NCBI GenBank assembly: GCA_002687825.1
Contig: NZBI01000005.1
Span: forward strand, 1-57,255
DNA length: 57,255 nt
Reading direction: 5' to 3'
Origin: Nanobdellota archaeon
GTDB lineage: Archaea; Nanobdellota; Nanobdellia; SCGC-AAA011-G17; ARS1403
Numbering within the stretch: position 1 is the stretch's first letter; each line of letters opens with the position of its first letter. The position numbers and the translations under genes were made by a program. Below the pieces are notes generated by a model. That model was given only the letters and a program-made list of their open reading frames with translations. It made no database searches and was not told the DNA's origin. This document shows, piece by piece, positions 1-57,255 of the stretch.

Positions 1-1187
1 ATTCCTAAGATTATAAATATTTCACTCACTAATGTAATAGCAACAGGTAATAACACTTTCCACTCTCTATATCTTATATATATAACACTCAAAACTCCCA
101 ATAGTGAAATAAATCCAACTAGAAACACATTCTTAATTAAACTTTGACCAAAAACAGGACTTATCGATTCCAATCCTACAATTTCTAATTCATATGGCAA
201 ACTCCCAGTAATTAATACAGTTTGCAACTCTCCCATATTTTTAACAGCATCATCCAAAGCATCATTTTGATTCCTTCCATAACCCGGACCAGAAATTTGT
301 ATATCAGTACTAGCGCTCCCCTTCAAACTAGCATCCACATTCAAACTATCTATTAGATTACCATCTAAATGAAATTCAATTTGCTCACTCAAAATCTTTT
401 GTCCACCTTCTGTAGTTATTATATCTAATTTATCCGTAACATCCGCATGCTTCCTAGCAGCTTCGGGGCTTAATTTAATCGTAAACTGAAATCTACAGGC
501 TCCTCCATTAGCATCTTCACTACAAGAATGAACCCCAGAACAAACTCCATCATCTCTACAAACAAAAGGAATATCTTCTTTACCACCTCTAAACACAGTT
601 TCATTTCCTATCTTAGCTTCAAACTTTCCTTGCTGAGCAACAAATCCTTCAATCTCTTCTCTTCCAACTCCAGCTATCTCAATTAAGACCAGTTTCTCAT
701 CAGCAGTACTAACCATTTTAAGTTTCAAGTCAGTTAAACCATAAACATTCAATCTATTTTTCAAAACCTCCATCAAATCTGAAATATCTTTCTCACTAAC
801 AAAATCTTCAGTATCGGGCTTTAGTAAAATCCTAGTTCCACCTTCTAACTCCAATCCTTTTTGTATTCTAGTTTTACTTGGAACTTTAGCTTCAATTTCA
901 AGAGTTTCATTAGATAAAAATGCATATTCTCCAATGTTAGTACCAATAACAAACTTATCTCTAGAATTATTCTCAACCTTTATAGTATCCCTAAATTCTT
1001 TAACATTATTGACACTTTTACCATTAACTTCTAAAATTCTTTCTCCAATAGAAATGCCTTGGCTCGAAACAATACCACTAACACTAGTAACTTCAACACC
1101 CCTAACATCTAATTTTGGACTAATCATTAGTAGGGAAAACAACAAAAATATAATCAAAATCCAAAGTCTAGTTCCTAATTTTTTGAT
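1..1187 (-). CDS. secD: Protein-export membrane protein SecD, partial (C-terminus beyond the window)
   Basis: SecD works with SecF in the membrane to drive late steps of Sec translocation. The readable part has a basic N-terminus (KKLGTRLW), a first membrane helix, a PDZ-like stretch (IVSSQGISIGERILEVNGKS), the family motif KGLELEGGTRI, an extracytoplasmic region with four closely spaced cysteines, and the first C-terminal helices (FVGFISLLGVLSVIYIRYRE). It overlaps the end of secF by 13 bases, the gene order known from archaea. No ATG or GTG lies between the upstream in-frame stop and the conserved N-terminus. The best start is ATC at 1187, 6 bases after an AAGGAGGG ribosome binding site. 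A TTG at 1157 would remove the basic residues and part of the signal anchor. The function is certain; the start is inferred. Confidence 0.93.
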   Translation of the reverse strand, partial: MKKLGTRLWILIIFLLFSLLMISPKLDVRGVEVTSVSGIVSSQGISIGERILEVNGKSVNNVKEFRDTIKVENNSRDKFVIGTNIGEYAFLSNETLEIEAKVPSKTRIQKGLELEGGTRILLKPDTEDFVSEKDISDLMEVLKNRLNVYGLTDLKLKMVSTADEKLVLIEIAGVGREEIEGFVAQQGKFEAKIGNETVFRGGKEDIPFVCRDDGVCSGVHSCSEDANGGACRFQFTIKLSPEAARKHADVTDKLDIITTEGGQKILSEQIEFHLDGNLIDSLNVDASLKGSASTDIQISGPGYGRNQNDALDDAVKNMGELQTVLITGSLPYELEIVGLESISPVFGQSLIKNVFLVGFISLLGVLSVIYIRYREWKVLLPVAITLVSEIFIILG

Positions 1188-2062
1188 CTTCTTCCCTCCT
1201 TATACCAGTACAATATACCTGCATTCATTCCATAAGTCGAGATTACATCAACGATTAGCGCAATTAAAATAATCAAGAACATTTGTTTTAAAACTAAACT
1301 ACTAGCGACAACATAACCTATACTTAGAGCAACAAAAGTTGTCATAGTCATTGTCAACCCAGTTTTAGCAGAGCTAATCAATCTTTCAATTGTTGTTCCA
1401 CCTTCAACCCTTTTCAAAACTTTAGTCGTCATCAATATATCTGTATCAACACTATAACCAATAACAAGTAAAAATGCAGCAATACCAGCAGTTGAAATTT
1501 TTAATTCTAATAAATTAACAACCATTAAAGTAGCACTTATATCTAATAATGCGCTTAAAATAACAGCCAAACTAGGAATGAAATTCCTAAAAGCAATAAA
1601 AACAACAATCCCCATTAAAATAAAAGCAATAAAAACAGCTTTAACCATATCTTTATAGAAACTATCTCCTAAACTACTCCCCACTTCATTAACACTATAA
1701 TTTTCTTCACTTAATCTTAAATCCAAAATATTCTCTAAAGTAATTTTTAGATTTTCTTTAACATTGACATCCCCAATATCAATAATGTATCCTAATAAAC
1801 TACTAGAACTAAAATCTCTTAATTTTCTAACAGAAACATCATTATTTAGTCTATTTTTAATATTTTCTTCTAAATCCAAAATCTCAAAATCCTTATCAGT
1901 ATAAACCGTAGCACTTATTCCTCCCTTTAAACTAACATCTCTATCAAACAATTCTCCTGTTGAATTATATTGAGAAATTAAAAAAACTAAACTTATTATC
2001 AACAATAATGCAGGAATAATAATTATCTTCTTATAATTTTTCTCGAAAAAAGCTTTAATCAT
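1175..2062 (-). CDS. secF: Protein-export membrane protein SecF
   Basis: SecF partners SecD in a proton-driven accessory complex of the Sec translocon. The 295-residue protein has one N-terminal membrane helix (residues about 13-30), the conserved motif LKGGISATV near residue 45, an extracytoplasmic domain, and five C-terminal helices containing GYSVDTDILM, the archaeal form of the family signature. The length is normal for archaeal SecF. The ATG start has a lysine-rich N-terminus. It is first in a secF-secD operon that overlaps by 13 bases, which suggests translational coupling. It is divergent from the Trm56 gene, so the roughly 70-base gap between them should hold both promoters. Confidence 0.95.
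   Translation of the reverse strand: MIKAFFEKNYKKIIIIPALLLIISLVFLISQYNSTGELFDRDVSLKGGISATVYTDKDFEILDLEENIKNRLNNDVSVRKLRDFSSSSLLGYIIDIGDVNVKENLKITLENILDLRLSEENYSVNEVGSSLGDSFYKDMVKAVFIAFILMGIVVFIAFRNFIPSLAVILSALLDISATLMVVNLLELKISTAGIAAFLLVIGYSVDTDILMTTKVLKRVEGGTTIERLISSAKTGLTMTMTTFVALSIGYVVASSLVLKQMFLIILIALIVDVISTYGMNAGILYWYKEGRRSKN
1194..1201 (-). promoter_or_regulatory. Ribosome binding site deciding the secD start
   Basis: AAGGAGGG lies inside the 3' end of secF and is followed by a 6-base spacer (AAGAAG) and then ATC. No standard start codon follows at usable distance. The same spacing is seen at three other genes of the window that also lack a standard start. Confidence 0.7.
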
Positions 2063-2134
2063 ACTTTAACCATCAAAATGTATATTTATAAAATATTCGG
2101 ATGCTTTTTAAATCCTCAAAAGTTAAAAAAACTA

Positions 2135-2551
2135 ATGATAGAAGTATTAAGATTAAGCCATAGAATTAGAAGAGATATTAGATTATCTACTCATGTAGCT
2201 TTAACATCAAGAGCTTTTAAAGCAGATAAAATCTATTATTCAGGACAAAAAGATTCTTCTTTAGAAAATTCTATAAAAAAATTAAATTTCCCAATAGAAT
2301 ACGTAAAATCTCCTACAAAATTAATCAAAGAATCTAAATCTACCATTATTCATCTAACAATGAAAGGAGATGATTACAAAAAAATAATTCCTAAATTAAA
2401 AAATGAAAATTTACTAATAATAGTAGGATCAGAAAAAGTCCCAGTAGGATTCTATAAACTAGCTAATTATAATATTTCAGTAACAAAGTTCCCCCATTCT
2501 GAAGCTGCAGCTCTAGCTGTCTTCTTAGAAAATTTAAAAAATCTTAAATAG
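2135..2551 (+). CDS. tRNA (cytidine(56)-2'-O)-methyltransferase (Trm56)
   Basis: An archaea-specific SPOUT methyltransferase that 2'-O-methylates C56 in the T loop of tRNAs. The sequence shows the family N-terminus EVLRLSHRIRRDIR followed by STHVALTSRAF, the central IIHLTMKG motif, the SAM-site segment LLIIVGSEKVPVGFY, and the C-terminal PHSEAAALAVFLE. I chose the ATG at 2135 over an ATG 57 bases upstream because MIEVLRL aligns with the family start. That gives 138 residues, shorter than most Trm56 proteins (roughly 175-200), mainly through compact loops. It is divergent from secF and followed by the surface protein gene on the same strand. Confidence 0.9.
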   Translation: MIEVLRLSHRIRRDIRLSTHVALTSRAFKADKIYYSGQKDSSLENSIKKLNFPIEYVKSPTKLIKESKSTIIHLTMKGDDYKKIIPKLKNENLLIIVGSEKVPVGFYKLANYNISVTKFPHSEAAALAVFLENLKNLK

Positions 2552-2586
2552 TACAATATATACAATAAACCAAAGAGGTTGATAAA

Positions 2587-5241
2587 GTGTACAAGAAAAT
2601 AATAGTCTTAATTATATTACTTTCAACAAGTGTTTTTGCTATAGATTTAAATTTAACAAGAACAACTTACGCACAAGATGATGTTTTCCAAGGAACAATA
2701 AAAATAGAACCTGGAGTTTACTTAGCAACTCAACCCATAAGAGTATGGACAAATGGAGATTCAAAAACTTTACAACTCCAAAACTTAGTCAATTGTAATT
2801 TTTTAGACTGTACAAATTCTATAGGCTCTTTCTCAACAACAGGAGGAACTGAACCATCACTATCCGGATCTTCTTTACTAACAGGAATAAAGATACAAAA
2901 AAATTCAATAATTCAAAATGCCTATTTTGACATTTCTAATTTTGATTCAAACCTACCAGATAAACCAACAATAGACTTAGGAAATGATGGTTCTCCAGAA
3001 TGGGTTTATCCTGGTTTATCAACAGAAAATTTCGACCCAGATCCGATCCCGTTATCCACCTCAGATTTTTTAGGAACAACAGATACAACCATAATAACTG
3101 AGAATTGTCAAAGGTTCACCCTACCCAAATCCCTAAAATACAAAGTAGATGCTCATGTAAAGAAATTATCTTCTCCAACAAATATAGATATATTCATATC
3201 AGACATTCCCTCAGGAAATCAAAACGGACGATGTGATCAACCCATTTCTTCAGATTGGGAAACGATAGGTTGCACAATAGATTTATCTTCCATATTAGAA
3301 GAAGGTGTTTACAACATTTGCCTAACAAATACACAAGATAACGTATTTCTTGCAACGAATTCAACTTCCCCAAATCCTAATGCCTATGTAGGCTGCTCTT
3401 CAAACTGCAATGCAGTAAACAAAAATTATGCAATTAATTTCTCAGCAGCTCAATATGTAACAACCTTAACCGGAACAGAAAATTTCAACATTTCAAACAC
3501 AAAAAAAGGCACCCTAGGAATTTTCAAACCTCTAACAGATTTATTAAATGATTACACAAACATTTGTCCGCTACAAAACAACGAATGTATAATCCCAATA
3601 AATATTTCTTCAACTAATGGTAACTCATTAACTGTCTCAAATTTAAACTATAAAGAAACTTCAGAAATAGGAGAAGTATCTATTAAAAATTCCTTTCTCT
3701 CAAGCGTAACTCAACAAAGCACAGCTCAACAAATAATATTAAATCTTCCTGTAACAATACAATTATCAAAATTCAATGTAAAAACCCCTTCTTCTTTAAA
3801 TACTTATGAAGTGCATGCCTCCTTCACTTCTTTAGAAGATACAAATTCTTATGATGTTGTCTTAGGACCCAAAGCAAAAATAAATGTTTCAAAAAGAAAT
3901 GCAGATATTGGAGAAACAATAAGATTCTCAGCTTCAGAATCATTTTCGTTAGATAACTCAACATTAACCTATTTCTGGGATTTTGATAATAATAAAAATT
4001 CAACTTTAAAAAATCCAGCAAGTTCTTATTCAAGTGCGGGGACTTATGTAGTTGCTCTAACAGTTACAGATGGAAGCGATATCTCTTCAACAGCTCTAAA
4101 AACAATTACTGTAGGTGGAGTTACTCCTTCTCAAGCATCTTTTAATCAAGCTTTGAGTTTAATAGATACAGCAGAAAGAACTTCCACTTCAGCTTCCTCA
4201 AAAACAAAAGAAGTTTATTCCGCTTTAAATCTTAATACTGAAATAAAAACAGCAAAATCCAATTTAGTTACTTTATCAAATGCTGCAACCACAACAGAAA
4301 TAACTAATATCTTAGACAAAGTCCCGAAAAAAATTTTAGTAAGAGATTCTTTAGAAATATCTCCATTCTTAAGCTCAAATGATATTAATTTACTATTGCC
4401 TCTACAAGATGAAAGTTTCAAAGAAACAGCAAGAAGTGTAAATGAAAAAGTAACTCAAACAATTTCCTCATATTTGGTGTCTGTAGATTACTTATCAGAT
4501 AGAACTGAAAATTTTATTTTAATAAGAAAAACAATTGATGTCCCCCAAAATGTTCCAAAACCAATAGTAATGGATTTATTACCTTCATCCTTATTACCTT
4601 CTGAAGCAGGAATAACTTTCGTAAAACCAAGATCGGCACAAGTAACTAGTTTTGATACATCTAAAAGTGTTAGATTTAATTTACCTTCCTTAGAAACTTC
4701 AAGTGATAATGAAATAGTTTACAAATTATCTTCCTCAAATTTTGGTGACATCTCAAAAATAAAATCAATAATCCTACCTGAAAATTTAAACATAGCTTTA
4801 ACTCCTTTAAATTGTGGAGATAACATCTGCAACCCAGGAGAAGATATAATAACCTGTCCAGAAGATTGTCATTGTGGAGATAATGTTTGTTCATTAGATG
4901 AAACCGAATTAACTTGTGCAGAAGATTGTGCAAAAACTCCCTTCGCCTTATATGCTTCTATCTTAGTTATACTCGGAGTTATAGGTGGTGTAGTTTTCAT
5001 ATTTTACAAAAAACCAGAACTTGTTGCTAAGTTAAAAATAGACGATTTACTATCCGTATTTAAATCTAAAAAAGATCTATTTTCCTCAGATTTCGAATTA
5101 GACAGAGTAGTAGATTTCATAAAAGCTTCAAAGTCAGAAGACCATACAGAAAAACAAATTACATTATCCTTAACAAAAAAAGGTTGGACAAAATCTCAAG
5201 TTAAACACGCTTTAAAGAAATCTAAAGAGAAATCAAAGTAA
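2587..5241 (+). CDS. Large secreted, membrane-anchored surface protein with a PKD domain
   Basis: No specific function is recognised; the layout is that of a cell-surface protein. From a GTG start (upstream GAGGTTGAT) it has a signal peptide to about residue 18, a long beta-rich ectodomain with cysteines, a PKD/immunoglobulin-like domain at about residues 428-510 (motif YFWDFDNN, then GTYVVALTVTDG), a second long region, and two cysteine-rich modules near residues 743-780 (CGDNICNPGED and CGDNVCSLDET, each ending DC). A single membrane helix follows at about 785-808. The cytoplasmic tail is a short helical domain ending KKGWTKSQVKHALKK, a type I have seen on other DPANN surface proteins. It may be an S-layer-associated protein, an adhesin or a binding protein. 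Confidence 0.75.
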   Translation: MYKKIIVLIILLSTSVFAIDLNLTRTTYAQDDVFQGTIKIEPGVYLATQPIRVWTNGDSKTLQLQNLVNCNFLDCTNSIGSFSTTGGTEPSLSGSSLLTGIKIQKNSIIQNAYFDISNFDSNLPDKPTIDLGNDGSPEWVYPGLSTENFDPDPIPLSTSDFLGTTDTTIITENCQRFTLPKSLKYKVDAHVKKLSSPTNIDIFISDIPSGNQNGRCDQPISSDWETIGCTIDLSSILEEGVYNICLTNTQDNVFLATNSTSPNPNAYVGCSSNCNAVNKNYAINFSAAQYVTTLTGTENFNISNTKKGTLGIFKPLTDLLNDYTNICPLQNNECIIPINISSTNGNSLTVSNLNYKETSEIGEVSIKNSFLSSVTQQSTAQQIILNLPVTIQLSKFNVKTPSSLNTYEVHASFTSLEDTNSYDVVLGPKAKINVSKRNADIGETIRFSASESFSLDNSTLTYFWDFDNNKNSTLKNPASSYSSAGTYVVALTVTDGSDISSTALKTITVGGVTPSQASFNQALSLIDTAERTSTSASSKTKEVYSALNLNTEIKTAKSNLVTLSNAATTTEITNILDKVPKKILVRDSLEISPFLSSNDINLLLPLQDESFKETARSVNEKVTQTISSYLVSVDYLSDRTENFILIRKTIDVPQNVPKPIVMDLLPSSLLPSEAGITFVKPRSAQVTSFDTSKSVRFNLPSLETSSDNEIVYKLSSSNFGDISKIKSIILPENLNIALTPLNCGDNICNPGEDIITCPEDCHCGDNVCSLDETELTCAEDCAKTPFALYASILVILGVIGGVVFIFYKKPELVAKLKIDDLLSVFKSKKDLFSSDFELDRVVDFIKASKSEDHTEKQITLSLTKKGWTKSQVKHALKKSKEKSK

Positions 5242-5790
5242 ACTAGGACTCTTTCCAAAAAAGAAAAAAGTAAGAAAAAAACTAACAACACTGAATATAA
5301 TACTAAAAACTAAAATCCAACCAGAAATCTTAAACATCTTAAACTTATAAGGGATAATGTCGTTTGCTAAAGAATATATCTCATGAGCATATGCTTCTCC
5401 AGATTTATCAAAATCAAAAGGCAATTCCTTTAAATAATTAACATAACTTTTCCTAGAATAATTATTAGTAATGTCTTTATAATAAAAAACATCCTTCTTA
5501 ATCCTCTCTTTTTTAGAAAAAATTCTTAATTTAGGTAAGATAACTAACATAGAAAATATAGAAGAAAAAAAACTTCCTATTAATAATATCATCAACGGTA
5601 GATTAGTAAAAAGATTAATTTTACTTAATTCTGTCTCTACTAATTTATTTAAAATAAAAACTAAAATAATTGTACTAGCTCCAAAAACAAATCTAGATTT
5701 AGAAACTAACTGCGCATCTAACTTTTCATTAGAAGCTAAAACACTTGGCCATAGTCTAAATTCAAAATTTGGAACTTTCTTCTTTACCAT
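5233..5790 (-). CDS. Membrane protein resembling Pycsar-effector (PycTM / DUF5706-like) proteins
   Basis: 185 residues: a soluble N-terminus, a helix after KSRFVFGASTIIL (about 33-50), a second helix (62-85), a cytoplasmic loop containing DVFYYKDITNNYSRKSYVNYL, and a last helix pair starting about residue 150. Two N-terminal helices, a helical cytoplasmic segment with an 'F-Y, S-x-x-x-Y' pattern, and a terminal hydrophobic helix match the general plan of Pycsar TM effectors, which damage membranes when a nucleotide cyclase fires. The match is by eye and no cyclase gene lies beside it. An unrelated small membrane protein is possible. The insertion sequence ends only 26 bases before its start codon, so its original promoter may have been displaced. 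Confidence 0.4.
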   Translation of the reverse strand: MVKKKVPNFEFRLWPSVLASNEKLDAQLVSKSRFVFGASTIILVFILNKLVETELSKINLFTNLPLMILLIGSFFSSIFSMLVILPKLRIFSKKERIKKDVFYYKDITNNYSRKSYVNYLKELPFDFDKSGEAYAHEIYSLANDIIPYKFKMFKISGWILVFSIIFSVVSFFLTFFFFGKSPSLL

Positions 5791-5816
5791 GGCTCTATAA
5801 AATATATGTTAGTATT

Positions 5817-5833
5817 GGCTCTGTCCTAAATCT
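5817..5833 (+). repeat. Left terminal inverted repeat of the IS
   Basis: GGCTCTGTCCTAAATCT, the exact reverse complement of the right end at 6694-6710. Confidence 0.95.
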
Positions 5834-5849
5834 TTATTAAGTTAAATAA

Positions 5850-5868
5850 CCCCTTGCATAGCAAGGGG
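5850..5868 (+). promoter_or_regulatory. Perfect hairpin ahead of the transposase
   Basis: CCCCTTGC-ATA-GCAAGGGG: an 8-bp stem with a 3-base loop inside the IS, 23 bases before the transposase ATG. It is much more GC-rich than its surroundings. It could block transcripts entering from outside or limit transposase translation, as hairpins in other IS elements do; that role is inferred. Confidence 0.6.
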
Positions 5869-5891
5869 GGTTGATAGTTGAGGTATCAACC

Positions 5892-6701
5892 ATGAAAAAA
5901 GAGATAAAGCTAATTAAAAAAGTTAAGCGTTTGCTTAAACAATTAAGATGTCCGATATATGGACATAGATTTGGTCCTAAGACGTATGAATTTTATGAAC
6001 ATATTGTTGCTTTGCTTGTAAGATATTATTGTAGACTATCTTACAGAAGAGTAATTTATTTCATGGATTTGATAGGGATTAGATGCCCTAGCAAATCTGC
6101 TCTGCAGTATACTGCAAATAAAATCAAAAGTAATCTTTGGAATAGATTACTTGACTTAACATCTGGAAGCAGACATGAGATTGTTGCTCTTGATGCAACA
6201 GGATTTAGTAGAACAAATCCTAGTTACCATTATTTGAGAAGAATAGATGGTGCAATGCCCAAGGTATTTGTTAAGCTCAATGCTGGATTAAGTATTGTTA
6301 ATAGGAAATTTTGTGCTGCTAAGATAAGAGTTATTCCAGCACATGAGATAAAAGATGCAAAACTCTTGATTAAGAGAAGCAATCCTAAAATTCTTGTTGC
6401 AGATAAAGGATATGATGCTAATCACCTTCATGAATATTGTTTTGAAAACAATATTGAAGTTCATATTCCTATTAGAGAATATGGCAAATCCAAACATAAA
6501 ATGATGAGCAAAAGAAGATTAGCTGCTAAACACTTTGATGAAGATATTTATCATCAAAGAGAACCTATTGAATCAGGATTTTCTAGTGTTAAGAGGAAAT
6601 TTGGAAGTAGTGTTAGCTCTAAAAAAGCTTCTACAATTAGAAGTGATATTTATGGCAGACTAGTCTGCCATAATATATTTTATAGTTCTGTCGAGATTTA
6701 G
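5892..6701 (+). CDS. IS4/IS5-superfamily DDE transposase
   Basis: Catalyses cut-and-paste movement of the surrounding IS. The 269-residue protein has an N-terminal DNA-binding part with a helix-turn-helix-like segment (YCRLSYRRVIYFMDL), then the catalytic core. The first Asp is in IVALDATGF, the second in KILVADKGYDAN, and the Glu in QREPIESGFSSVKRKFG, giving the Y-R-E-like C-terminal signature of the DDE_Tnp_1 family. I start it at the ATG at 5892, preceded by GAGG with 8-base spacing; a TTG 21 bases upstream is also open. There is no frameshift, so the gene is probably active or recently active. Confidence 0.88.
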   Translation: MKKEIKLIKKVKRLLKQLRCPIYGHRFGPKTYEFYEHIVALLVRYYCRLSYRRVIYFMDLIGIRCPSKSALQYTANKIKSNLWNRLLDLTSGSRHEIVALDATGFSRTNPSYHYLRRIDGAMPKVFVKLNAGLSIVNRKFCAAKIRVIPAHEIKDAKLLIKRSNPKILVADKGYDANHLHEYCFENNIEVHIPIREYGKSKHKMMSKRRLAAKHFDEDIYHQREPIESGFSSVKRKFGSSVSSKKASTIRSDIYGRLVCHNIFYSSVEI

Positions 6702-6710
6702 GACAGAGCC
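6694..6710 (-). repeat. Right terminal inverted repeat of the IS
   Basis: AGATTTAGGACAGAGCC, the exact reverse complement of the left end. The transposase stop codon (TAG, 6699-6701) lies inside it. Confidence 0.95.
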
Positions 6711-6722
6711 GGTTTGAAAATC

Positions 6723-6797
6723 CGGGCCCACGGGGATTTGAACCCCGGACACCTAGCTTAAAAGGCTAGTGCTCTAACCAAGCTGAGCTATGGGCCC
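6723..6797 (-). tRNA. tRNA-Lys (anticodon TTT)
   Basis: Full cloverleaf on the minus strand: acceptor GGGCCCA/TGGGCCC, D arm GCTCAGCTTGGTTAGAGC, anticodon stem CTAGC/GCTAG with loop CTTTTAA (anticodon TTT), T arm CGGGG-TTCAAAT-CCCCG, discriminator G. CCA is not encoded. There is no intron. Its 3' end is 12 bases from the insertion sequence. Confidence 0.95.
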
Positions 6798-6875
6798 TTA
6801 GAAATTTCACTAAAGATTTTTCTAAAGTTAATAAAGAAAAAAAAGAAAAAGTTAATTTAAATAAGTTTTGTTTGT

Positions 6876-7391
6876 TCAAAAGCTTAATTCGTTTACAACA
6901 ATGTGAGCTACTATCTCACCTTCATCAACAGCTTTGACATGGATACAAACATTTCTGTCTTCTTCTTGAACATCACTACTTGATATTTTTACATCAACTC
7001 CAGATTTAGATGAAATTGCTTCAGCTTCTCCACCTTGATCCAAAGTTGCACAAGCTTGATCTGTCAAGATACCAACTTCAATTTGTTTTTCATCACCATT
7101 AACAGACACTTCAAAACCTTTTCCAGCTTTTTGCGTAAAGAAAACTTTTGCATTATCATAACCTTCTCTTCCGCCAGTAATATATTTACTTTTATCCATT
7201 AAAGCGATTTCTTCCATCACTTCTTTATCCATTACATCTCCACTATCGTGCTGCTCAATCACTTCATCAACTTTTTTGTCAACAACTTCTCTTTGCACGA
7301 CATCGTTAACTTCTTGTATCTCTGGAGACGAAGAAGCACATCCGCTAACAAATATTGCTGCAACTAAAACTAAAAATAATAACGATTTCAT
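6876..7391 (-). CDS. Small predicted lipoprotein, function unknown
   Basis: 171 residues starting MKSLLFLVLVAAIF and reaching a lipobox (VSGC), so probably exported and lipid-anchored. The rest is acidic, with a coiled or disordered segment of Glu, Val and Asp residues (about 25-65) and then a small beta-rich domain with two cysteines. No family is recognised. I prefer the second ATG (7391): a TATA-like box sits about 30 bases upstream of it, whereas that box nearly touches the upstream ATG at 7415 and could not serve it. It is divergent from the small gene at 7480. Confidence 0.6.
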   Translation of the reverse strand: MKSLLFLVLVAAIFVSGCASSSPEIQEVNDVVQREVVDKKVDEVIEQHDSGDVMDKEVMEEIALMDKSKYITGGREGYDNAKVFFTQKAGKGFEVSVNGDEKQIEVGILTDQACATLDQGGEAEAISSKSGVDVKISSSDVQEEDRNVCIHVKAVDEGEIVAHIVVNELSF

Positions 7392-7479
7392 AGTACTCAG
7401 AAAAACAGTTTTCATTTATATAACTTTTGATTGTCTTAACAAAAAGATTTAAAAATATCTTCGACCTACTAAAACAAAT

Positions 7480-7630
7480 GGTAAACAAAAATAAAGAGTT
7501 CATAAAATTGATGCTAGAAAAATCAAAAGAGGTTGAGATTTCTGAAGTCACTTCTCCATTCAAAAATGTTGATGTGGAAGAAGTTGAAAATTTAACAAAA
7601 GAAGTTCTTGAGAAAAAACCTAAAAAATAA
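7480..7630 (+). CDS. Small charged protein, 50 residues, unknown
   Basis: MVNKNKEFIKLML followed by a Glu/Val-rich, probably helical chain ending KKPKK. A TATA-like TTTAAAAATA lies about 26 bases upstream of this ATG, which fits a leaderless transcript. It ends one base before the 3' end of tRNA-Asp on the opposite strand. No homology is recognised. Confidence 0.5.
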
Positions 7631-7675
7631 ACGCCCTGACCGAGATTTGAACTCGGGTTGCAGCCTCGACAGGGC

Positions 7676-7705
7676 CTCACGAAAGATTTTTTTCTAAAAC
7701 CTTTT
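7676..7705 (-). other. tRNA-Asp intron 2, anticodon stem position 28/29
   Basis: 30 nt with a textbook bulge-helix-bulge: central helix CACG (exon) with CGTG (intron), bulges CA^A and AG^G, and an internal 9-bp stem AAAGGTTTT/AAAATCTTT closed by a 5-base loop. Removal restores anticodon stem CAGCC/GGCTG. Confidence 0.88.
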
Positions 7706-7731
7706 TGCGTGCTAGACCGGGCTACACTATC

Positions 7732-7771
7732 TTCGCCAACAATCACAATTCGTAATTATTTAGGGCAATTC
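7732..7771 (-). other. tRNA-Asp intron 1, acceptor stem position 5/6
   Basis: 40 nt. A bulge-helix-bulge can be drawn with TGCC (the last leader base plus tRNA bases 1-3) pairing with GGCG near the intron 3' end, bulges CT^G and AA^G, and an internal hairpin AATTAC/GTGATT. Cutting there joins GCCCT to GA and restores a perfect 7-bp acceptor stem. A cut two bases later gives the same mature sequence. Confidence 0.75.
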
Positions 7772-7808
7772 AGGGCAAATTAATAACCTTCAAAGTCTTT
7801 ATTTAAAT

Positions 7809-8477
7809 TTATCGATTCTTCGGAAGATAATGTCCATGCTTTCTCCAAATAGAAATTTTAGAAGTGTGTTTTTCATTTTTGAATCCAATTTTTGTTAACC
7901 AATTAGAAAAATTGTTTCGCCCATAAACATCTAATTGATACCCAATCTTTAATCCATTCAAAAACATCTTCTTTTCATAAATATTTGATTTAATGTCAAA
8001 TTCAAATAACATTTTCTTAATTTGTTTTGCTAAATTCAAAGAATTAGTATAACCATGGATAACCGGATAAGAATGTGTTTTTCTTTGTTTCTTTTTGAAT
8101 GTGACCGAAAAATCTGTATCTGCGAATCCTCTTAAAAAAGAAGATTTTATTTTTTTATTTGACTCAAGGATAAGTTGTGGGATTTTCAAATCTTTCTTTG
8201 GTCCATTAACTAATCCTAAGTCTTTAACAAAATATGAAATTATTTCTTTAGAGTGAAAAGCCAAAGCAATAGCATTTTTATTTTTATGTTTCCAAATTGT
8301 CGGTTTTTTCTTAAAAAGTTTGTAAAGTAGATCACTAACATAAGTAGTTAGATAATTCTTATCATCAATACTATGCCCAGTAATAATTAATCTATATTTT
8401 ATTCCCTGCTTAAGAGTTATGTTACCATCTCCTACAATTATTCCCATAAGTTCAGCAATCTTAGAATTTATCTCCAT
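7809..8477 (-). CDS. LAGLIDADG homing endonuclease, free-standing, next to tRNA genes
   Basis: A site-specific DNA endonuclease of the single-chain, two-motif LAGLIDADG type. Motif 1 is IAELMGIIVGDGNI (start of the protein) and motif 2 is FLRGFADTDFSV; each supplies an acidic metal-binding residue at its end. Spacing and length (222 residues) fit the family. I start it at the ATG at 8477, where a TATA box (8499-8507) lies about 26 bases upstream, rather than at a GTG at 8576 inside tRNA-Tyr. It lies between the intron-bearing tRNA-Tyr and tRNA-Asp genes on the same strand but is not inside an intron. Its upstream 59-bp element is shared with the second endonuclease gene and the BRO-N gene. 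Confidence 0.88.
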   Translation of the reverse strand: MEINSKIAELMGIIVGDGNITLKQGIKYRLIITGHSIDDKNYLTTYVSDLLYKLFKKKPTIWKHKNKNAIALAFHSKEIISYFVKDLGLVNGPKKDLKIPQLILESNKKIKSSFLRGFADTDFSVTFKKKQRKTHSYPVIHGYTNSLNLAKQIKKMLFEFDIKSNIYEKKMFLNGLKIGYQLDVYGRNNFSNWLTKIGFKNEKHTSKISIWRKHGHYLPKNR

Positions 8478-8498
8478 TAGATAAAAAAAGTCATTTTC

Positions 8499-8507
8499 AT
8501 TTAAAAA
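8499..8507 (-). promoter_or_regulatory. TATA box of the first homing endonuclease gene
   Basis: TTTTTAAAT centred about 26 bases upstream of the ATG at 8477, directly after the conserved 59-bp element. Confidence 0.6.
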
Positions 8508-8566
8508 CTCTGCGAGGGTATGTCGACTATGTCGTTTGAATACAATATATATTTTATAGAATATAA
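8508..8566 (-). promoter_or_regulatory. Conserved upstream element, copy 1 (first homing endonuclease gene)
   Basis: Reads TATATTCTATAAAATATATA then TTGTATTCAAACGACATA, GTCGACATACC and CTCGCAGAG on the minus strand. It aligns without gaps over nearly its whole length to copies at 11149-11207 and 53550-53608. In all three cases it ends immediately before the TATA box of the following gene, in the same orientation. Here it begins 4 bases after the 3' end of tRNA-Tyr. Confidence 0.75.
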
Positions 8567-8569
8567 ATG

Positions 8570-8691
8570 TCCGCACAGCCTGATTTGAACAGGCGACCCC
8601 CTGGTCCCAGCTGATTGTTTTTCATCTTTAGCTTTATAGCCACATCGAACAATATCTACAGCCAAGTGCTCTACCGCTGAGCTATGTGCGG
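8570..8691 (-). tRNA. tRNA-Tyr (anticodon GTA) with one intron
   Basis: Acceptor CCGCACA/TGTGCGG gives the C1-G72 pair characteristic of archaeal and eukaryal tRNA-Tyr. D arm GCTCAGCGGTAGAGC; anticodon stem CTTGG/CCAGG; mature loop CTGTAGA (GTA); T arm GCCTG-TTCAAAT-CAGGC; discriminator A, no encoded CCA. Mature length is 72 once a 50-base intron after base 37 is removed. It lies just upstream, on the same strand, of a homing endonuclease gene. Confidence 0.92.
8606..8655 (-). other. tRNA-Tyr intron at the canonical 37/38 position
   Basis: 50 nt between G37 and A38. An internal stem ATTGTT/AACAAT is clear. A GCTG/CAGC helix can form between exon and intron, but the bulges are not the ideal 3-base size, so the exact cut is uncertain within a base or two. 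No C/D-box guide motifs were found in it. Confidence 0.8.
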
Positions 8692-8726
8692 GCACAAAAC
8701 ATAAAACAGAATTTCAGTTTATAAAT

Positions 8727-10148
8727 TTAACTCATCTCTTCTTTAATAGCTGTTAACAAAGTTAATTTCCCAGATCTAGATTTTATAACCCTACTTCCTC
8801 TTTTGTAACTAACAACAGCGCTTGGTAATATCAACTTCCCTATAATACTTAATCTAGATTTAGCAACATAACTTATTATCCTCTCCTCTCCACCATGCAA
8901 TTCTCCAATGTTCCAAGTTAATCTTGTATTTCCTATTGAAGTTTTTTTAACTAAGTTAGGATGCAAAGTACCAAAACTATGTGGGCTCGTCCCAATCAAC
9001 ATAGGCAACAAATCTGTAACTTTAATATCTTGTATTGGTCTTCTACTTCTATTCTTAATATGTAACAAAACCTTCATTCCACTTATACCCTCTTTATCTT
9101 TATTAACACTCAAAACCCTCTTAGTAATCATAACTCTTTTTTTCTTCATCTGAGTAATAAATACAATAACCAAAATTACAATAACAAAACTCCAAAAAAT
9201 ATTAATGTAATCTGTAAAAATCTCAACCCTAAAAACTCCACCAGAATCCAAAATAAAATTCCATTCATGAATTATTCCATCTTCTCCCTCGCGGACATCA
9301 TCGGGTACCCTACTAAAGATTGTAAAATATTTTTTAAAATTAGAAGTTTCATAAGTAATTTTTTCCTGTTTAGGTTCGGTTCCACCATTAACTTTACTAA
9401 TAACAATCCTTCTTGTAAATAAACTTTCTTCAGTGCTTGTTTTTTCAACAACATCGGTAAATCCAGCTAAAATAAAACTACTAGAATCTCTTCCAATAAC
9501 TTTATTGCCTCTTTTAACTTCAACATCCACAGTATATCTTCTAGGCTCAGCATTTTCAGAAAAACTAAGATCAAATTCCTCTAAAGTAACTTCTCCAATT
9601 TTCAAATCCAAAAATCTCTTTTCAGAAAAAATATCTTCACTTTCAACAATAACTTCTAAATCTTCAAAATCTTCATTCCTAATATTTTCAAGTTTTACTT
9701 TTAAATCTCCCCCAACCCTAGGATCGATTCTCTCAGGCAAAACCAATTGAGCTAAAACCTCATCTCCGGTAAAGGGTAGAACAGTAATTTTGTACACATA
9801 ATCCTTCTTGATAACTTCATCCCTAGATTTAATATTCAAAATTAAATCAAAAGTTCCTAAATTATCTTTATTCAACGAGAAAATCTCAACCCTAGCTTCT
9901 TTAATGCTTTTACTAGGAATTCTTAATAAATAAGGGTTAACATTAACCCTCCAATTTGAACTGTAAGGAAACGTAATAAAAATATCTCTTTCTCTTCTAT
10001 CCTCATTCTTAACAATTAGATCAAAAGTTGCACTTCCGCCTTCCTGAATTTGATTCTGAGAATTCTTTTCACTCAATTCTATTCCAGCACTAGCTATATT
10101 TAGGCTAATTAAAAAAATTAATGTAATTAATAAAAATTTAATCTTCAC
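8727..10148 (-). CDS. Secreted membrane-anchored protein with repeated beta-sandwich domains
   Basis: 473 residues, start ATG, signal peptide to about residue 21 (ending SAG). The ectodomain (about 22-310) looks like two to three immunoglobulin-like or NPCBM/NEW3-type domains, with phrases such as GGSATFDLIVKNEDRRERDI typical of domains that stabilise surface proteins. A membrane helix follows (about 315-335, IFWSFVIVILVIVFITQ). An unusually large cytoplasmic part (about 336-473) contains another DUF11/NEAT-like beta domain (GMKVLLHIKNRSRRPIQDIKVTDLLP). No enzyme motif is seen. It is probably involved in cell-envelope structure or secretion. No cysteine clusters. Confidence 0.65.
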   Translation of the reverse strand: MKIKFLLITLIFLISLNIASAGIELSEKNSQNQIQEGGSATFDLIVKNEDRRERDIFITFPYSSNWRVNVNPYLLRIPSKSIKEARVEIFSLNKDNLGTFDLILNIKSRDEVIKKDYVYKITVLPFTGDEVLAQLVLPERIDPRVGGDLKVKLENIRNEDFEDLEVIVESEDIFSEKRFLDLKIGEVTLEEFDLSFSENAEPRRYTVDVEVKRGNKVIGRDSSSFILAGFTDVVEKTSTEESLFTRRIVISKVNGGTEPKQEKITYETSNFKKYFTIFSRVPDDVREGEDGIIHEWNFILDSGGVFRVEIFTDYINIFWSFVIVILVIVFITQMKKKRVMITKRVLSVNKDKEGISGMKVLLHIKNRSRRPIQDIKVTDLLPMLIGTSPHSFGTLHPNLVKKTSIGNTRLTWNIGELHGGEERIISYVAKSRLSIIGKLILPSAVVSYKRGSRVIKSRSGKLTLLTAIKEEMS

Positions 10149-10216
10149 TTTAACACCTTTTAATTATAAATTGCCTTTTTGTATTATTTAAAGGTTATTG
10201 TGTTAGGATTTATATA

Positions 10217-10291
10217 TGGGAATGCGCGGATTTGAACCGCGGCAACCAGACCCCCAGCCTGGTATACTTGACCAAACTATATTACATCCCC
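10217..10291 (-). tRNA. tRNA-Pro (anticodon GGG)
   Basis: Acceptor GGGGATG/CATTCCC (one G-U pair), D stem ATAT/GTAT, anticodon stem CCAGG/TCTGG with loop CTGGGGG (GGG), T arm CGCGG-TTCAAAT-CCGCG, discriminator A, no CCA, no intron. The first 15 bases overlap the last codons and stop of the second homing endonuclease gene on the same strand, so its promoter must lie inside that gene or be shared with it. Confidence 0.93.
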
Positions 10292-11119
10292 CTTAATTAG
10301 CAAGAATTTTTTATATTTCTTTAAATGTCTATTGTTTGCAAGCTCAACAATATCCAGAAAAACCCTGACTTCTCCTTTTCTAAAAAGTCTAATATCCTTA
10401 TTACGTCTAGTAAAGTAAAATCCTAAACTATCATTTGTCATACTCAAAAAATTGCTTATTAGTTTTTCACAGTGATTAGTAAACCCAACATACAATTGTT
10501 TATCTCTTTTGTGATAATGTAAATACCCATCTGTATCGATGAGTCCTCTTAAACAAGCTATTACAAATGATTTACGTTTAGATATCCAGGATGGAACTCC
10601 AACATTATTTTTTACTTTATTACCTCTTAATAAACCGTAATCCAAAAGTAAATTCGTAAGATCTTTACTGTAAATATATATTTTGACAGAATTATTTGTT
10701 TTAGGATAATAAATTTTTGGGAAGATTTTAAATAAATGAAAAAATAACGAAGTAATGTAGCTTACATATTGTTTTTCTCTACTGTCTAATATGACTGACA
10801 CCCTATTTCTATAAATATTTCCATCACCCAACATTATTCCAATGAATTCTGCAAATTTTTCACTTAACCCATTAAACCTTATTTTTTTAACAGTATAATA
10901 TTTTCCAAAATTTCTTGCATAATCGAAAGAAAAATTCTTCAAATTTAGATTGCTAGGATTTACATTCAAGAAACTACAAAGATCCAACAAATGAATATCT
11001 CTTATACTTTTGTTTTTGTATATCCAATTTTGAGATTGATATTTAAATAAGCTAGAATTTAAAGTCTTACGGTTGTTTCGAATTAAAAGTTTTATTTCAT
11101 CAGTAATTTCATATCTCAT
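10277..11119 (-). CDS. LAGLIDADG homing endonuclease overlapping tRNA-Pro
   Basis: 280 residues. An N-terminal region of about 85 residues, partly helix-turn-helix-like (SIRDIHLLDLCSFLNVNPSN), precedes LAGLIDADG motif 1 (FAEFIGIMLGDGNI) and motif 2 (FVIACLRGLIDTDGYL), each with the catalytic acidic residue. The ATG at 11119 has a TATA box (CTTATAAAC, forward 11141-11148) about 25 bases upstream, so the message is probably leaderless. The stop codon TAG lies inside tRNA-Pro. A free-standing endonuclease gene that runs into a tRNA suggests mobilisation at tRNA loci. It shares its 59-bp upstream element with the endonuclease gene at 7809-8477 although the two proteins are only distantly similar. 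Confidence 0.88.
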   Translation of the reverse strand: MRYEITDEIKLLIRNNRKTLNSSLFKYQSQNWIYKNKSIRDIHLLDLCSFLNVNPSNLNLKNFSFDYARNFGKYYTVKKIRFNGLSEKFAEFIGIMLGDGNIYRNRVSVILDSREKQYVSYITSLFFHLFKIFPKIYYPKTNNSVKIYIYSKDLTNLLLDYGLLRGNKVKNNVGVPSWISKRKSFVIACLRGLIDTDGYLHYHKRDKQLYVGFTNHCEKLISNFLSMTNDSLGFYFTRRNKDIRLFRKGEVRVFLDIVELANNRHLKKYKKFLLIKGDVI

Positions 11120-11148
11120 AAGTAAAACAAGTCATCTCTGTTTATAAG

Positions 11149-11207
11149 TCTCACGAGGTTATGGCGAGTATGTCATTTGAATACAATATATATTTTAGAG
11201 AATATAC
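11149..11207 (-). promoter_or_regulatory. Conserved upstream element, copy 2 (second homing endonuclease gene)
   Basis: On the minus strand: GTATATTCTCTAAAATATAT, then ATTGTATT and CAAATGACATACTCGCCAT, ending CCTCGTGAGA just before the TATA box at 11141-11148. The CAAATGACATACTCGCCAT core is identical in the copy at 53550. On the opposite strand this core reads ATGGC-N6-GTCAT, an imperfect dyad of operator type. The divergent glyoxalase-like gene starts 35 bases beyond the far end. Confidence 0.75.
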
Positions 11208-11241
11208 ATTTTTATTAAAACTGTAATGCAACTCAAGCTTA

Positions 11242-11607
11242 ATGAGAAAATTTTTACATTTAAGAATTAGAGTAAAAAATACTGAAAAAACAGTTAAGTT
11301 CTATACAGAAAACTTTGGGCTTGAAGTTCTACGGGAGAAAGAATCTCCAAGAGGAAACAAATTAACTTTTTTATCTTTACCAAATAATAATGCAGTTTTA
11401 GAATTATGCGAATTTCCTTCTGATATAAATAAAGATTTTAGAATCGAAGATGATTTGTTCCATATGGCCTTTGAAGTTGAATCTATGTCTAAAACTTTTA
11501 AAGAAATGACAGAAAGAGGCGTAAAGTTTACAGAAGGTTCTGCAAATGATACAATGACCTTCATAGAAGACCCAGATGGTTATGAAATAGAATTAATAGA
11601 AAAGTAA
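11242..11607 (+). CDS. VOC-superfamily protein, glyoxalase I (lactoylglutathione lyase)-like
   Basis: 121 residues with the two beta-alpha-beta-beta-beta halves of the vicinal oxygen chelate fold. Likely metal ligands are His6 (FLHLRIRVKN), Glu56 (AVLELCEF), His75 (LFHMAFEV) and Glu117 (PDGYEIELIE), the pattern of glyoxalase I. The probable job is methylglyoxal detoxification or a related isomerisation; the substrate cannot be read from the sequence, and archaea often lack glutathione. It ends flush against the oppositely oriented gene at 11608, a convergent pair with no intergenic space. Confidence 0.8.
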   Translation: MRKFLHLRIRVKNTEKTVKFYTENFGLEVLREKESPRGNKLTFLSLPNNNAVLELCEFPSDINKDFRIEDDLFHMAFEVESMSKTFKEMTERGVKFTEGSANDTMTFIEDPDGYEIELIEK

Positions 11608-12000
11608 TTAATAATTGCCAATGTTATCTATTCCATGTACTTCCTTTGCAAGTCTAACAATATCCTCATGATATTGATTTAAACAAGGTCCACTCCGATC
11701 TCCAAGGTGTAAATATACATGAGTTTTATCCCAACCATAAGAAGTTGCATAAAACAAAACTGGCAATTTTATTTCCTTTCCGGAAACACTTTGAACAATA
11801 ACATCTGCATGAAATTCCTCATCTACACCTTCAATTTGAGAGGGAAGGACTTTCCAAGGAATTTCACCACTCAAACTACCTTCAATAATTCTATCAAAAG
11901 CAGCCTGTCTTGCAACATCAGCTTGTCTAACCTGAAAACCAGCACCCAAATCCTTAAACTCGAATAATAATCTTCTTGCCAAATCTCCTTTTTCAGACAT
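11608..12000 (-). CDS. Hypothetical protein, 130 residues
   Basis: Starts MSEKGDLARRLLFEF. A mixed alpha/beta chain with a beta-rich middle (HADVIVQSVSGKEIKLPVLF) and a His/Asp-containing C-terminal helix. No signal peptide or membrane helix. I choose the ATG at 12000 because a TATA-like TTTTTAAAG is centred about 26 bases upstream; a TTG at 12018 is also open. The family is not recognised. Confidence 0.55.
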   Translation of the reverse strand: MSEKGDLARRLLFEFKDLGAGFQVRQADVARQAAFDRIIEGSLSGEIPWKVLPSQIEGVDEEFHADVIVQSVSGKEIKLPVLFYATSYGWDKTHVYLHLGDRSGPCLNQYHEDIVRLAKEVHGIDNIGNY

Positions 12001-12092
12001 AGATATCCCTAGGATCAAACGCTTTAAAAAACTTCCTTTTAACCACTTTAAAATAATTAAAAACTTTAAACTAAAAATATTAAAAATTTACT

Positions 12093-14159
12093 CTACCTCA
12101 AAACTTTACTAACATGTCCCTGCTTCTCAAATCTTAAAACATTATCAACAAAACTCTCAATCTTATCCTCATGACTAACAATTATTACTTGCTTTATTTC
12201 TAACTCATCTAAAACAACTCTAACTCTATCCAATTGTTCATTACTAAATCCATCTGTAGGTTCATCTAATATTATAACATCTTTAGTCTCGATTAACGAC
12301 ATTAAATTATTAATAACTTGATTCAAAGATAGCCTATAAGCTAAAGCTATTGCTGTCTTCTCCCCCCCAGATAAAAATTCATATTCAGTATCATAACCAT
12401 CCTGAATAACTTTAGGAGTAAACTCATTATCTAGCTTAACACTTAAATTCTCATTATCTATCAAAATTCCAACCCATTTTTGAAATAAAGAATTAAAATC
12501 ATTATGCAATCTTAACATAACACTCCTTTCCATTTTTTCAACCATAATTAAAAACTGTTCACTAACCCATTTCAACAACCCATTAAGTTTCTCACTCCTC
12601 TCTCTTATCTTAACCTTTTCAATAATTTCATCATCCAACCTTCTAACAGTATTATCCACTCCAGTTATTTTTTCATTCAAACTAGCTACTTTAACTTCAC
12701 AATTCCTCAACTTATCATTTAAGTCATCCATTTCTTGTTTCCCAGATTTATATTTTTCCTCAAATTGTTTATTTTCCTCAATCTCAAATTCTAATTTTTT
12801 TTGCTTCTCATTAAATTCTCCAAAAGAATCTAACATCTTACTCAATTCATTTTCTAAATTTTCTCTTAAATTTTTCTTATCATTCAATCCCTCCACTTTA
12901 ACTTTCATAACTCTAAATTCATTCAAACTATTCTGCAATCCAGTTAATTTTTCTTTAGCTAAGTCTATTTCTCTGTTTAATTCCTCTTCATTATTAGAAA
13001 AAATTTCAACATTATTTTTAACAGTACTTAGCTTTTCATTCTCAGTATTAGTCATATTATTTTTATGTTCATTAGTGACAATCTGAAAACAAGTAGGGCA
13101 ATTATCTAAATCTTTAACTTTAACAATTAAGTCTTCAGAAGTCCTTATCATTAAATTAAACTCGCTTAACTTCCCTCTTATTTTAGTTAATTTCTCTTCT
13201 TTCAATAAAATATTCTCTTCCAAATCTTCAATTTTCTCTCCAGCTTCAATTTCAAAATCTTTCTTAAAATCCTTAATTAATTCTTCTCCATTTACTATAT
13301 CTTCCTCTATTTTCTTTAATTCTTCCTCAACTCTTTTTTTCTCATTTGTTCTATATTCCATATTATTATTAACAATGTTAAGTTCATTTCTTAACTCACT
13401 CAATTTCTTAATTCTGTTTTCGTATTCTTCTATGGCTTTTTTAGTTTCCTCTAGTTTATTTTTTACAATTGTTTCATCATTATTTACATGTTCCAACTCT
13501 TTTCTATAATCCAAAATTTCATTTTCTAATTTACTTTTTTCAATTTTTTTCTCTTCTAAACCACCAACTAAAATATCTCCCTCTCTAATCTGCTCTTTTA
13601 ATTTCCTACTAATCAAAGAACAATTTTCTTGAATCCTCTTGTACTTATCAATATCAAAAACTCTTCTCAAAATTTCTAACCTTTCCTCAGCATCTTCTAG
13701 TAAAATTCTCTTCATTTCTTCTTGAGGAGTATAAACTGTAAATCTATAGATCAAACTTTTACTTTTAGTAAGTAAATCTTTAGGATAATTCAATAATTCC
13801 AAAACTTTAGCTTTTAATTCAACAGCACTTCCTTCTTCTTTAGCTCCATTAGTTAATATATATCCAGAATCTTGTGTAACACTTTTCTCATTTCTTTTCA
13901 AATTTCTTCTAATTACAATTTCTTTTCCATTAATATCTAAATGTAACTCAACACCTCCTTCTTTAGCCCCATTTCTTAATAAACTACCTCCAGATAATAT
14001 CCCCCTAGTTAAACCAAACAAAGCAAAATCAATACTTAACAAAATAGAACTCTTCCCGCTTCCAACATCTCCACTTAGCAATAAACTATTTTCTGGAAAA
14101 ATAACTTCTTCTTGCAAATAACTCCTAATATTTTCCAATTTAATTTTTTTAATTATCAT
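12093..14159 (-). CDS. rad50: DNA double-strand break repair ATPase Rad50
   Basis: SMC-like ATPase that tethers and processes DNA ends with Mre11. 688 residues: Walker A GDVGSGKSS (about 30-38), long coiled coils with the zinc hook CPTC near residue 355, then the ABC signature FLSGGEKTA (about 596) and Walker B VIILDEPTDGF (about 631). It is shorter than most archaeal Rad50 proteins (roughly 850-900), so the coiled coils are short. Its ATG overlaps the end of mre11 by 11 bases, which suggests translational coupling in an mre11-rad50 operon. HerA and NurA, often neighbours in archaea, are not in the window. Confidence 0.96.
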   Translation of the reverse strand: MIIKKIKLENIRSYLQEEVIFPENSLLLSGDVGSGKSSILLSIDFALFGLTRGILSGGSLLRNGAKEGGVELHLDINGKEIVIRRNLKRNEKSVTQDSGYILTNGAKEEGSAVELKAKVLELLNYPKDLLTKSKSLIYRFTVYTPQEEMKRILLEDAEERLEILRRVFDIDKYKRIQENCSLISRKLKEQIREGDILVGGLEEKKIEKSKLENEILDYRKELEHVNNDETIVKNKLEETKKAIEEYENRIKKLSELRNELNIVNNNMEYRTNEKKRVEEELKKIEEDIVNGEELIKDFKKDFEIEAGEKIEDLEENILLKEEKLTKIRGKLSEFNLMIRTSEDLIVKVKDLDNCPTCFQIVTNEHKNNMTNTENEKLSTVKNNVEIFSNNEEELNREIDLAKEKLTGLQNSLNEFRVMKVKVEGLNDKKNLRENLENELSKMLDSFGEFNEKQKKLEFEIEENKQFEEKYKSGKQEMDDLNDKLRNCEVKVASLNEKITGVDNTVRRLDDEIIEKVKIRERSEKLNGLLKWVSEQFLIMVEKMERSVMLRLHNDFNSLFQKWVGILIDNENLSVKLDNEFTPKVIQDGYDTEYEFLSGGEKTAIALAYRLSLNQVINNLMSLIETKDVIILDEPTDGFSNEQLDRVRVVLDELEIKQVIIVSHEDKIESFVDNVLRFEKQGHVSKVLR

Positions 14160-15336
14160 CTAATTTAAGCGCTTTTTTTGCATCCCTCCATAATCTATCT
14201 TCAAAATCAGCATTTCTCTCCCCTTCTTCTTTATTTTTATTCAAAACTTCTAACAAATTACTAATCAATTCTTCTTCATTAATCTCAACTTCAACCCTAC
14301 CTAAATTTTTTTTAATTATTTCTTTCTCAACATCCTCAACATTACCTTCGACTTCAATTTCCTCTAACTCTTTTATTTTAATTCCTTCAGTATGTTTTAA
14401 AATTGCATAAGCTTTTTTTTCTTCTAATTGTTTAATAATTTCCTTAACCTTAATCTCACTAACTTTCCCACTTTCTAATTCTCCTTTAATTCTTAACAAA
14501 ACTAATTTATCATTAAAATCTCCTTTAATAATTTCATACAATTTTTCATTAATCTCAATAGGATTTCTACCTTCAATAGTTAAACTAACAACTTCTTTAG
14601 TTTTAATTGGAATATATTCTAAATTTAAACTATCATCAACAATATAGAAGCCCCCATTCTTTAATTCATCAATTTCTTTAAAATTATTAGGAAACAAAGG
14701 CCCAGGGTAAGTTATTTTTCCATAACCTTCTTTTACAACATCAAAAATATAATGAACATGACCTCCAGCATAATAATTAAAATTTTTAGGTAAATCAGCA
14801 TAACTACTACATTCCACTTTCTCTAAATCCTTAGGCTTAAATTCTTCTAACCCAGTATGAAACATAAAAATCTTAAAACCTTGTTCATTTTCCAAATGAG
14901 TTTTATCTAATTCTTTGTAATCATTTTTCTCTAACCCACTTCTTCTCCCTAAAATTCCAGTTATTTTAACTCCAGTTTTATCTTCAAAAAATAATAATTT
15001 CCCATCTACATCAGTTTTATTCACATTAATTATTAGTCCAGAACTTTCCAAAACATCTAACATAGTTTTTCCAGATGGAGAAAAATCATGACTTCCAGGA
15101 ATAACATAAACATCTATATTTCTAGCCTTAACTCTTTCTAAAACACTAGCAACTTCTTTAATTAAATCAATATTAGGTAAAGCTGTATCAAATAAATCTC
15201 CAGCAATTAAAATAAATCCAACATGTTCTTTAATACATCTATCTATAGCTATCCCAAATACATCTATACTTAATTGGTTTAATTTTTCATCTCTCCAACC
15301 ACCAACATGACAATCCGCCATATGTGCAAATTTCAT
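14149..15336 (-). CDS. mre11: DNA double-strand break repair nuclease Mre11
   Basis: Manganese-dependent phosphoesterase that trims DNA ends. Metal-site motifs in order: MADCHVGGW near residue 6, AGDLFD (about 52), GSHDFSPSG (about 84; usually GNHD, so the Asn is Ser here), FHTGLEEF and GGHVHY. After the nuclease core come a capping domain and a Glu/Lys-rich tail that should bind the Rad50 coiled-coil base. I start at the ATG 18 bases inside the longest open frame because MKFAHMADCH matches the family. First gene of the mre11-rad50 pair. Confidence 0.95.
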   Translation of the reverse strand: MKFAHMADCHVGGWRDEKLNQLSIDVFGIAIDRCIKEHVGFILIAGDLFDTALPNIDLIKEVASVLERVKARNIDVYVIPGSHDFSPSGKTMLDVLESSGLIINVNKTDVDGKLLFFEDKTGVKITGILGRRSGLEKNDYKELDKTHLENEQGFKIFMFHTGLEEFKPKDLEKVECSSYADLPKNFNYYAGGHVHYIFDVVKEGYGKITYPGPLFPNNFKEIDELKNGGFYIVDDSLNLEYIPIKTKEVVSLTIEGRNPIEINEKLYEIIKGDFNDKLVLLRIKGELESGKVSEIKVKEIIKQLEEKKAYAILKHTEGIKIKELEEIEVEGNVEDVEKEIIKKNLGRVEVEINEEELISNLLEVLNKNKEEGERNADFEDRLWRDAKKALKLDDN

Positions 15337-15437
15337 AATATTAAGAAAACTCAACTTTATAATAAGAATACGTTATCTAAAAGATATATATTAAAAAACA
15401 ATATGGTTTTAAATAGTAACTCTAAAAAATAAAAGCT

Positions 15438-15725
15438 ATGGCAGAAGAAGAAACAGAAAGAAAAGACCCAGGTGGAATTGTAGAAACTATGCATCAAAGC
15501 CTCATAGCCAATGATTATTCTTTTTTAAATTTTAGAACAAGAACAGAAGCAATAACAACCCACAATGTCTTACAAGAAGCCTTAGAACTAATGGAGTCTG
15601 AGGTTGTACCAGGGGATACACTTTTTGAGGCTCTCAAAGGACAAACACCAGAATCTATAATAGCAACTCACACTATTTATGAACTAGTAAAAGAACAAAT
15701 TGAAGAAGCTTACCGTACAAGATAA
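15438..15725 (+). CDS. Hypothetical protein, 95 residues
   Basis: An acidic, mostly helical soluble protein (MAEEETERKDPGG then VETMHQSLIANDYSF). No recognised domain, cysteine cluster or membrane segment. It is divergent from mre11 and convergent with minD, ending one base before the minD stop. A TATA-like sequence (TTTTAAATAG) about 25-30 bases upstream of the ATG supports expression. Confidence 0.55.
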   Translation: MAEEETERKDPGGIVETMHQSLIANDYSFLNFRTRTEAITTHNVLQEALELMESEVVPGDTLFEALKGQTPESIIATHTIYELVKEQIEEAYRTR

Positions 15726-15726
15726 A

Positions 15727-16521
15727 CTACTTCTTTCCATAATCTTTAATATCTTTAAACAATTTCTTAAAGATCTCCATCAAATCAGCAACTTTCTCAT
15801 TTCTATCATTATATTCAACATCTAACAACCTAGCAGCTAATCTTTTGTAATTTCTACTAGCTTCAGTTTTAGGATGAATTTCAAAAACAGCATTTCTCTT
15901 AACCATACTTTCTCTTATTTTACTATCTTCTTCAACAGCACCTACAACAGGAAATTCCAATATTTTTTCAATTTCATTAACTTCCATATCAAGCCCATCT
16001 CTCTTAAACCTATTAATAACAACTCCAGTCACAGGTTTTCTTAGCTCTCCAACTAAATTAACAGCTTTCAATGCATCAGTAACTGCAGGCATCTCAGGAT
16101 TAGTAACAACAATAACACCATCACAAACACTTATTGCTTTTGCGGCTTCCTCACCAAGACCCGCTGCCCCATCAATTAAAACATAATCCATAACTCCTTC
16201 CAAATCTAACAATGCATCATCTAAAGCTTCTAAATTAATTTCATCTAAACTACTAAACCCTATATCTCCAGGTATTACTTTCACCCCACTAGGGTGTTGA
16301 TACATAGCATCTAATAATTTATTTTTATTTTGTAGAACATCATGTATACTTACAGGAACAGAATGAACTCCTAAATAGATTCCAATATTTGGCGTAGTTA
16401 AATTAGCATCAACAATAGCAACGCTTTTCCCATAAGAATTCAAAGCCATTGCTAAATTTATTGTTGTAGTAGTTTTTCCAACCCCACCTTTTCCACTAAC
16501 AATGGTTAAAATTTTGGTCAT
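15727..16521 (-). CDS. minD: MinD/ParA-family ATPase
   Basis: A deviant-Walker ATPase that dimerises on ATP and positions cellular components at the membrane. SGKGGVGKTTT at residues 9-19 holds the signature lysine; AIVDANLTTPNIG is Walker A', VLIDGAAGLG the Walker B region (Asp-Gly-Ala-Ala in place of the usual Asp-x-Pro-Ala), and VVTNPEMPAVTDA the adenine-side motif. The C-terminus carries an amphipathic helix (ADLMEIFKKLFKDIKDYGKK) suited to membrane targeting as in MinD. It is the last of three genes that overlap by 4 bases each; the two upstream genes encode paralogous helical proteins, so it probably acts with them. Confidence 0.9.
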   Translation of the reverse strand: MTKILTIVSGKGGVGKTTTTINLAMALNSYGKSVAIVDANLTTPNIGIYLGVHSVPVSIHDVLQNKNKLLDAMYQHPSGVKVIPGDIGFSSLDEINLEALDDALLDLEGVMDYVLIDGAAGLGEEAAKAISVCDGVIVVTNPEMPAVTDALKAVNLVGELRKPVTGVVINRFKRDGLDMEVNEIEKILEFPVVGAVEEDSKIRESMVKRNAVFEIHPKTEASRNYKRLAARLLDVEYNDRNEKVADLMEIFKKLFKDIKDYGKK

Positions 16522-16973
16522 CTTTTCTTAGCTAAATATTCTTCAATATATTCTGTGATCTCAACAGTTTTTAAATAATATTCTTTTAGCTTATCTATAT
16601 TAACCTCATCAATAACATCTCCCATTTCATTGGTAGCTATCATTGTAACACCTTTTCTAAATTCACTCCTTCTTTCATGTTCTCCCCTATCAACCCTCAT
16701 TAAAAAAGAATAAAACTTCAATATCTCCTGAATAACCTCATCTTTACTAAATTTTTCTCTTGCCAAACTAATTTTCTCTTTGTATGCACTAGGAATTTCT
16801 TTAATTTTCTTTTTATCCAACATCCATTCCAATAAAGTTTCTATATCAAACTCTAAAGTACCTATTAACCTCTTAACAGTACTTTCCAGAACATCCATGG
16901 TTCTTGTGTATTTTAAAGAAACAAAAATTAGATGGTCCGCCCTTTTCAATTCATGTTTAGCTTCATCAATCAT
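16518..16973 (-). CDS. Helical protein coupled to MinD (paralogue of the next gene)
   Basis: 151 residues, almost entirely helical, no membrane segment. Its opening (AKHELKRADHLIFVSLKYTR) is clearly related to that of its upstream neighbour (KGAIRSIKRADHLTYMTLPL), including the shared K-R-A-D-H-L core. Its stop overlaps the minD start by 4 bases. I believe similar genes occur next to minD in other DPANN genomes, but I know no function. It may be a MinD-regulated partner or a helical nucleotide- or RNA-binding protein. Confidence 0.6.
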   Translation of the reverse strand: MIDEAKHELKRADHLIFVSLKYTRTMDVLESTVKRLIGTLEFDIETLLEWMLDKKKIKEIPSAYKEKISLAREKFSKDEVIQEILKFYSFLMRVDRGEHERRSEFRKGVTMIATNEMGDVIDEVNIDKLKEYYLKTVEITEYIEEYLAKKR

Positions 16974-17431
16974 TTTACAATATTTTCAACCTTCCTTAAA
17001 AAACTCTTGGCAGCTAATATATATTGTTTAATTTCCTGAACAGATATAGTCTTCATTCTATAATTCTCACTACAAATAACAAACTTGTCAGGTCTACTAA
17101 ACTCTATTGGAGAACTTTTATGAGCTTGTATTGTTTCTCTCAGCATACGAATTAACTCCACTTCTTGACTAGTAATGTCATACTTATTTATTAATTTATC
17201 CCGAAAAATATCAAATCTTGACTCAAAATTTTGCGGTAATGGCATTATACGCTTGTATAAGCGCTCATACTCCAATAATGCGTCCATTCCTTGCAAAAAG
17301 CTCAACTGAATATTCTCCATTATACTTAAAATAAGTTTATTATCTTTCACCAATGGCAAGGTCATATAAGTCAGATGATCGGCTCGCTTTATTGACCTTA
17401 TTGCCCCCTTAACAAGGTCCCTGTACTCCAT
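16970..17431 (-). CDS. Helical protein, first gene of the MinD operon
   Basis: 153 residues, helical, with the shared RADHL motif near residue 17 and a central Leu/Ile-rich segment. The C-terminal half aligns with the downstream paralogue at 'I-K-x-Y-x-x-x-x-x-S-F-L-x-K-V-E' versus 'L-K-E-Y-Y-L-K-T-V-E'. It overlaps the next gene by 4 bases. The ATG at 17431 is preceded by TATATA at a distance fitting a leaderless start, so the promoter of all three genes is probably here. Confidence 0.6.
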   Translation of the reverse strand: MEYRDLVKGAIRSIKRADHLTYMTLPLVKDNKLILSIMENIQLSFLQGMDALLEYERLYKRIMPLPQNFESRFDIFRDKLINKYDITSQEVELIRMLRETIQAHKSSPIEFSRPDKFVICSENYRMKTISVQEIKQYILAAKSFLRKVENIVK

Positions 17432-17479
17432 GAAATTTCATAAAGAAAGCAACTATATATAGGTTTTTATGATGCAATA

Positions 17480-17809
17480 TTACTGTTTTAATTCTAATAT
17501 ACTTTTAGCAATATCTCCCTCATTTCTCTCTAACACATTTTTAGCTTCTTCTTCAGAACAACTAGTTTGACTTACTACAGTAGAAACATCTTCATCTGTA
17601 AATTTACTTAATCCTCTTTCCTCAATATCTCCAGAAATTTGAAAATTTTCCTGCCCCATCATATCAACTTTAGCTACAGAAGGATTCCTAATAACAATTT
17701 CTCTATCTGGACACTTAATAATTACCTCAGAAGCATCTATATCTTCTTGTTTCATGCCCATCTTCTTCATGGCCTGCTTCATCATTTTTGGATTAATTCC
17801 TGGTAACAT
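17480..17809 (-). CDS. nac: Nascent polypeptide-associated complex protein (archaeal NAC)
   Basis: Binds ribosomes and emerging polypeptides as a homodimer in archaea. 109 residues: a Met/Lys-rich N-terminus (INPKMMKQAMKKMGM), the small NAC beta barrel (about 25-65, VIIKCPDREIVIRNPSVAKV), and a C-terminal UBA domain (about 68-109, DEDVSTVVSQTSCSEEEAKN). Domain order and length are standard for archaeal NAC. Monocistronic by spacing; the neighbouring gene upstream is 35 bases away. Confidence 0.93.
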   Translation of the reverse strand: MLPGINPKMMKQAMKKMGMKQEDIDASEVIIKCPDREIVIRNPSVAKVDMMGQENFQISGDIEERGLSKFTDEDVSTVVSQTSCSEEEAKNVLERNEGDIAKSILELKQ

Positions 17810-17844
17810 AGTATAATAGAACTAAATGACATTTTTAAACCTTT

Positions 17845-18138
17845 CTAAGCTTCGCCACACTCTTTCTTCAAATTATCCAAAACATCATTTATAGCAAAAA
17901 ACAAATTAAAATTAGTAACTTCAGAATTATATTGTTTATTTTTCTTAACTAACATACCATTAACTTGAAACTTAGAACTTTTCTCTTTCTGATGAACTCC
18001 CTTTAAATGCAAAGTTAATTTTTCAAAATCATGAAACTGATTAGCATGATTCCCAATCATTTTCTTTAACACCGTAAGTTCTCCAGGTTCTAAATCATTA
18101 AAATCCTTTAACTCAATTTTATCACCAAAATTTATCAT
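17845..18138 (-). CDS. Small protein with an HPF-like half fold, tentative
   Basis: 97 residues. A helix followed by beta strands (FEKLTLHLKGVHQKEKSSKF, then QVNGMLVKK) and a terminal helix (LFFAINDVLDNLKKEC) resembles the beta-alpha pattern of ribosome hibernation factors (HPF/S30AE), including an Ala-Ile-Asp/Asn-x-x-Leu-Asp-x-Leu ending. This is a by-eye likeness only. Proximity to NAC would suit a ribosome-linked role. It could equally be an unrelated small protein. Confidence 0.4.
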   Translation of the reverse strand: MINFGDKIELKDFNDLEPGELTVLKKMIGNHANQFHDFEKLTLHLKGVHQKEKSSKFQVNGMLVKKNKQYNSEVTNFNLFFAINDVLDNLKKECGEA

Positions 18139-18191
18139 AATTATTAAAAATCAAAACTCAATTAAATAGTTTTCCATAACAAAGACAATAT

Positions 18192-19205
18192 TTATTCTGG
18201 TATTACAAGATTATCTCTAAATGTTGGTAAATCCATTAACCCCTCTGCATATTTTTGGCCAAATTCGTTCATAAAGTAAGTAAATAAACTACCATACATG
18301 CTATGTTTAAGTCTAAATGCGTTAACAACTTCTCTCACCCTCCCACAAATTGCATCCGGCTCATTAGAAATTAATTCTAACTTTTCATTTTCCCAAGCAT
18401 CAACTAAATATCTAGGATCTCCATTTAATTTTGCCTCAACCTTCAAAGCTTCTCTAGCGGCAAATTCAGTTTCAATAGGTGTTCCTCTAAATTCTGATTT
18501 AGTTCGATTATATAATTCCATAATTCTAGTGTGATTTTCAAGAATTTCAGTTCCATCCTCCAATTGTAAAGTATAAACAAACATATTCGAAGGGGTAGAA
18601 GTGTCTTGTCTAAAAATGCCAATTAAATTTAGATCCCTTATTGAATTTTTACAAATTCCTGCTTCTTCCATTGCTTCATGATAAACAGCATCGCTAATTA
18701 TGTCAGAACCTCCCCCATATAATACTGCACCACTAGGTACAGCTATTAATTCTCCAATTGATTCAGAACCCCCCCTTACCCCAATCAAAAGTTTATTATC
18801 AATCTTCACAAATCCATGAATCCCAGTTTCTAAATAATCTCTATTTGAGAATTTACCTTTTCTTTGTGCTTGAATAGTAAAAGAATCTGTTTTATAAATT
18901 GGAAAAGTAATTGGTGCTTTATCTTGAGAATTTGCTAGTATTTCATCAAGATTTGGTATAGTTGCAACAACTTCCTTCCATTCTAAAGGTGTATTTCCAT
19001 TTATGTATATAGAATCTCCCCAAAGAACCCTTAACATATCCCAATTAGGTTCGTCACCTTCAAATGCTTCAGGAATACCTATTTCTCCAGCCAGTGGAAA
19101 AGTTGGATGAGGCTCTGATAAAATTTCAACTGGATCATTAAATAGCTTTAATATTGAGTTAACCATAGACAAATTTGCCGTTTTTCGGTTTATAAATTCA
19201 CCCAT
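18192..19205 (-). CDS. Nudix hydrolase domain protein, 337 residues
   Basis: Nudix enzymes split X-linked nucleoside diphosphates using a metal bound by the Nudix box. The box here is in the middle: GGGSDIISDAVYHEAMEEAG, with the catalytic E-x-x-E-E core (HEAMEEAGI); the usual Arg is His. Strands such as LLIGVRGGSES lead into it. The N-terminal 110 residues and C-terminal 100 residues are extra and unrecognised, so this is larger than housekeeping Nudix proteins. Substrate unknown. It stands alone, with more than 50 bases on both sides. Confidence 0.75.
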   Translation of the reverse strand: MGEFINRKTANLSMVNSILKLFNDPVEILSEPHPTFPLAGEIGIPEAFEGDEPNWDMLRVLWGDSIYINGNTPLEWKEVVATIPNLDEILANSQDKAPITFPIYKTDSFTIQAQRKGKFSNRDYLETGIHGFVKIDNKLLIGVRGGSESIGELIAVPSGAVLYGGGSDIISDAVYHEAMEEAGICKNSIRDLNLIGIFRQDTSTPSNMFVYTLQLEDGTEILENHTRIMELYNRTKSEFRGTPIETEFAAREALKVEAKLNGDPRYLVDAWENEKLELISNEPDAICGRVREVVNAFRLKHSMYGSLFTYFMNEFGQKYAEGLMDLPTFRDNLVIPE

Positions 19206-19279
19206 TCCTAAAATACAAAGTAATTCTTGTTACAAACTCAAAGACAATGTTTATAAATCTTTAAAATTTTTAAAAAATA

Positions 19280-19699
19280 ATGTCACTCCCAGTTTCTAAT
19301 TGGAAACGTTTAGCATCTTTCCTAACAGATTCTATATTATTAAATGTCATAATAACAAATCCCTTAAACACTTTATTAGAAAATAATGTCCCAGAAAGCT
19401 TAACAGACTTATTCAATTTTGATTTTAAAAGTGTATTTTTAGTAACTTTAATCATCAGTTCAATCAATTTAGCATATTGGGTTATTTTAGAATATAAAAT
19501 ACAACAAACTTTAGGAGGCGTAATTTTTAGCGTCAAAGTAAATTCTCAAAAACTAACCCTATACAGAATATTTATGAGAAACATAACAAAAATATCTTTA
19601 TTACTATTAATAATAGACAGCATAGGAATATTAACTTCCAAGAAGAAACAAAGATTTACAGAAAGAATGACAAATACTTCAACTGTTGAAAATGGGTAG
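19280..19699 (+). CDS. RDD-family membrane protein
   Basis: 139 residues with the RDD plan: WKRLASFLTDSILLN opening (Arg and Asp of the family name), three hydrophobic segments, EYKIQQTLGGVIFSVKV between helices 2 and 3, and YRIFMRNITKI before the last. RDD proteins are poorly characterised; some act as ion antiporters. The gene overlaps the next one by 8 bases (ATGGGTAG), so it is probably co-translated with the SppA gene. Confidence 0.75.
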   Translation: MSLPVSNWKRLASFLTDSILLNVIITNPLNTLLENNVPESLTDLFNFDFKSVFLVTLIISSINLAYWVILEYKIQQTLGGVIFSVKVNSQKLTLYRIFMRNITKISLLLLIIDSIGILTSKKKQRFTERMTNTSTVENG

Positions 19700-20603
19700 A
19701 CTAGCTACAATACTAAAAGTTGTAATCATCCTTTACTTAGTCGCATTTATATCTTCAAAGTTATTAAATTCAGATTCAATAAAAGAAGAAATTTTATCAA
19801 ATGGAATCGCAGTAATAAAAATAGAAGGGCCAATAGTATCCTCTTCAAGTAACTCAATTCTAGGACAAAGCTTAGTAGGTTCAAATGCAATCTTGGAAAA
19901 TCTTAACAAAGCAGAAAAAAGTAAAGGTGTTAAAGCTATAATATTAGAAATCAATTCTCCAGGAGGAACTGTAGTAGCATCAAAAGAAATAGCAGAAAAA
20001 GTAGCTTCAATAGAGAAACCAACAATAGCGTTAATTAGAGAAGTTGGAGCCTCAGGTGCTTATTGGGTTGCATCAGCTTCAGATCTAATCGTAGCAGACG
20101 AATTAAGTATTACAGGAAGCATTGGTGTAATATCTTCTTACATACAATTTTCAGGATTGTTAGATGATCATAATGTTACATATGAAAGACTAGTAACAGG
20201 AGAATTCAAAGACTTAGGATCCCCCTACAAACCTTTAACTTCAAAAGAAAGAAATCTATTACAAAAGAAATTAGACATCATAGAAGCTAAATTCGTAGAA
20301 GATGTAGCTAAAAATAGAGAAATGCCCTTAGAACAAGTACAAAAATTAGCAGACGGCTCTTTCTACTTAGGAATAGAAGCTTTAGAAAATGGTTTAATTG
20401 ATTTAACTGGAAATAAAGATACAGCAATCTTAAAAGCAAAAGAACTAGCAAATATAGAAAACGAAAACGTTGTAGAATATATAAAAAAGCCTTCTTTACT
20501 TAACATTTTTGAAAAATTAACAACCCAAAGTTTTTACTCTATAGGTCAAGGCCTAGGAGATTCAATGCAAGTTGAAGAAGAATTAGTATTTCTAGCCAAA
20601 TAA
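19692..20603 (+). CDS. sppA: Signal peptide peptidase SppA (S49 family)
   Basis: A membrane serine protease that degrades signal peptides and other membrane fragments. 303 residues, short single-domain type: N-terminal anchor (about 6-22), strand motif EINSPGGTVVAS, nucleophile Ser in REVGASGAYWVASAS, then DELSITGSIGV and the probable catalytic Lys in GEFKDLGSPYKPLT (Ser-Lys dyad). I use the ATG at 19692; an in-frame TTG lies 6 bases upstream. It overlaps the RDD gene and is followed by an AT-rich gap. Confidence 0.92.
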   Translation: MGRLATILKVVIILYLVAFISSKLLNSDSIKEEILSNGIAVIKIEGPIVSSSSNSILGQSLVGSNAILENLNKAEKSKGVKAIILEINSPGGTVVASKEIAEKVASIEKPTIALIREVGASGAYWVASASDLIVADELSITGSIGVISSYIQFSGLLDDHNVTYERLVTGEFKDLGSPYKPLTSKERNLLQKKLDIIEAKFVEDVAKNREMPLEQVQKLADGSFYLGIEALENGLIDLTGNKDTAILKAKELANIENENVVEYIKKPSLLNIFEKLTTQSFYSIGQGLGDSMQVEEELVFLAK

Positions 20604-20696
20604 CCCATTTTTCACTAAATAGTGTGCTCAAATAGCAAAATCTTTATATACGATAACCAATTTACCCTTAATATCAAGTTAAAGGAGGTAATGCTA

Positions 20697-20807
20697 ATGA
20701 AATTTCAAGAAGGTGAACAACCTGCTGAAGGTGGTGGAGATGCTGGAGCTGGCGGAGATGCTGGAGCTGGCGGAGAAGAATCCGGCGGAGACGAAGGAGG
20801 TGTGTAA
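20697..20807 (+). CDS. Tiny Gly/Ala/Glu-rich protein, 36 residues
   Basis: MKFQEGEQPAEGGGDAG followed by tandem AGAGGDAG-type repeats and an acidic Gly-rich tail. A full Shine-Dalgarno AAAGGAGG (20681-20688) sits 8 bases before this ATG (another ATG at 20691 is too close). A TATA-like CTTTATATA lies about 50 bases further up, so this message has a leader, unlike many genes here. T-rich sequence after the stop (from about 20820) looks like an archaeal terminator. Low complexity and a strong ribosome site suggest an abundant small acidic protein; function unknown. Confidence 0.6.
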   Translation: MKFQEGEQPAEGGGDAGAGGDAGAGGEESGGDEGGV

Positions 20808-20843
20808 TAACCTTTTATAATTTTTAATTAATTTTTTTCTTTT

Positions 20844-21665
20844 TTATTTTTTTAATAATAAACTTGCACCTAAAACACCAGAATTCTTTAATTTACTCCA
20901 CTCAATATTAATTTTCTTAGGCAACATACAATATTTCCTAGTTTCTTTCTTCAAGATATCCCTATAACAATGCCCAGCTTCTTTTAATCCACCAACTAAC
21001 ACTACAACTTCAGGATCAAACACTACAATTAAACTAGCAACACCTTTAGCTAAATTCTCAGCAGCCTCTTTTAATATTTTATGAGATTTTTTATTATGTA
21101 ATTTATTTAATTCACTAGCTAATAATTCTTTACCAAAAGCTTTCTTTGCATCTTTTTTTATTTTAGAACCACTAGCCCAATATTCCAAATCCTTACCATC
21201 TTGTATTATAATATGGCCTAACTCACCACCATAACCACTTCCATTGTAAATCTCTTTATTTATAACAATTCCACCACCAATGCCAGTTCCCAAAGTTAAA
21301 ACAATAAAATTCTTTTTCTTAACACCATAATGTAATTCTGCCAAAGCAGCACAATTAGCATCATTCTCAATAACAATCCTAGTCTTAAATTTCTTACTCA
21401 AAAAAGATTTCAAATTAAAATTCTTAAAAGGCAAATTAGGAGGATTCTTTAAAACTCCATCCAATAATGGACCAGGACTTCCAACCCCAATTCCTTTTAT
21501 TTTTGCGCCACCTTTAGCTTCAATAATAGCTTCAGTTAATTGTTTCAAAACAGCTTTTTTACCTTTTTTAGCTAAAGTATCTCTATTTACTAAGTTAATT
21601 ATTCGTTTACCTTCCATTAAAGCTGCTCTTATACTAGTTCCACCAAAATCAACAGCTATAATCAT
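20844..21665 (-). CDS. ROK-family sugar kinase
   Basis: Phosphorylates a hexose, probably glucose or an N-acetylhexosamine, with ATP. 273 residues: phosphate motif IAVDFGGTSIRAALM at the start, sugar-binding ENDANCAALAELHYG, LTLGTGIGGGIV, and ELGHIIIQDG. The ROK zinc cluster (normally C-x-C-G-x-x-G-C-x-E after the GH motif) is missing: the segment reads GKDLEYWASGSK with no cysteines, so this is a zinc-free ROK enzyme. It is divergent from the mannose-6-phosphate isomerase cupin, 62 bases away, hinting at shared hexose metabolism. Confidence 0.88.
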   Translation of the reverse strand: MIIAVDFGGTSIRAALMEGKRIINLVNRDTLAKKGKKAVLKQLTEAIIEAKGGAKIKGIGVGSPGPLLDGVLKNPPNLPFKNFNLKSFLSKKFKTRIVIENDANCAALAELHYGVKKKNFIVLTLGTGIGGGIVINKEIYNGSGYGGELGHIIIQDGKDLEYWASGSKIKKDAKKAFGKELLASELNKLHNKKSHKILKEAAENLAKGVASLIVVFDPEVVVLVGGLKEAGHCYRDILKKETRKYCMLPKKINIEWSKLKNSGVLGASLLLKK

Positions 21666-21727
21666 ATACTCTCAAATACATCCCTTCTATAAAAAGATTT
21701 TTATAATATATACAATTAAGTTAAACT

Positions 21728-22081
21728 ATGAAAAAGTACAAAGAAAAGAGACCTTGGGGAAATTTTGAAAGATTTACTTTAAACGAAAAGTCCACAGTCA
21801 AGATATTAACAATTAAACCAAAGCAAGCTCCCTCAATACAATACCATCATAAGAGAGCAGAATTTTGGAGAATCTTAGAAGGATCAGGAAAAGCAACAAT
21901 AGGTAAAAAAACAAAAAGGGTTAAACCAGGCGATGAAATTTTTATTAAAAAAAAACAAATACATTCTATAGAAGCCTACTCAAAACCAGTTAAACTATTA
22001 GAAATTTCATTAGGAACTTTTGATGAAAAAGATATTGTCAGACTAAAAGATAAATATGGAAGAATAAAAGAAGGAAATTAA
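21728..22081 (+). CDS. Mannose-6-phosphate isomerase-like cupin (type II, stand-alone)
   Basis: 117 residues equal to the C-terminal cupin half of ManC/type II phosphomannose isomerases: RPWGNFERF at the start, metal site QYHHKRAEFWRILEG, GDEIFIKKKQIHSIEA, and LLEISLGTFDEKDIVRLKDK. It interconverts mannose-6-phosphate and fructose-6-phosphate. TATA-like TATAATATAT about 30 bases upstream of the ATG. It ends overlapping by 4 bases the tail of an opposing 40-residue gene. A bifunctional PGI/PMI elsewhere in the window may duplicate this activity. Confidence 0.88.
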   Translation: MKKYKEKRPWGNFERFTLNEKSTVKILTIKPKQAPSIQYHHKRAEFWRILEGSGKATIGKKTKRVKPGDEIFIKKKQIHSIEAYSKPVKLLEISLGTFDEKDIVRLKDKYGRIKEGN

Positions 22082-22200
22082 TATTTCCCTTCTAAAATTT
22101 CACATTCTATTATATCAGTTTCATCACTAAATTTCTCTTCACAACTCAAGTTATCTAAGTCAACACAAATTCCTTTTTTACAAACGATTTTTTGTGACAT
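22078..22200 (-). CDS. Small four-cysteine acidic protein, 40 residues
   Basis: MSQKIVCKKGICVDLDNLSC then an acidic helix and a last Cys near residue 33. The first two cysteines are spaced C-x4-C. GGGGTGAAACT precedes the ATG as ribosome binding site. Four cysteines in 40 residues suggest a metal site, but the spacing is not a standard zinc ribbon. Tail-to-tail with the cupin gene. Confidence 0.55.
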   Translation of the reverse strand: MSQKIVCKKGICVDLDNLSCEEKFSDETDIIECEILEGKY

Positions 22201-22320
22201 AGTTTCACCCCGTAACAAATTACAATAATTAATCCACTTTATAATTAACCTAATTCACTCAAAATAAAATTTGAACACTAAAAAGAAATATTTAAAAGAC
22301 CTTAATTCTCAAAAACAAGA

Positions 22321-22956
22321 ATGGGATACAAAGTTATTGCGCCAGTAGGAGATAATCTACAAGCTCTTTTTATAGGTATGAAAGAATTTCCAACAGAAAA
22401 GGTTTTCTTAATCACTCCAATCTCAAAACTAAAAGAAGCTTCAGATTTATCCAAAAAATTAGAAGAGTTCACAATAGAAACAGAAATAATAGAAACGAAA
22501 GGTAATGTCTTAGAAGAAATGTTCAAAGCTTTTGGAAGATTAACTTCTTTGTATGATGGTGATGAATTAATAGTAAATGTCGCAACAGGAGATAAGTTAT
22601 CAACTTGCGCAGCTTTATCAGCTTCTTACGCAAACGGACTAAAAGCATTTGGAATAATGGAAAACAAACCAATGTTATTACCAATAATGAAGTTATCTTA
22701 CTACAACGAACTATCTGAAAACAAATTAAAAATTTTAAAACATATGAATCAAAACACTTGTTTACCTCTAAAACAATTAAGTGATAATTTAAATATGTCC
22801 ATATCTTTATTATCCTATCATATTAACGGAAACCACAAACACAAAGGACTAAAAGAATTCAGATTAGTAGAAGTCGAAGAAGAAGATAAAAATATGTGCG
22901 TAAAATTATCTGACATGGGTAATTTATTATTAAAAGGATATATTACTCCAAATTAA
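22321..22956 (+). CDS. CARF-winged-helix transcription regulator (HFX_2341 / Csa3-like)
   Basis: 211 residues. The N-terminal CARF-like Rossmann domain (about 1-130) has strands at VIAPVG and VFLITPIS and the ligand-loop motif VNVATGDKLSTCAALSAS, corresponding to the N-x-x-G-G-T-K type motif of CARF proteins that bind cyclic oligonucleotides or related ligands. A winged helix follows (about 140-205: LPLKQLSDNLNMSISLLSYH). No CRISPR array, cas gene or cyclic-oligonucleotide synthase is present in the window. Its stop is only 2 bases from the start of a DUF3179 lipoprotein, so it probably regulates the downstream surface-redox operon and itself. The ATG has TTTAAAAGA about 25 bases upstream. 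Confidence 0.8.
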   Translation: MGYKVIAPVGDNLQALFIGMKEFPTEKVFLITPISKLKEASDLSKKLEEFTIETEIIETKGNVLEEMFKAFGRLTSLYDGDELIVNVATGDKLSTCAALSASYANGLKAFGIMENKPMLLPIMKLSYYNELSENKLKILKHMNQNTCLPLKQLSDNLNMSISLLSYHINGNHKHKGLKEFRLVEVEEEDKNMCVKLSDMGNLLLKGYITPN

Positions 22957-22958
22957 AG

Positions 22959-23987
22959 GTGATTGAAATAAAAAAGAAAATTTTAGTTTCCGGACTAATA
23001 GTATTCTTAGCTTTTCTTGTTGGATGTTCAAATTTACAAACACCTTCATCTCCAAAAAGTCCCAAAGATTCTATCGTAGAAGTTTTAGATGGAGAAATAA
23101 AAGCAGATATAGACGGAACTAAATATTTAGTAGATCCAAATAAAATCAGAGGTGGAGGTCTTGGAAAAGGAGGGATTGGTTTTGATAGTGGAATCCCAGC
23201 CTTAGCTCTAAATAATATTAAATTTGTAACAGTAGAAGAAGCAGATGAATGGATTGAAGATAATGAATTAGTCTTAGCTTTAATTCATAAAGGGGTAAAA
23301 AAAGTTTATCCATTACAAATCTTAGTATGGCACGAAATAGCTAATGATGTTGTTGCAGGAGATCCTTTAGCAGTTACATACTGCCCATTATGTGGATCAG
23401 GAATAGCTTATGAAAGAAAAATAGAAGTTAACGGAGAGTTAACAGAAACTAGATTCGGAACTTCTGGAAAATTATACAATTCAAATTTAATTATGTATGA
23501 TGAAACTACAGATACTTACTGGCAACAGATAGATGGAAAAGCCATAGTAGGCCCTTTAGTTGGTCAAGAATTAAAAGAAATATCCGTAGACACAGTTACA
23601 TGGAAAATATGGAAAACAGAACATCCAGACTCTCAAGTCCTATCTCAAGAAACCGGAATTAGTAGATCTTATGGTAGAGACCCTTATGGTAATTATTATG
23701 AAAACAGCAATCTATTCTTCCCAGTAGAAAACGAAGACCGCAGGATTCATGCAAAAACTCCAATCTTAGGAATTGAGGTTAACGGAGAATTCAAAGCTTA
23801 CAAAAGAGAAGACATTATAGGAACAATAGAAGACACTATAGGAAACACAAATATAAAACTAGAGAAATCAAAAGATGGTAGAGTTACTATTACTAATTTA
23901 AGTAACAATCAAGAAATTGTAAAAGAAGAAGATTTCTGGTTTGCATGGTATGCATTTCATCCAGAAACAGATCTATACAATGGATGA
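22959..23987 (+). CDS. DUF3179 lipoprotein
   Basis: 342 residues from a GTG start (GGTGATTGAAATA). Lipobox VGCS after a hydrophobic signal (about residue 23). The DUF3179 core follows: GGLGKGGIGFDSGIPAL, VYPLQILVWHEIANDVVAGD and VTYCPLCGSGIAYER with a C-x-x-C pair, then NLIMYDETTDTYWQQIDGKA. Function of the family is unknown; it is often found with thiol-redox or metal proteins. It starts 2 bases after the CARF regulator and overlaps the permuted ccdA by 8 bases. Confidence 0.88.
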   Translation: MIEIKKKILVSGLIVFLAFLVGCSNLQTPSSPKSPKDSIVEVLDGEIKADIDGTKYLVDPNKIRGGGLGKGGIGFDSGIPALALNNIKFVTVEEADEWIEDNELVLALIHKGVKKVYPLQILVWHEIANDVVAGDPLAVTYCPLCGSGIAYERKIEVNGELTETRFGTSGKLYNSNLIMYDETTDTYWQQIDGKAIVGPLVGQELKEISVDTVTWKIWKTEHPDSQVLSQETGISRSYGRDPYGNYYENSNLFFPVENEDRRIHAKTPILGIEVNGEFKAYKREDIIGTIEDTIGNTNIKLEKSKDGRVTITNLSNNQEIVKEEDFWFAWYAFHPETDLYNG

Positions 23988-24732
23988 ACAGAAAAGAGAT
24001 TGGAATATTTTTGTAAGCAGCGTTTTCTTCGTATTAGGATTCTCGGTTATTTTCTCTTTAGTTGGTGTCTTATTACAATCAGTATTATCTTCTGTTTCCT
24101 TTACAGTACAAACTTGGTTAGCTAGAGTAGGAGGAATAGTAATAATCATTTTCGGATTATATTTACTTGGCTTAATTAAATTTAAATTTCTAGAAAGAGA
24201 ACATAAATTTCATGTTAAGAAAAAATTCAAATCTACTTACATTACATCTTTTGTTTTCGGAGCAGCTTTTGCAGTTGGCTGGACCCCCTGTATAGGTGCG
24301 GTATTAGGAGCAATCTTAACTTTAGCTATAGCAAACCCAGGTAGTGCTTTTTTTCTCTTGTTAGCCTATTCATTGGGCTTAGGAATACCTTTTCTATTAA
24401 TAGGATTATTCACGAACCAAGCAAAAACTGTAATAGATAAAGTAATGACCAAATCCTGGACAAAATATTTAATTTATATCTTTGGTATTATCTTAATCAT
24501 CTTAGGAATTTTAGTCTTTACAAATCAACTAGCAAAATTCTCAAGCTTTGCATTTGCAACGGATTTACTAGTAACTTTAGATGCAAACATAGGTATGTTC
24601 GCATCTTTAAACATAGGTATTGCATTTTTAGCAGGTATAGTTTCTTTCTTATCTCCATGCATACTACCTTTAATGCCAGCTTATTTAACTTATTTAGCTT
24701 CAACAGCAGTTAGAAAAGAAGAACATATTTAA
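23980..24732 (+). CDS. Circularly permuted CcdA/DsbD-type thiol-disulfide transporter
   Basis: 250 residues, six to seven membrane helices. CcdA proteins carry electrons across the membrane with one Cys in helix 1 (SFLSPC-LP motif) and one in helix 4 (GWTPCIG). Here the chain begins with what is normally helix 2 (NIFVSSVFFVLGFSVIF), runs through LLGLIKFKFLE and FAVGWTPCIGAVLGAIL, and ends with the segment that normally comes first: GIAFLAGIVSFLSPCILPLM then PAYLTYLASTAV. Both cysteines are kept. Because CcdA has six helices, moving helix 1 to the end keeps its orientation. Start ATG at 23980, overlapping the DUF3179 stop. The next gene encodes the matching DipZ-like thioredoxin. Confidence 0.85.
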   Translation: MDEQKRDWNIFVSSVFFVLGFSVIFSLVGVLLQSVLSSVSFTVQTWLARVGGIVIIIFGLYLLGLIKFKFLEREHKFHVKKKFKSTYITSFVFGAAFAVGWTPCIGAVLGAILTLAIANPGSAFFLLLAYSLGLGIPFLLIGLFTNQAKTVIDKVMTKSWTKYLIYIFGIILIILGILVFTNQLAKFSSFAFATDLLVTLDANIGMFASLNIGIAFLAGIVSFLSPCILPLMPAYLTYLASTAVRKEEHI

Positions 24733-24755
24733 GTTATTAATAGAATTACATCCTA

Positions 24756-25841
24756 ATGAAAAAGAACAGCATCATTTTAATTTTAGCAGTTCTAATTATA
24801 ACTTTATCAATAGTTTTACTAGAAAAACAAAAAGTATCTCCAACAATAATCCAAGTCGATGAAACCATCCCTCTAAAGGAAGGAAAATTCCCAAAAGCTC
24901 CAGAATTACAAGGAATTAAAGGTTACATAAACACAGATGAAAATATAAAAATCTCAGAATTAAAAAACAAAGTAGTTTTAATTGACTTCTGGACATACAC
25001 TTGTATAAACTGTATCAGAACTTTACCTCATTTAAAAGAATGGGACAAAAAATACAGAGACAAAGGTTTAGTAATAATAGGTGTCCACACTCCTGAATTT
25101 ACTTTTGAAAAAGATTACAATAATGTCTTAGACGCAGTTAATGAATTCAACATAGAATATCCAGTAGTCCAAGATAATGATTACGCAACTTGGTCAGCAT
25201 TCAAAAATAGATTTTGGCCGAGAAAATATTTGATAGATGCAGAAGGTTTCATAAGATATGATCATATTGGAGAAGGGGGTTATTTAGAAACGGAAAACAT
25301 AATTCAAGAACTACTATCAGAAATTGGAAAAGATATCACAGACATGGATCTATCAGAAGTACAAAATTTAACTCCAAACAAAGAAACAAGAACTCCGGAA
25401 TTATATGCCGGATTTAATTTTAATCTACCAAGAGGACAAGACATAGGAAATGAAGAAGGAATACAACCGTCAAAAATAATAGATTACAAACTTCCAGAAA
25501 AGAAAATAAAACCAGATATAATTTATCTAAAAGGTCCTTGGTTAAATAACCCAGATGATTTAAAATCTCAAGGAGAATCCTCAATAGTTTTAGGTTTCAC
25601 CGCAAGATCAGTTAACATAGTAGCAGACTCAACTCAAACGGAAATGGAAGTTCTAATCAATGGAAATTACATCTCAAAAGAATTGGCAGGAGATGATGTT
25701 CAATTTGATGAAGATAGATCTTTTATTTTAGTAGACACCCCTAAATTATATAACGTTGTTAGAGGAGATCACGGAACTCACACATTAGAACTAAAAGTAA
25801 ACTCAAATGACTTCTTCTACAGTGCTTTTACTTTTGGATAA
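24756..25841 (+). CDS. Membrane-anchored DipZ-like thioredoxin with C-terminal carbohydrate-binding-like domain
   Basis: 361 residues: N-terminal anchor (about 4-22), thioredoxin/TlpA domain (about 40-195) with active site WTYTCINCIRTLPHL (C-x-x-C as CINC) and VVQDNDYATWSAF, then a beta-rich domain (about 230-361) like the C-terminus of DipZ (YLKGPWLNNPDDL, GDHGTHTLELKV). In bacterial DipZ this thioredoxin is fused behind a CcdA; here the two are separate adjacent genes, with CcdA permuted. It should reduce surface disulfides with electrons from CcdA. Not a cytochrome-maturation factor by context: no cytochrome c genes are near. Confidence 0.88.
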   Translation: MKKNSIILILAVLIITLSIVLLEKQKVSPTIIQVDETIPLKEGKFPKAPELQGIKGYINTDENIKISELKNKVVLIDFWTYTCINCIRTLPHLKEWDKKYRDKGLVIIGVHTPEFTFEKDYNNVLDAVNEFNIEYPVVQDNDYATWSAFKNRFWPRKYLIDAEGFIRYDHIGEGGYLETENIIQELLSEIGKDITDMDLSEVQNLTPNKETRTPELYAGFNFNLPRGQDIGNEEGIQPSKIIDYKLPEKKIKPDIIYLKGPWLNNPDDLKSQGESSIVLGFTARSVNIVADSTQTEMEVLINGNYISKELAGDDVQFDEDRSFILVDTPKLYNVVRGDHGTHTLELKVNSNDFFYSAFTFG

Positions 25842-25878
25842 CTTTTAAATAGTTTGCTACCATCATAAATTTTCATAA

Positions 25879-26445
25879 ATGACTGAAACTCGTAGAGATT
25901 TTACTCTGGAAGAAGTGACTGAAAAATTTCTTGAAATGGAAGAGGGTCTTCTACAAATGGCAACTAATATTCTAAAGAACTATGATGAATGTATAATGCC
26001 AGAAGACATTGTTCAAGAATCTTATTTACGTATAATAACGCATGTTCAAAATGCAAGCCCTGAAAATTTAGAAGCTTGGATAAATGCAGTAGTTAGAAAT
26101 GGATCAATAAAAGAATTAAAAAGAAGGCAAAGATGGAAAAAAGTCAAAAAAGAAGATGTGAAAGAAGAAGATGTAACTTACCTCATATCTAGAGAATCAA
26201 TAAGAGAAGAAGAAGACAAACTAGCAAATAAAATTTTTGGTATGGAATTAAGACCCATTATGCTCACCAAACTTCAATCTATTGGGCCAATGGGAGAAGC
26301 TCTAAAATTAAGTTATTTAGAAGGACTAAATTATGGAGAAATTTCTAAACTAAAATGCATTCCAGCAGTAACTGTAAGAACAAGAGAATATAAAGGAAAA
26401 TTAAAATTAAGAAAAGATAAAACTTTAATGCAATTATACGTATAA
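25879..26445 (+). CDS. ECF sigma-70-like protein in an archaeal context
   Basis: 188 residues with the two-domain plan of ECF sigma factors. Region 2 (about 20-80) shows MPEDIVQESYLRIITHV, the sigma2 core-binding helix, and NLEAWINAVVRNGSIKELKR, like region 2.3-2.4. Region 4 (about 135-178) shows EALKLSYLEGLNYGEISKLK and VTVRTREYKGKLKLRK, a sigma4 helix-turn-helix. Bacterial sigma factors need bacterial RNA polymerase, so in an archaeon this is either an acquired gene with a new role (DNA binding, TFB-like) or a relic. TATA-like TTTTAAATAG lies about 30 bases upstream. It follows the redox operon by 37 bases. No anti-sigma gene is visible. Confidence 0.78.
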   Translation: MTETRRDFTLEEVTEKFLEMEEGLLQMATNILKNYDECIMPEDIVQESYLRIITHVQNASPENLEAWINAVVRNGSIKELKRRQRWKKVKKEDVKEEDVTYLISRESIREEEDKLANKIFGMELRPIMLTKLQSIGPMGEALKLSYLEGLNYGEISKLKCIPAVTVRTREYKGKLKLRKDKTLMQLYV

Positions 26446-26483
26446 TCAAAACAAATTTATATTACTTTAAATTTTAACCAAAT

Positions 26484-27023
26484 ATGAAAAAATTTTTAAT
26501 ACTATTAGCTTTGATTTTACTAACAGGATGCCAAACTAAAATGACAACAGTAACAATAGAAACAAACATGGGAAATATGGAATTTGAATTAACAGATGAC
26601 GTAACACCAATAACAGTTGAAAACTTTATAAGATTATCAAAAGAAGGATTCTATGATGGTGTAAGATTCCATAGGGTAATAAAAGACTTCATGATACAAA
26701 CAGGTGACCCATTATCAAAAGATCTAAACAATAAGGATAGGTGGGGAACTGGAGGTCCAGGTTATACAATTAAAGATGAATTCTCCCCAAGTTTAACTCA
26801 TTCAAAGCCAGGAATTCTATCAATGGCAAACTCAGGTCCAAACTCAGGAGGTTCTCAATTTTTCATAACTCTAATACCTACACCATGGTTAGATAACCGC
26901 CACACAATATTTGGCACTTTAACTAAAGGAGAAGAAATATTAAACAAAATAGGAACAACAAATACAAACCAACAAGATCAACCTTTAGAAGATATAATAA
27001 TTAAAAAAATCAGAATTAGTTAA
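26484..27023 (+). CDS. Cyclophilin-type peptidyl-prolyl isomerase, lipoprotein
   Basis: Speeds proline isomerisation during folding of exported proteins. 179 residues: signal with lipobox LTGC (Cys about residue 15), then the cyclophilin domain with GFYDGVRFHRVIKDFMIQTG (catalytic Arg in FHRVI), MANSGPNSGGSQFFIT and WLDNRHTIFG. All main active-site residues are present. TATA box (ATTTATATT) about 27 bases upstream of the ATG. Surface location suggests it serves the secreted proteins of this organism. Confidence 0.93.
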   Translation: MKKFLILLALILLTGCQTKMTTVTIETNMGNMEFELTDDVTPITVENFIRLSKEGFYDGVRFHRVIKDFMIQTGDPLSKDLNNKDRWGTGGPGYTIKDEFSPSLTHSKPGILSMANSGPNSGGSQFFITLIPTPWLDNRHTIFGTLTKGEEILNKIGTTNTNQQDQPLEDIIIKKIRIS

Positions 27024-27037
27024 GAAAGTGATGGAAA

Positions 27038-27184
27038 TTATTCCATCTTTCCAATCTTAAACATCTTAGTACCACATTTAGAACAAACACCTTTAACAGC
27101 ATCTCTACCATTCTTCATTTTAGTTTGTTCAGCATCTTTAATTTCTCTTTTTTCTTTGCACTTCATACAATGTCCATCTACCAT
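27038..27184 (-). CDS. Small zinc-ribbon protein (DUF5679-like), 48 residues
   Basis: MVDGHCMKCKEKREI and GVCSKCGTKMFK give two C-x-x-C knuckles about 28 residues apart, the layout of DUF5679. GGAGG lies 11 bases upstream of the ATG. Likely zinc-binding and possibly nucleic-acid-associated. Convergent with the cyclophilin gene. Confidence 0.8.
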   Translation of the reverse strand: MVDGHCMKCKEKREIKDAEQTKMKNGRDAVKGVCSKCGTKMFKIGKME

Positions 27185-27234
27185 TTTAATTAATACCTCC
27201 AATTATATGCACTTATAGACGTAAACATGGGTAT

Positions 27235-28032
27235 TTAAACGTTTTTATATTTCAAGAGTGATGAATTTCTTTCATTTTGCCACTCAGGACACTTATTTTT
27301 GAACCCACACCACCCACATAATGGCGTTTTATTAGTTTCAAAGTCAGTACAAGCTTCAATTTCTATAATTTCATTTTCAATATCTTCTTTTAATTTTTTT
27401 AATTGCTCTTCAGTTCTTTCTGAAACTAACTCCATATTATGTGCTAAAAAATACCATATTAATTTAACATTCTTACAATCCTCAAAATGGTTTTTAACCC
27501 ACAAAGAGTACATAGCTAACTGCCTATCCTCATCTACCTCTCCTTGAGATTTCATATTCTTATTTGTCTTATAATCACAAACAAAATAAGTCCCATCTTC
27601 ACTTTTTACCAATCTATCAATTCTAATATGGTATTTATTATCATCTTTTAAATCAATAAAATCCTCAGTTTCAATATCTACAACTTTAGCTTGTGTAAAC
27701 GGCTTATTCCTTTCATAATAATTCTCAATAAAATTTTTACCCATTGCTTTGTAATAATCAGAAGTTAACCCTTCTCTAACAATTTTAACATTATCATCTT
27801 TCCAATTCTCATCCCATTCCTTCTCATAAAATTCAACTAATCTTTCTTTAGTATTTAGAAAACCTCCTTTCAATTCTCTATACAATTTCTCCAAAATCTC
27901 ATGAACCAATCCACCCATAAAAGTCTCAGCAGTATGTTCAAAATCAGGCTTCTCTTTATCTATATACTGCAGTTTATATCGAAACTTACATTGTTGAAAA
28001 GTACTCAATCTTGAATTAGAATAATTAGTAAT
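27235..28032 (-). CDS. RecB/Cas4-like PD-(D/E)XK nuclease with iron-sulfur cluster motif
   Basis: 265 residues. Conserved RecB-family N-terminus TNYSNSRLSTFQQCKFRYKL with the first cluster Cys, then GGLVHEILEKLY, nuclease motif IRIDRLVKSEDGTYFVCDYK (Asp and Asp-x-Lys), QLAMYSLWV, and the C-terminal CGWCGFKNKCPEW. Four cysteines (one N-terminal, three C-terminal) fit the 4Fe-4S cluster of AddB/Cas4-type nucleases. The motif needs residues upstream of the TTG at 28008; the only in-frame start choice is ATT at 28032, 6 bases after GAGGTG. No cas1 or helicase is adjacent, so it is probably a stand-alone repair nuclease. Confidence 0.87.
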   Translation of the reverse strand: MTNYSNSRLSTFQQCKFRYKLQYIDKEKPDFEHTAETFMGGLVHEILEKLYRELKGGFLNTKERLVEFYEKEWDENWKDDNVKIVREGLTSDYYKAMGKNFIENYYERNKPFTQAKVVDIETEDFIDLKDDNKYHIRIDRLVKSEDGTYFVCDYKTNKNMKSQGEVDEDRQLAMYSLWVKNHFEDCKNVKLIWYFLAHNMELVSERTEEQLKKLKEDIENEIIEIEACTDFETNKTPLCGWCGFKNKCPEWQNERNSSLLKYKNV

Positions 28033-28038
28033 TTACAT

Positions 28039-28044
28039 CACCTC
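28039..28044 (-). promoter_or_regulatory. Ribosome binding site deciding the nuclease start
   Basis: GAGGTG followed by ATGTAA (6 bases) and ATT. The ATG in the spacer is immediately followed by a stop in its own frame, and it is too close to serve. Confidence 0.65.
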
Positions 28045-28076
28045 TTAATCTAATAAAAAATAAGTTATTTATAAAA

Positions 28077-28511
28077 TTAATTAACTTCTAGAACCTTAAT
28101 CTTAAAAGTTAAATCTTTTCCAGCTAAAGGATGATTCATATCTATTGTTATTTCCTTTTCTTCTACTTTAACAATCTTAGCATTTGCTTGTTTTCCATCA
28201 GCAGTTTGCATAGTTAGCATCATTCCTTCTTTAGGTTCTTGATCTTTAGGTAATTTATCTCTTGGTAACTTCTGAATAGCCTTGTCGTTAGGTTCTCCGT
28301 AAGCATCTGCAGATTTTATAGTAAATTCTTTTTCTTCATTTACTCTCATTCCTACAACAGCTTCATCAAAACCTTTTATTACTTTACCAGCTCCAACTTC
28401 AAACTCTAAAGGATGACTATGATCTCCATGAGTAGAACTATCAAACACAGTTCCATCTTCTAATTTACCTTCATACTCCACTTTTATTTTATCTCCATTC
28501 TTAATTGCCAT
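28077..28511 (-). CDS. FKBP-type peptidyl-prolyl isomerase, SlyD-like
   Basis: 144 residues: FKBP strand YEGKLEDGTVFDSS, flap with HGDHSHPLEFEVGAGKVI, FDEAVVGMRVNEEKEF, then an inserted IF chaperone domain (about 68-120), and HPLAGKDLTFKIKVLEV closing the fold. This is the short archaeal/SlyD class that acts as both isomerase and chaperone in the cytoplasm. It lacks the His-rich metal tail of E. coli SlyD. Separate transcription unit. Confidence 0.93.
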   Translation of the reverse strand: MAIKNGDKIKVEYEGKLEDGTVFDSSTHGDHSHPLEFEVGAGKVIKGFDEAVVGMRVNEEKEFTIKSADAYGEPNDKAIQKLPRDKLPKDQEPKEGMMLTMQTADGKQANAKIVKVEEKEITIDMNHPLAGKDLTFKIKVLEVN

Positions 28512-28649
28512 TATTATCTCCTATCATTAAAGTTCTCTAAATGATAAAATATATTAGAAATTAACCATTTTTAAGCCTTACCATCTATTAATTTAAACTT
28601 TATTTTAAACCACAATTTAATTTATTAATCTCCATTATTTTACACTTCC

Positions 28650-29210
28650 ATGGAAGGCAACCTTTATCCAATCGCTCTCGGGATAATTCTTTTATCAGGA
28701 TATTTAACATTTCGTCTACTAAATCATATTTTTGGGTATTACAGAGAAGATAAGTATTTAGATAAATTATTAAAATATGGATTATTTGGTTCTTTTGGGT
28801 TTCTAGCAATATACTTACCTTACAGATTATATGAACCTTCTGACTTGGTTAACGCACATTTAGTGATCTTAACACCTTTATTTATGATTTCCTCTTTCTT
28901 AATTGGTTGCATCTATGAAAAAATATGGGGATTTAAAAAAAGAAGAACCAGTGCATCGTTATTTCAAGTTTATCATCGTAATTACTACAAGCATGGGTGG
29001 GTAATTGTACATTTAAAAGACGGACAAATATTTTATGGGAAATTAGGGCTTACTGACATTCATGAACCAGACAAATGTGTTTTTTCTATAAAATATGGTC
29101 GAAAACTAGACAAGCATCATAAAATAATTCGAAAATACAAAACAAACTTAGTATTCGATATGGAAAACGTATTCTTTATGGAATATATAAAAGAAAAAAT
29201 AAAAACCTAG
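28650..29210 (+). CDS. Membrane protein with C-terminal DUF6338-like domain
   Basis: 186 residues. Three hydrophobic segments (about 5-22, 45-58, 75-95) and then a soluble domain with HGWVIVHLKDGQIFYGKLG followed by acidic and Tyr-rich strands, a pattern seen in DUF6338 proteins. The identification is weak and the function unknown. The message may continue towards 29210, where it ends one base before an opposing 39-residue gene. Confidence 0.5.
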   Translation: MEGNLYPIALGIILLSGYLTFRLLNHIFGYYREDKYLDKLLKYGLFGSFGFLAIYLPYRLYEPSDLVNAHLVILTPLFMISSFLIGCIYEKIWGFKKRRTSASLFQVYHRNYYKHGWVIVHLKDGQIFYGKLGLTDIHEPDKCVFSIKYGRKLDKHHKIIRKYKTNLVFDMENVFFMEYIKEKIKT

Positions 29211-29211
29211 G

Positions 29212-29331
29212 TTAATCCTCTTCGCAACCCTCTGCTTCATCAAGTTTCAATGGACTCTTATCTGGAGAATCCTCTTTATCGCTATGATCAATTAAAGTCT
29301 TCTCAAAATAAATAATTTCTTCTTTAGCCAT
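29212..29331 (-). CDS. Small acidic protein, 39 residues
   Basis: MAKEEIIYFEKTLIDHS then a Lys/Asp-rich tail ending GCEED. GAGGTGG precedes the ATG by 5 bases. No domain is recognised. Like the 40-residue gene at 22078 and the 52-residue gene at 43739, it is tucked tail-to-tail against a larger gene. Confidence 0.55.
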   Translation of the reverse strand: MAKEEIIYFEKTLIDHSDKEDSPDKSPLKLDEAEGCEED

Positions 29332-29433
29332 TTACACCACCTCAAATAAATGCTTTTCTCATTTAAATTCTTATGTTCAGTCTAAAGTATAGGTTCTATT
29401 TAAATTATTAGTATAACTTCAAAGTAAATAATA

Positions 29434-30009
29434 CTACCACCTATTAATATGAATAATATTAGTATCTCTAACTCTCTTAAACATCTCATCAGTTATTTCC
29501 AAATCATTGATTAAATATTCTTTTAATTTCTCCATATTATTCTCTTCACACAATTTAGAAACCATACTTCCATCCATATCTAATACTTTTAAATTCAATA
29601 ATTTACCATAATCACTTAATTTCCCTCTAGTCTTACCATATCTATAAGCATTTATCTTCTCTCTTAAATCTATAATTAATTTCAAAACAAAAGGTACAAT
29701 TTCAACATTATGAATAAAACTTCTACTAACAATAAAAGGCAAATCAAAATGATTAATATTAAAACCAACAGTTACACAATTAGCATTTTCTCTTTTTATT
29801 TTTCCCCATTCTTCCCAAAATTCTTTTAATATTTCTTTTTCTTCTCCCATTAATATTTTATTCTCATTATTTCTTCTAATACCAATAGCAACAATCTTAG
29901 AATCAATAGGATTAAGTAACTTTAATTTATTCTCTTCATCTAATTCATTATAATTTTCTAAATTATTAGGACAAGTTTCAATATCCACAACAAAATAGTC
30001 TTCAAACAT
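29434..30009 (-). CDS. Predicted 3'-5' exonuclease of the DnaQ/PolB-exo fold
   Basis: 191 residues. Exonuclease motif I YFVVDIETCP (D-x-E), motif II VTVGFNINHFDLPFI (N-x-x-x-F-D), and motif III near the end, EYLINDLEITDEMF (Asp plus Asp five residues later). This is the RNase H-like exonuclease plan found as stand-alone relatives of family B polymerase proofreading domains. It may degrade single-stranded DNA or RNA during repair. Monocistronic. Confidence 0.8.
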   Translation of the reverse strand: MFEDYFVVDIETCPNNLENYNELDEENKLKLLNPIDSKIVAIGIRRNNENKILMGEEKEILKEFWEEWGKIKRENANCVTVGFNINHFDLPFIVSRSFIHNVEIVPFVLKLIIDLREKINAYRYGKTRGKLSDYGKLLNLKVLDMDGSMVSKLCEENNMEKLKEYLINDLEITDEMFKRVRDTNIIHINRW

Positions 30010-30082
30010 CTTTAAAAGTAAAATAAATAGTTATTTAAGTATTTTTAATTTTTAGCCTCCTTCAGAGAACTCAAACATATAT

Positions 30083-30433
30083 TTATCTCGATTTAGTAAT
30101 CTCTACTTCGTCTTTACTTCTTTCTATGACAATTTTATAGTTATGTAACAATTCCATTCCTGCCAATGATAAATCTGAATCTGTAGATAGTGCTTCTACC
30201 TTCATTGATTCATCAAATAATTTCACAGCAACATCATATAGTTTGGTTACTATTTCTTCTCCATCAGCACTTAAGTAATCAGAGTAACCTACATGTTTTA
30301 ATTTTAATTTTTTAATTAATTTTATAGGTAACATAAGTTGTCCATTAAAACCAGAATCTAGCAGTACTTCTTCTCTATCATTTTGGATTTCAATCTTCAC
30401 AATAGGACATCCATATTTGAAAGAGCCCTTCAT
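30083..30433 (-). CDS. Clan AA aspartic protease-like protein
   Basis: 116 residues, a single retropepsin-like lobe with the active-site motif VLLDSGFNGQLMLP (D-S-G in place of D-T-G) and the downstream hydrophobic motif SLAGMELLHNYKIV. It would act as a dimer. Its ATG overlaps by one base the stop of the DUF5678-like gene (TAATG). Such two-gene modules, DUF5678 plus clan AA protease, recur in archaea and bacteria and are suspected toxin-antitoxin-like or defence units; the function is unproven. Confidence 0.75.
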   Translation of the reverse strand: MKGSFKYGCPIVKIEIQNDREEVLLDSGFNGQLMLPIKLIKKLKLKHVGYSDYLSADGEEIVTKLYDVAVKLFDESMKVEALSTDSDLSLAGMELLHNYKIVIERSKDEVEITKSR

Positions 30434-30657
30434 TATAAATTACCCACAAAATAAGCGTACTTAAAACCAATTCGTTTAAAGAAAAATTTCTTTTTAGGAT
30501 ACTTTTGAGAAGCTTTTTTATACGCATCTGATGTAGAACTGCCCACAAAATAATCGCCACTAGCAGGTTCTATAGCAACCATCTTCCCTTTATATTTAGA
30601 AGATAGTTTTCTATTTATGTCTATAAATATTTTATCAACTTTTTCTTTTTCTATCAT
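30433..30657 (-). CDS. DUF5678-like small protein
   Basis: 74 residues. Core YKGKMVAIEPASGDYFVGSS then SDAYKKASQKYPKKKFFFKR matches the DUF5678 plan (K-x-V-A-I, G-x-S-x-x-E/D-A, K-Y-P). I start at the ATG at 30657, preceded by AAGGAG; an open frame extends upstream into a dispersed repeat and has no supporting signal. It is translationally coupled to the aspartic protease gene. Confidence 0.65.
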   Translation of the reverse strand: MIEKEKVDKIFIDINRKLSSKYKGKMVAIEPASGDYFVGSSTSDAYKKASQKYPKKKFFFKRIGFKYAYFVGNL

Positions 30658-30733
30658 AACATTTCTTCTCCTTTTTAGATATTTAAAATTATCGGAATTT
30701 AAGAATAGATATGTAATATTTTCAATCACAAAA

Positions 30734-30772
30734 CCTTTTTTAACAAAAAGCTTTACCAAAAATAAAGAAAAG
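30734..30772 (-). repeat. Dispersed palindromic repeat, variant B copy 1
   Basis: Minus strand: ATTTTTGGTAAAG, then CTTTTTGTTAAAAAAGG, then TTTTGTGATTG. The core is the same as in the four copies at 52-55 kb. Nearly identical over 39 bases to the copy at 50979-51017. It lies upstream of the DUF5678-protease pair. Confidence 0.75.
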
Positions 30773-30832
30773 TTTAAAAACCACTAAGTTTCAATATCAA
30801 AACAATAAAGAGGTTCTGATTAAGGAGATAAA

Positions 30833-31108
30833 ATGACAAACGAACTATATGAAATAATGAGAGGGCAGGAATATAATCCCGATGTGGATTTAACTAGATT
30901 ATTCGGAAGAACTCCTTTCCCTAGTGACGATGAAGAGTGTAGACAACATGTTTTGAAAGTTTTAGGGGTATATCACGAAGTATCAGAAGCATTAGCTACT
31001 TATTTGATTAACCATCCCGAAATAACAAGAGAAGAAATTCGTGAAAGTGTAGATTTAACAAGAAAGGATCTCTTTCGCGGAACCATGAACGCATTAAAAG
31101 AAGAATAA
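30833..31108 (+). CDS. Hypothetical protein, 91 residues
   Basis: A soluble, mainly helical acidic protein (YHEVSEALATYLINHPEITR). Preceded by AAGGAGATAAAATG, a clear Shine-Dalgarno with 5-base spacing. No family recognised. A hairpin flanked by T runs follows it before the opposing tag gene. Confidence 0.55.
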   Translation: MTNELYEIMRGQEYNPDVDLTRLFGRTPFPSDDEECRQHVLKVLGVYHEVSEALATYLINHPEITREEIRESVDLTRKDLFRGTMNALKEE

Positions 31109-31132
31109 ATACTTTCTTCTTTTTTTGACTTT

Positions 31133-31150
31133 ACTTTTTGTTAAAAAAGT
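31133..31150. terminator. Bidirectional terminator-like hairpin
   Basis: ACTTTTTGTTAAAAAAGT, a 7-bp stem around GTTA between two convergent genes, preceded by T runs on one strand and A runs on the other. It has the same CTTTTTGTTAAAAAAG core as the dispersed repeats. Confidence 0.5.
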
Positions 31151-31158
31151 GAATGTAT

Positions 31159-31716
31159 CTAAACTTCCTTAAACCTAAAACAACTAACTTGATGATCATT
31201 AACTAATCCAACTGCTTGCATAAAAGCATAGCAAATAGTACTTCCAACAAAGTTAAAACCTCTTTTTTTAAGATCTTTACTCATAGCATCAGAAACTAAA
31301 GTATTAACAGGAATATCTTTCATTTCTTTAACATTATTAACAATAGTCTTATTATTCACAAAACCCCAAATATATTTATCAAAACTTCCAAATCCTTCTT
31401 GAATCTCAATAAAAGCTTTAGCATTACTAATAGCAGATCTTATTTTTAATTTATTCCTAATAATACCTTCATCATTAATTAACCTATCAAAATCATCTTC
31501 ATTAAATTTACTAACTTTCTCTACTTCAAAATTAGCAAAAGCTTTCCTATAATTTTCTCTCCTTTTCAAAATAGTACTCCAACTTAAACCAGCTTGAGCT
31601 CCTTCTAAAATTACCTTCTCAAATAAGCCTTTATCATTATGAACAGGAACACCCCACTCAGTATCATGATATTTAGTCATATCTTCACTTTCAGACCATT
31701 CACAACGTTTAACCAT
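31159..31716 (-). CDS. tag: DNA-3-methyladenine glycosylase I
   Basis: Removes 3-methyladenine from alkylated DNA. 185 residues: RCEWSESEDMTKYHDTEWG with the zinc Cys and His and the conserved Y-H-D-x-E-W-G, LEGAQAGLSWSTILKRRENY holding the catalytic region, and the C-terminal VNDHQVSCF with the other zinc ligands. All family hallmarks are present and the length is normal. Tag is mostly bacterial, so a bacterial origin is likely. Divergent from the redoxin gene at 31770. Confidence 0.94.
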   Translation of the reverse strand: MVKRCEWSESEDMTKYHDTEWGVPVHNDKGLFEKVILEGAQAGLSWSTILKRRENYRKAFANFEVEKVSKFNEDDFDRLINDEGIIRNKLKIRSAISNAKAFIEIQEGFGSFDKYIWGFVNNKTIVNNVKEMKDIPVNTLVSDAMSKDLKKRGFNFVGSTICYAFMQAVGLVNDHQVSCFRFKEV

Positions 31717-31769
31717 TCTTTAAGTAAACAAAGAAAAATATTTAAACCTAGCTAAATAAATAGAACTAT

Positions 31770-32351
31770 ATGAAAAAGCTAACCTTTAGTTTTATAATTC
31801 TAATATTTTTAGTTTTCTTAGTTGGTTGTGTAGAAAAAGGAAATCCACCAAGATCAATTTTAACACCTGATGAAAACTCTCTTCCCAACCCAGTATTTGA
31901 TGAAGACGTACAACCAAAAGAAACAACATCATGGCAAAACACTCCATTAAAGGATGTTAGTTCTGGAAAATCTTTCAAAATCTCTGATTTCAGAGGAAAA
32001 AATATTTTACTAGAAAGTTTCGCAGTTTGGTGTCCAGTATGTACAAAACAACAAAAAGAAATTCAAAAACTACACAACGACCCTAATTTAGCTATAATAG
32101 AATTAGATACAGACCCAAACGAAGATGAAACAAAAGTCCTAGAACATATAAATAGAAATAATTTCAAAGGTTTATATGCAGTAGCTCCAAAAAGTCTATC
32201 AGATGCCTTAGTAGATGAATTTGGCTTAGGAGTTATCAGTGCCCCTTCAGCACCAGTAGTTTTAATCTGCGAAGATGGCTCATCTAGATTCTTAAAAAGA
32301 GGAGTAAAAAAAGCAGATAAATTAAGAGAAGAAATAGCAGCAGGATGCTAA
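31770..32351 (+). CDS. TlpA/redoxin-like lipoprotein
   Basis: 193 residues: signal with lipobox VGC (about residue 20), then a thioredoxin fold starting SFKISDFRGKNILLESF, active site AVWCPVCTKQQKEI (C-P-V-C), and a late segment LGVISAPSAPVVLICEDGSS where a cis-Pro would be expected. It probably reduces surface disulfides. The CcdA gene follows 1 base later, giving a redoxin-transporter pair separate from the DipZ-like set at 24 kb. TATA (ATATTTAAAC) about 28 bases upstream. Confidence 0.88.
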   Translation: MKKLTFSFIILIFLVFLVGCVEKGNPPRSILTPDENSLPNPVFDEDVQPKETTSWQNTPLKDVSSGKSFKISDFRGKNILLESFAVWCPVCTKQQKEIQKLHNDPNLAIIELDTDPNEDETKVLEHINRNNFKGLYAVAPKSLSDALVDEFGLGVISAPSAPVVLICEDGSSRFLKRGVKKADKLREEIAAGC

Positions 32352-32352
32352 A

Positions 32353-33051
32353 ATGGTTAGCTTTATTTCAGACGTTGGTACTTCATTTATTTTAGGTTTA
32401 CTTACTCCCTTAACAGCAGTCTGTGTCTTACCTTTATATCCTGCTTTCTTATCTTACTTAGCAAATAAAGTTTCACCACAGAAAATTCCAAACCAACCGC
32501 CAACAGAACCTCAACCGTTATACAAATATGGATTAATGGTAGTCCTAGGCGTAGTAGTTTTCATGTTAATCCTAGGTTTAATCTTCACAACAGTCCTAAA
32601 AGCTTCTTTAACAAAAGTAATAGGAATAGTTTCTCCAATAGCTTTCGGAATTTTAATTTTAATAAGCTTATTATTAATTTTCAATATAGACTTTGCAAAA
32701 TATCTACCTAAAGCAAAAACCCCTCAATCTGAAAAACCAATGCGAGGAGCTTTTCTATACGGATTTTTCTTCGGAGCGATCGTAATACCATGCAACCCTT
32801 TATTCATAGCAGCTTTATTCACTTCAACTGTTACAACTCTCGACTTTGTCTCAAACATGGTTAAGTTCTTATCATTCGGAATTGGAATCGGTTTTCCACT
32901 ATTAGTCTTTTCAGCAATTTCAACTCAAGCAAGCAATTCTATTATAGGATTCTTATCTCAACACAAAAGAAAGATTAACTTCTTAGCAGGAATCGCAATG
33001 TTTATAATTTCCTGGTACTACTTAATTTTCGTATTTAGAATATTCAGCTAA
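32353..33051 (+). CDS. CcdA-family thiol-disulfide transporter, normal order
   Basis: 232 residues with about six membrane helices. Helix 1 holds LTPLTAVCVLPLYPAFLSYL (reactive Cys with Leu-Pro), helix 4 holds FFGAIVIPCNPLFIAALF (second Cys). A soluble Pro/Lys-rich loop separates helices 1 and 2. Unlike the gene at 23980 the helices are in the usual order, which makes a useful internal comparison. Works with the redoxin lipoprotein encoded immediately upstream. Confidence 0.87.
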   Translation: MVSFISDVGTSFILGLLTPLTAVCVLPLYPAFLSYLANKVSPQKIPNQPPTEPQPLYKYGLMVVLGVVVFMLILGLIFTTVLKASLTKVIGIVSPIAFGILILISLLLIFNIDFAKYLPKAKTPQSEKPMRGAFLYGFFFGAIVIPCNPLFIAALFTSTVTTLDFVSNMVKFLSFGIGIGFPLLVFSAISTQASNSIIGFLSQHKRKINFLAGIAMFIISWYYLIFVFRIFS

Positions 33052-33052
33052 A

Positions 33053-33262
33053 ATGTTTAAGCGAAGATTCGAAAAACCGGGAAAAGCATTAGTAGAAAGG
33101 GTCGAAGGAGAATTAACAACAACTCAAGACATTTACACTTCATCTTCACCAGAACCTCTAAGATGTCAGTTGCTTATAGAGGGCGGCCGAATAATAACTA
33201 AATCAGAGAAAAAGGCAATAAGAAACTATCAAATAGAGGGAGCTGTCTACGTTTTAAAATGA
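33053..33262 (+). CDS. Hypothetical protein, 69 residues
   Basis: Basic, beta-rich (KALVERVEGELTTTQDIY, LIEGGRIITKSEKKAI). Starts 1 base after ccdA ends and overlaps rpiB by 4 bases (ATGA), so it bridges the redox genes and the pentose phosphate block. No family recognised. Confidence 0.5.
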   Translation: MFKRRFEKPGKALVERVEGELTTTQDIYTSSSPEPLRCQLLIEGGRIITKSEKKAIRNYQIEGAVYVLK

Positions 33263-33693
33263 AACTAATAATATCTTCAGATCACGCAGGTTTTAAACTA
33301 AAAGAAATCTTAAAGAAATTCTTAAAAAACAACAATTTAGATTACGAAGACCTAGGTCCTAATAAATTTAAAAAAGATGATGACTATCCTGATTATATTA
33401 TCCCAGCAGCTAAAAAAGTAGTAAGAAACAAAACTAAAGGAATTATAATAGGTCATTCCGGACAAGGAGAAGCAATAGCAGCAAATAGAGTTAAAGGAAT
33501 TCGAGCAACAGTATTCTACGGAGGAAAAAAAGAAATCCTAACTTTATCTAGAAAACATAATGATTCTAACATTTTATCCTTAGGAGCTCATTTCTTATCT
33601 CCATCAAAAGCAAAAGAAGCAGTAAAAATTTGGCTAAAAACTCCATTCTCAAAAGCAACAAGACACAAAAGAAGAATAAAAAAACTAAAATGA
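33259..33693 (+). CDS. rpiB: Ribose-5-phosphate isomerase B
   Basis: Interconverts ribulose-5-phosphate and ribose-5-phosphate. 144 residues of the RpiB/LacA fold: start IISSDHAGFKLKEIL (phosphate-binding Asp-His), DDYPDYIIPAAKKV, GIIIGHSGQGEAIAANRVKG (the usual catalytic Cys is replaced by Ser; some RpiB homologues have Thr or Ser here) and RKHNDSNILSLGAHFL. The C-terminus is Lys/Arg-rich. It overlaps rpe by 4 bases (ATGA). Confidence 0.92.
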   Translation: MKLIISSDHAGFKLKEILKKFLKNNNLDYEDLGPNKFKKDDDYPDYIIPAAKKVVRNKTKGIIIGHSGQGEAIAANRVKGIRATVFYGGKKEILTLSRKHNDSNILSLGAHFLSPSKAKEAVKIWLKTPFSKATRHKRRIKKLK

Positions 33694-34265
33694 TAATCCC
33701 TTCAATTATAGCTAAAAATCAAAAAGAATTTAACAAAAGATTTGAAAAAGTAAAATCATTCTCTACATTCCACTTAGACATTATGGATGGTAAATTCGTA
33801 AAAAATAAATCTTTAAATTTCAACTTTAAACTACCAAAAAATAAAAAATTTGAAGCTCATTTAATGGTTAAAAATCCAAAAACATGGATCAAAAAACACG
33901 GTAAAAAAGTCAATTCAATAATAGTCCATTACGAATCTAATAACATAGAAAAACTTCTTAATAAAAAAACTTCATTAGCAATTAATCCGAAAACAAGTAT
34001 AGAAGAAATAACACCTTTACTAAAAAAAACTAATAAAATTCTAGTAATGACAGTAACTCCTGGAAAGTATGGTTCTAAATTTCTCTCATCTACACTAAAA
34101 AAAATAAAGGAATTAAAAAAACTAAAAAAAACAATAGAAGTAGATGGTTCAATTAATCCTAGTACAATTAAAAGAGTTAAAAACTCCGGAGCCACAAAAT
34201 TCGTTATAGGTTCTTATCTACAAGAAAGTAAAGATGTTAAAATAGCAATTAAAAAACTAAAATAG
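33690..34265 (+). CDS. rpe: Ribulose-phosphate 3-epimerase
   Basis: Interconverts ribulose- and xylulose-5-phosphate in a TIM barrel. 191 residues, shorter than usual (about 220): IIPSIIAKNQKEF, metal and catalytic HLDIMDGKFVKN, EAHLMVKNPKTWI, ILVMTVTPGKYGSKF, and IEVDGSINPSTIKRVKNSGA. All key His/Asp positions are present. Start at the ATG overlapping the rpiB stop, since IIPSI is the family N-terminus. Confidence 0.93.
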   Translation: MIIPSIIAKNQKEFNKRFEKVKSFSTFHLDIMDGKFVKNKSLNFNFKLPKNKKFEAHLMVKNPKTWIKKHGKKVNSIIVHYESNNIEKLLNKKTSLAINPKTSIEEITPLLKKTNKILVMTVTPGKYGSKFLSSTLKKIKELKKLKKTIEVDGSINPSTIKRVKNSGATKFVIGSYLQESKDVKIAIKKLK

Positions 34266-34300
34266 GAACATTTAAGTACTATAGCGCTCTATAATTTACT

Positions 34301-34519
34301 ATGGTAACTACAATTCAGATAAGTAACGATTTACAAGAAGCACTTTCAAAGAGAAAGCTATTTGATAGAGAAACTTACGAAGAAGTAATCTGGGATTTAA
34401 TCGAAGACACTTCAGAATTAAGTAAAGAAACAAAGAAGGATATAGAAGAGGCTGAAAAAGACATTAAAGAAGGTAAAGTGCATACACTTGAAGAAGTTAA
34501 AAAAGAGCTAGGATTCTAA
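34301..34519 (+). CDS. Antitoxin of a RelB/VapB-like type
   Basis: 72 residues: a ribbon-helix-helix-like start (TTIQISNDLQEALSKRKLF) and an acidic helical tail that would wrap the toxin. It ends directly at the toxin start codon. The pair sits between rpe and transketolase, interrupting an otherwise tightly packed metabolic block. Confidence 0.8.
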   Translation: MVTTIQISNDLQEALSKRKLFDRETYEEVIWDLIEDTSELSKETKKDIEEAEKDIKEGKVHTLEEVKKELGF

Positions 34520-34768
34520 ATGTATGAAATAATTCTTTCTGATAAAGCAAAGAAGCAACTAAAAAAATTACAAAAATCAGTAGGAAAGAGAATAACTAAC
34601 TCATTAGAAAGATTAAGGATAAGACCACATTCCCACATTAAAAAATTAGTTAATAGCCCCTATTTCTCTTTCAGGGTTGGGGATCATAGAATTATCTTAA
34701 GAGTTAATAAAGGAAAACTGATTATCGTTGTCATCAACATCGGTCCTAGAGAAAAAGTTTATAATTAA
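34520..34768 (+). CDS. RelE/ParE-superfamily toxin
   Basis: 82 residues with the RelE fold: YEIILSDKAKKQLKKLQ, then KLVNSPYFSFRVGDHRIILR and VVINIGPREKVYN. Basic residues Arg and His typical of ribosome-dependent mRNA cleavage are present (RVGDHR, GPREKVY). Immediately follows its antitoxin gene, no gap. Confidence 0.85.
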   Translation: MYEIILSDKAKKQLKKLQKSVGKRITNSLERLRIRPHSHIKKLVNSPYFSFRVGDHRIILRVNKGKLIIVVINIGPREKVYN

Positions 34769-34814
34769 ACCAATAATTTATATATTATTTCTTCTATTTT
34801 ACAGATTATAAAAG

Positions 34815-36575
34815 ATGGTGAAAATTAAAGAACTGCAGATTATGGCAGATAGACTTAGAGTAGATTCTATTATAGCAACAACTGCAGCAGGTTCTGGCCA
34901 CCCAACTTCTTGTATGTCATGCGCAGAAATAATGTCTACTTTATTTTTCAACACAATAACAAAAGATGATGACTTCATTTTATCTAAAGGACACGCAGTT
35001 CCAATTCTTTGGTCAGTTTACGCTGAAGCAGGAATTATCTCTCAAGCTAAACTAAAAACATTAAGAAAAATATCATCAAATTTAGAAGGACACCCAACTC
35101 CAAACATGCCTTACATCCAAGTTGCAACAGGATCTCTAGGTCAAGGATTATCAGCTGGCTTAGGAATGGCTTTAGCTAAAACCAAAGGAAAGACATTTGT
35201 TTTACTAGGAGACTCAGAATCAACAGAAGGTTCAGTTTGGGAAGCAGCAAATACAGCAGCTTACTACAAAACTAAAAATTTAATCGCAATTATTGACGTT
35301 AATAGATTAGGCCAATCACAAGAAACAATGCACGGTCATAAAATAAGAGTTTACAAAAAAAAATTCAAAGCTTTTGGATGGAAAGCAGTCTCAATTAATG
35401 GCCACTCAATAAAACAAATTCTTTGGGCTTTAAAATTAGCAAGAAAATCAAAAAAACCTTTTGCCATAATAGCTAAAACTTACAAAGGAAAAGGTGTTTC
35501 TTTTTTAGAAAACAAAGAAGGTTGGCATGGTAAAGCATTATCCAAAGATGAAGCAAAACTAGCCATTGAAGAAATAAATCCTCAAAAAATTAAACTGAAA
35601 TCTCAAATAAAAAAACCTAAAGTAAACTACAAACGTTCTAATTTTAAACTAAACAATTACGAATTAAAAGAAGAGGTAGCAACAAGAGATGCGTTCGGAA
35701 AAGCTCTAGTAAATGCAGGAAAAACTAATAATAAAATAATAACAATAGACGGAGAAGTAAGAAACTCAACAAAAACAGAAGAATTCTTCAAAAAATTCCC
35801 AAAAAGAAGTTTTGAATCTTTCATAGCAGAACAAAATATGGTAGGTATGGCTTTAGGATTCTCAACCCAAGGATTTACACCAGTAGTTGCAACTTTTGGA
35901 ACTTTCTTCACAAGAGCATTTGACTTCATTAGAATGGCTAATTATTCAAAAGCTAATATAAAATTCGTAGGATCTCATGTTGGCGTTCATATCGGAGAAG
36001 ATGGTCCATCTCAAATGGGTTTAGAAGACATCTCAATGTTTTTATCTGTCCCTAATTCAACAATCTTATATCCTTCTGACGCTCCATCCACAGAATATTT
36101 AACAAAAGAAATGTTAAATCTTAAAGGAATTTCATACTTAAGAACTACACGAGGAACAACTCCAGTTATCTATTCAGAAAAAGAAAAATTCCCAGTTGGA
36201 AAATTCAAAGTAGTAAAAAAATCTAAATCTGATAAAGTTCTAATCATAGCAGCAGGAATTACTTTACATGAATCTCTAAAAGCTTATGAAATCTTACAAA
36301 AAAAGAAAATAAACGTCAGAATCATAGACTTGTACTCAATAAGACCTTTAGATTCTAAAAATTTAATTAAAAACGCAAAAGAATGTAAAAATAAAGTCAT
36401 AGTAGTAGAAGATCATTATCCATATGGAATCTCAGCAGTTATAACAGAAATTTTAGGAAAGGTTACAAGTTTAAACATAAAAGAAACTCCAAGATCAGGA
36501 GATCCAGATAAGCTTCTTAAAAAATACCAAATAGATTCATCAACAATAATCAAAACAGTTGAAAAGTTAAAATGA
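34815..36575 (+). CDS. tkt: Transketolase (single chain)
   Basis: Thiamine diphosphate enzyme moving two-carbon units in the non-oxidative pentose phosphate pathway. 586 residues: N-terminal ATTAAGSGHPTSCMSCAEIM, SKGHAVPILWSVYAEAG, TGSLGQGLSAGLGMALA, GDSESTEGSVWEAANTAAYY (ThDP motif), central EVATRDAFGKALV and FIAEQNMVGMALGFSTQGF (catalytic Glu), C-terminal IIAAGITLHESLKAYEIL. Many archaea encode it as two genes; here it is one. The ATG at 34815 and the overlap with the next gene (4 bases) place it inside the operon. Confidence 0.95.
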   Translation: MVKIKELQIMADRLRVDSIIATTAAGSGHPTSCMSCAEIMSTLFFNTITKDDDFILSKGHAVPILWSVYAEAGIISQAKLKTLRKISSNLEGHPTPNMPYIQVATGSLGQGLSAGLGMALAKTKGKTFVLLGDSESTEGSVWEAANTAAYYKTKNLIAIIDVNRLGQSQETMHGHKIRVYKKKFKAFGWKAVSINGHSIKQILWALKLARKSKKPFAIIAKTYKGKGVSFLENKEGWHGKALSKDEAKLAIEEINPQKIKLKSQIKKPKVNYKRSNFKLNNYELKEEVATRDAFGKALVNAGKTNNKIITIDGEVRNSTKTEEFFKKFPKRSFESFIAEQNMVGMALGFSTQGFTPVVATFGTFFTRAFDFIRMANYSKANIKFVGSHVGVHIGEDGPSQMGLEDISMFLSVPNSTILYPSDAPSTEYLTKEMLNLKGISYLRTTRGTTPVIYSEKEKFPVGKFKVVKKSKSDKVLIIAAGITLHESLKAYEILQKKKINVRIIDLYSIRPLDSKNLIKNAKECKNKVIVVEDHYPYGISAVITEILGKVTSLNIKETPRSGDPDKLLKKYQIDSSTIIKTVEKLK

Positions 36576-37198
36576 ATACATTAGTTTGTTTAGACAGAGA
36601 TGGCACTTTAATCTGTGAAGATAAATATCATTTAGGTAGTCAAAAGGACTGGAAGAAAAAAGTAAAAATAATTCCTCATGTAATAAAGGGTATCAAAGAA
36701 TTAAACAAAATAAAAAACTTAAAAATCTACATGATCACAAACCAACCAGGAGTAGCAGTAAAAGAATTCAAATTATTAACAAACAAAAAAGCGGATGAAG
36801 TTTGTAGATACGTGGTAAACAAATTTAAACAAAAAGGAGCTAAAATTCATGGTTATTATTTTTGTCCACATGCTTCTAAAGAATTCGCTAAATCCCATCC
36901 ACAATACCCTTTTGACAAATCTAAACTAGATCAATGCAATTGCATGAAACCAAAATCTGGAATGATTCAAAAAGCATTAAAACATTCTAAATTAAAAAAT
37001 CCTAACATTTACGTAGCTGGAGACCGATGTACAGATGTAGAAGCTGCATTAAAAATGAAAGGCTCAGGCGTTTTAATCCCATTCAAAACAGAACCAGGTC
37101 AAAGAGCAAAAACAAAAAAACTCAAAGGAAAAGCTTTCATTAAAAAAAACTTCTCAGAATTCGTAAAGCTGATTAAAAATGATCAAAAAAATAATTAA
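36572..37198 (+). CDS. HAD-family phosphatase (GmhB / histidinol-phosphatase-like)
   Basis: 208 residues, HAD IIIA type. Motif 1 VCLDRDGTLI (nucleophile Asp and acid/base Asp), motif 2 MITNQPGVAV, motif 3 KPKSGMIQKALK, motif 4 YVAGDRCTDVEAA. The inserted loop has C-P-H and C-N-C, the zinc site of D,D-heptose-1,7-bisphosphate phosphatase. The true substrate is probably a sugar phosphate, given the operon. Overlaps tkt by 4 bases and pgl by 20. Confidence 0.85.
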   Translation: MNTLVCLDRDGTLICEDKYHLGSQKDWKKKVKIIPHVIKGIKELNKIKNLKIYMITNQPGVAVKEFKLLTNKKADEVCRYVVNKFKQKGAKIHGYYFCPHASKEFAKSHPQYPFDKSKLDQCNCMKPKSGMIQKALKHSKLKNPNIYVAGDRCTDVEAALKMKGSGVLIPFKTEPGQRAKTKKLKGKAFIKKNFSEFVKLIKNDQKNN

Positions 37199-37832
37199 AA
37201 AAAACAAGGAAGAAGCAGCTAAAACTGTAGTTTATATTTTAAAGAGATTCATAAAAAAACTATTAAAAAGGCAACAAAAAGTAATAATCGCAATTCCTGG
37301 TGGAACCTCCGTTAAAATAATATTCAAATTACTAAAACAAGAAAAATTACCTTGGAAACAATTACATTTTTTCATGGTTGACGAACGCTTAGTACCTATA
37401 ACTCATAAAGATTCTAACTTCAAACTAGCTAAACCCTATCTCTCAAAAGCTAACTTGCATCCTTTCAACCACAAAAAGCCAATTAAAGATTACAAAAAAG
37501 AGTTACATGATTTAGGAGGAAACTTTGATATTGTTTTACTAAGCGCAGGAGAAGATGGCCATATAGCTTCCTTATACCCTCACCATCCAACAATTAGAGA
37601 TGGAAACGAATTCTTTATTTTAACAGACTCTTCCCCAAAACCACCAAAAAATAGAATGTCAGCTTCTAAAAATTTAATCACAAGAACTAAAATATCAATT
37701 TTATTATTTTTAGGAGAATCCAAAAGAGATGCTCTAAACAACTTCAACAATAATAAACTAAATATAAAAGATTGTCCAGCAAAAATTATAAAACAAATAA
37801 GAAACTCATATTTAATTACAGATTTAAAATGA
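37179..37832 (+). CDS. pgl: 6-phosphogluconolactonase
   Basis: Hydrolyses 6-phosphogluconolactone, step two of the oxidative pentose phosphate pathway. 217 residues, DevB/SOL type: VIIAIPGGTSVKIIFKLL, HFFMVDERLVPITHKDSNF, LLSAGEDGHIASLYPHHP (catalytic His) and NLITRTKISILLFLGESK. It lies four genes ahead of zwf (LOG, tal and SIS genes between) and overlaps the LOG gene by 4 bases. Confidence 0.93.
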   Translation: MIKKIIKKNKEEAAKTVVYILKRFIKKLLKRQQKVIIAIPGGTSVKIIFKLLKQEKLPWKQLHFFMVDERLVPITHKDSNFKLAKPYLSKANLHPFNHKKPIKDYKKELHDLGGNFDIVLLSAGEDGHIASLYPHHPTIRDGNEFFILTDSSPKPPKNRMSASKNLITRTKISILLFLGESKRDALNNFNNNKLNIKDCPAKIIKQIRNSYLITDLK

Positions 37833-38407
37833 AACTAAAAGACCATTTCCGTGTTGCAATTTTCGGTTCAGCTAGAATAAAGAAGGATGATAAAAACTAC
37901 AAAATGATCCACAACTTAGCTGAAAAAATAGGAGAACAAAATATGGATGTAGTTACAGGAGGCGGTCCAGGAATTATGGAAGCTGCAAGTTCTGGACACA
38001 AAAAAGGAAATGTAGACCACAAATCCCATTCTTTCGGTTTATTAATTAAATTACCAAGAGAACAAAGATCAAACCATTCCTTAGATATCAAAAAAGAATT
38101 CAAATATTTCTCAAAACGCTTAGATAGATTCATGGAACTATCAAACGTAGTTGTAGTAGCTCCAGGAGGAATAGGAACCCTATTAGAATTAGTTTACGCA
38201 TGGCAATTATTACAAGTTAAAAAAAAGAAAGGCATTCCAATTATTTTAATAGGCAACCAATGGAAATTATTAATCCAATGGATGAAACAAACCCAACTAA
38301 AAGCCAAATATATTAAGAAAGAAGATTTCGATCTAGTTTTCCCTGTAAAGAACATTCATGAAGCGATGGTAATTATTAATGATAAGTACGAATCCTATAA
38401 AAAATAA
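37829..38407 (+). CDS. LOG-family protein (TIGR00730-like, lysine decarboxylase-like fold)
   Basis: 192 residues with VTGGGPGIMEAASSGHKKG and VVVAPGGIGTLLELVYAWQL, the two nucleotide-binding motifs (G-G-G-x-G-x-M, P-G-G-x-G-T-x-x-E) of LOG phosphoribohydrolases. These split nucleoside monophosphates into base and ribose-5-phosphate, so membership of a pentose phosphate operon is sensible: the enzyme may feed ribose-5-phosphate into it. The substrate is inferred. Start ATG overlaps the pgl stop. Confidence 0.85.
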   Translation: MKLKDHFRVAIFGSARIKKDDKNYKMIHNLAEKIGEQNMDVVTGGGPGIMEAASSGHKKGNVDHKSHSFGLLIKLPREQRSNHSLDIKKEFKYFSKRLDRFMELSNVVVVAPGGIGTLLELVYAWQLLQVKKKKGIPIILIGNQWKLLIQWMKQTQLKAKYIKKEDFDLVFPVKNIHEAMVIINDKYESYKK

Positions 38408-38440
38408 CATTTAAATAGAATAAAACAACATATAGTTCTT

Positions 38441-38448
38441 AAAGGTGG
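38441..38448 (+). promoter_or_regulatory. Ribosome binding site deciding the transaldolase start
   Basis: AAAGGTGG, 6-base spacer TATATA, then ATT. The same octamer precedes ATC with a TATAGA spacer at the PfkB kinase gene. Confidence 0.75.
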
Positions 38449-38454
38449 TATATA

Positions 38455-39258
38455 ATTAAGATCTTCATAGATTCGGCTATTTTGGAAGAGATTAAACTAG
38501 TTTACTCCTATGGAATCTGCGATGGCGTCACAACAAATCCTAGTTTACTAAAAAAAGCTGCAGATAAACTAGAAGGAGAATCTTTAGAAAAATACATCAA
38601 AAAAATTCTAAAAACAGCTAAAGGAACTCCAGTCTCATTAGAAGTAACAGAAACAGATTACGAAGGAATGGTCAAACAAGGAAGAAGATTATTTAAAAAA
38701 TTTAACAGAGTAGCAAACAACGTCTACATTAAAATCCCAGTTAATCCATCTTTTAGTTCAAAAGTTTCAGCAGATGGAATTCAAGCAATAAGAACATTAT
38801 CAAAAAAAAGAATTCCAATCAACTGTACTTTAATTTTCACTCCAGAACAAGCTTTACTAGCAGCAAAAGCTGGAGCAAACATAGTCTCCCCATTCTGTGG
38901 AAGAATTGACGACTTCATAAGAAAAAATAATAAAATTAAATTCAAAAAAGAAGACTATTTCCCTATGGAAGGAATAGAAAAGAAAAAGAAAACTTTAGAA
39001 GATAATGGAATTGTTTCTGGAATTGATTTAGTTGAACAAATAGTTGAAATATTCAAACAACATAATATAAAATCAGAAGTTATAGCAGCCTCAATGAGAA
39101 ATCCAAGACAAGTTAGAGAAGCAGCATTAGTAGGTTCTCATATAGCAACTCTCCCATTTGATGTTATTAAACAATTATTAGATCACAAAAAAACTCAAGA
39201 AGGAATGAAAAATTTCACTAAAGATATTGTTCAAGAATATGTTAACCTAACAGAATGA
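38455..39258 (+). CDS. tal: Transaldolase (TalC/MipB type)
   Basis: Transfers dihydroxyacetone units in the pentose phosphate pathway. 267 residues, slightly longer than the 215-residue TalC class: KIFIDSAILEEIKLVYSYG, CDGVTTNPSLLKKA, VYIKIPV (Schiff-base Lys), INCTLIFTPEQALLAAKAGA, SPFCGRIDDF and SEVIAASMRNPRQVREA. KIFIDSA, with its catalytic Asp, lies upstream of the first possible standard start (TTG at 38482), so translation must begin at ATT 38455, 6 bases after AAAGGTGG. Overlaps the SIS gene by 4 bases. Confidence 0.92.
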   Translation: MKIFIDSAILEEIKLVYSYGICDGVTTNPSLLKKAADKLEGESLEKYIKKILKTAKGTPVSLEVTETDYEGMVKQGRRLFKKFNRVANNVYIKIPVNPSFSSKVSADGIQAIRTLSKKRIPINCTLIFTPEQALLAAKAGANIVSPFCGRIDDFIRKNNKIKFKKEDYFPMEGIEKKKKTLEDNGIVSGIDLVEQIVEIFKQHNIKSEVIAASMRNPRQVREAALVGSHIATLPFDVIKQLLDHKKTQEGMKNFTKDIVQEYVNLTE

Positions 39259-40130
39259 AATTAATAGACTTAGATGAATGTGTAATTAACGCTCTAAACC
39301 TATTTACAGAAGAAACTTTACCCAAATTAAATATAAAATTTAAAAGACCCTTAGTTGTTGGTTCAGGAAACGCAGCTGTTACAGGAAAAATGATTCTAGA
39401 AGACAAAAACGCTATATTCGCAGATGAAGGAAATTACAAACATAAACTAAAAAAAGTAAAAGTAGATGGAGCAATTCTAATCTCAGCTTCAGGAACAAAA
39501 CACGCTCCAATCATAGCTAAAGAACTTAAAAAAAGAAGAATTAAAACAATTTTACTAACAAACAACCAAAACGCTCCAGCATCTAAATTTGTAAAAGAAA
39601 CTTTAATCTTCCCAAAGAACTCAGAACCTTATACTTACAACACTTCAACCTATATGAGCATTCTATTAGCAAAAACAAAAGAATCTTCAAAGCATATCTT
39701 AAAACAAATAAAGAAAATAAAATATCCTAAAAACCTAAGAAAATATGATGCTTTCTATATGTTTGTACCAGAAAAATTTGATTTAGTTAGAGAAATGTTT
39801 ATGACAAAATTTGATGAATTATTCGGATCTAAAATCTCAGGTAGAGTTTTCACCGTAGAGCAAACAAAGCACGCAAAAACAGTAGTTCCATCTAAAAAAG
39901 AATTCTTTATCGGAATAGGTTGTGACGATAGATACAAATTATTTGGAAGACATAAAATGTGCATTCCTCTTTCAAGTAAAGCTAACTACGCAGAAGTTTT
40001 AGCCATAGGATATTACATCATAGGACAAATCCAAAAACAACATCCTCAATATTTCAAAAATAATATAGAAAATTACACTAAAGAAGCATCAAAATTATTC
40101 AAAACAAAAATAGAACCAATCGTAAAATGA
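39255..40130 (+). CDS. SIS-domain sugar-phosphate protein
   Basis: 291 residues with one clear SIS (sugar isomerase) fold: VVGSGNAAVTGKMIL, ILISASGTKHAPIIAKELKK, IKTILLTNNQNAPASKF, and a second half less conserved (EQTKHAKTVVPSKKEFFI). It resembles the phosphoglucose/phosphomannose isomerase group in layout but lacks its E-x-N-H-N-E active-site motif. It may be a regulator or isomerase of a pentose or hexose phosphate. Overlaps tal and zwf by 4 bases each. Confidence 0.7.
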   Translation: MKLIDLDECVINALNLFTEETLPKLNIKFKRPLVVGSGNAAVTGKMILEDKNAIFADEGNYKHKLKKVKVDGAILISASGTKHAPIIAKELKKRRIKTILLTNNQNAPASKFVKETLIFPKNSEPYTYNTSTYMSILLAKTKESSKHILKQIKKIKYPKNLRKYDAFYMFVPEKFDLVREMFMTKFDELFGSKISGRVFTVEQTKHAKTVVPSKKEFFIGIGCDDRYKLFGRHKMCIPLSSKANYAEVLAIGYYIIGQIQKQHPQYFKNNIENYTKEASKLFKTKIEPIVK

Positions 40131-41533
40131 ACTGTCTATTTGTAATCATGGGAGCATCAGGAGATTTAACTAAAAAGAAGCTCATCCCAGCAATCTATCA
40201 CTTATTAAAAAACAAAGAAATTCAAAACTTCGCAATAATAGGAATATCAAGACAAGACTTCACTACAGATTCTTTAATTAAATTCTACAAACCTTATGTT
40301 AAAAATTCAGATCCTAAAATTTGGGATGAAATAAAAAAAAGAATATATTATTTCAAAGCTGACTTCAATGAAGATAAAAAATTCCACGAATTAGCAGTCT
40401 TAATGAAAAAAACAGAATCAAAACACAATTTATCCGGAAACAGATTATTTTACTTAGCAACCTTACCAGAACATTTCGAATTGATAGCCCATCAATTGTC
40501 AAAACACAAATTAGCCCCTCAAAATAAAACTTGGAGTCGTGTAGTATTCGAAAAACCTTTCGGAAATGATCTAAAATCAGCCATAAAACTAAACAACTGT
40601 CTAAAAAGAGTTTTCAAAGAAGATCAAATCTACCGAATAGATCATTATTTAGGAAAAGAATTAGTCCAAAATATTTCTATATTAAGATTTACAAACACTA
40701 TCTTAGAACCTTTATGGAATAGAAAATACATAGACCATGTACAAATAGCAATCTCAGAAGATATCGGGGTTGAACAACGTGGCGGTTTCTATGATAAATA
40801 CGGAGCTTTAAAAGATGTAATCCAAAACCATTCATTACAATTACTAGCCTTAACAACTATGGAATCTCCGAAGCACCTAACAGAAAAGCACATCAGAGAT
40901 GAAAAAGTAAAAGTTCTAAAATCTACTAAAGTAAAAGATGTTTCTCTAGGACAATATAACGGTTATCTAAAAGAACCCAAAGTTCCTAAAAATTCAAAAA
41001 CAGAAACATTCGCAGCTTTAAAATTAAATGTTAATAATGATCGTTGGAAAAACGTCCCCTTTTATTTGGTAACAGGAAAATTTATGAAAGAAAAACTAGC
41101 ATCAATCTATGTTGAATTCAAAAAAACTCCAGGTTTAATGTTCGAAAATGTTTACGATTACCCTTCCAATTTCTTAGCAATTCAAGTTCAACCAGAAGAA
41201 GGATTCTACGTCCAAATAAACTCAAAATCACCTAGGACTATGGATATCATCCCAATCAATATGGATTTCTGTCATTCCTGCAAATTCGGTCCAAACACTC
41301 CAGAAGCTTATGAAACTTTATTATTTGATGTTCTAAAAGGAGATCAATCCGCATTCATAAGATCCGATGAAATTGAAGAAGCTTGGAAAATTATTGATAA
41401 AATAAAAAAACCAAAAATACAAACTTACAAAAAAAGAGGCATTCCAAATTCTGCCAAAAAACTAATCAAAAAAGATGGAAAACAATGGCACCTAACAATT
41501 AATTATTTATCAAAATCAAATGGAAATGGATGA
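40127..41533 (+). CDS. zwf: Glucose-6-phosphate 1-dehydrogenase
   Basis: First enzyme of the oxidative pentose phosphate pathway. 468 residues: dinucleotide motif IMGASGDLTKKKLIPAIY, VVFEKPFGNDLKSA, the catalytic RIDHYLGKELVQNI, and GGFYDKYGALKDVIQNH. This is the bacterial/eukaryal Zwf family, which most archaea lack. It overlaps the SIS gene by 4 bases and the phosphohexomutase gene by 14. The start MNCLFVIMGASGD is close to the cofactor motif, as expected. Confidence 0.95.
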   Translation: MNCLFVIMGASGDLTKKKLIPAIYHLLKNKEIQNFAIIGISRQDFTTDSLIKFYKPYVKNSDPKIWDEIKKRIYYFKADFNEDKKFHELAVLMKKTESKHNLSGNRLFYLATLPEHFELIAHQLSKHKLAPQNKTWSRVVFEKPFGNDLKSAIKLNNCLKRVFKEDQIYRIDHYLGKELVQNISILRFTNTILEPLWNRKYIDHVQIAISEDIGVEQRGGFYDKYGALKDVIQNHSLQLLALTTMESPKHLTEKHIRDEKVKVLKSTKVKDVSLGQYNGYLKEPKVPKNSKTETFAALKLNVNNDRWKNVPFYLVTGKFMKEKLASIYVEFKKTPGLMFENVYDYPSNFLAIQVQPEEGFYVQINSKSPRTMDIIPINMDFCHSCKFGPNTPEAYETLLFDVLKGDQSAFIRSDEIEEAWKIIDKIKKPKIQTYKKRGIPNSAKKLIKKDGKQWHLTINYLSKSNGNG

Positions 41534-42854
41534 AATTTTCAAAGCCAATGACGTTCGTGGCATTTATGGTAAAGAACTAACAAAAGAATTAGCTTACAAA
41601 ATTGGCAGAGGCTTCGCTTCTTATGTAAAACAAAAAGAGATAATTGTCGGAAAGGATATGCGCATATCATCCCCAATTTTATCAGAAGCTTTTATCCAAG
41701 GTATAACAGATCAAGGAAAAAATATTCTAGATATAGGTTGTGTAGGTACAGATATGCTATGGTTCTCCTCAGGATTTCTAAAAAGCCCTGCAGCTATGAT
41801 AACAGCTTCCCACAATCCAGCTAAATACAATGGAATTAAATTTTGCCAACCAAGCGCAATTCCAATTGGAGAAAAAACAGGATTAAAAGAAGTTAAAAGA
41901 TTAGCAAACTCTCCTCCTCCTTCAAAAACAAAAGGAAAATATAGAACATTTAATCTCTTCAAAGATTACGTAAAGCATGTTCATTCATTTGTAAATACTA
42001 AAAATATTAGAGATTTCAAATTAGTTGTTGATGCGGGAAATGGTATGGCCGCTTCCACATTCTGTCCTGTATATAGTAAATTTAAAGTTACAATAGATAC
42101 ATTAGATTTCAAACTAGATGGAACTTTCCCAAAACATGTGGCTAACCCATCAAAACACGAAAACATTCACGATTTAGAACTAGAAGTTAAAAAAAAGGGC
42201 GCGGATATTGGAATGGCTTTCGATGGAGATACAGATAGAGTTTATTTCGTAGATGAAAACGGTAAAGTATTATCCAGCTCAATAACTGCTTCGATAATAA
42301 TTAAACATTTATTAAAAAAGAAAAAATCTCCAATAATATATAGTTTAGTTTGCAGTAAGATAGTTCCAGATACAATCAAAGAACATGGTGGAAAACCCTT
42401 AATGGAAAAAGTTGGGCATACTTTTCTAAAACAAAGAATGAAAGAATCCAGCGCAATATTTGCATGCGAACACTCAGGACATTTTTATTACAAAAAGAAT
42501 TACAGAGCAGACTCAGGAATGATCACTTCTCTAATTATGTGTGAAATTATGTGCTTAGAAAAAAAACCATTATCAGAAATTGCAAAGGAATTCAAAAAAT
42601 ATTCTCAAATAGAAGAAAAGTCAGTAAAAGTTACAGACAAAATAGCTATGATAAAAAAAATAGAAAAGCTATATATAAAACAGAAACCAAAGAAAATATT
42701 GCACAAAGATGGAACAACAATTATTTTCGAAGACTATTGGTTTAATCTAAGACCCAGTAACACAGAACCATTATTGCGAGTTAACTTAGAAGCTAATGAT
42801 AAAAAATTAATGAAAGAAAAAACTTCAGAATTATTAAGAAACATAAAAAAATGA
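41520..42854 (+). CDS. manB: Phosphomannomutase / phosphoglucomutase
   Basis: Interconverts hexose 1- and 6-phosphates. 444 residues: EIFKANDVRGIYGKEL, active-site MITASHNPAKYNGIK (phosphoserine), metal loop GMAFDGDTDRVYFVDE, sugar-binding ACEHSGHFYY and C-terminal phosphate loop RPSNTEPLLRV. Standard length. It can supply glucose-6-phosphate to zwf or mannose-1-phosphate for glycans. A second ATG 6 bases in is equally possible as start. Overlaps gnd by 4 bases. Confidence 0.94.
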   Translation: MEMDEIFKANDVRGIYGKELTKELAYKIGRGFASYVKQKEIIVGKDMRISSPILSEAFIQGITDQGKNILDIGCVGTDMLWFSSGFLKSPAAMITASHNPAKYNGIKFCQPSAIPIGEKTGLKEVKRLANSPPPSKTKGKYRTFNLFKDYVKHVHSFVNTKNIRDFKLVVDAGNGMAASTFCPVYSKFKVTIDTLDFKLDGTFPKHVANPSKHENIHDLELEVKKKGADIGMAFDGDTDRVYFVDENGKVLSSSITASIIIKHLLKKKKSPIIYSLVCSKIVPDTIKEHGGKPLMEKVGHTFLKQRMKESSAIFACEHSGHFYYKKNYRADSGMITSLIMCEIMCLEKKPLSEIAKEFKKYSQIEEKSVKVTDKIAMIKKIEKLYIKQKPKKILHKDGTTIIFEDYWFNLRPSNTEPLLRVNLEANDKKLMKEKTSELLRNIKK

Positions 42855-43738
42855 AATTAGGATTTATAGGTTTAGGAAGGATGGGAGAAAACATGTGCTT
42901 ACATTTATTAGAAAAAAAGCACAAGCTAGTAGTTAACGACTTATCTAAAACTCAAATCCAAAAACTTTCCAGAAAAGGAGCTACTCCAGCTTATTCTTTA
43001 GAGGAAGTAACTCAAAAATTATCTGGAAAGAAAGTAATTTGGCTAATGATTCCAGCAGGAAAACCTGTAGATGACACAATCTCTAAACTTTTACCCAGCT
43101 TGAATAAAGGTGACATTTTAATTGATGGTGGAAATTCCTATTTCAAAGACTCAATTAAACGTTCTCAAATGCTAAAGAAAAAAGGAATATATTACTTAGA
43201 CTGTGGAACATCCGGCGGCATTTCTGGAGCAAGAAACGGAGCTTGTATGATGGTAGGTGGAGAAAAAAAGATTTTTAAAAAAATTGAAAAATTATTCAGA
43301 GATATGTGTGTAAAGGACGGCTACGGTTATATGGGAGAATCAGGAGCAGGACATTTCGTTAAAATGGTCCATAACGGAATAGAATATGGAATGATGGGAG
43401 CTTTAGCAGAAGGAATGAACGCTATAAAAAAATCTAAATTCAAATCTGACTTAAAAGAAGTAGCAAAAGTCTACGCTCATGGATCAATAATAGAATCTAG
43501 ATTAACTTCATGGATGCAAGAAGGAATGAAACGTCCTTACTATTCTAAAATCTCTGGCTCAGTCCCAAGAGGAGAAACAGAAGGAGAAATGGAAAATTTA
43601 GAAAAATTAGCTCCAATGAAAGTTTTAGAGCAAGCAAGAAAATTAAGAGTTAAGTCAAGAAGCTCCCCCGGTTTAATAGGAAAACTAATAGCAGTAATGA
43701 GAAACGAATTTGGAGGACATAAATTCAAGAAAAAATAG
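42851..43738 (+). CDS. gnd: 6-phosphogluconate dehydrogenase, decarboxylating (short type)
   Basis: Third step of the oxidative pentose phosphate pathway, producing ribulose-5-phosphate. 295 residues, the short bacterial form: GFIGLGRMGENMCLHL (Rossmann), LIDGGNSYFKDS, YLDCGTSGGISGARNG, GAGHFVKMVHNGIEYGMMGA (catalytic Lys) and the C-terminal RSSPGLIGKLIAVMRNEFGG. Last gene of the block; a 52-residue gene opposes it 1 base from the stop. Confidence 0.95.
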   Translation: MKLGFIGLGRMGENMCLHLLEKKHKLVVNDLSKTQIQKLSRKGATPAYSLEEVTQKLSGKKVIWLMIPAGKPVDDTISKLLPSLNKGDILIDGGNSYFKDSIKRSQMLKKKGIYYLDCGTSGGISGARNGACMMVGGEKKIFKKIEKLFRDMCVKDGYGYMGESGAGHFVKMVHNGIEYGMMGALAEGMNAIKKSKFKSDLKEVAKVYAHGSIIESRLTSWMQEGMKRPYYSKISGSVPRGETEGEMENLEKLAPMKVLEQARKLRVKSRSSPGLIGKLIAVMRNEFGGHKFKKK

Positions 43739-43897
43739 TTATTGATTTTTTGGACCATATACAAGATCATATATCTTTTGTCCTTCTTCAGTCAGTCTTT
43801 CATAACAAATTTGAGCATCTAAACTTTCCATAGCAATTTTTGTAGCTAGAAAATCAAGCTCGCCATTTTCATTATAAACATAATAATCTTTTTTCAT
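43739..43897 (-). CDS. Small protein, 52 residues, unknown
   Basis: MKKDYYVYNENGELDFLATK then a helical stretch with one Cys (AQICYERLTEEGQKIYDLV). No clear Shine-Dalgarno; AT-rich promoter-like sequence lies upstream. It is immediately tail-to-tail with gnd. Not recognised. Confidence 0.5.
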   Translation of the reverse strand: MKKDYYVYNENGELDFLATKIAMESLDAQICYERLTEEGQKIYDLVYGPKNQ

Positions 43898-43980
43898 AAC
43901 TTAATTTAAAAAATATCAGTTTATAAAATTAACTACTAGATACCAAAACATTTATATTAAACAATAGCTTAATTATTTCT

Positions 43981-44403
43981 ATGTTTGACAAACAATTAGC
44001 AAAATATTCTGATTATTCTATTTTCTTAGTAAGAATTGGCGTAGGAATAATTTTCTTAAGTCACGGTATTGGAAAATTACTTAACATAGGCCCATTTGCA
44101 ATAGGAACCTCAAACTTTGCAGGTTTTTTAAATAGCATGGGAGTCCCAATAGCAATAGTTGTAGCATGGATAGTTACACTAGTAGAAACTTTCGGAGGTT
44201 TAGCAATTTTAGCTGGTTTCAAAACAAGATTAGCGGCTCTACTAGTATCGATTAATATCGGCATAGCAATAATCTTAGTACATTTAAAAAATGGATTAAA
44301 TTCAGCCAATGGTGGATTTGAATTTGTATTGTTACTATTCTTAGCATCTCTAGCCATAGCATTTAAAGGTGCAGGTAAAAAATTCAAATTAGATAAAGAA
44401 TGA
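43981..44403 (+). CDS. DoxX-family membrane protein
   Basis: 140 residues, four membrane helices, with the DoxX pattern: FLVRIGVGIIFLSHGIGKL at the start, VVAWIVTLVETFGGLAILAG and TRLAALLVSINIGIAIILV. The family includes subunits linked to thiosulfate:quinone oxidoreductase and to redox homeostasis; the exact role is unknown. Monocistronic with a TATA-like TTTATATTAAAC about 25-30 bases upstream. Confidence 0.85.
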   Translation: MFDKQLAKYSDYSIFLVRIGVGIIFLSHGIGKLLNIGPFAIGTSNFAGFLNSMGVPIAIVVAWIVTLVETFGGLAILAGFKTRLAALLVSINIGIAIILVHLKNGLNSANGGFEFVLLLFLASLAIAFKGAGKKFKLDKE

Positions 44404-44458
44404 AAGTATATTTCGAATATTGAATAAACTTTTAAGTTACATCTCTATTTTTTCAATA

Positions 44459-44899
44459 ATGACCTTATATAAATTAAAAACTGTAGAAGAAGATATCCAT
44501 GTCTATTCTAGAGATCCTACAGACATAATGAAATTAGTAAGTCATTATATGGAACAAAGAAGAAGAGCGAGTAATTGGTTAATGAAATTACCAACTCTAG
44601 AAGAAATAGAAGAAGTTAGAAATGGAAAATTACGCTTCCAAAATGGAGGAATAGATTTCAGTGGAGATAGGAATGAAGAATTCTTTGAAAGATTACAAGC
44701 TGCATCAGATTTTACAGTTTATGTTAATCGTGAATCATTCACTGCTTTTGACTTAATGAGACAAGGACTTCCACAAAATAAAAGAGCAGATTTATATAAA
44801 ATCCAAGTAGAAAGTACACTATTTCCAAGTTTAAATTTTGTCCCAGAGGATATAATGCAAGGCATTGTAGCTTATGATCTAACAAGCTTAGTAGAATAA
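44459..44899 (+). CDS. Hypothetical protein, 146 residues
   Basis: MTLYKLKTVEEDIHVYSRDP onwards, a soluble alpha/beta protein with several Phe and Arg residues and no cysteine. I prefer this ATG to one 39 bases upstream because a TATA-like CTTTTAAGTT lies about 25-30 bases before it. Convergent with the phosphoglucose isomerase gene, ending 1 base before it. Family not recognised. Confidence 0.55.
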   Translation: MTLYKLKTVEEDIHVYSRDPTDIMKLVSHYMEQRRRASNWLMKLPTLEEIEEVRNGKLRFQNGGIDFSGDRNEEFFERLQAASDFTVYVNRESFTAFDLMRQGLPQNKRADLYKIQVESTLFPSLNFVPEDIMQGIVAYDLTSLVE

Positions 44900-45739
44900 T
44901 TATTTCTTCAATTTATCAATAACAAGTGTTTTCAAAGGATCAACTTTATTCATTTTAGCCAAATAATATCCAACCCAATCAGCACTGTGCATATAATACA
45001 ACATAGAAGCTAAATCTTTCTTCTTTTCTTTCAATTCAACAATCTCCAACTTATTCCCAAAAACAGCCTCAATCTCATTATGATTAATCTCAGGATAAAA
45101 ATTCTGAACTACAAATACTTTAGACAATTCATTCAACTGAGTTTTCCAATAATAACCTACTGATCTATAAGCAAAAGAACTTCTAATCACAGGCATTTTC
45201 TTATATAATTTCCTAGCAACTTTCTCAGCTTTTTTCTGATCTTTAAAACCTTTAATAGCTCTCAATGCTTTATTAATTTCTTTATCTTTATTTTTTATAA
45301 CCCCATATTTAGAAAGAATAACTAAAATAGGAAACAAAGAATAATACAAAACAACTCTACCAAATTTAGTATTATCAGGAATTAACAACTTATTCTTCCA
45401 ATTTAATTTTCTATTGCCTGTTATACTAATAATTTGAGCTCTTTTTTCTTTAGCTTTCTTATAACAACTTAAAATTTCTTTACTATGTCCTGAATGACTA
45501 ATCACAAACACTAATGAATTCTTATTAACAAATCCAGGAATATTACTATTTTTATTAACAATAACAGGAACCTTAACTTCATCATAAACATAATCCTTTA
45601 CTATATCACTTACAACTCCAGAAGCACCCATTCCACAAAAAACAACATTATCTATTTTTTTCTTATCAATTTTAAAATCTTTAACTAATTCCAAACTAGC
45701 TTCATATTGTTCATAAACTTTCTCTAACAACTCAAGCAT
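44900..45739 (-). CDS. Bifunctional phosphoglucose/phosphomannose isomerase
   Basis: 279 residues of the archaeal PGI/PMI family: SIS motifs VVFCGMGASGVVSDIV and VFVISHSGHSKEILS, and the active-site EINHNEIEAVFG (family E-x-N-H-N-E) with RSSFAYRSVGYYW. It interconverts glucose-, mannose- and fructose-6-phosphate, joining the hexose pool to both glycolysis and the pentose phosphate block. Overlaps the upstream dehydrogenase gene by 16 bases. Confidence 0.9.
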   Translation of the reverse strand: MLELLEKVYEQYEASLELVKDFKIDKKKIDNVVFCGMGASGVVSDIVKDYVYDEVKVPVIVNKNSNIPGFVNKNSLVFVISHSGHSKEILSCYKKAKEKRAQIISITGNRKLNWKNKLLIPDNTKFGRVVLYYSLFPILVILSKYGVIKNKDKEINKALRAIKGFKDQKKAEKVARKLYKKMPVIRSSFAYRSVGYYWKTQLNELSKVFVVQNFYPEINHNEIEAVFGNKLEIVELKEKKKDLASMLYYMHSADWVGYYLAKMNKVDPLKTLVIDKLKK

Positions 45740-46662
45740 CTTCCCTTCCCCTTAATATTCTGAATAGTTTCGTCTAATAATCTATAAACACTTTCTTCAC
45801 TATTAAACGCATTATGTGCAGTTATAATAACATGATCTTGCTTCAACAAATATCTTTCAGCTCTCAACAATTTACTACTTCCTTTAAATCCTTTTTTAAC
45901 TTCTTTTTCATTTTCTAAAACATCCAAACCAACACCACCCAACTTTCCTTTCTTAATAGCATCAGCAACTGCAATAGTATCTACTAGTCCCCCTCTAGCT
46001 GTATTAATTATCATAGAACCTTTCTTCATTTTCTTTAAATTTTTAGAATTAATTAAATGTTCATTATCTTTAGTCAAAGGGCAATGTAAACTAACTATAT
46101 CACTTTTCTTAAGCAAAGTATCCAAACTAACATATTTATAATTTTTATTTTTAACAATATCATAAACAATAACATTCATCCCAAAACCTTTAGCCATTTT
46201 AATTACATTTAACCCGATTTTCCCAGCTCCGATTAAACCTAAGGTTTTATTTTTAAGATCCTTTCCTCTTAAACCATCTAAACTCATATTTCCTTTCATA
46301 ACCCTTTCATTACCATCAACTAACTTTCTACTTAAACCTAAAATCATAGAAAATGTATGTTCGGCAACAGTATTCTCAGCATAAGTTGAACAATTAAAAA
46401 CCTTAATTCCTTTTTCCTTACAAGCTTCTAAATAAATATGATCAAAGCCAGTAGACATAGTACAAATTATTTTCAAATTATCTAACTTATCTAAAATTTC
46501 TTTAGTTACATTAGAATAAACAAAAACACACAAAACTTCAACATCTTTTATTTTAGTTACATTACTAGTTAAATGGCCTTTAAAAAATTGTAATTCACCT
46601 TTTAATTTACTCTTCAAATATTTCTCTTGCCATTTTTCAACTTCAAAAAAAGCTATTTTCAT
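45724..46662 (-). CDS. D-isomer-specific 2-hydroxyacid dehydrogenase
   Basis: 312 residues: substrate domain, then NAD motif TLGLIGAGKIGLNVIKMAKG, VSLHCPLTKDNEHLIN, catalytic Arg in INTARGGLVDT, Glu in GLDVLENE and His in VIITAHNAFNSEES. The family covers D-lactate, D-3-phosphoglycerate and glyoxylate dehydrogenases. With TIM and aldolase genes next to it, D-lactate dehydrogenase (fermentation, NADH recycling) is a reasonable guess. Overlaps tpiA by 4 bases. Confidence 0.87.
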   Translation of the reverse strand: MKIAFFEVEKWQEKYLKSKLKGELQFFKGHLTSNVTKIKDVEVLCVFVYSNVTKEILDKLDNLKIICTMSTGFDHIYLEACKEKGIKVFNCSTYAENTVAEHTFSMILGLSRKLVDGNERVMKGNMSLDGLRGKDLKNKTLGLIGAGKIGLNVIKMAKGFGMNVIVYDIVKNKNYKYVSLDTLLKKSDIVSLHCPLTKDNEHLINSKNLKKMKKGSMIINTARGGLVDTIAVADAIKKGKLGGVGLDVLENEKEVKKGFKGSSKLLRAERYLLKQDHVIITAHNAFNSEESVYRLLDETIQNIKGKGRCLSC

Positions 46663-47276
46663 ATTAACTCCCTTAAAACTTTTCCAGGATTATTACTCTT
46701 ACAAACAGCACTAGATAATGCTACTCCATAAGCTCCCAATCTTTTAGCCACTAAAACATCTTCCCTACTATGAATCCCAGCTCCAACTAAAACTTTAGCT
46801 TTAATTTTTTTAACACTATTTTCAATCAATTCAGGTTTAGCAGTACTAACAGAAACTTTACCTCCAACTAAATTAGGAGGCTCAATACAAATATAATTTG
46901 GTTTTAATTTACTAAATTTTTTACCACTTTCAACATCTTTAGCAAAAATAATAGTTTTCAATTTTAATTCTTTACATCTTTTTACTGTTTTTTTAACAAC
47001 ATCAAAACTTAACCTGTGTTCAGAATGATTCAAAAATACCCCCTTACCTTTATTTTCTTTAACACTCTCAACAATATTAAATCCAGTATTCTTTCCTTTC
47101 TCTTGATAATCAATATGTTGCACATAACATTCCATTTTAGTTTTTTCAACAATATTAAACAAATCTACTAAACTAACACCTAAAACAATTTTTTTAGAAA
47201 CTTTCTTACATTCTTTAGCTAACTTAATTGCTTTTTTTCCGTAAACATAATTCTTAAAATTAACAACTATTACCAT
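46659..47276 (-). CDS. tpiA: Triosephosphate isomerase, archaeal type
   Basis: 205 residues, shorter than bacterial TIM (about 250), as in archaea. VIVVNFKNYVYG at the start (Asn-x-Lys), VFLNHSEHRLSFD (catalytic His), YICIEPPNLVGGKVS (catalytic Glu) and VLVGAGIHSREDVLVAKRLGA with GVALSSAVCK. Interconverts dihydroxyacetone phosphate and glyceraldehyde-3-phosphate. Overlaps both neighbours by 4-7 bases; part of the minus-strand glycolytic operon. Confidence 0.94.
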   Translation of the reverse strand: MVIVVNFKNYVYGKKAIKLAKECKKVSKKIVLGVSLVDLFNIVEKTKMECYVQHIDYQEKGKNTGFNIVESVKENKGKGVFLNHSEHRLSFDVVKKTVKRCKELKLKTIIFAKDVESGKKFSKLKPNYICIEPPNLVGGKVSVSTAKPELIENSVKKIKAKVLVGAGIHSREDVLVAKRLGAYGVALSSAVCKSNNPGKVLRELI

Positions 47277-47995
47277 ACAATCTCCTTTATTTTCTTAGTA
47301 ATTTCAGTAGGATCTTCATGCTGCCAAATATTCCTACCAATAGCTAACCCAGCACAACCAGCATCCATTATATCTTCAACCTGTTTTAACAATTTTTTAT
47401 CATTCTTCTTAACTCCGCCAGCAATAACAACTCTAGCCCTGCCCGCACATTTAACAGCCCATTTCAAATCTTCTTTATTCCCATTATATTTAATCTTAAT
47501 AATATCTGCACCCAATTCTAATCCAACTCTAGCTGCATACGACATATATTTCTTATCATTTCTAACTGCCTTTCCCCTAGGATAAATCCAAGTTATAATG
47601 GGTAAATTATGCTTCCTAGCTTCTTCTTGTATTTTAGAAAATTCTGTAAATATTTCACTCTCTCTTTCACTTCCAATATAAATTGTATAACCAATTGCAT
47701 CTGCCTTTAATTTCACAGCTTGTTCAACACTACAAGTTAATCCAGAAATAGGTTCTCCTTTCCAAATATTAGTTTTCCCATTTAGTTTAATTATCAAAGG
47801 GACTTTAATCTTATCTCTATATTTTTCTACAATACCTTTATGTAAAGCAACCGCATTAAATTTTCCACCTTTAGCAATATCTAAAATAAATTTAGGATCT
47901 ACATTATCTTCATTAAAGTCACTAGGCCCATGTTCTAACCCTTGATCATAAGCTAAAATCAAAGTTTTCCCATTTTTCATTAATTTATTTAACAT
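47270..47995 (-). CDS. fba: Class I fructose-bisphosphate aldolase, archaeal (DhnA) type
   Basis: 241 residues: ILAYDQGLEHGPSDF, VPLIIKLNGKTN, GYTIYIGSERESEIF, ADIIKIKYNGNKEDL (Schiff-base Lys in IKIKY) and VVIAGGVKKNDKKLLKQVED. It splits fructose-1,6-bisphosphate. Lies between a PfkB kinase gene upstream and tpiA downstream, so the operon order follows the pathway. Overlaps the 65-residue gene by 11 bases. Confidence 0.94.
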   Translation of the reverse strand: MLNKLMKNGKTLILAYDQGLEHGPSDFNEDNVDPKFILDIAKGGKFNAVALHKGIVEKYRDKIKVPLIIKLNGKTNIWKGEPISGLTCSVEQAVKLKADAIGYTIYIGSERESEIFTEFSKIQEEARKHNLPIITWIYPRGKAVRNDKKYMSYAARVGLELGADIIKIKYNGNKEDLKWAVKCAGRARVVIAGGVKKNDKKLLKQVEDIMDAGCAGLAIGRNIWQHEDPTEITKKIKEIVW

Positions 47996-48182
47996 TTTTC
48001 ATCCTAACTTTTATAACAATAAACATATCAACCAAAAAACCTACCACTCCTATTAATAATAAAATTACAGTTAAAATATCCATTTCCTTCATTAAATTAA
48101 TTATAGAATAAATTATAACATACAAAAAAGCTAAAGCTCCTAGAGTATCCATCTTAGCTGTAAATTTTTCAATGTCTAACAT
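47985..48182 (-). CDS. Small two-helix membrane protein, 65 residues
   Basis: MLDIEKFTAKMDTLGALAFL and a second hydrophobic segment (ILTVILLLIGVVGFLVDMFIV), basic end. Overlaps the genes on both sides (14 and 11 bases), so it is translated with the kinase and aldolase. No function recognised. Confidence 0.55.
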   Translation of the reverse strand: MLDIEKFTAKMDTLGALAFLYVIIYSIINLMKEMDILTVILLLIGVVGFLVDMFIVIKVRMKNVK

Positions 48183-49062
48183 CTTTCCACCTTAATAATT
48201 TATTTTTAGCACCAAAATGTCTTAAAACTGATTCAGAATTTTTTAAAGCTATTTTCAAACTTTTCTCAACACTTTCATTTTTAATTAAACCTGCAACAAA
48301 ACTAGAAGCAAAGGCATCTCCAGCCCCAGTTCTTTCTAAAACTTTAATTTTATGTGGCTTCAATTTATATTTAACACCTTCCGCATAACATTGAATATCT
48401 TTATTCTTATCAGTAACAACAACAATCTCAGGACCTAATTTCTTTAATCCATCCAACAAATCTCCTTTCTTAACTAACATCTCACCTTCTTCTTTGTTCA
48501 ACACTAAAACTGTAGATAATTTTAGTAATGTTTTCAAACTATTAGGTTTTTTCTTAATTAAATATGAACTAGGGTTAAAAGCTATTTTTACTAAATCTCT
48601 AGAAACCAACTCCCTAGCTAACTTAACTTGAGTTTTCAAACTTTTACCTAACATAGAAGAAAAATATAACCACTTAGTTTTAAATTTTGGATAAGTCTTT
48701 AAATTATCATTAGCAGCTTTATGAGTTAAAACAGTCCTATTATGATTATTACTATCAACTACAACACTAATCCCATTAAGTCCTTCTCTTTTCCCTAAAA
48801 AATTAACTTTTTCTTTTTTAAGACAATTAGATACATAATCTCCATTCAAATCATCTCCTATAATCCCTAAATAGCCAGTATTTAACCCTAACCTAGAAAA
48901 AGCAACAGCAGTATTCGTCCCTCCTCCTCCAACATCAGTTCTAAAATCTTGAATTAAAATCTTTTCTCCAACTGGTAATTGAATTTGTTTATTTTTCTCT
49001 TTAAGACAAGTACTAGCAAATAGATCTACTACATTACTTCCTACACAAACTACATCAAAGAT
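48169..49062 (-). CDS. PfkB-family sugar kinase (possible phosphofructokinase)
   Basis: 297 residues when read from ATC at 49062. N-terminus FDVVCVGSNVVDLFAST, glycine-rich RTDVGGGGTNTAVAFSRLGL, GIIGDDLNGDYVSN, and the anion-hole motif ERTGAGDAFASSFVAGLI (catalytic Asp). Without the ATC start the protein would begin at an internal TTG (48849) and lose 71 residues including the conserved glycine box. AAAGGTGG precedes the ATC by 6 bases. The aldolase and TIM genes downstream suggest fructose-6-phosphate as substrate; ribokinase or another sugar kinase remains possible. Confidence 0.88.
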   Translation of the reverse strand: MFDVVCVGSNVVDLFASTCLKEKNKQIQLPVGEKILIQDFRTDVGGGGTNTAVAFSRLGLNTGYLGIIGDDLNGDYVSNCLKKEKVNFLGKREGLNGISVVVDSNNHNRTVLTHKAANDNLKTYPKFKTKWLYFSSMLGKSLKTQVKLARELVSRDLVKIAFNPSSYLIKKKPNSLKTLLKLSTVLVLNKEEGEMLVKKGDLLDGLKKLGPEIVVVTDKNKDIQCYAEGVKYKLKPHKIKVLERTGAGDAFASSFVAGLIKNESVEKSLKIALKNSESVLRHFGAKNKLLRWKDVRH

Positions 49063-49068
49063 TCTATA

Positions 49069-49076
49069 CCACCTTT
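49069..49076 (-). promoter_or_regulatory. Ribosome binding site deciding the PfkB kinase start
   Basis: AAAGGTGG, spacer TATAGA, then ATC. Identical octamer and 6-base spacing as at the transaldolase gene (ATT). Confidence 0.8.
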
Positions 49077-49118
49077 ATAATTATTACAATTAGAATATAT
49101 ATAAAACTTACTTTAAAA

Positions 49119-49391
49119 TCACTCTTCTCTTGGAATTCCCAAAAACCTATAAATTTCTTCTTTCTTTCTCGGATTTAAGGAAACATGCCATTCTCCAGTT
49201 TTTTTAGATTTTAACAAAAATTCAAGTTGAAATAATTCCTTAATTGCCTTTTCAGTAATCTTACTACCTCTCAAATGCTTTGCCAACCCTTTTACTAAAT
49301 TTCTTTCTTCAGTATGAGAAGCTCCCCATTTAGCAGGTTTCATAGACATTAATTTTCTCAAAATCTTATCCTGAATGAGTTTCTTCTCCAT
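49119..49391 (-). CDS. Small conserved-looking protein with winged-helix character, 90 residues
   Basis: Basic and helical: MEKKLIQDKILRKLMSMKPA, then KWGASHTEERNLVKGLAKHL and a C-terminal beta-wing-like KTGEWHVSLNPRKKEEIYRF. It reads like a small nucleic-acid-binding winged helix of a DPANN type I have seen before, but no function is known to me. Divergent from the regulator at 49495. Confidence 0.55.
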   Translation of the reverse strand: MEKKLIQDKILRKLMSMKPAKWGASHTEERNLVKGLAKHLRGSKITEKAIKELFQLEFLLKSKKTGEWHVSLNPRKKEEIYRFLGIPREE

Positions 49392-49494
49392 TATTTATAA
49401 AAAGCATAAAAACTATATAAAAGTTAGCTGATAATAAGGTACATTAATATACCAAAGCAAAAGATATATAAATGATATAATTTATAGAAAAGCT

Positions 49495-49821
49495 ATGAAA
49501 GAAACAACAATATTCAGAGAAGCATTAGGAGATTCTCCAATTATAAGAGTTTTAGATTTTTTAATAGAAAGCAGAGGATTAGACTATTCATTATCAGATA
49601 TAGCTGAAAATTCAAGTATAGGATGGACAACATTACACAGAATATGGGATAAGTTATTAAAATTTGAAATGGTTGTTTTCACTAGAGAAATTGGAAGAGC
49701 TAAATTATTCAAATTAAATGAAAAGAATTATACAATAAAAGAATTAATCAAAGTTTACGATAATTTACTTTATCAAGAAACAGAAAAACATTTCTCTAAA
49801 GAATCAAAGATTCCAGCTTAA
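49495..49821 (+). CDS. Winged-helix transcription regulator
   Basis: 108 residues: FREALGDSPIIRVLDFLIES then a helix-turn-helix SLSDIAENSSIGWTTLHRIW and a wing VVFTREIGRAKLFKLN. A common small archaeal regulator type. It lies between the carbon-metabolism kinase operon and pgk and may control one of them; the target is unknown. TATA-like TATAAATGATATAA about 25 bases upstream of the ATG. Confidence 0.82.
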   Translation: MKETTIFREALGDSPIIRVLDFLIESRGLDYSLSDIAENSSIGWTTLHRIWDKLLKFEMVVFTREIGRAKLFKLNEKNYTIKELIKVYDNLLYQETEKHFSKESKIPA

Positions 49822-49823
49822 TT

Positions 49824-50933
49824 TTACTTCAAAACTTCCAAACCTACTAATTTCTTCCCACTAACAAATTCAATCAAAGCTCCTCCACTTAAACTAATAT
49901 GATTAATTCCTTTTATTTTAAACTTAGAAACAGCATCACTTGAACTTCCTCCACCAACAACACTAAATCCTTTATTTTTCCCAATTGCTTTTAAAATTTC
50001 TCTAGTTCCCTTACTAAAATTTTCATTTAAAAAATCTCCAGGAACACCTTTCATAAAAATAATTTTAGCTTTCTTTATTTCCTCTTTGTAAAGTTCAATA
50101 GTTCTTCCCCCAATATCAAAAATTTCATATTTACTAGGAAACTCATTTAATTGTAACTCTTTTCTCTTATTTCCAATTTTTATAGCAAAATCCATAGGAA
50201 ATTGAACATTCTTCAACTTACTTTTCTTAACAATTCCAATTTTATTTTTTAAGAATTTATTCTGAGCTCCAAAATTAACACCTTTAGCAATTAAACTTAA
50301 TTGACCAAACAACCCACAACTTAATATTTTTCTTTTATTATTTAACAATTTAATATTATCTTTAGGCTTAGCTCCCCCTAAAATAAACAAAGCTTTACCA
50401 ACATGTAATTTCTTTAAAGCTTTAACTTCCTCTTCTAAATTTCTACCCATAAAACTTTTCAAAACTTTAGGAAATCCTACCATAGACGCATGTTTTCTAT
50501 GAGAATTAGAAAAAGCATCATTAACATAATAATCAAAATGTTTACTTAATACCTTTACAAATTTATTATTTTTACTTCCTTCATACTCATCTTTTAATTT
50601 TCTAACATTATCTAGTAATATAACTTCTCCTTCTTTTAAATTATCTATTATACTTCTTGATTCTTTTCCAACTATAGGAACAAATTTAACTTTAACATAT
50701 TTACTTAGAATTTTAGCATGTTGCTTTAAATCTGTAAAATCTTTTTGTTTAGGTCTTCCTTGATGAGCTAATAATACAATTTTAGCTTTCTTTTTTTTTA
50801 ATTCTTTAATAGTTTTAGAATGTGCTTTAAATCTTTGATTTTCTATAACTTTATTATTTATAATTTCAGAATTTAGATCTATTCTTACTAATACTTTTTT
50901 ACCTTTGAAGTTAGCTTTGCTTAAGGTGTTCAT
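49824..50933 (-). CDS. pgk: Phosphoglycerate kinase
   Basis: 369 residues: VLVRIDLNSEIINNKV (usual RVDFNVP region with Leu), IVLLAHQGRPKQKDF, YVNDAFSNSHRKHASMVGFP, ALFILGGAKPKDNIKLL, and the C-terminal GFSVVGGGSSSDAVSKF and ISLSGGALIEFVSG nucleotide motifs. Transfers phosphate from 1,3-bisphosphoglycerate to ADP. Slightly shorter than archaeal Pgk (about 410), through trimmed loops. Monocistronic, with a type-B dispersed repeat upstream. Confidence 0.93.
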   Translation of the reverse strand: MNTLSKANFKGKKVLVRIDLNSEIINNKVIENQRFKAHSKTIKELKKKKAKIVLLAHQGRPKQKDFTDLKQHAKILSKYVKVKFVPIVGKESRSIIDNLKEGEVILLDNVRKLKDEYEGSKNNKFVKVLSKHFDYYVNDAFSNSHRKHASMVGFPKVLKSFMGRNLEEEVKALKKLHVGKALFILGGAKPKDNIKLLNNKRKILSCGLFGQLSLIAKGVNFGAQNKFLKNKIGIVKKSKLKNVQFPMDFAIKIGNKRKELQLNEFPSKYEIFDIGGRTIELYKEEIKKAKIIFMKGVPGDFLNENFSKGTREILKAIGKNKGFSVVGGGSSSDAVSKFKIKGINHISLSGGALIEFVSGKKLVGLEVLK

Positions 50934-50978
50934 ATTAGTTTATAGTTGTTAAGGTTATATAAAAGTTTTTAGATGCAT

Positions 50979-51017
50979 AACCTTTTTTAACAAAAAGCTT
51001 AACCAAAAATAAAGAAA
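50979..51017 (-). repeat. Dispersed palindromic repeat, variant B copy 2
   Basis: Minus strand: ATTTTTGGTTAAG, CTTTTTGTTAAAAAAGG, TTATGCAT. Differs from the copy at 30734 by one base in the shared 39 but its arms still pair (TAAG versus GTTA). Lies between pgk and the CBS-like gene. Confidence 0.75.
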
Positions 51018-51042
51018 ATTTTGTAAAGTATTCCTAGGGAAT

Positions 51043-51492
51043 CTATTTAGATTTAAAAACATCTCCATAAATTTTATCGATATTTGTTTTTATAAGCTGT
51101 AAGCTTACGCGTCCAGTTAATCTATTTTCACTATCAATAACTGGGAAATACAATTGGCTAGTATCTTTGAATTTCTCTATAGCTTCTTTAATCTGGCTAT
51201 CTTCTTTAATAAGGAAGTTTCTAAAGTTCAACTTTTTTTTATTTTCTCCTAAGTTTTCTTTAATTTTTTCTGAATCTTCCATTAATTTATTAATCTCTTC
51301 TACATTAGTAAAGTCCAAATATCCTTCAACCCTATCATCTTTAGAACATAATACAAAAAATCCTCCATTGTTTAAGTAAATTTTAACCATCTTATCAATA
51401 GAGATTTTCTCATCACCTCTATAGGCGTCTATGTGGTTTTCTGCAAAAAACTTAACCTCTTTTCTTAGAATGTTATCAAAAAGAATATTCAT
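51043..51492 (-). CDS. CBS-domain-like protein, 149 residues
   Basis: Two weak CBS-type repeats are visible: GGFFVLCSKDDRVEGYLDFT and QLYFPVIDSENRLTGRVSLQ, each with the hydrophobic strand - Asp - G-x-V/Y pattern of CBS motifs that bind adenosine nucleotides. It overlaps the upstream membrane-protein gene by 4 bases, so it may be its soluble sensor. Confidence 0.6.
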   Translation of the reverse strand: MNILFDNILRKEVKFFAENHIDAYRGDEKISIDKMVKIYLNNGGFFVLCSKDDRVEGYLDFTNVEEINKLMEDSEKIKENLGENKKKLNFRNFLIKEDSQIKEAIEKFKDTSQLYFPVIDSENRLTGRVSLQLIKTNIDKIYGDVFKSK

Positions 51493-51986
51493 TTTATACC
51501 TCCTTTTTTAGAAGATTCTTTTAATTCCTTAAATAACTTTTCATTTTTTCTTTCTTCCGTTTTCATTTTAGGTTCGATTAGATGAGATTCAAAAACTCCT
51601 TCAGAAATTTTCTTTCTCTCTTCGGGATTAATCTCAGATTGTCTACCCGATAGATAACTTGATACAAAAACTGGCCAGGTTATTCCCATAATTAAAGATT
51701 GTAATGGAACAAAAGCGCCCAAAGAAGTTCCTTGGAAGATCATTGCTAATCCTCCTCCTGCGAACCCATAAAGAGAACATTTGAGATAATCTTTAGAACG
51801 TTTTTTCCTATGTGGGGGAAGGAGAAACCCAATCATAACGTCTCTTTCTTCCTTAGTTTTTCCTCCAGCAAATCCACAATAAACTGTAAGAACATAAGCA
51901 AAAGAACCAAAAACCCCAATCAAAAAAGAGCCCAATAATTTTAAAGAGATACATAAAATTTCTACATTGCAAACTTCAATAGTCAT
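51489..51986 (-). CDS. Membrane protein, 165 residues, unknown
   Basis: N-terminal hydrophobic helix (about 12-35, with several cysteines), a second pair of helices around YGFAGGGLAMIFQGTSLGAF and LQSLIMGITWPVFVSSYLSG, and a charged cytoplasmic tail. Translationally coupled to the CBS-like gene. Family not recognised; a small channel-like or scaffold role is only speculation. Confidence 0.5.
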   Translation of the reverse strand: MTIEVCNVEILCISLKLLGSFLIGVFGSFAYVLTVYCGFAGGKTKEERDVMIGFLLPPHRKKRSKDYLKCSLYGFAGGGLAMIFQGTSLGAFVPLQSLIMGITWPVFVSSYLSGRQSEINPEERKKISEGVFESHLIEPKMKTEERKNEKLFKELKESSKKGGIK

Positions 51987-52088
51987 TAATTAGATATTTG
52001 CAAGGTTTCTTAATAAGTATTACTGTAATTGCACAATAGGTTGTTGTAATATATTTCATGAATTAAGAAAAAGAGATTATATTAATTT

Positions 52089-52132
52089 ATTTTTGCGTTT
52101 CTTTTTGTTAAAAAAGGAACAGTGACTAAAAC
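52089..52132 (+). repeat. Dispersed palindromic repeat, variant A copy 1
   Basis: ATTTTTGC then the dyad GTTTCTTTTT-GTTA-AAAAAGGAAC (10-bp stem with one G-T) then AGTGACTAAAA. Near-identical copies at 53494, 54457 and 55127. Located between the gap stop and the start of the membrane-protein gene at 51986. Confidence 0.85.
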
Positions 52133-52150
52133 AACTTCATCTTTTTTTAC

Positions 52151-53137
52151 TTAGAATTTTAATCGCTTAACAACATCAACCATTCTATTAGAATAACCAT
52201 ACTCATTATCATACCAAATTAAAACTTTAACCATATTATTTTTAAGAACTTGAGTATCAACTGAACTAATAACACCTGAATGACTATTACCTACTATATC
52301 TGAACTAACTAACTCATCTTCACTATATTCTAAAACTCCTTTCATTTCTTTTTCTGAACTTTTCTTTAAAACTTCATTAAGAACTTTAACATCTACATTT
52401 TTATTCAAAACACAAACAAAATCTACTATACTCCCACAACTAACAGGAACTCTTAAAGCAATTCCATTTAATTTATTTCTTAATTCAGGAATAACTTCAA
52501 CTACAGCTTTAGTAGCTCCAGTAGTAGTAGGAACTATATTAACAGCAGCAGCTCTCCCTCTCCTAATTTTCTTATTAGGTCCATCTATTAAATATTGACT
52601 AGAAGTATAAGCATGCACAGTAGTAATAAATCCTTTCTCAATACCAAATTTATCATTTAAAACTTTTACCACAGGAGTTAAAGCATTTGTAGTACAACTC
52701 GCAACTGAAATAACTCTATCTTTTTTCTTCAAATCTTGATCATTAACACCATAAACTACTGTTTTATCTAAATTTTTTCCAGGAGCGGAAATAACCACTT
52801 TTTTTGCGCCAGCATTTAAATGCCTCATAGCTTCTTTCCTATCTTTAAATTTCCCAGTACATTCTAAAACTACATCAATTTTCAACTTTTTCCAAGGCAA
52901 TTGTCCAGGTTCTTTTTCATTTAATACCTTTATTTTCTTTCCACCAACTTTAATCCATCCATCACCATGACTAACTTCTTTATCATATTTACCATAAACA
53001 GAATCATATTCGACTAAGTGAGCAAGCACCTTTGAGTCACATAAATCATTAATAGCAACAACATTTACTCTTTTATCTAAACAAATCTTAAAAACATGAC
53101 TTCCAATTCTACCAAATCCATTTATTGCTATATTCAA
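52151..53137 (-). CDS. gap: Glyceraldehyde-3-phosphate dehydrogenase, bacterial class I type
   Basis: NAD(P)-dependent, phosphorylating. 328 residues: INGFGRIGSHVFKICL, VVISAPGKNLDKTVVYGVND, catalytic SVASCTTNALTPVVKVL (Cys), FITTVHAYTSSQYLIDG, NIVPTTTGATKAVVEVIPE and WYDNEYGYSNRMVDVV. The S-x-C-T-T-N-x-L-x-P motif marks class I (bacterial/eukaryal) GapA; the usual archaeal enzyme is class II. It would pair with pgk. Likely acquired from bacteria by its ancestor. Confidence 0.95.
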   Translation of the reverse strand: MNIAINGFGRIGSHVFKICLDKRVNVVAINDLCDSKVLAHLVEYDSVYGKYDKEVSHGDGWIKVGGKKIKVLNEKEPGQLPWKKLKIDVVLECTGKFKDRKEAMRHLNAGAKKVVISAPGKNLDKTVVYGVNDQDLKKKDRVISVASCTTNALTPVVKVLNDKFGIEKGFITTVHAYTSSQYLIDGPNKKIRRGRAAAVNIVPTTTGATKAVVEVIPELRNKLNGIALRVPVSCGSIVDFVCVLNKNVDVKVLNEVLKKSSEKEMKGVLEYSEDELVSSDIVGNSHSGVISSVDTQVLKNNMVKVLIWYDNEYGYSNRMVDVVKRLKF

Positions 53138-53178
53138 CCTAGTTAAGCTAAAATATATTTTATTATATAAACTTTGTC

Positions 53179-53463
53179 TTATAAGTCCAATCTATTATTA
53201 AGATTTTCAGAATTAGTTAATTTTCTCGCATCTTTTGCAATATTCAAAACAGCAGGCCAATATTCAGAAGGAACTTTCACAATTTGAGCATGTATCCCAT
53301 TCGCTATTTCCTGATCCCTTATAGCATTTCTCTCATCCCTTCTATTTTGTGAATGGGCAACATAAAGAGCTGAAGTTAAACTACAAACAACTATACTCCC
53401 AAAACCAATAAGAGCTTGTCCTAAACTTATATTCATAGGATCATAAATACTGTCATAAACCAT
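53179..53463 (-). CDS. Single-helix membrane protein, 94 residues
   Basis: One membrane segment (about 13-33, LGQALIGFGSIVVCSLTSAL) followed by a charged helical tail rich in Arg/Asn/Asp (NRRDERNAIRDQEIANGIHA). No family recognised. Divergent from the BRO-N gene, with repeat R2 and the 59-bp element between them. Confidence 0.5.
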   Translation of the reverse strand: MVYDSIYDPMNISLGQALIGFGSIVVCSLTSALYVAHSQNRRDERNAIRDQEIANGIHAQIVKVPSEYWPAVLNIAKDARKLTNSENLNNRLDL

Positions 53464-53493
53464 ACTAAGTCCTAAGAATTCTATATTTTATAT

Positions 53494-53537
53494 ATTTTTG
53501 CGTTTCTTTTTGTTAAAAAAGGAACAGTATCTCAAAT
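53494..53537 (+). repeat. Dispersed palindromic repeat, variant A copy 2
   Basis: Same left half and dyad as the copy at 52089, but after AACAGT it diverges (ATCTCAAATAG). Lies in a divergent intergenic region, so it cannot be only a terminator. Confidence 0.8.
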
Positions 53538-53549
53538 AGTTCTAATAAA

Positions 53550-53608
53550 GTATATTCTCCAAAATATATTTTAAACTCAAATGACATACTCGCCATACCT
53601 CCGTAGAG
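53550..53608 (+). promoter_or_regulatory. Conserved upstream element, copy 3 (BRO-N gene)
   Basis: GTATATTCTCCAAAATATAT, TTTAAACT, CAAATGACATACTCGCCAT, ACCTCCGTAGAG. Matches the elements before the two homing endonuclease genes (8508-8566 and 11149-11207), in the same orientation and at the same place directly before a TATA box (CTTATAAATA). Confidence 0.75.
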
Positions 53609-53638
53609 CTTATAAATAAATATTTCTTAGTAAATTAA

Positions 53639-54457
53639 ATGGAAAAATTAGTAGTATTTCAAGGAAAAAACATTAGAAGAAAATGGTATAGAGAAGAATG
53701 GTATTTTTCTATAGTTGATATAATCTTTACTTTAACTGAGAGTTCTAGACCTAGAAAATATTGGTCTGATTTAAAAACAAGGCTTATTGAAGAAGGTTTT
53801 GAGTTGTCCGCAAAAATCGGACAGCTGAAATTAACCTCAACAGATGGTAAAAGATACTTAACAGACTGTGCAAACACAGAATCTATGTTTAGAATTATCC
53901 AATCAATACCATCTAAAAAAGCTGAACCTTTCAAAAGATGGTTAGCACAAGTTGGTTATGAAAGAATAGAAGAAATAGAAAATCCAGAATTAGCTCAAAA
54001 AAGAATGAAAGAAATGTATCACGCAAAGGGCTACCCTAAAGATTGGATAGACAAAAGATTAAGAGGAATTGCAATAAGACAAAATCTAACAGATGAATGG
54101 GAAGAAAGAGGTATTAAAGAAGAAAAAGATTTTGCAATTCTTACAGCAGAAATTTCTAAAGCAACTTTCGGAATGACTCCAACAGAATATAAAGAACATA
54201 AAAATTTACCAAAATCAAAAGTTAACTTAAGAGACCATATGAATGATTTAGAATTAATTTTTACAATGTTAGGAGAACGTGTAACAACAGAAATTTCACA
54301 AAAAGAAAAACCAAACACTTTTAATAAAAATAAAAAAGTTGCTAAAAGAGGTGGAAATGTGGCAGGAAATGCTAGAAAAGATACTGAAAAAGAATTAAAC
54401 CGTCCAATAACAACTAAACAAAATTACCTCGCTAAAAAAGAACTCTTAAAAGAATAA
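53639..54457 (+). CDS. BRO-N domain protein, phage-antirepressor / DinD-like
   Basis: 272 residues. The N-terminal BRO-N domain (about 5-110) shows REEWYFSIVDIIFTLTESSR then PRKYWSDLKTRLIEEG and TESMFRIIQSIPSKKAEPFK; then helical regions with KDWIDKRLRGIAIRQNLTDEW and a basic Lys/Asn-rich tail. BRO proteins are found on phages, plasmids and transposons, often as DNA-binding antirepressors. ATG preceded at about 25 bases by CTTATAAATA, so leaderless; the 59-bp element is upstream. A variant-A repeat begins at its stop codon. Confidence 0.85.
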   Translation: MEKLVVFQGKNIRRKWYREEWYFSIVDIIFTLTESSRPRKYWSDLKTRLIEEGFELSAKIGQLKLTSTDGKRYLTDCANTESMFRIIQSIPSKKAEPFKRWLAQVGYERIEEIENPELAQKRMKEMYHAKGYPKDWIDKRLRGIAIRQNLTDEWEERGIKEEKDFAILTAEISKATFGMTPTEYKEHKNLPKSKVNLRDHMNDLELIFTMLGERVTTEISQKEKPNTFNKNKKVAKRGGNVAGNARKDTEKELNRPITTKQNYLAKKELLKE

Positions 54458-54499
54458 TTTTTGCGTTTCTTTTTATTAAAAAAGGAACAGTGACTAAAA
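54457..54499 (+). repeat. Dispersed palindromic repeat, variant A copy 3
   Basis: Starts at the last base of the BRO-N stop codon; identical to copy 1 through AGTGACTAAAA except for loop ATTA in place of GTTA. Confidence 0.85.
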
Positions 54500-54640
54500 G
54501 TTATTAAATTCTACCAAAACAATTTTATTGCAACGTTCACCATACTTCTCTAACAATTATTAAGAAACAATTATATATAAAGCTTTATATTAAAAAACTC
54601 AACAAAAACCTTATAAACATAATATTATAATTATAATTAA

Positions 54641-54772
54641 ATGGAAACAGTAACAATATCAAAAAAAGAATATGAAGAACTAAAAAAGTTCAAAAAAATA
54701 GATCAAGATATTTTAAAAGACATAGCTACAGGTATAAAAGATGTTCTCCAAGGTAAAGTAAAAGAAGTTTAA
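54641..54772 (+). CDS. Small antitoxin-like protein, 43 residues
   Basis: METVTISKKEYEELKKFKKI then a helical stretch ending VLQGKVKEV, the shape of short archaeal antitoxins that go with RelE-type toxins. TATA-like TTATAATTATAA about 25 bases upstream. Its stop overlaps the stop of the frameshifted RelE gene on the other strand by a few bases, an unusual tail-to-tail layout for a toxin-antitoxin pair. Confidence 0.65.
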   Translation: METVTISKKEYEELKKFKKIDQDILKDIATGIKDVLQGKVKEV

Positions 54773-55084
54773 AGATTTTTTATAATTTTTTCTAACACAT
54801 CTCTATAAACATCCAAATTAGATTTAATTAAATCTATTTCACTTTGTTGAGCTTTTTTATCTGTAATAGTTATCAAAAAAATACATTTATGATTTTCATA
54901 AACAAGAAATATAACTCTTTTACCATCAAATTTCTTCTCTCTAAAAAAACCTATATCCAAGAGGTTTACCAGAAAAAGGCTCTTTTTTCAATTTTTGTTC
55001 AAATCTAGATATAATTATTTTTTCCTTCTTATCTAATTTGTCAAGTTTCTTATCATAATGTTCTGATCTAAATACTCTAAACAT
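54769..55084 (-). pseudogene. RelE-like toxin gene with a frameshift
   Basis: From the ATG at 55084 the reading runs MFRVFRSEHYDKKLDKL to KPLGYRFF and then meets TAG. The next frame continues FREKKFDGKRVIFLVYE and on to KIIKNL. One extra T in a 7-T run at the junction accounts for it; the two halves together make a normal RelE chain (basic helices, then a K-R-V-x-F-L-V beta strand). Either a true inactivation, programmed slippage on the T run, or an assembly error. Confidence 0.75.
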
Positions 55085-55126
55085 AATGGTTGCTAGTCTC
55101 TTAATTTATTTAAATTATTTCCTTCT

Positions 55127-55170
55127 ATTTTTGCGTTTCTTTTTGTTAAAAAAGGAACAGTAACTAAAAA
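55127..55170 (+). repeat. Dispersed palindromic repeat, variant A copy 4
   Basis: Same as copy 1 with AGTAACTAAAA after the dyad. Located in the divergent gap between the RelE remnant and the gene at 55248. Confidence 0.85.
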
Positions 55171-55247
55171 ACAACATTTTTAAAGGTTAAGTTTCGCATA
55201 TTAACTAATAAAAAAAGAGTTCTTGATATATAATATTAATCCATAAA

Positions 55248-55541
55248 ATGAATAAATACAAAGCATATGAGTTGAATGGTGAAGAAACTCGTAGGTTTTA
55301 TGAAGAAATAGAAAAGCATCGTTGGAGCGAAGTCTCAGCAACTTATAGCCAAGAAGGTCATAATGATACTGTGTATTATACTTACATAACAGAAGAATGT
55401 GAAGATAAGATGCCTCACGAAGATGATAAAATGCTCTGTATAAGTCAGAGAGGAGCCGTCATCAATAAAAAAGATCCAAAAGGCGTTATTCTTATCCCAT
55501 TAGATAAAAAGGTTGAAAAATTAATAAAGAAAATAACCTAA
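55248..55541 (+). CDS. Hypothetical protein, 97 residues
   Basis: Soluble, charged (YKAYELNGEETRRFYEEIEK), two cysteines. TATA-like TTGATATATAATAT about 25 bases before the ATG. No family recognised. Its stop codon falls at the edge of the duplicated GH130 tail. Confidence 0.5.
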   Translation: MNKYKAYELNGEETRRFYEEIEKHRWSEVSATYSQEGHNDTVYYTYITEECEDKMPHEDDKMLCISQRGAVINKKDPKGVILIPLDKKVEKLIKKIT

Positions 55542-55574
55542 ACATATTTCCCTTTCAAATGTTTTAAAATTTCA
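55541..55574 (-). repeat. Duplicated 3' end of the GH130 gene (outer copy)
   Basis: Read on the minus strand it encodes AEILKHLKGKYV and a stop, repeating the true GH130 C-terminus (KEILKHLKGKYV) exactly 260 bases away at 55801-55834. A central 23-base stretch is identical. Confidence 0.85.
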
Positions 55575-55585
55575 GCTAGTTCAAT

Positions 55586-55801
55586 TTATTCATACGGAGA
55601 TCTTCTAAACATTGAATATAACGTTAAAGGCATAGCAGCTCCGGTGATTATCATTCCGGTTAGAATTAAATTTTCAGATGCCGCTGTCCTTTCACCATAT
55701 TGTCTATTTTCTTCAATAGCATCTGTACCTTCATTTATTGCAATTCTTCCCAAACCTCCAATCAACACGGCTAAACAGAGTGCTTTTGTACTTTTTTTCA
55801 T
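55586..55801 (-). CDS. Small two-helix membrane protein, 71 residues
   Basis: MKKSTKALCLAVLIGGLGRI (first helix), an acidic loop, then LILTGMIITGAAMPLTLYSM (second helix) and a basic end. Its ATG overlaps the GH130 stop (ATGA), so it is translated with GH130. It lies inside a 260-bp segment flanked by the duplicated GH130 tail, so it looks like an inserted or duplicated cassette. Confidence 0.55.
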   Translation of the reverse strand: MKKSTKALCLAVLIGGLGRIAINEGTDAIEENRQYGERTAASENLILTGMIITGAAMPLTLYSMFRRSPYE

Positions 55802-56871
55802 ACGTATTTCCCTTTCAAATGTTTTAATATTTCTTTAACATAAATTTCTTTAATACTAACAACTTCATCAGCCCCACCAGAATACAATAATATTTTTTCT
55901 CCATCTTCAATTATCCCAGTAGGAAAAACAACATTAGGCATCCAACCTTTTTTCTCATAATCTTGTTGAGCACATAAAAGTGGAGCATCACAAGGTCCTC
56001 TAGCTATTAATTTATGAGGTTCATTTTTATCTAATAAACAAGCACCCATACAATAACCATAATCAGGATGAACTCCATGATAAATCTCCAACCACCCTTT
56101 TTTAGTTAATATCGGAGGAGTTCCAGCTCCAACTCTAGCAGAATCCCAACTATCTTTACTTAACAATAAACTTTGATCATCCCCCCAATGCTCTAAATCT
56201 TTAGAATAACTTATCCACATATGCGGTAAAGAAAAATTAAAATTACCTTCAGGTCTATTAAATGCAACATATCTTCCTTTAACTTTCCCAGGAAATAATA
56301 CAACATCTTTATTTTGATGCCTAAATATAATCCCTCTTCTTTTCCAATTAATCCCATCTTTACTAACTGCATAACTACTACTAATACTATTATATCTACT
56401 CAAAGCAACATAAGTCATTACATATTGATTCCCAATTTTACTAACCCTAGGATCCTCAACCCCTAATTCTCCATCATCTTTAGTTCCATAAAAAGCAGGT
56501 TTTTGTTCAATTTTCTCAACTTCCATCCCACCTTCACTTAAAAAAACTCTTCTAAAATGACTAATAAATTTTAATCTAACAGTATCATCCTTTAAATGAA
56601 ATCCACCTCTATCATAATTTTCAATATTACTTTTCTTAAAAGCATCATAAGTTAGCTGATATCTTGAATTAGAAATACATCTTGGAGATAATGATTTTCC
56701 TTTTTTATTCCATTTCTTTAATTTTTCAGCAACTCTAACATATAAAAGGATTTTACCATTCTTCAACCTCAAAGCCGCAGGATTAAAAACCCCAATAATC
56801 TCAAAATTTTTATTACTAGGTTTAAACATCTCTTTAGTTAACAACAACCCTTCTTTCTCTATCTTCAACAT
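55798..56871 (-). CDS. GH130-family beta-mannoside phosphorylase
   Basis: Phosphorolyses beta-1,4- (or beta-1,2-) mannosides to mannose-1-phosphate. 357 residues of the five-bladed fold: FNPAALRLKNGKILLYVRVA, GVEDPRVSKIGNQYVMTYVA (catalytic Asp), FPGKVKGRYVAFNRPEGNFN, WDSARVGAGTPPILTKKGWL, YHGVHPDYGYCMGACLLD and WMPNVVFPTGIIEDGEKILL. With the mannose-6-phosphate isomerase and phosphomannomutase genes in this window it suggests mannan or mannoside use. The C-terminal codons are duplicated downstream. Confidence 0.9.
   Translation of the reverse strand: MLKIEKEGLLLTKEMFKPSNKNFEIIGVFNPAALRLKNGKILLYVRVAEKLKKWNKKGKSLSPRCISNSRYQLTYDAFKKSNIENYDRGGFHLKDDTVRLKFISHFRRVFLSEGGMEVEKIEQKPAFYGTKDDGELGVEDPRVSKIGNQYVMTYVALSRYNSISSSYAVSKDGINWKRRGIIFRHQNKDVVLFPGKVKGRYVAFNRPEGNFNFSLPHMWISYSKDLEHWGDDQSLLLSKDSWDSARVGAGTPPILTKKGWLEIYHGVHPDYGYCMGACLLDKNEPHKLIARGPCDAPLLCAQQDYEKKGWMPNVVFPTGIIEDGEKILLYSGGADEVVSIKEIYVKEILKHLKGKYV
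55801..55834 (-). repeat. Duplicated 3' end of the GH130 gene (copy in the intact gene)
   Basis: Partner of the outer copy at 55541-55574. The 71-residue gene lies between the two. Confidence 0.85.
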
Positions 56872-56910
56872 ATACTTTAAAATTATTATTATATTATAAA
56901 TAGTTTTCTT

Positions 56911-57165
56911 TTAATCAGAAGTAATATCTAAAACAAGTTGACGAATAGATTTCTGATTTCCAACACTATGTTTAGCTTCACTTCGATCAGGTCCATCATA
57001 AGGTATAGTTAATTTTCTCAATCCTACCATAGATCTAAATTCATCCATATCTCTTTGGTCTTCAGCATTTTCAGGATCATAAGGTAATACAACCCCATAC
57101 AATTCACCGCTTCCAGTAGCACCATTAAGAGCAATTGCAAGTGCCATGTAATGTTCTTGTCCCAT
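56911..57165 (-). CDS. Hypothetical protein, 84 residues
   Basis: MGQEHYMALAIALNGATGSG then an acidic region with DPENAEDQRDMDEFRSMVGL. Soluble, no recognised domain. TATA-like AAATTTTTATAAAG about 25 bases upstream. Confidence 0.5.
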   Translation of the reverse strand: MGQEHYMALAIALNGATGSGELYGVVLPYDPENAEDQRDMDEFRSMVGLRKLTIPYDGPDRSEAKHSVGNQKSIRQLVLDITSD

Positions 57166-57241
57166 CTAATCTAATTTAAATTCAAACTTTATAAAAATTT
57201 GTACAGAAAAATATATATAACAATAACCTAGTTTAAACTAC

Positions 57242-57255
57242 ATGTTAGAAGCCTG
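57242..57255 (+). CDS. Start of a gene running off the right edge, tentative
   Basis: ATGTTAGAAGCC begins 14 bases before the edge. AAATATATATAAC lies about 25-30 bases upstream, the spacing of leaderless promoters in this window. Too short to identify. Confidence 0.4.

Follow-up and report, generated by a model that had tools for sequence, protein, structure and literature searches.

Probable initiation at AUU, AUC and AUA codons behind strong Shine-Dalgarno sequences in a Nanobdellota archaeon and its relatives

Introduction

The infC gene of Escherichia coli has an AUU start codon and is autoregulated by its product, the initiation factor IF3. Archaea do not have IF3.

In Staphylococcus aureus, infC, cvfC1 and ccpN have AUU or AUA starts with an extended Shine-Dalgarno (SD) sequence, and ccpN is conserved in Bacillus subtilis. 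Such starts give about 10–30% of the output of AUG, and one of them responded to the growth medium (PMC13009471). A compensation between start codon and SD is known for GUG and UUG: weaker starts go with stronger SDs. Switches from AUG to AUU were found in 1 of 61,358 ancestral AUG starts (PMC5622118). Termination-reinitiation in overlapping gene pairs is known in both archaea and bacteria (PMC6728339). A review of archaeal initiation names AUG, GUG and UUG as the sole starts (PMC7531240), and our literature search, with most subscription papers outside its reach, found no report of AUU, AUC or AUA starts (AUH starts from here on) in archaea.

We describe AUH starts in a Nanobdellota archaeon. 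The window is the whole stretch of DNA that was analysed, 57,255 nt from one contig. An original prediction, made from the letters of this stretch, had proposed an AUC start for a PfkB kinase gene and similar starts for three other genes.

Genomes and Methods

The genome studied here (G000) has 775 kb in 25 contigs and is 87% complete. Among named assemblies, those of Nanoarchaeota/Woesearchaeota are closest to it, and its family has eight genomes in our collection. The genome was sampled in stretches, and about 413 kb of the 775 kb form the basis of our counts. From reciprocal best hits among G000, G001, G004 and G005 we obtained the orthology-fixed starts of G000: 118 ATG and 18 GTG or TTG. 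SD energies were computed against the archaeal consensus anti-SD (PMC7531240), since a search for the 16S gene of G000 gave nothing usable. For the BatA gene we scanned 84,980 prokaryote genomes and obtained a total of 42 distinct DPANN loci. One of them (L094) is ambiguous, with an ATG three codons further, and another (L093) was counted as GTG.

Results

The PfkB gene

The features described in this work are collected in Table 1. The clearest result of a coding-potential scan for long 5' ends without NTG codons was a PfkB-family sugar kinase gene; the other candidates were mostly fragments, or could plausibly start on NTG.

Table 1. Genes with AUH starts and associated features. Positions are those of the window, except for BatA.
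Feature	Position	Strand	Comment
secD gene	3..1187	-	AUC start 1187-1185; runs off the left edge of the window
secD SD, AGGAGGG	1194..1200	-	-11.1 kcal/mol; within the end of secF
secF gene	1175..2062	-	stop codon inside secD, 13 nt overlap
DUF3179 lipoprotein SD, AGGTGA	22957..22962	+	-8.9 kcal/mol
DUF3179 lipoprotein gene	22968..23987	+	probable AUA start 22968-22970; absent from the original prediction
PD-(D/E)XK (RecB-like) nuclease gene	27235..28032	-	AUU start 28032-28030
Nuclease SD core, AGGTGA	28038..28043	-	-12.7 kcal/mol
Transaldolase SD, AAAGGTGG	38441..38448	+	-8.9 kcal/mol
Transaldolase / fructose-6-phosphate aldolase (TAL_FSA) gene	38455..39258	+	AUU start 38455-38457
PfkB-family sugar kinase gene	48169..49062	-	read from AUC 49062-49060
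PfkB AUC start codon	49060..49062	-	kept together with the SD in G001
PfkB SD, AAAGGTGG	49069..49076	-	-8.9 kcal/mol, duplex with archaeal anti-SD consensus
TATA-like TTTTATATATATT, 5' of the PfkB leader	49094..49106	-	putative promoter
BatA/VWA gene	C5:82604-83539	-	ATT start; same contig, outside the window

The minus strand reads TAA-AGG-TGG-TAT-AGA-ATC-TTT-GAT-GTA-GTT-TGT, where the TAA (49077-49075) precedes the open frame and the spacer between SD and ATC is TATAGA. As had been predicted, the first NTG in frame is TTG 48849, and the reading begins 6 nt after the SD: these coordinates are confirmed, the stretch from ATC to TTG scores as coding and the start is fixed by orthologues. The protein read from ATC matches the PfkB profile PF00294 over nearly its whole length (residues 4–287, E 1.4e-33), and its glycine box GGGGTNTA is encoded upstream of the TTG. 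The predicted N-terminal peptide would be MFDVVCVGSNVVDLF..., or the same form lacking Met. There is no overlap with the upstream gene, and the position of the TATA-like sequence suggests a short leader, which would begin just before the SD.

The alignment of orthologues that had been proposed as a check gives a clear answer. The SD and ATC are identical in the congener G001 (AGGTGGTATAGA-ATC, 86% protein identity). In another genus (G007, 74% identity) the gene has AGGTGATAGGAT-ATT, with in-frame TGA TAG just before GAT-ATT, and the block upstream of PfkB is kept in both G001 and G007. In another family (G074, 39% identity) we find AGAGGTGGTTTGA-ATT with an in-frame TGA directly upstream, an SD of -11.5 kcal/mol and no NTG for 54 codons. 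The AUH start is thus conserved in four genomes, and in six other orthologues of the order ATG stands at this codon.

Other genes in the window

Transaldolase, nuclease and secD had been predicted to be alike, with a strong SD, a fixed 6 nt spacer and ATT or ATC. The strong SDs and the start codons hold, and orthologues have ATG; the fixed spacing does not. The leaders are AAAGGTGG-TATATA-ATT in transaldolase, AGGAGGG-AAGAAG-ATC in secD and AGGTGA-TGTAA-ATT in the nuclease, so three of the four genes have a 6 nt spacer when it is measured from the end of the motif, and the nuclease has one of 5 nt (about 5–7 in the anti-SD register). In the nuclease, an in-frame TAA is the codon directly before ATT, and in secD no NTG is found between ATC and the upstream in-frame stop. 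Transaldolase and nuclease do not overlap their upstream genes.

The aligned codon is ATG in all ten order-level homologues of transaldolase, in the nuclease orthologues of G002 and G006, and in secD of G002, G003, G004, G005 and G007, while in G006 the secD ATG is one codon downstream. The DUF3179 lipoprotein orthologue in G001 also has ATG at the aligned codon, with GAGGTG ahead of it. Among the relatives compared, the AUH starts of these four genes are seen in G000 alone.

In the stretches of G001, G004 and G005 we have found one further AUH start, that of an M50 protease gene, which starts with ATT in G005 and ATG in G000. Since it includes secD, the nuclease, the lipoprotein, BatA/VWA and this protease, the set goes beyond the selected metabolic genes that had been suggested.

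Four other candidates were dropped since a downstream ATG fits better: ATT at 12087 of the window, ATA in L030, and ATT in L029 and L140.

The BatA gene

BatA is the strongest case of an AUH start. All eight genomes of the family have AUA or AUU (ATA in six, ATT in two) and none has NTG; these starts lie inside the end of the upstream gene, behind AGGAGG. Judging by its place before BatA, the upstream gene is presumably of the DUF58 type. Sixteen of the 42 DPANN loci have AUH, the ambiguous locus included; the others have ATG (23), TTG (2) or GTG (1) at or adjoining the same codon. AUU or AUC is found in at least seven DPANN genomes outside the family, and AUH loci include Aenigmatarchaeota, a Nanoarchaeum and a Pacearchaeota genome. 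The tree requires seven changes of start-codon state, at least four of them on well supported branches.

BatA overlaps the upstream gene in 16/16 AUH loci, compared with about half of the other loci. For 14 of these 16 the end of the upstream stop codon is at +10; of the remaining loci, one has it at +7 and one at +13. The mean SD energy is -10.7 in AUH loci vs -7.3 in the others (p 2e-5, relatedness ignored); when corrected for relatedness four independent pairs are left, none of them contrary, too few for significance.

The overlap links the BatA start to the end of DUF58: AUG-G codes for Trp, AUA-C for Tyr and AUU-C for Phe. The upstream frame has Trp over ATG-G in all 12 overlapping ATG loci, and also over the TTG-G locus. 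Over the AUH starts it has Tyr (6), Phe (6), Leu (3) or Ser (1). The coincidence of Trp and AUG is built into the sequence; the informative part is the aromatic residue kept in 12/16 AUH loci, which suggests that the C-terminus of the upstream protein constrains the start codon.

Shine-Dalgarno strength and frequency

There are six AUH starts among 413 gene-like frames of G000, about 1.5%. All six have SD energies between -8.9 and -12.7 kcal/mol. Energies of -8.9 or lower are found at 8.5% of the 118 orthology-fixed ATG starts (Mann-Whitney p 1e-4 vs the six AUH starts), a comparison which is biased because the AUH starts were found partly through their SDs. Equally strong SDs precede 8.5–11% of orthology-fixed ATG genes and about 1.4% of in-gene codons of G000. 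Most ATG genes have no SD (median -1.3 kcal/mol). A list obtained by orthology only, judged by eye, gave no convincing AUH start lacking an SD.

Initiation at AUU and AUC behind a strong SD, as originally predicted, is supported in several genes and across species, and AUA may be added. The broader claim that this lineage uses such codons whenever the SD is strong fails: most strong SDs precede AUG. The suggested genome-wide scan for an SD, a spacer and ATH gave no enrichment, with 23 matches of AGGTGNT-N5-ATH vs 33 for a reversed control pattern. In a tally of the codons that follow strong SDs, made on 350 gene-like frames, only ATG is clearly enriched (2.6x), with AUU at 0.9x, AUC at 0.65x and AUA at 1.15x.

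The GAPDH gene (window 52151-53137, minus strand) starts at TTG 53137 with no SD at the normal distance, which suggests a leaderless TTG start.

Initiator tRNA and aIF1

We searched the eight family genomes for the initiator tRNA. Its anticodon is CAU in G003, G004, G006 and G007, and the tRNA was not found in G000, G001, G002 and G005. The gene for aIF1 is present in all eight, with an ATG start in seven and GTG in G002 (L164).

Some peculiarities of these tRNAs may be noted. The initiator anticodon loop is CCCATAA in L210 (G003) and L211 (G004), with C33 instead of U33. Many tRNA genes seem to have introns, which ARAGORN missed, and the initiator tRNAs of G003 and G006 have a seeming insert in the T arm; these observations come from the tRNA loci L014, L017, L018, L019 and L021 of G000 and from L210 and L212.

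Inserts in protein genes

In the cysS gene of G000 (L044, G000:C18:1-20000, minus strand, frame 14638-15994 of the reverse complement), about 31 nt interrupt the CGPTVY motif. With these nucleotides taken out, the motif reads YTCGPTVYHYAHLGN again. The insert, which can form a bulge-helix-bulge-like hairpin, is probably an archaeal mini-intron in a protein-coding gene. Likewise, the EF-2 genes of two congeners (L175 in G005, L201 in G004) have 32 nt which interrupt the P-loop exactly (HIDHGK/TTFSDN). The joined flanks restore the motif in both, and a mini-intron is again probable. Introns known in archaeal protein genes are mainly in cbf5 (PMC2738675).

Discussion

Orthology establishes the start positions; the strength of the SDs, the overlaps and the conservation are likewise direct observations. 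We consider it quite likely that they reflect a rare mode of initiation, in about 1.5% of the genes, which depends on the SD and uses ordinary Met-tRNA at AUH codons. The CAU anticodon in four relatives and the presence of aIF1 in all eight genomes make this the simplest reading. The initiator tRNA would pair with the first two bases of AUH and the mismatch at the third base would be tolerated, its cost being paid by the strong SD duplex, which would keep AUH in place in the P site. For the overlapping pairs DUF58-BatA and secF-secD, ribosomes which terminate on the upstream gene would probably help by reinitiating. A reduced output may be expected from all these starts. The orthologues with ATG at or adjoining the aligned codon indicate that AUH replaces AUG there, in recent and in old cases. 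Judging from the genomes compared, the AUH starts of PfkB and BatA are long conserved, and some of the others are recent replacements of AUG.

A different interpretation gives AUH starts a dedicated regulatory function: they would be attenuated, and would respond to the level of an initiation factor or to the upstream gene being translated. Their conservation in PfkB and BatA speaks for it, as do the low output and the response to medium of the bacterial examples (PMC13009471). Against it, the AUH starts of secD, nuclease, transaldolase and lipoprotein are seen in G000 alone, the aIF1 genes themselves start on NTG, and the BatA codon may be kept in place by the DUF58 overlap, with no regulatory role. 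We regard such a function as rather unlikely. The low-rate control mode of the original prediction is plausible for PfkB and BatA, because AUH is conserved there, and less so for secD, nuclease and lipoprotein, which have it in G000 alone and ATG in relatives.

A wider proposal, which we put forward as speculative, is that AUH is a regular minor class of start in DPANN archaea. In BatA, AUH would be kept or regained across several phylum-level lineages because the last two bases of the start and the next base encode the terminal aromatic residue of DUF58, and reinitiation would set a low BatA:DUF58 ratio.

Ribosomal frameshifting from the upstream gene would make the AUH codons of BatA and secD internal codons of a fusion protein. 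The ends of the upstream genes do overlap both of them, in a different frame. However, there is no common slippery motif (L077 has an interrupted A-run, and several DPANN loci have none), ATG starts occur where the overlap is the same, and PfkB, transaldolase and nuclease are left unexplained because they overlap nothing. Frameshifting is therefore very improbable.

The remaining explanations are slightly weaker still. If the real starts were downstream NTG codons, the usual starts and the choice of gene callers, with the upstream open stretch untranslated or a relic, PfkB would lose 71 residues including the glycine box, transaldolase its strand 1 and the nuclease its first motif; the lost stretches are conserved across species and align with ATG starts, so we give this hardly any credence. 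Sequencing or assembly errors, or decaying pseudogenes, might be suspected in a fragmented and incomplete assembly, but in independent assemblies of relatives this codon is again AUH, identical or different, and the frames are otherwise intact: this is most improbable, and on the sequence comparison it can be taken as already refuted for PfkB and BatA. An AUG supplied by mRNA splicing or editing would fit a family which seems to have 31–32 nt introns in cysS (G000) and EF-2 (G004/G005) and many tRNA introns, yet it is scarcely credible, as the SD always stands at the normal distance from the AUH codon itself, and the ATG of orthologues is found at or adjoining this codon with no extra sequence.

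If 1–2% of genes really have AUH starts, the usual gene callers shorten or overlook these genes in DPANN genomes. The fidelity of archaeal start-codon selection (aIF1, SD anchoring, reinitiation) could then be tested on natural sites which differ by one base between close relatives.

Initiation at AUH is already known in bacteria and overlap coupling in archaea; AUH starts in archaea appear to be the new part. With E. coli infC, the genes described here share AUU initiation in a leadered gene; unlike infC, they encode no initiation factors, and the aIF1 genes start with ATG or GTG. As in the S. aureus genes, an AUH start and a strong SD are both conserved across species; the differences are that these genes are archaeal, are other genes and are partly coupled by overlaps. 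DUF58-BatA and secF-secD resemble termination-reinitiation pairs in their overlap and in the SD inside the upstream gene, but the overlap is 10–13 nt, compared with 1 or 4 nt (PMC6728339), and the downstream start is AUH. Finally, weaker starts go with stronger SDs here too; in contrast with the rarity of AUG-to-AUU switches reported in PMC5622118, several AUG/AUH differences are found among a few hundred genes of a single family.
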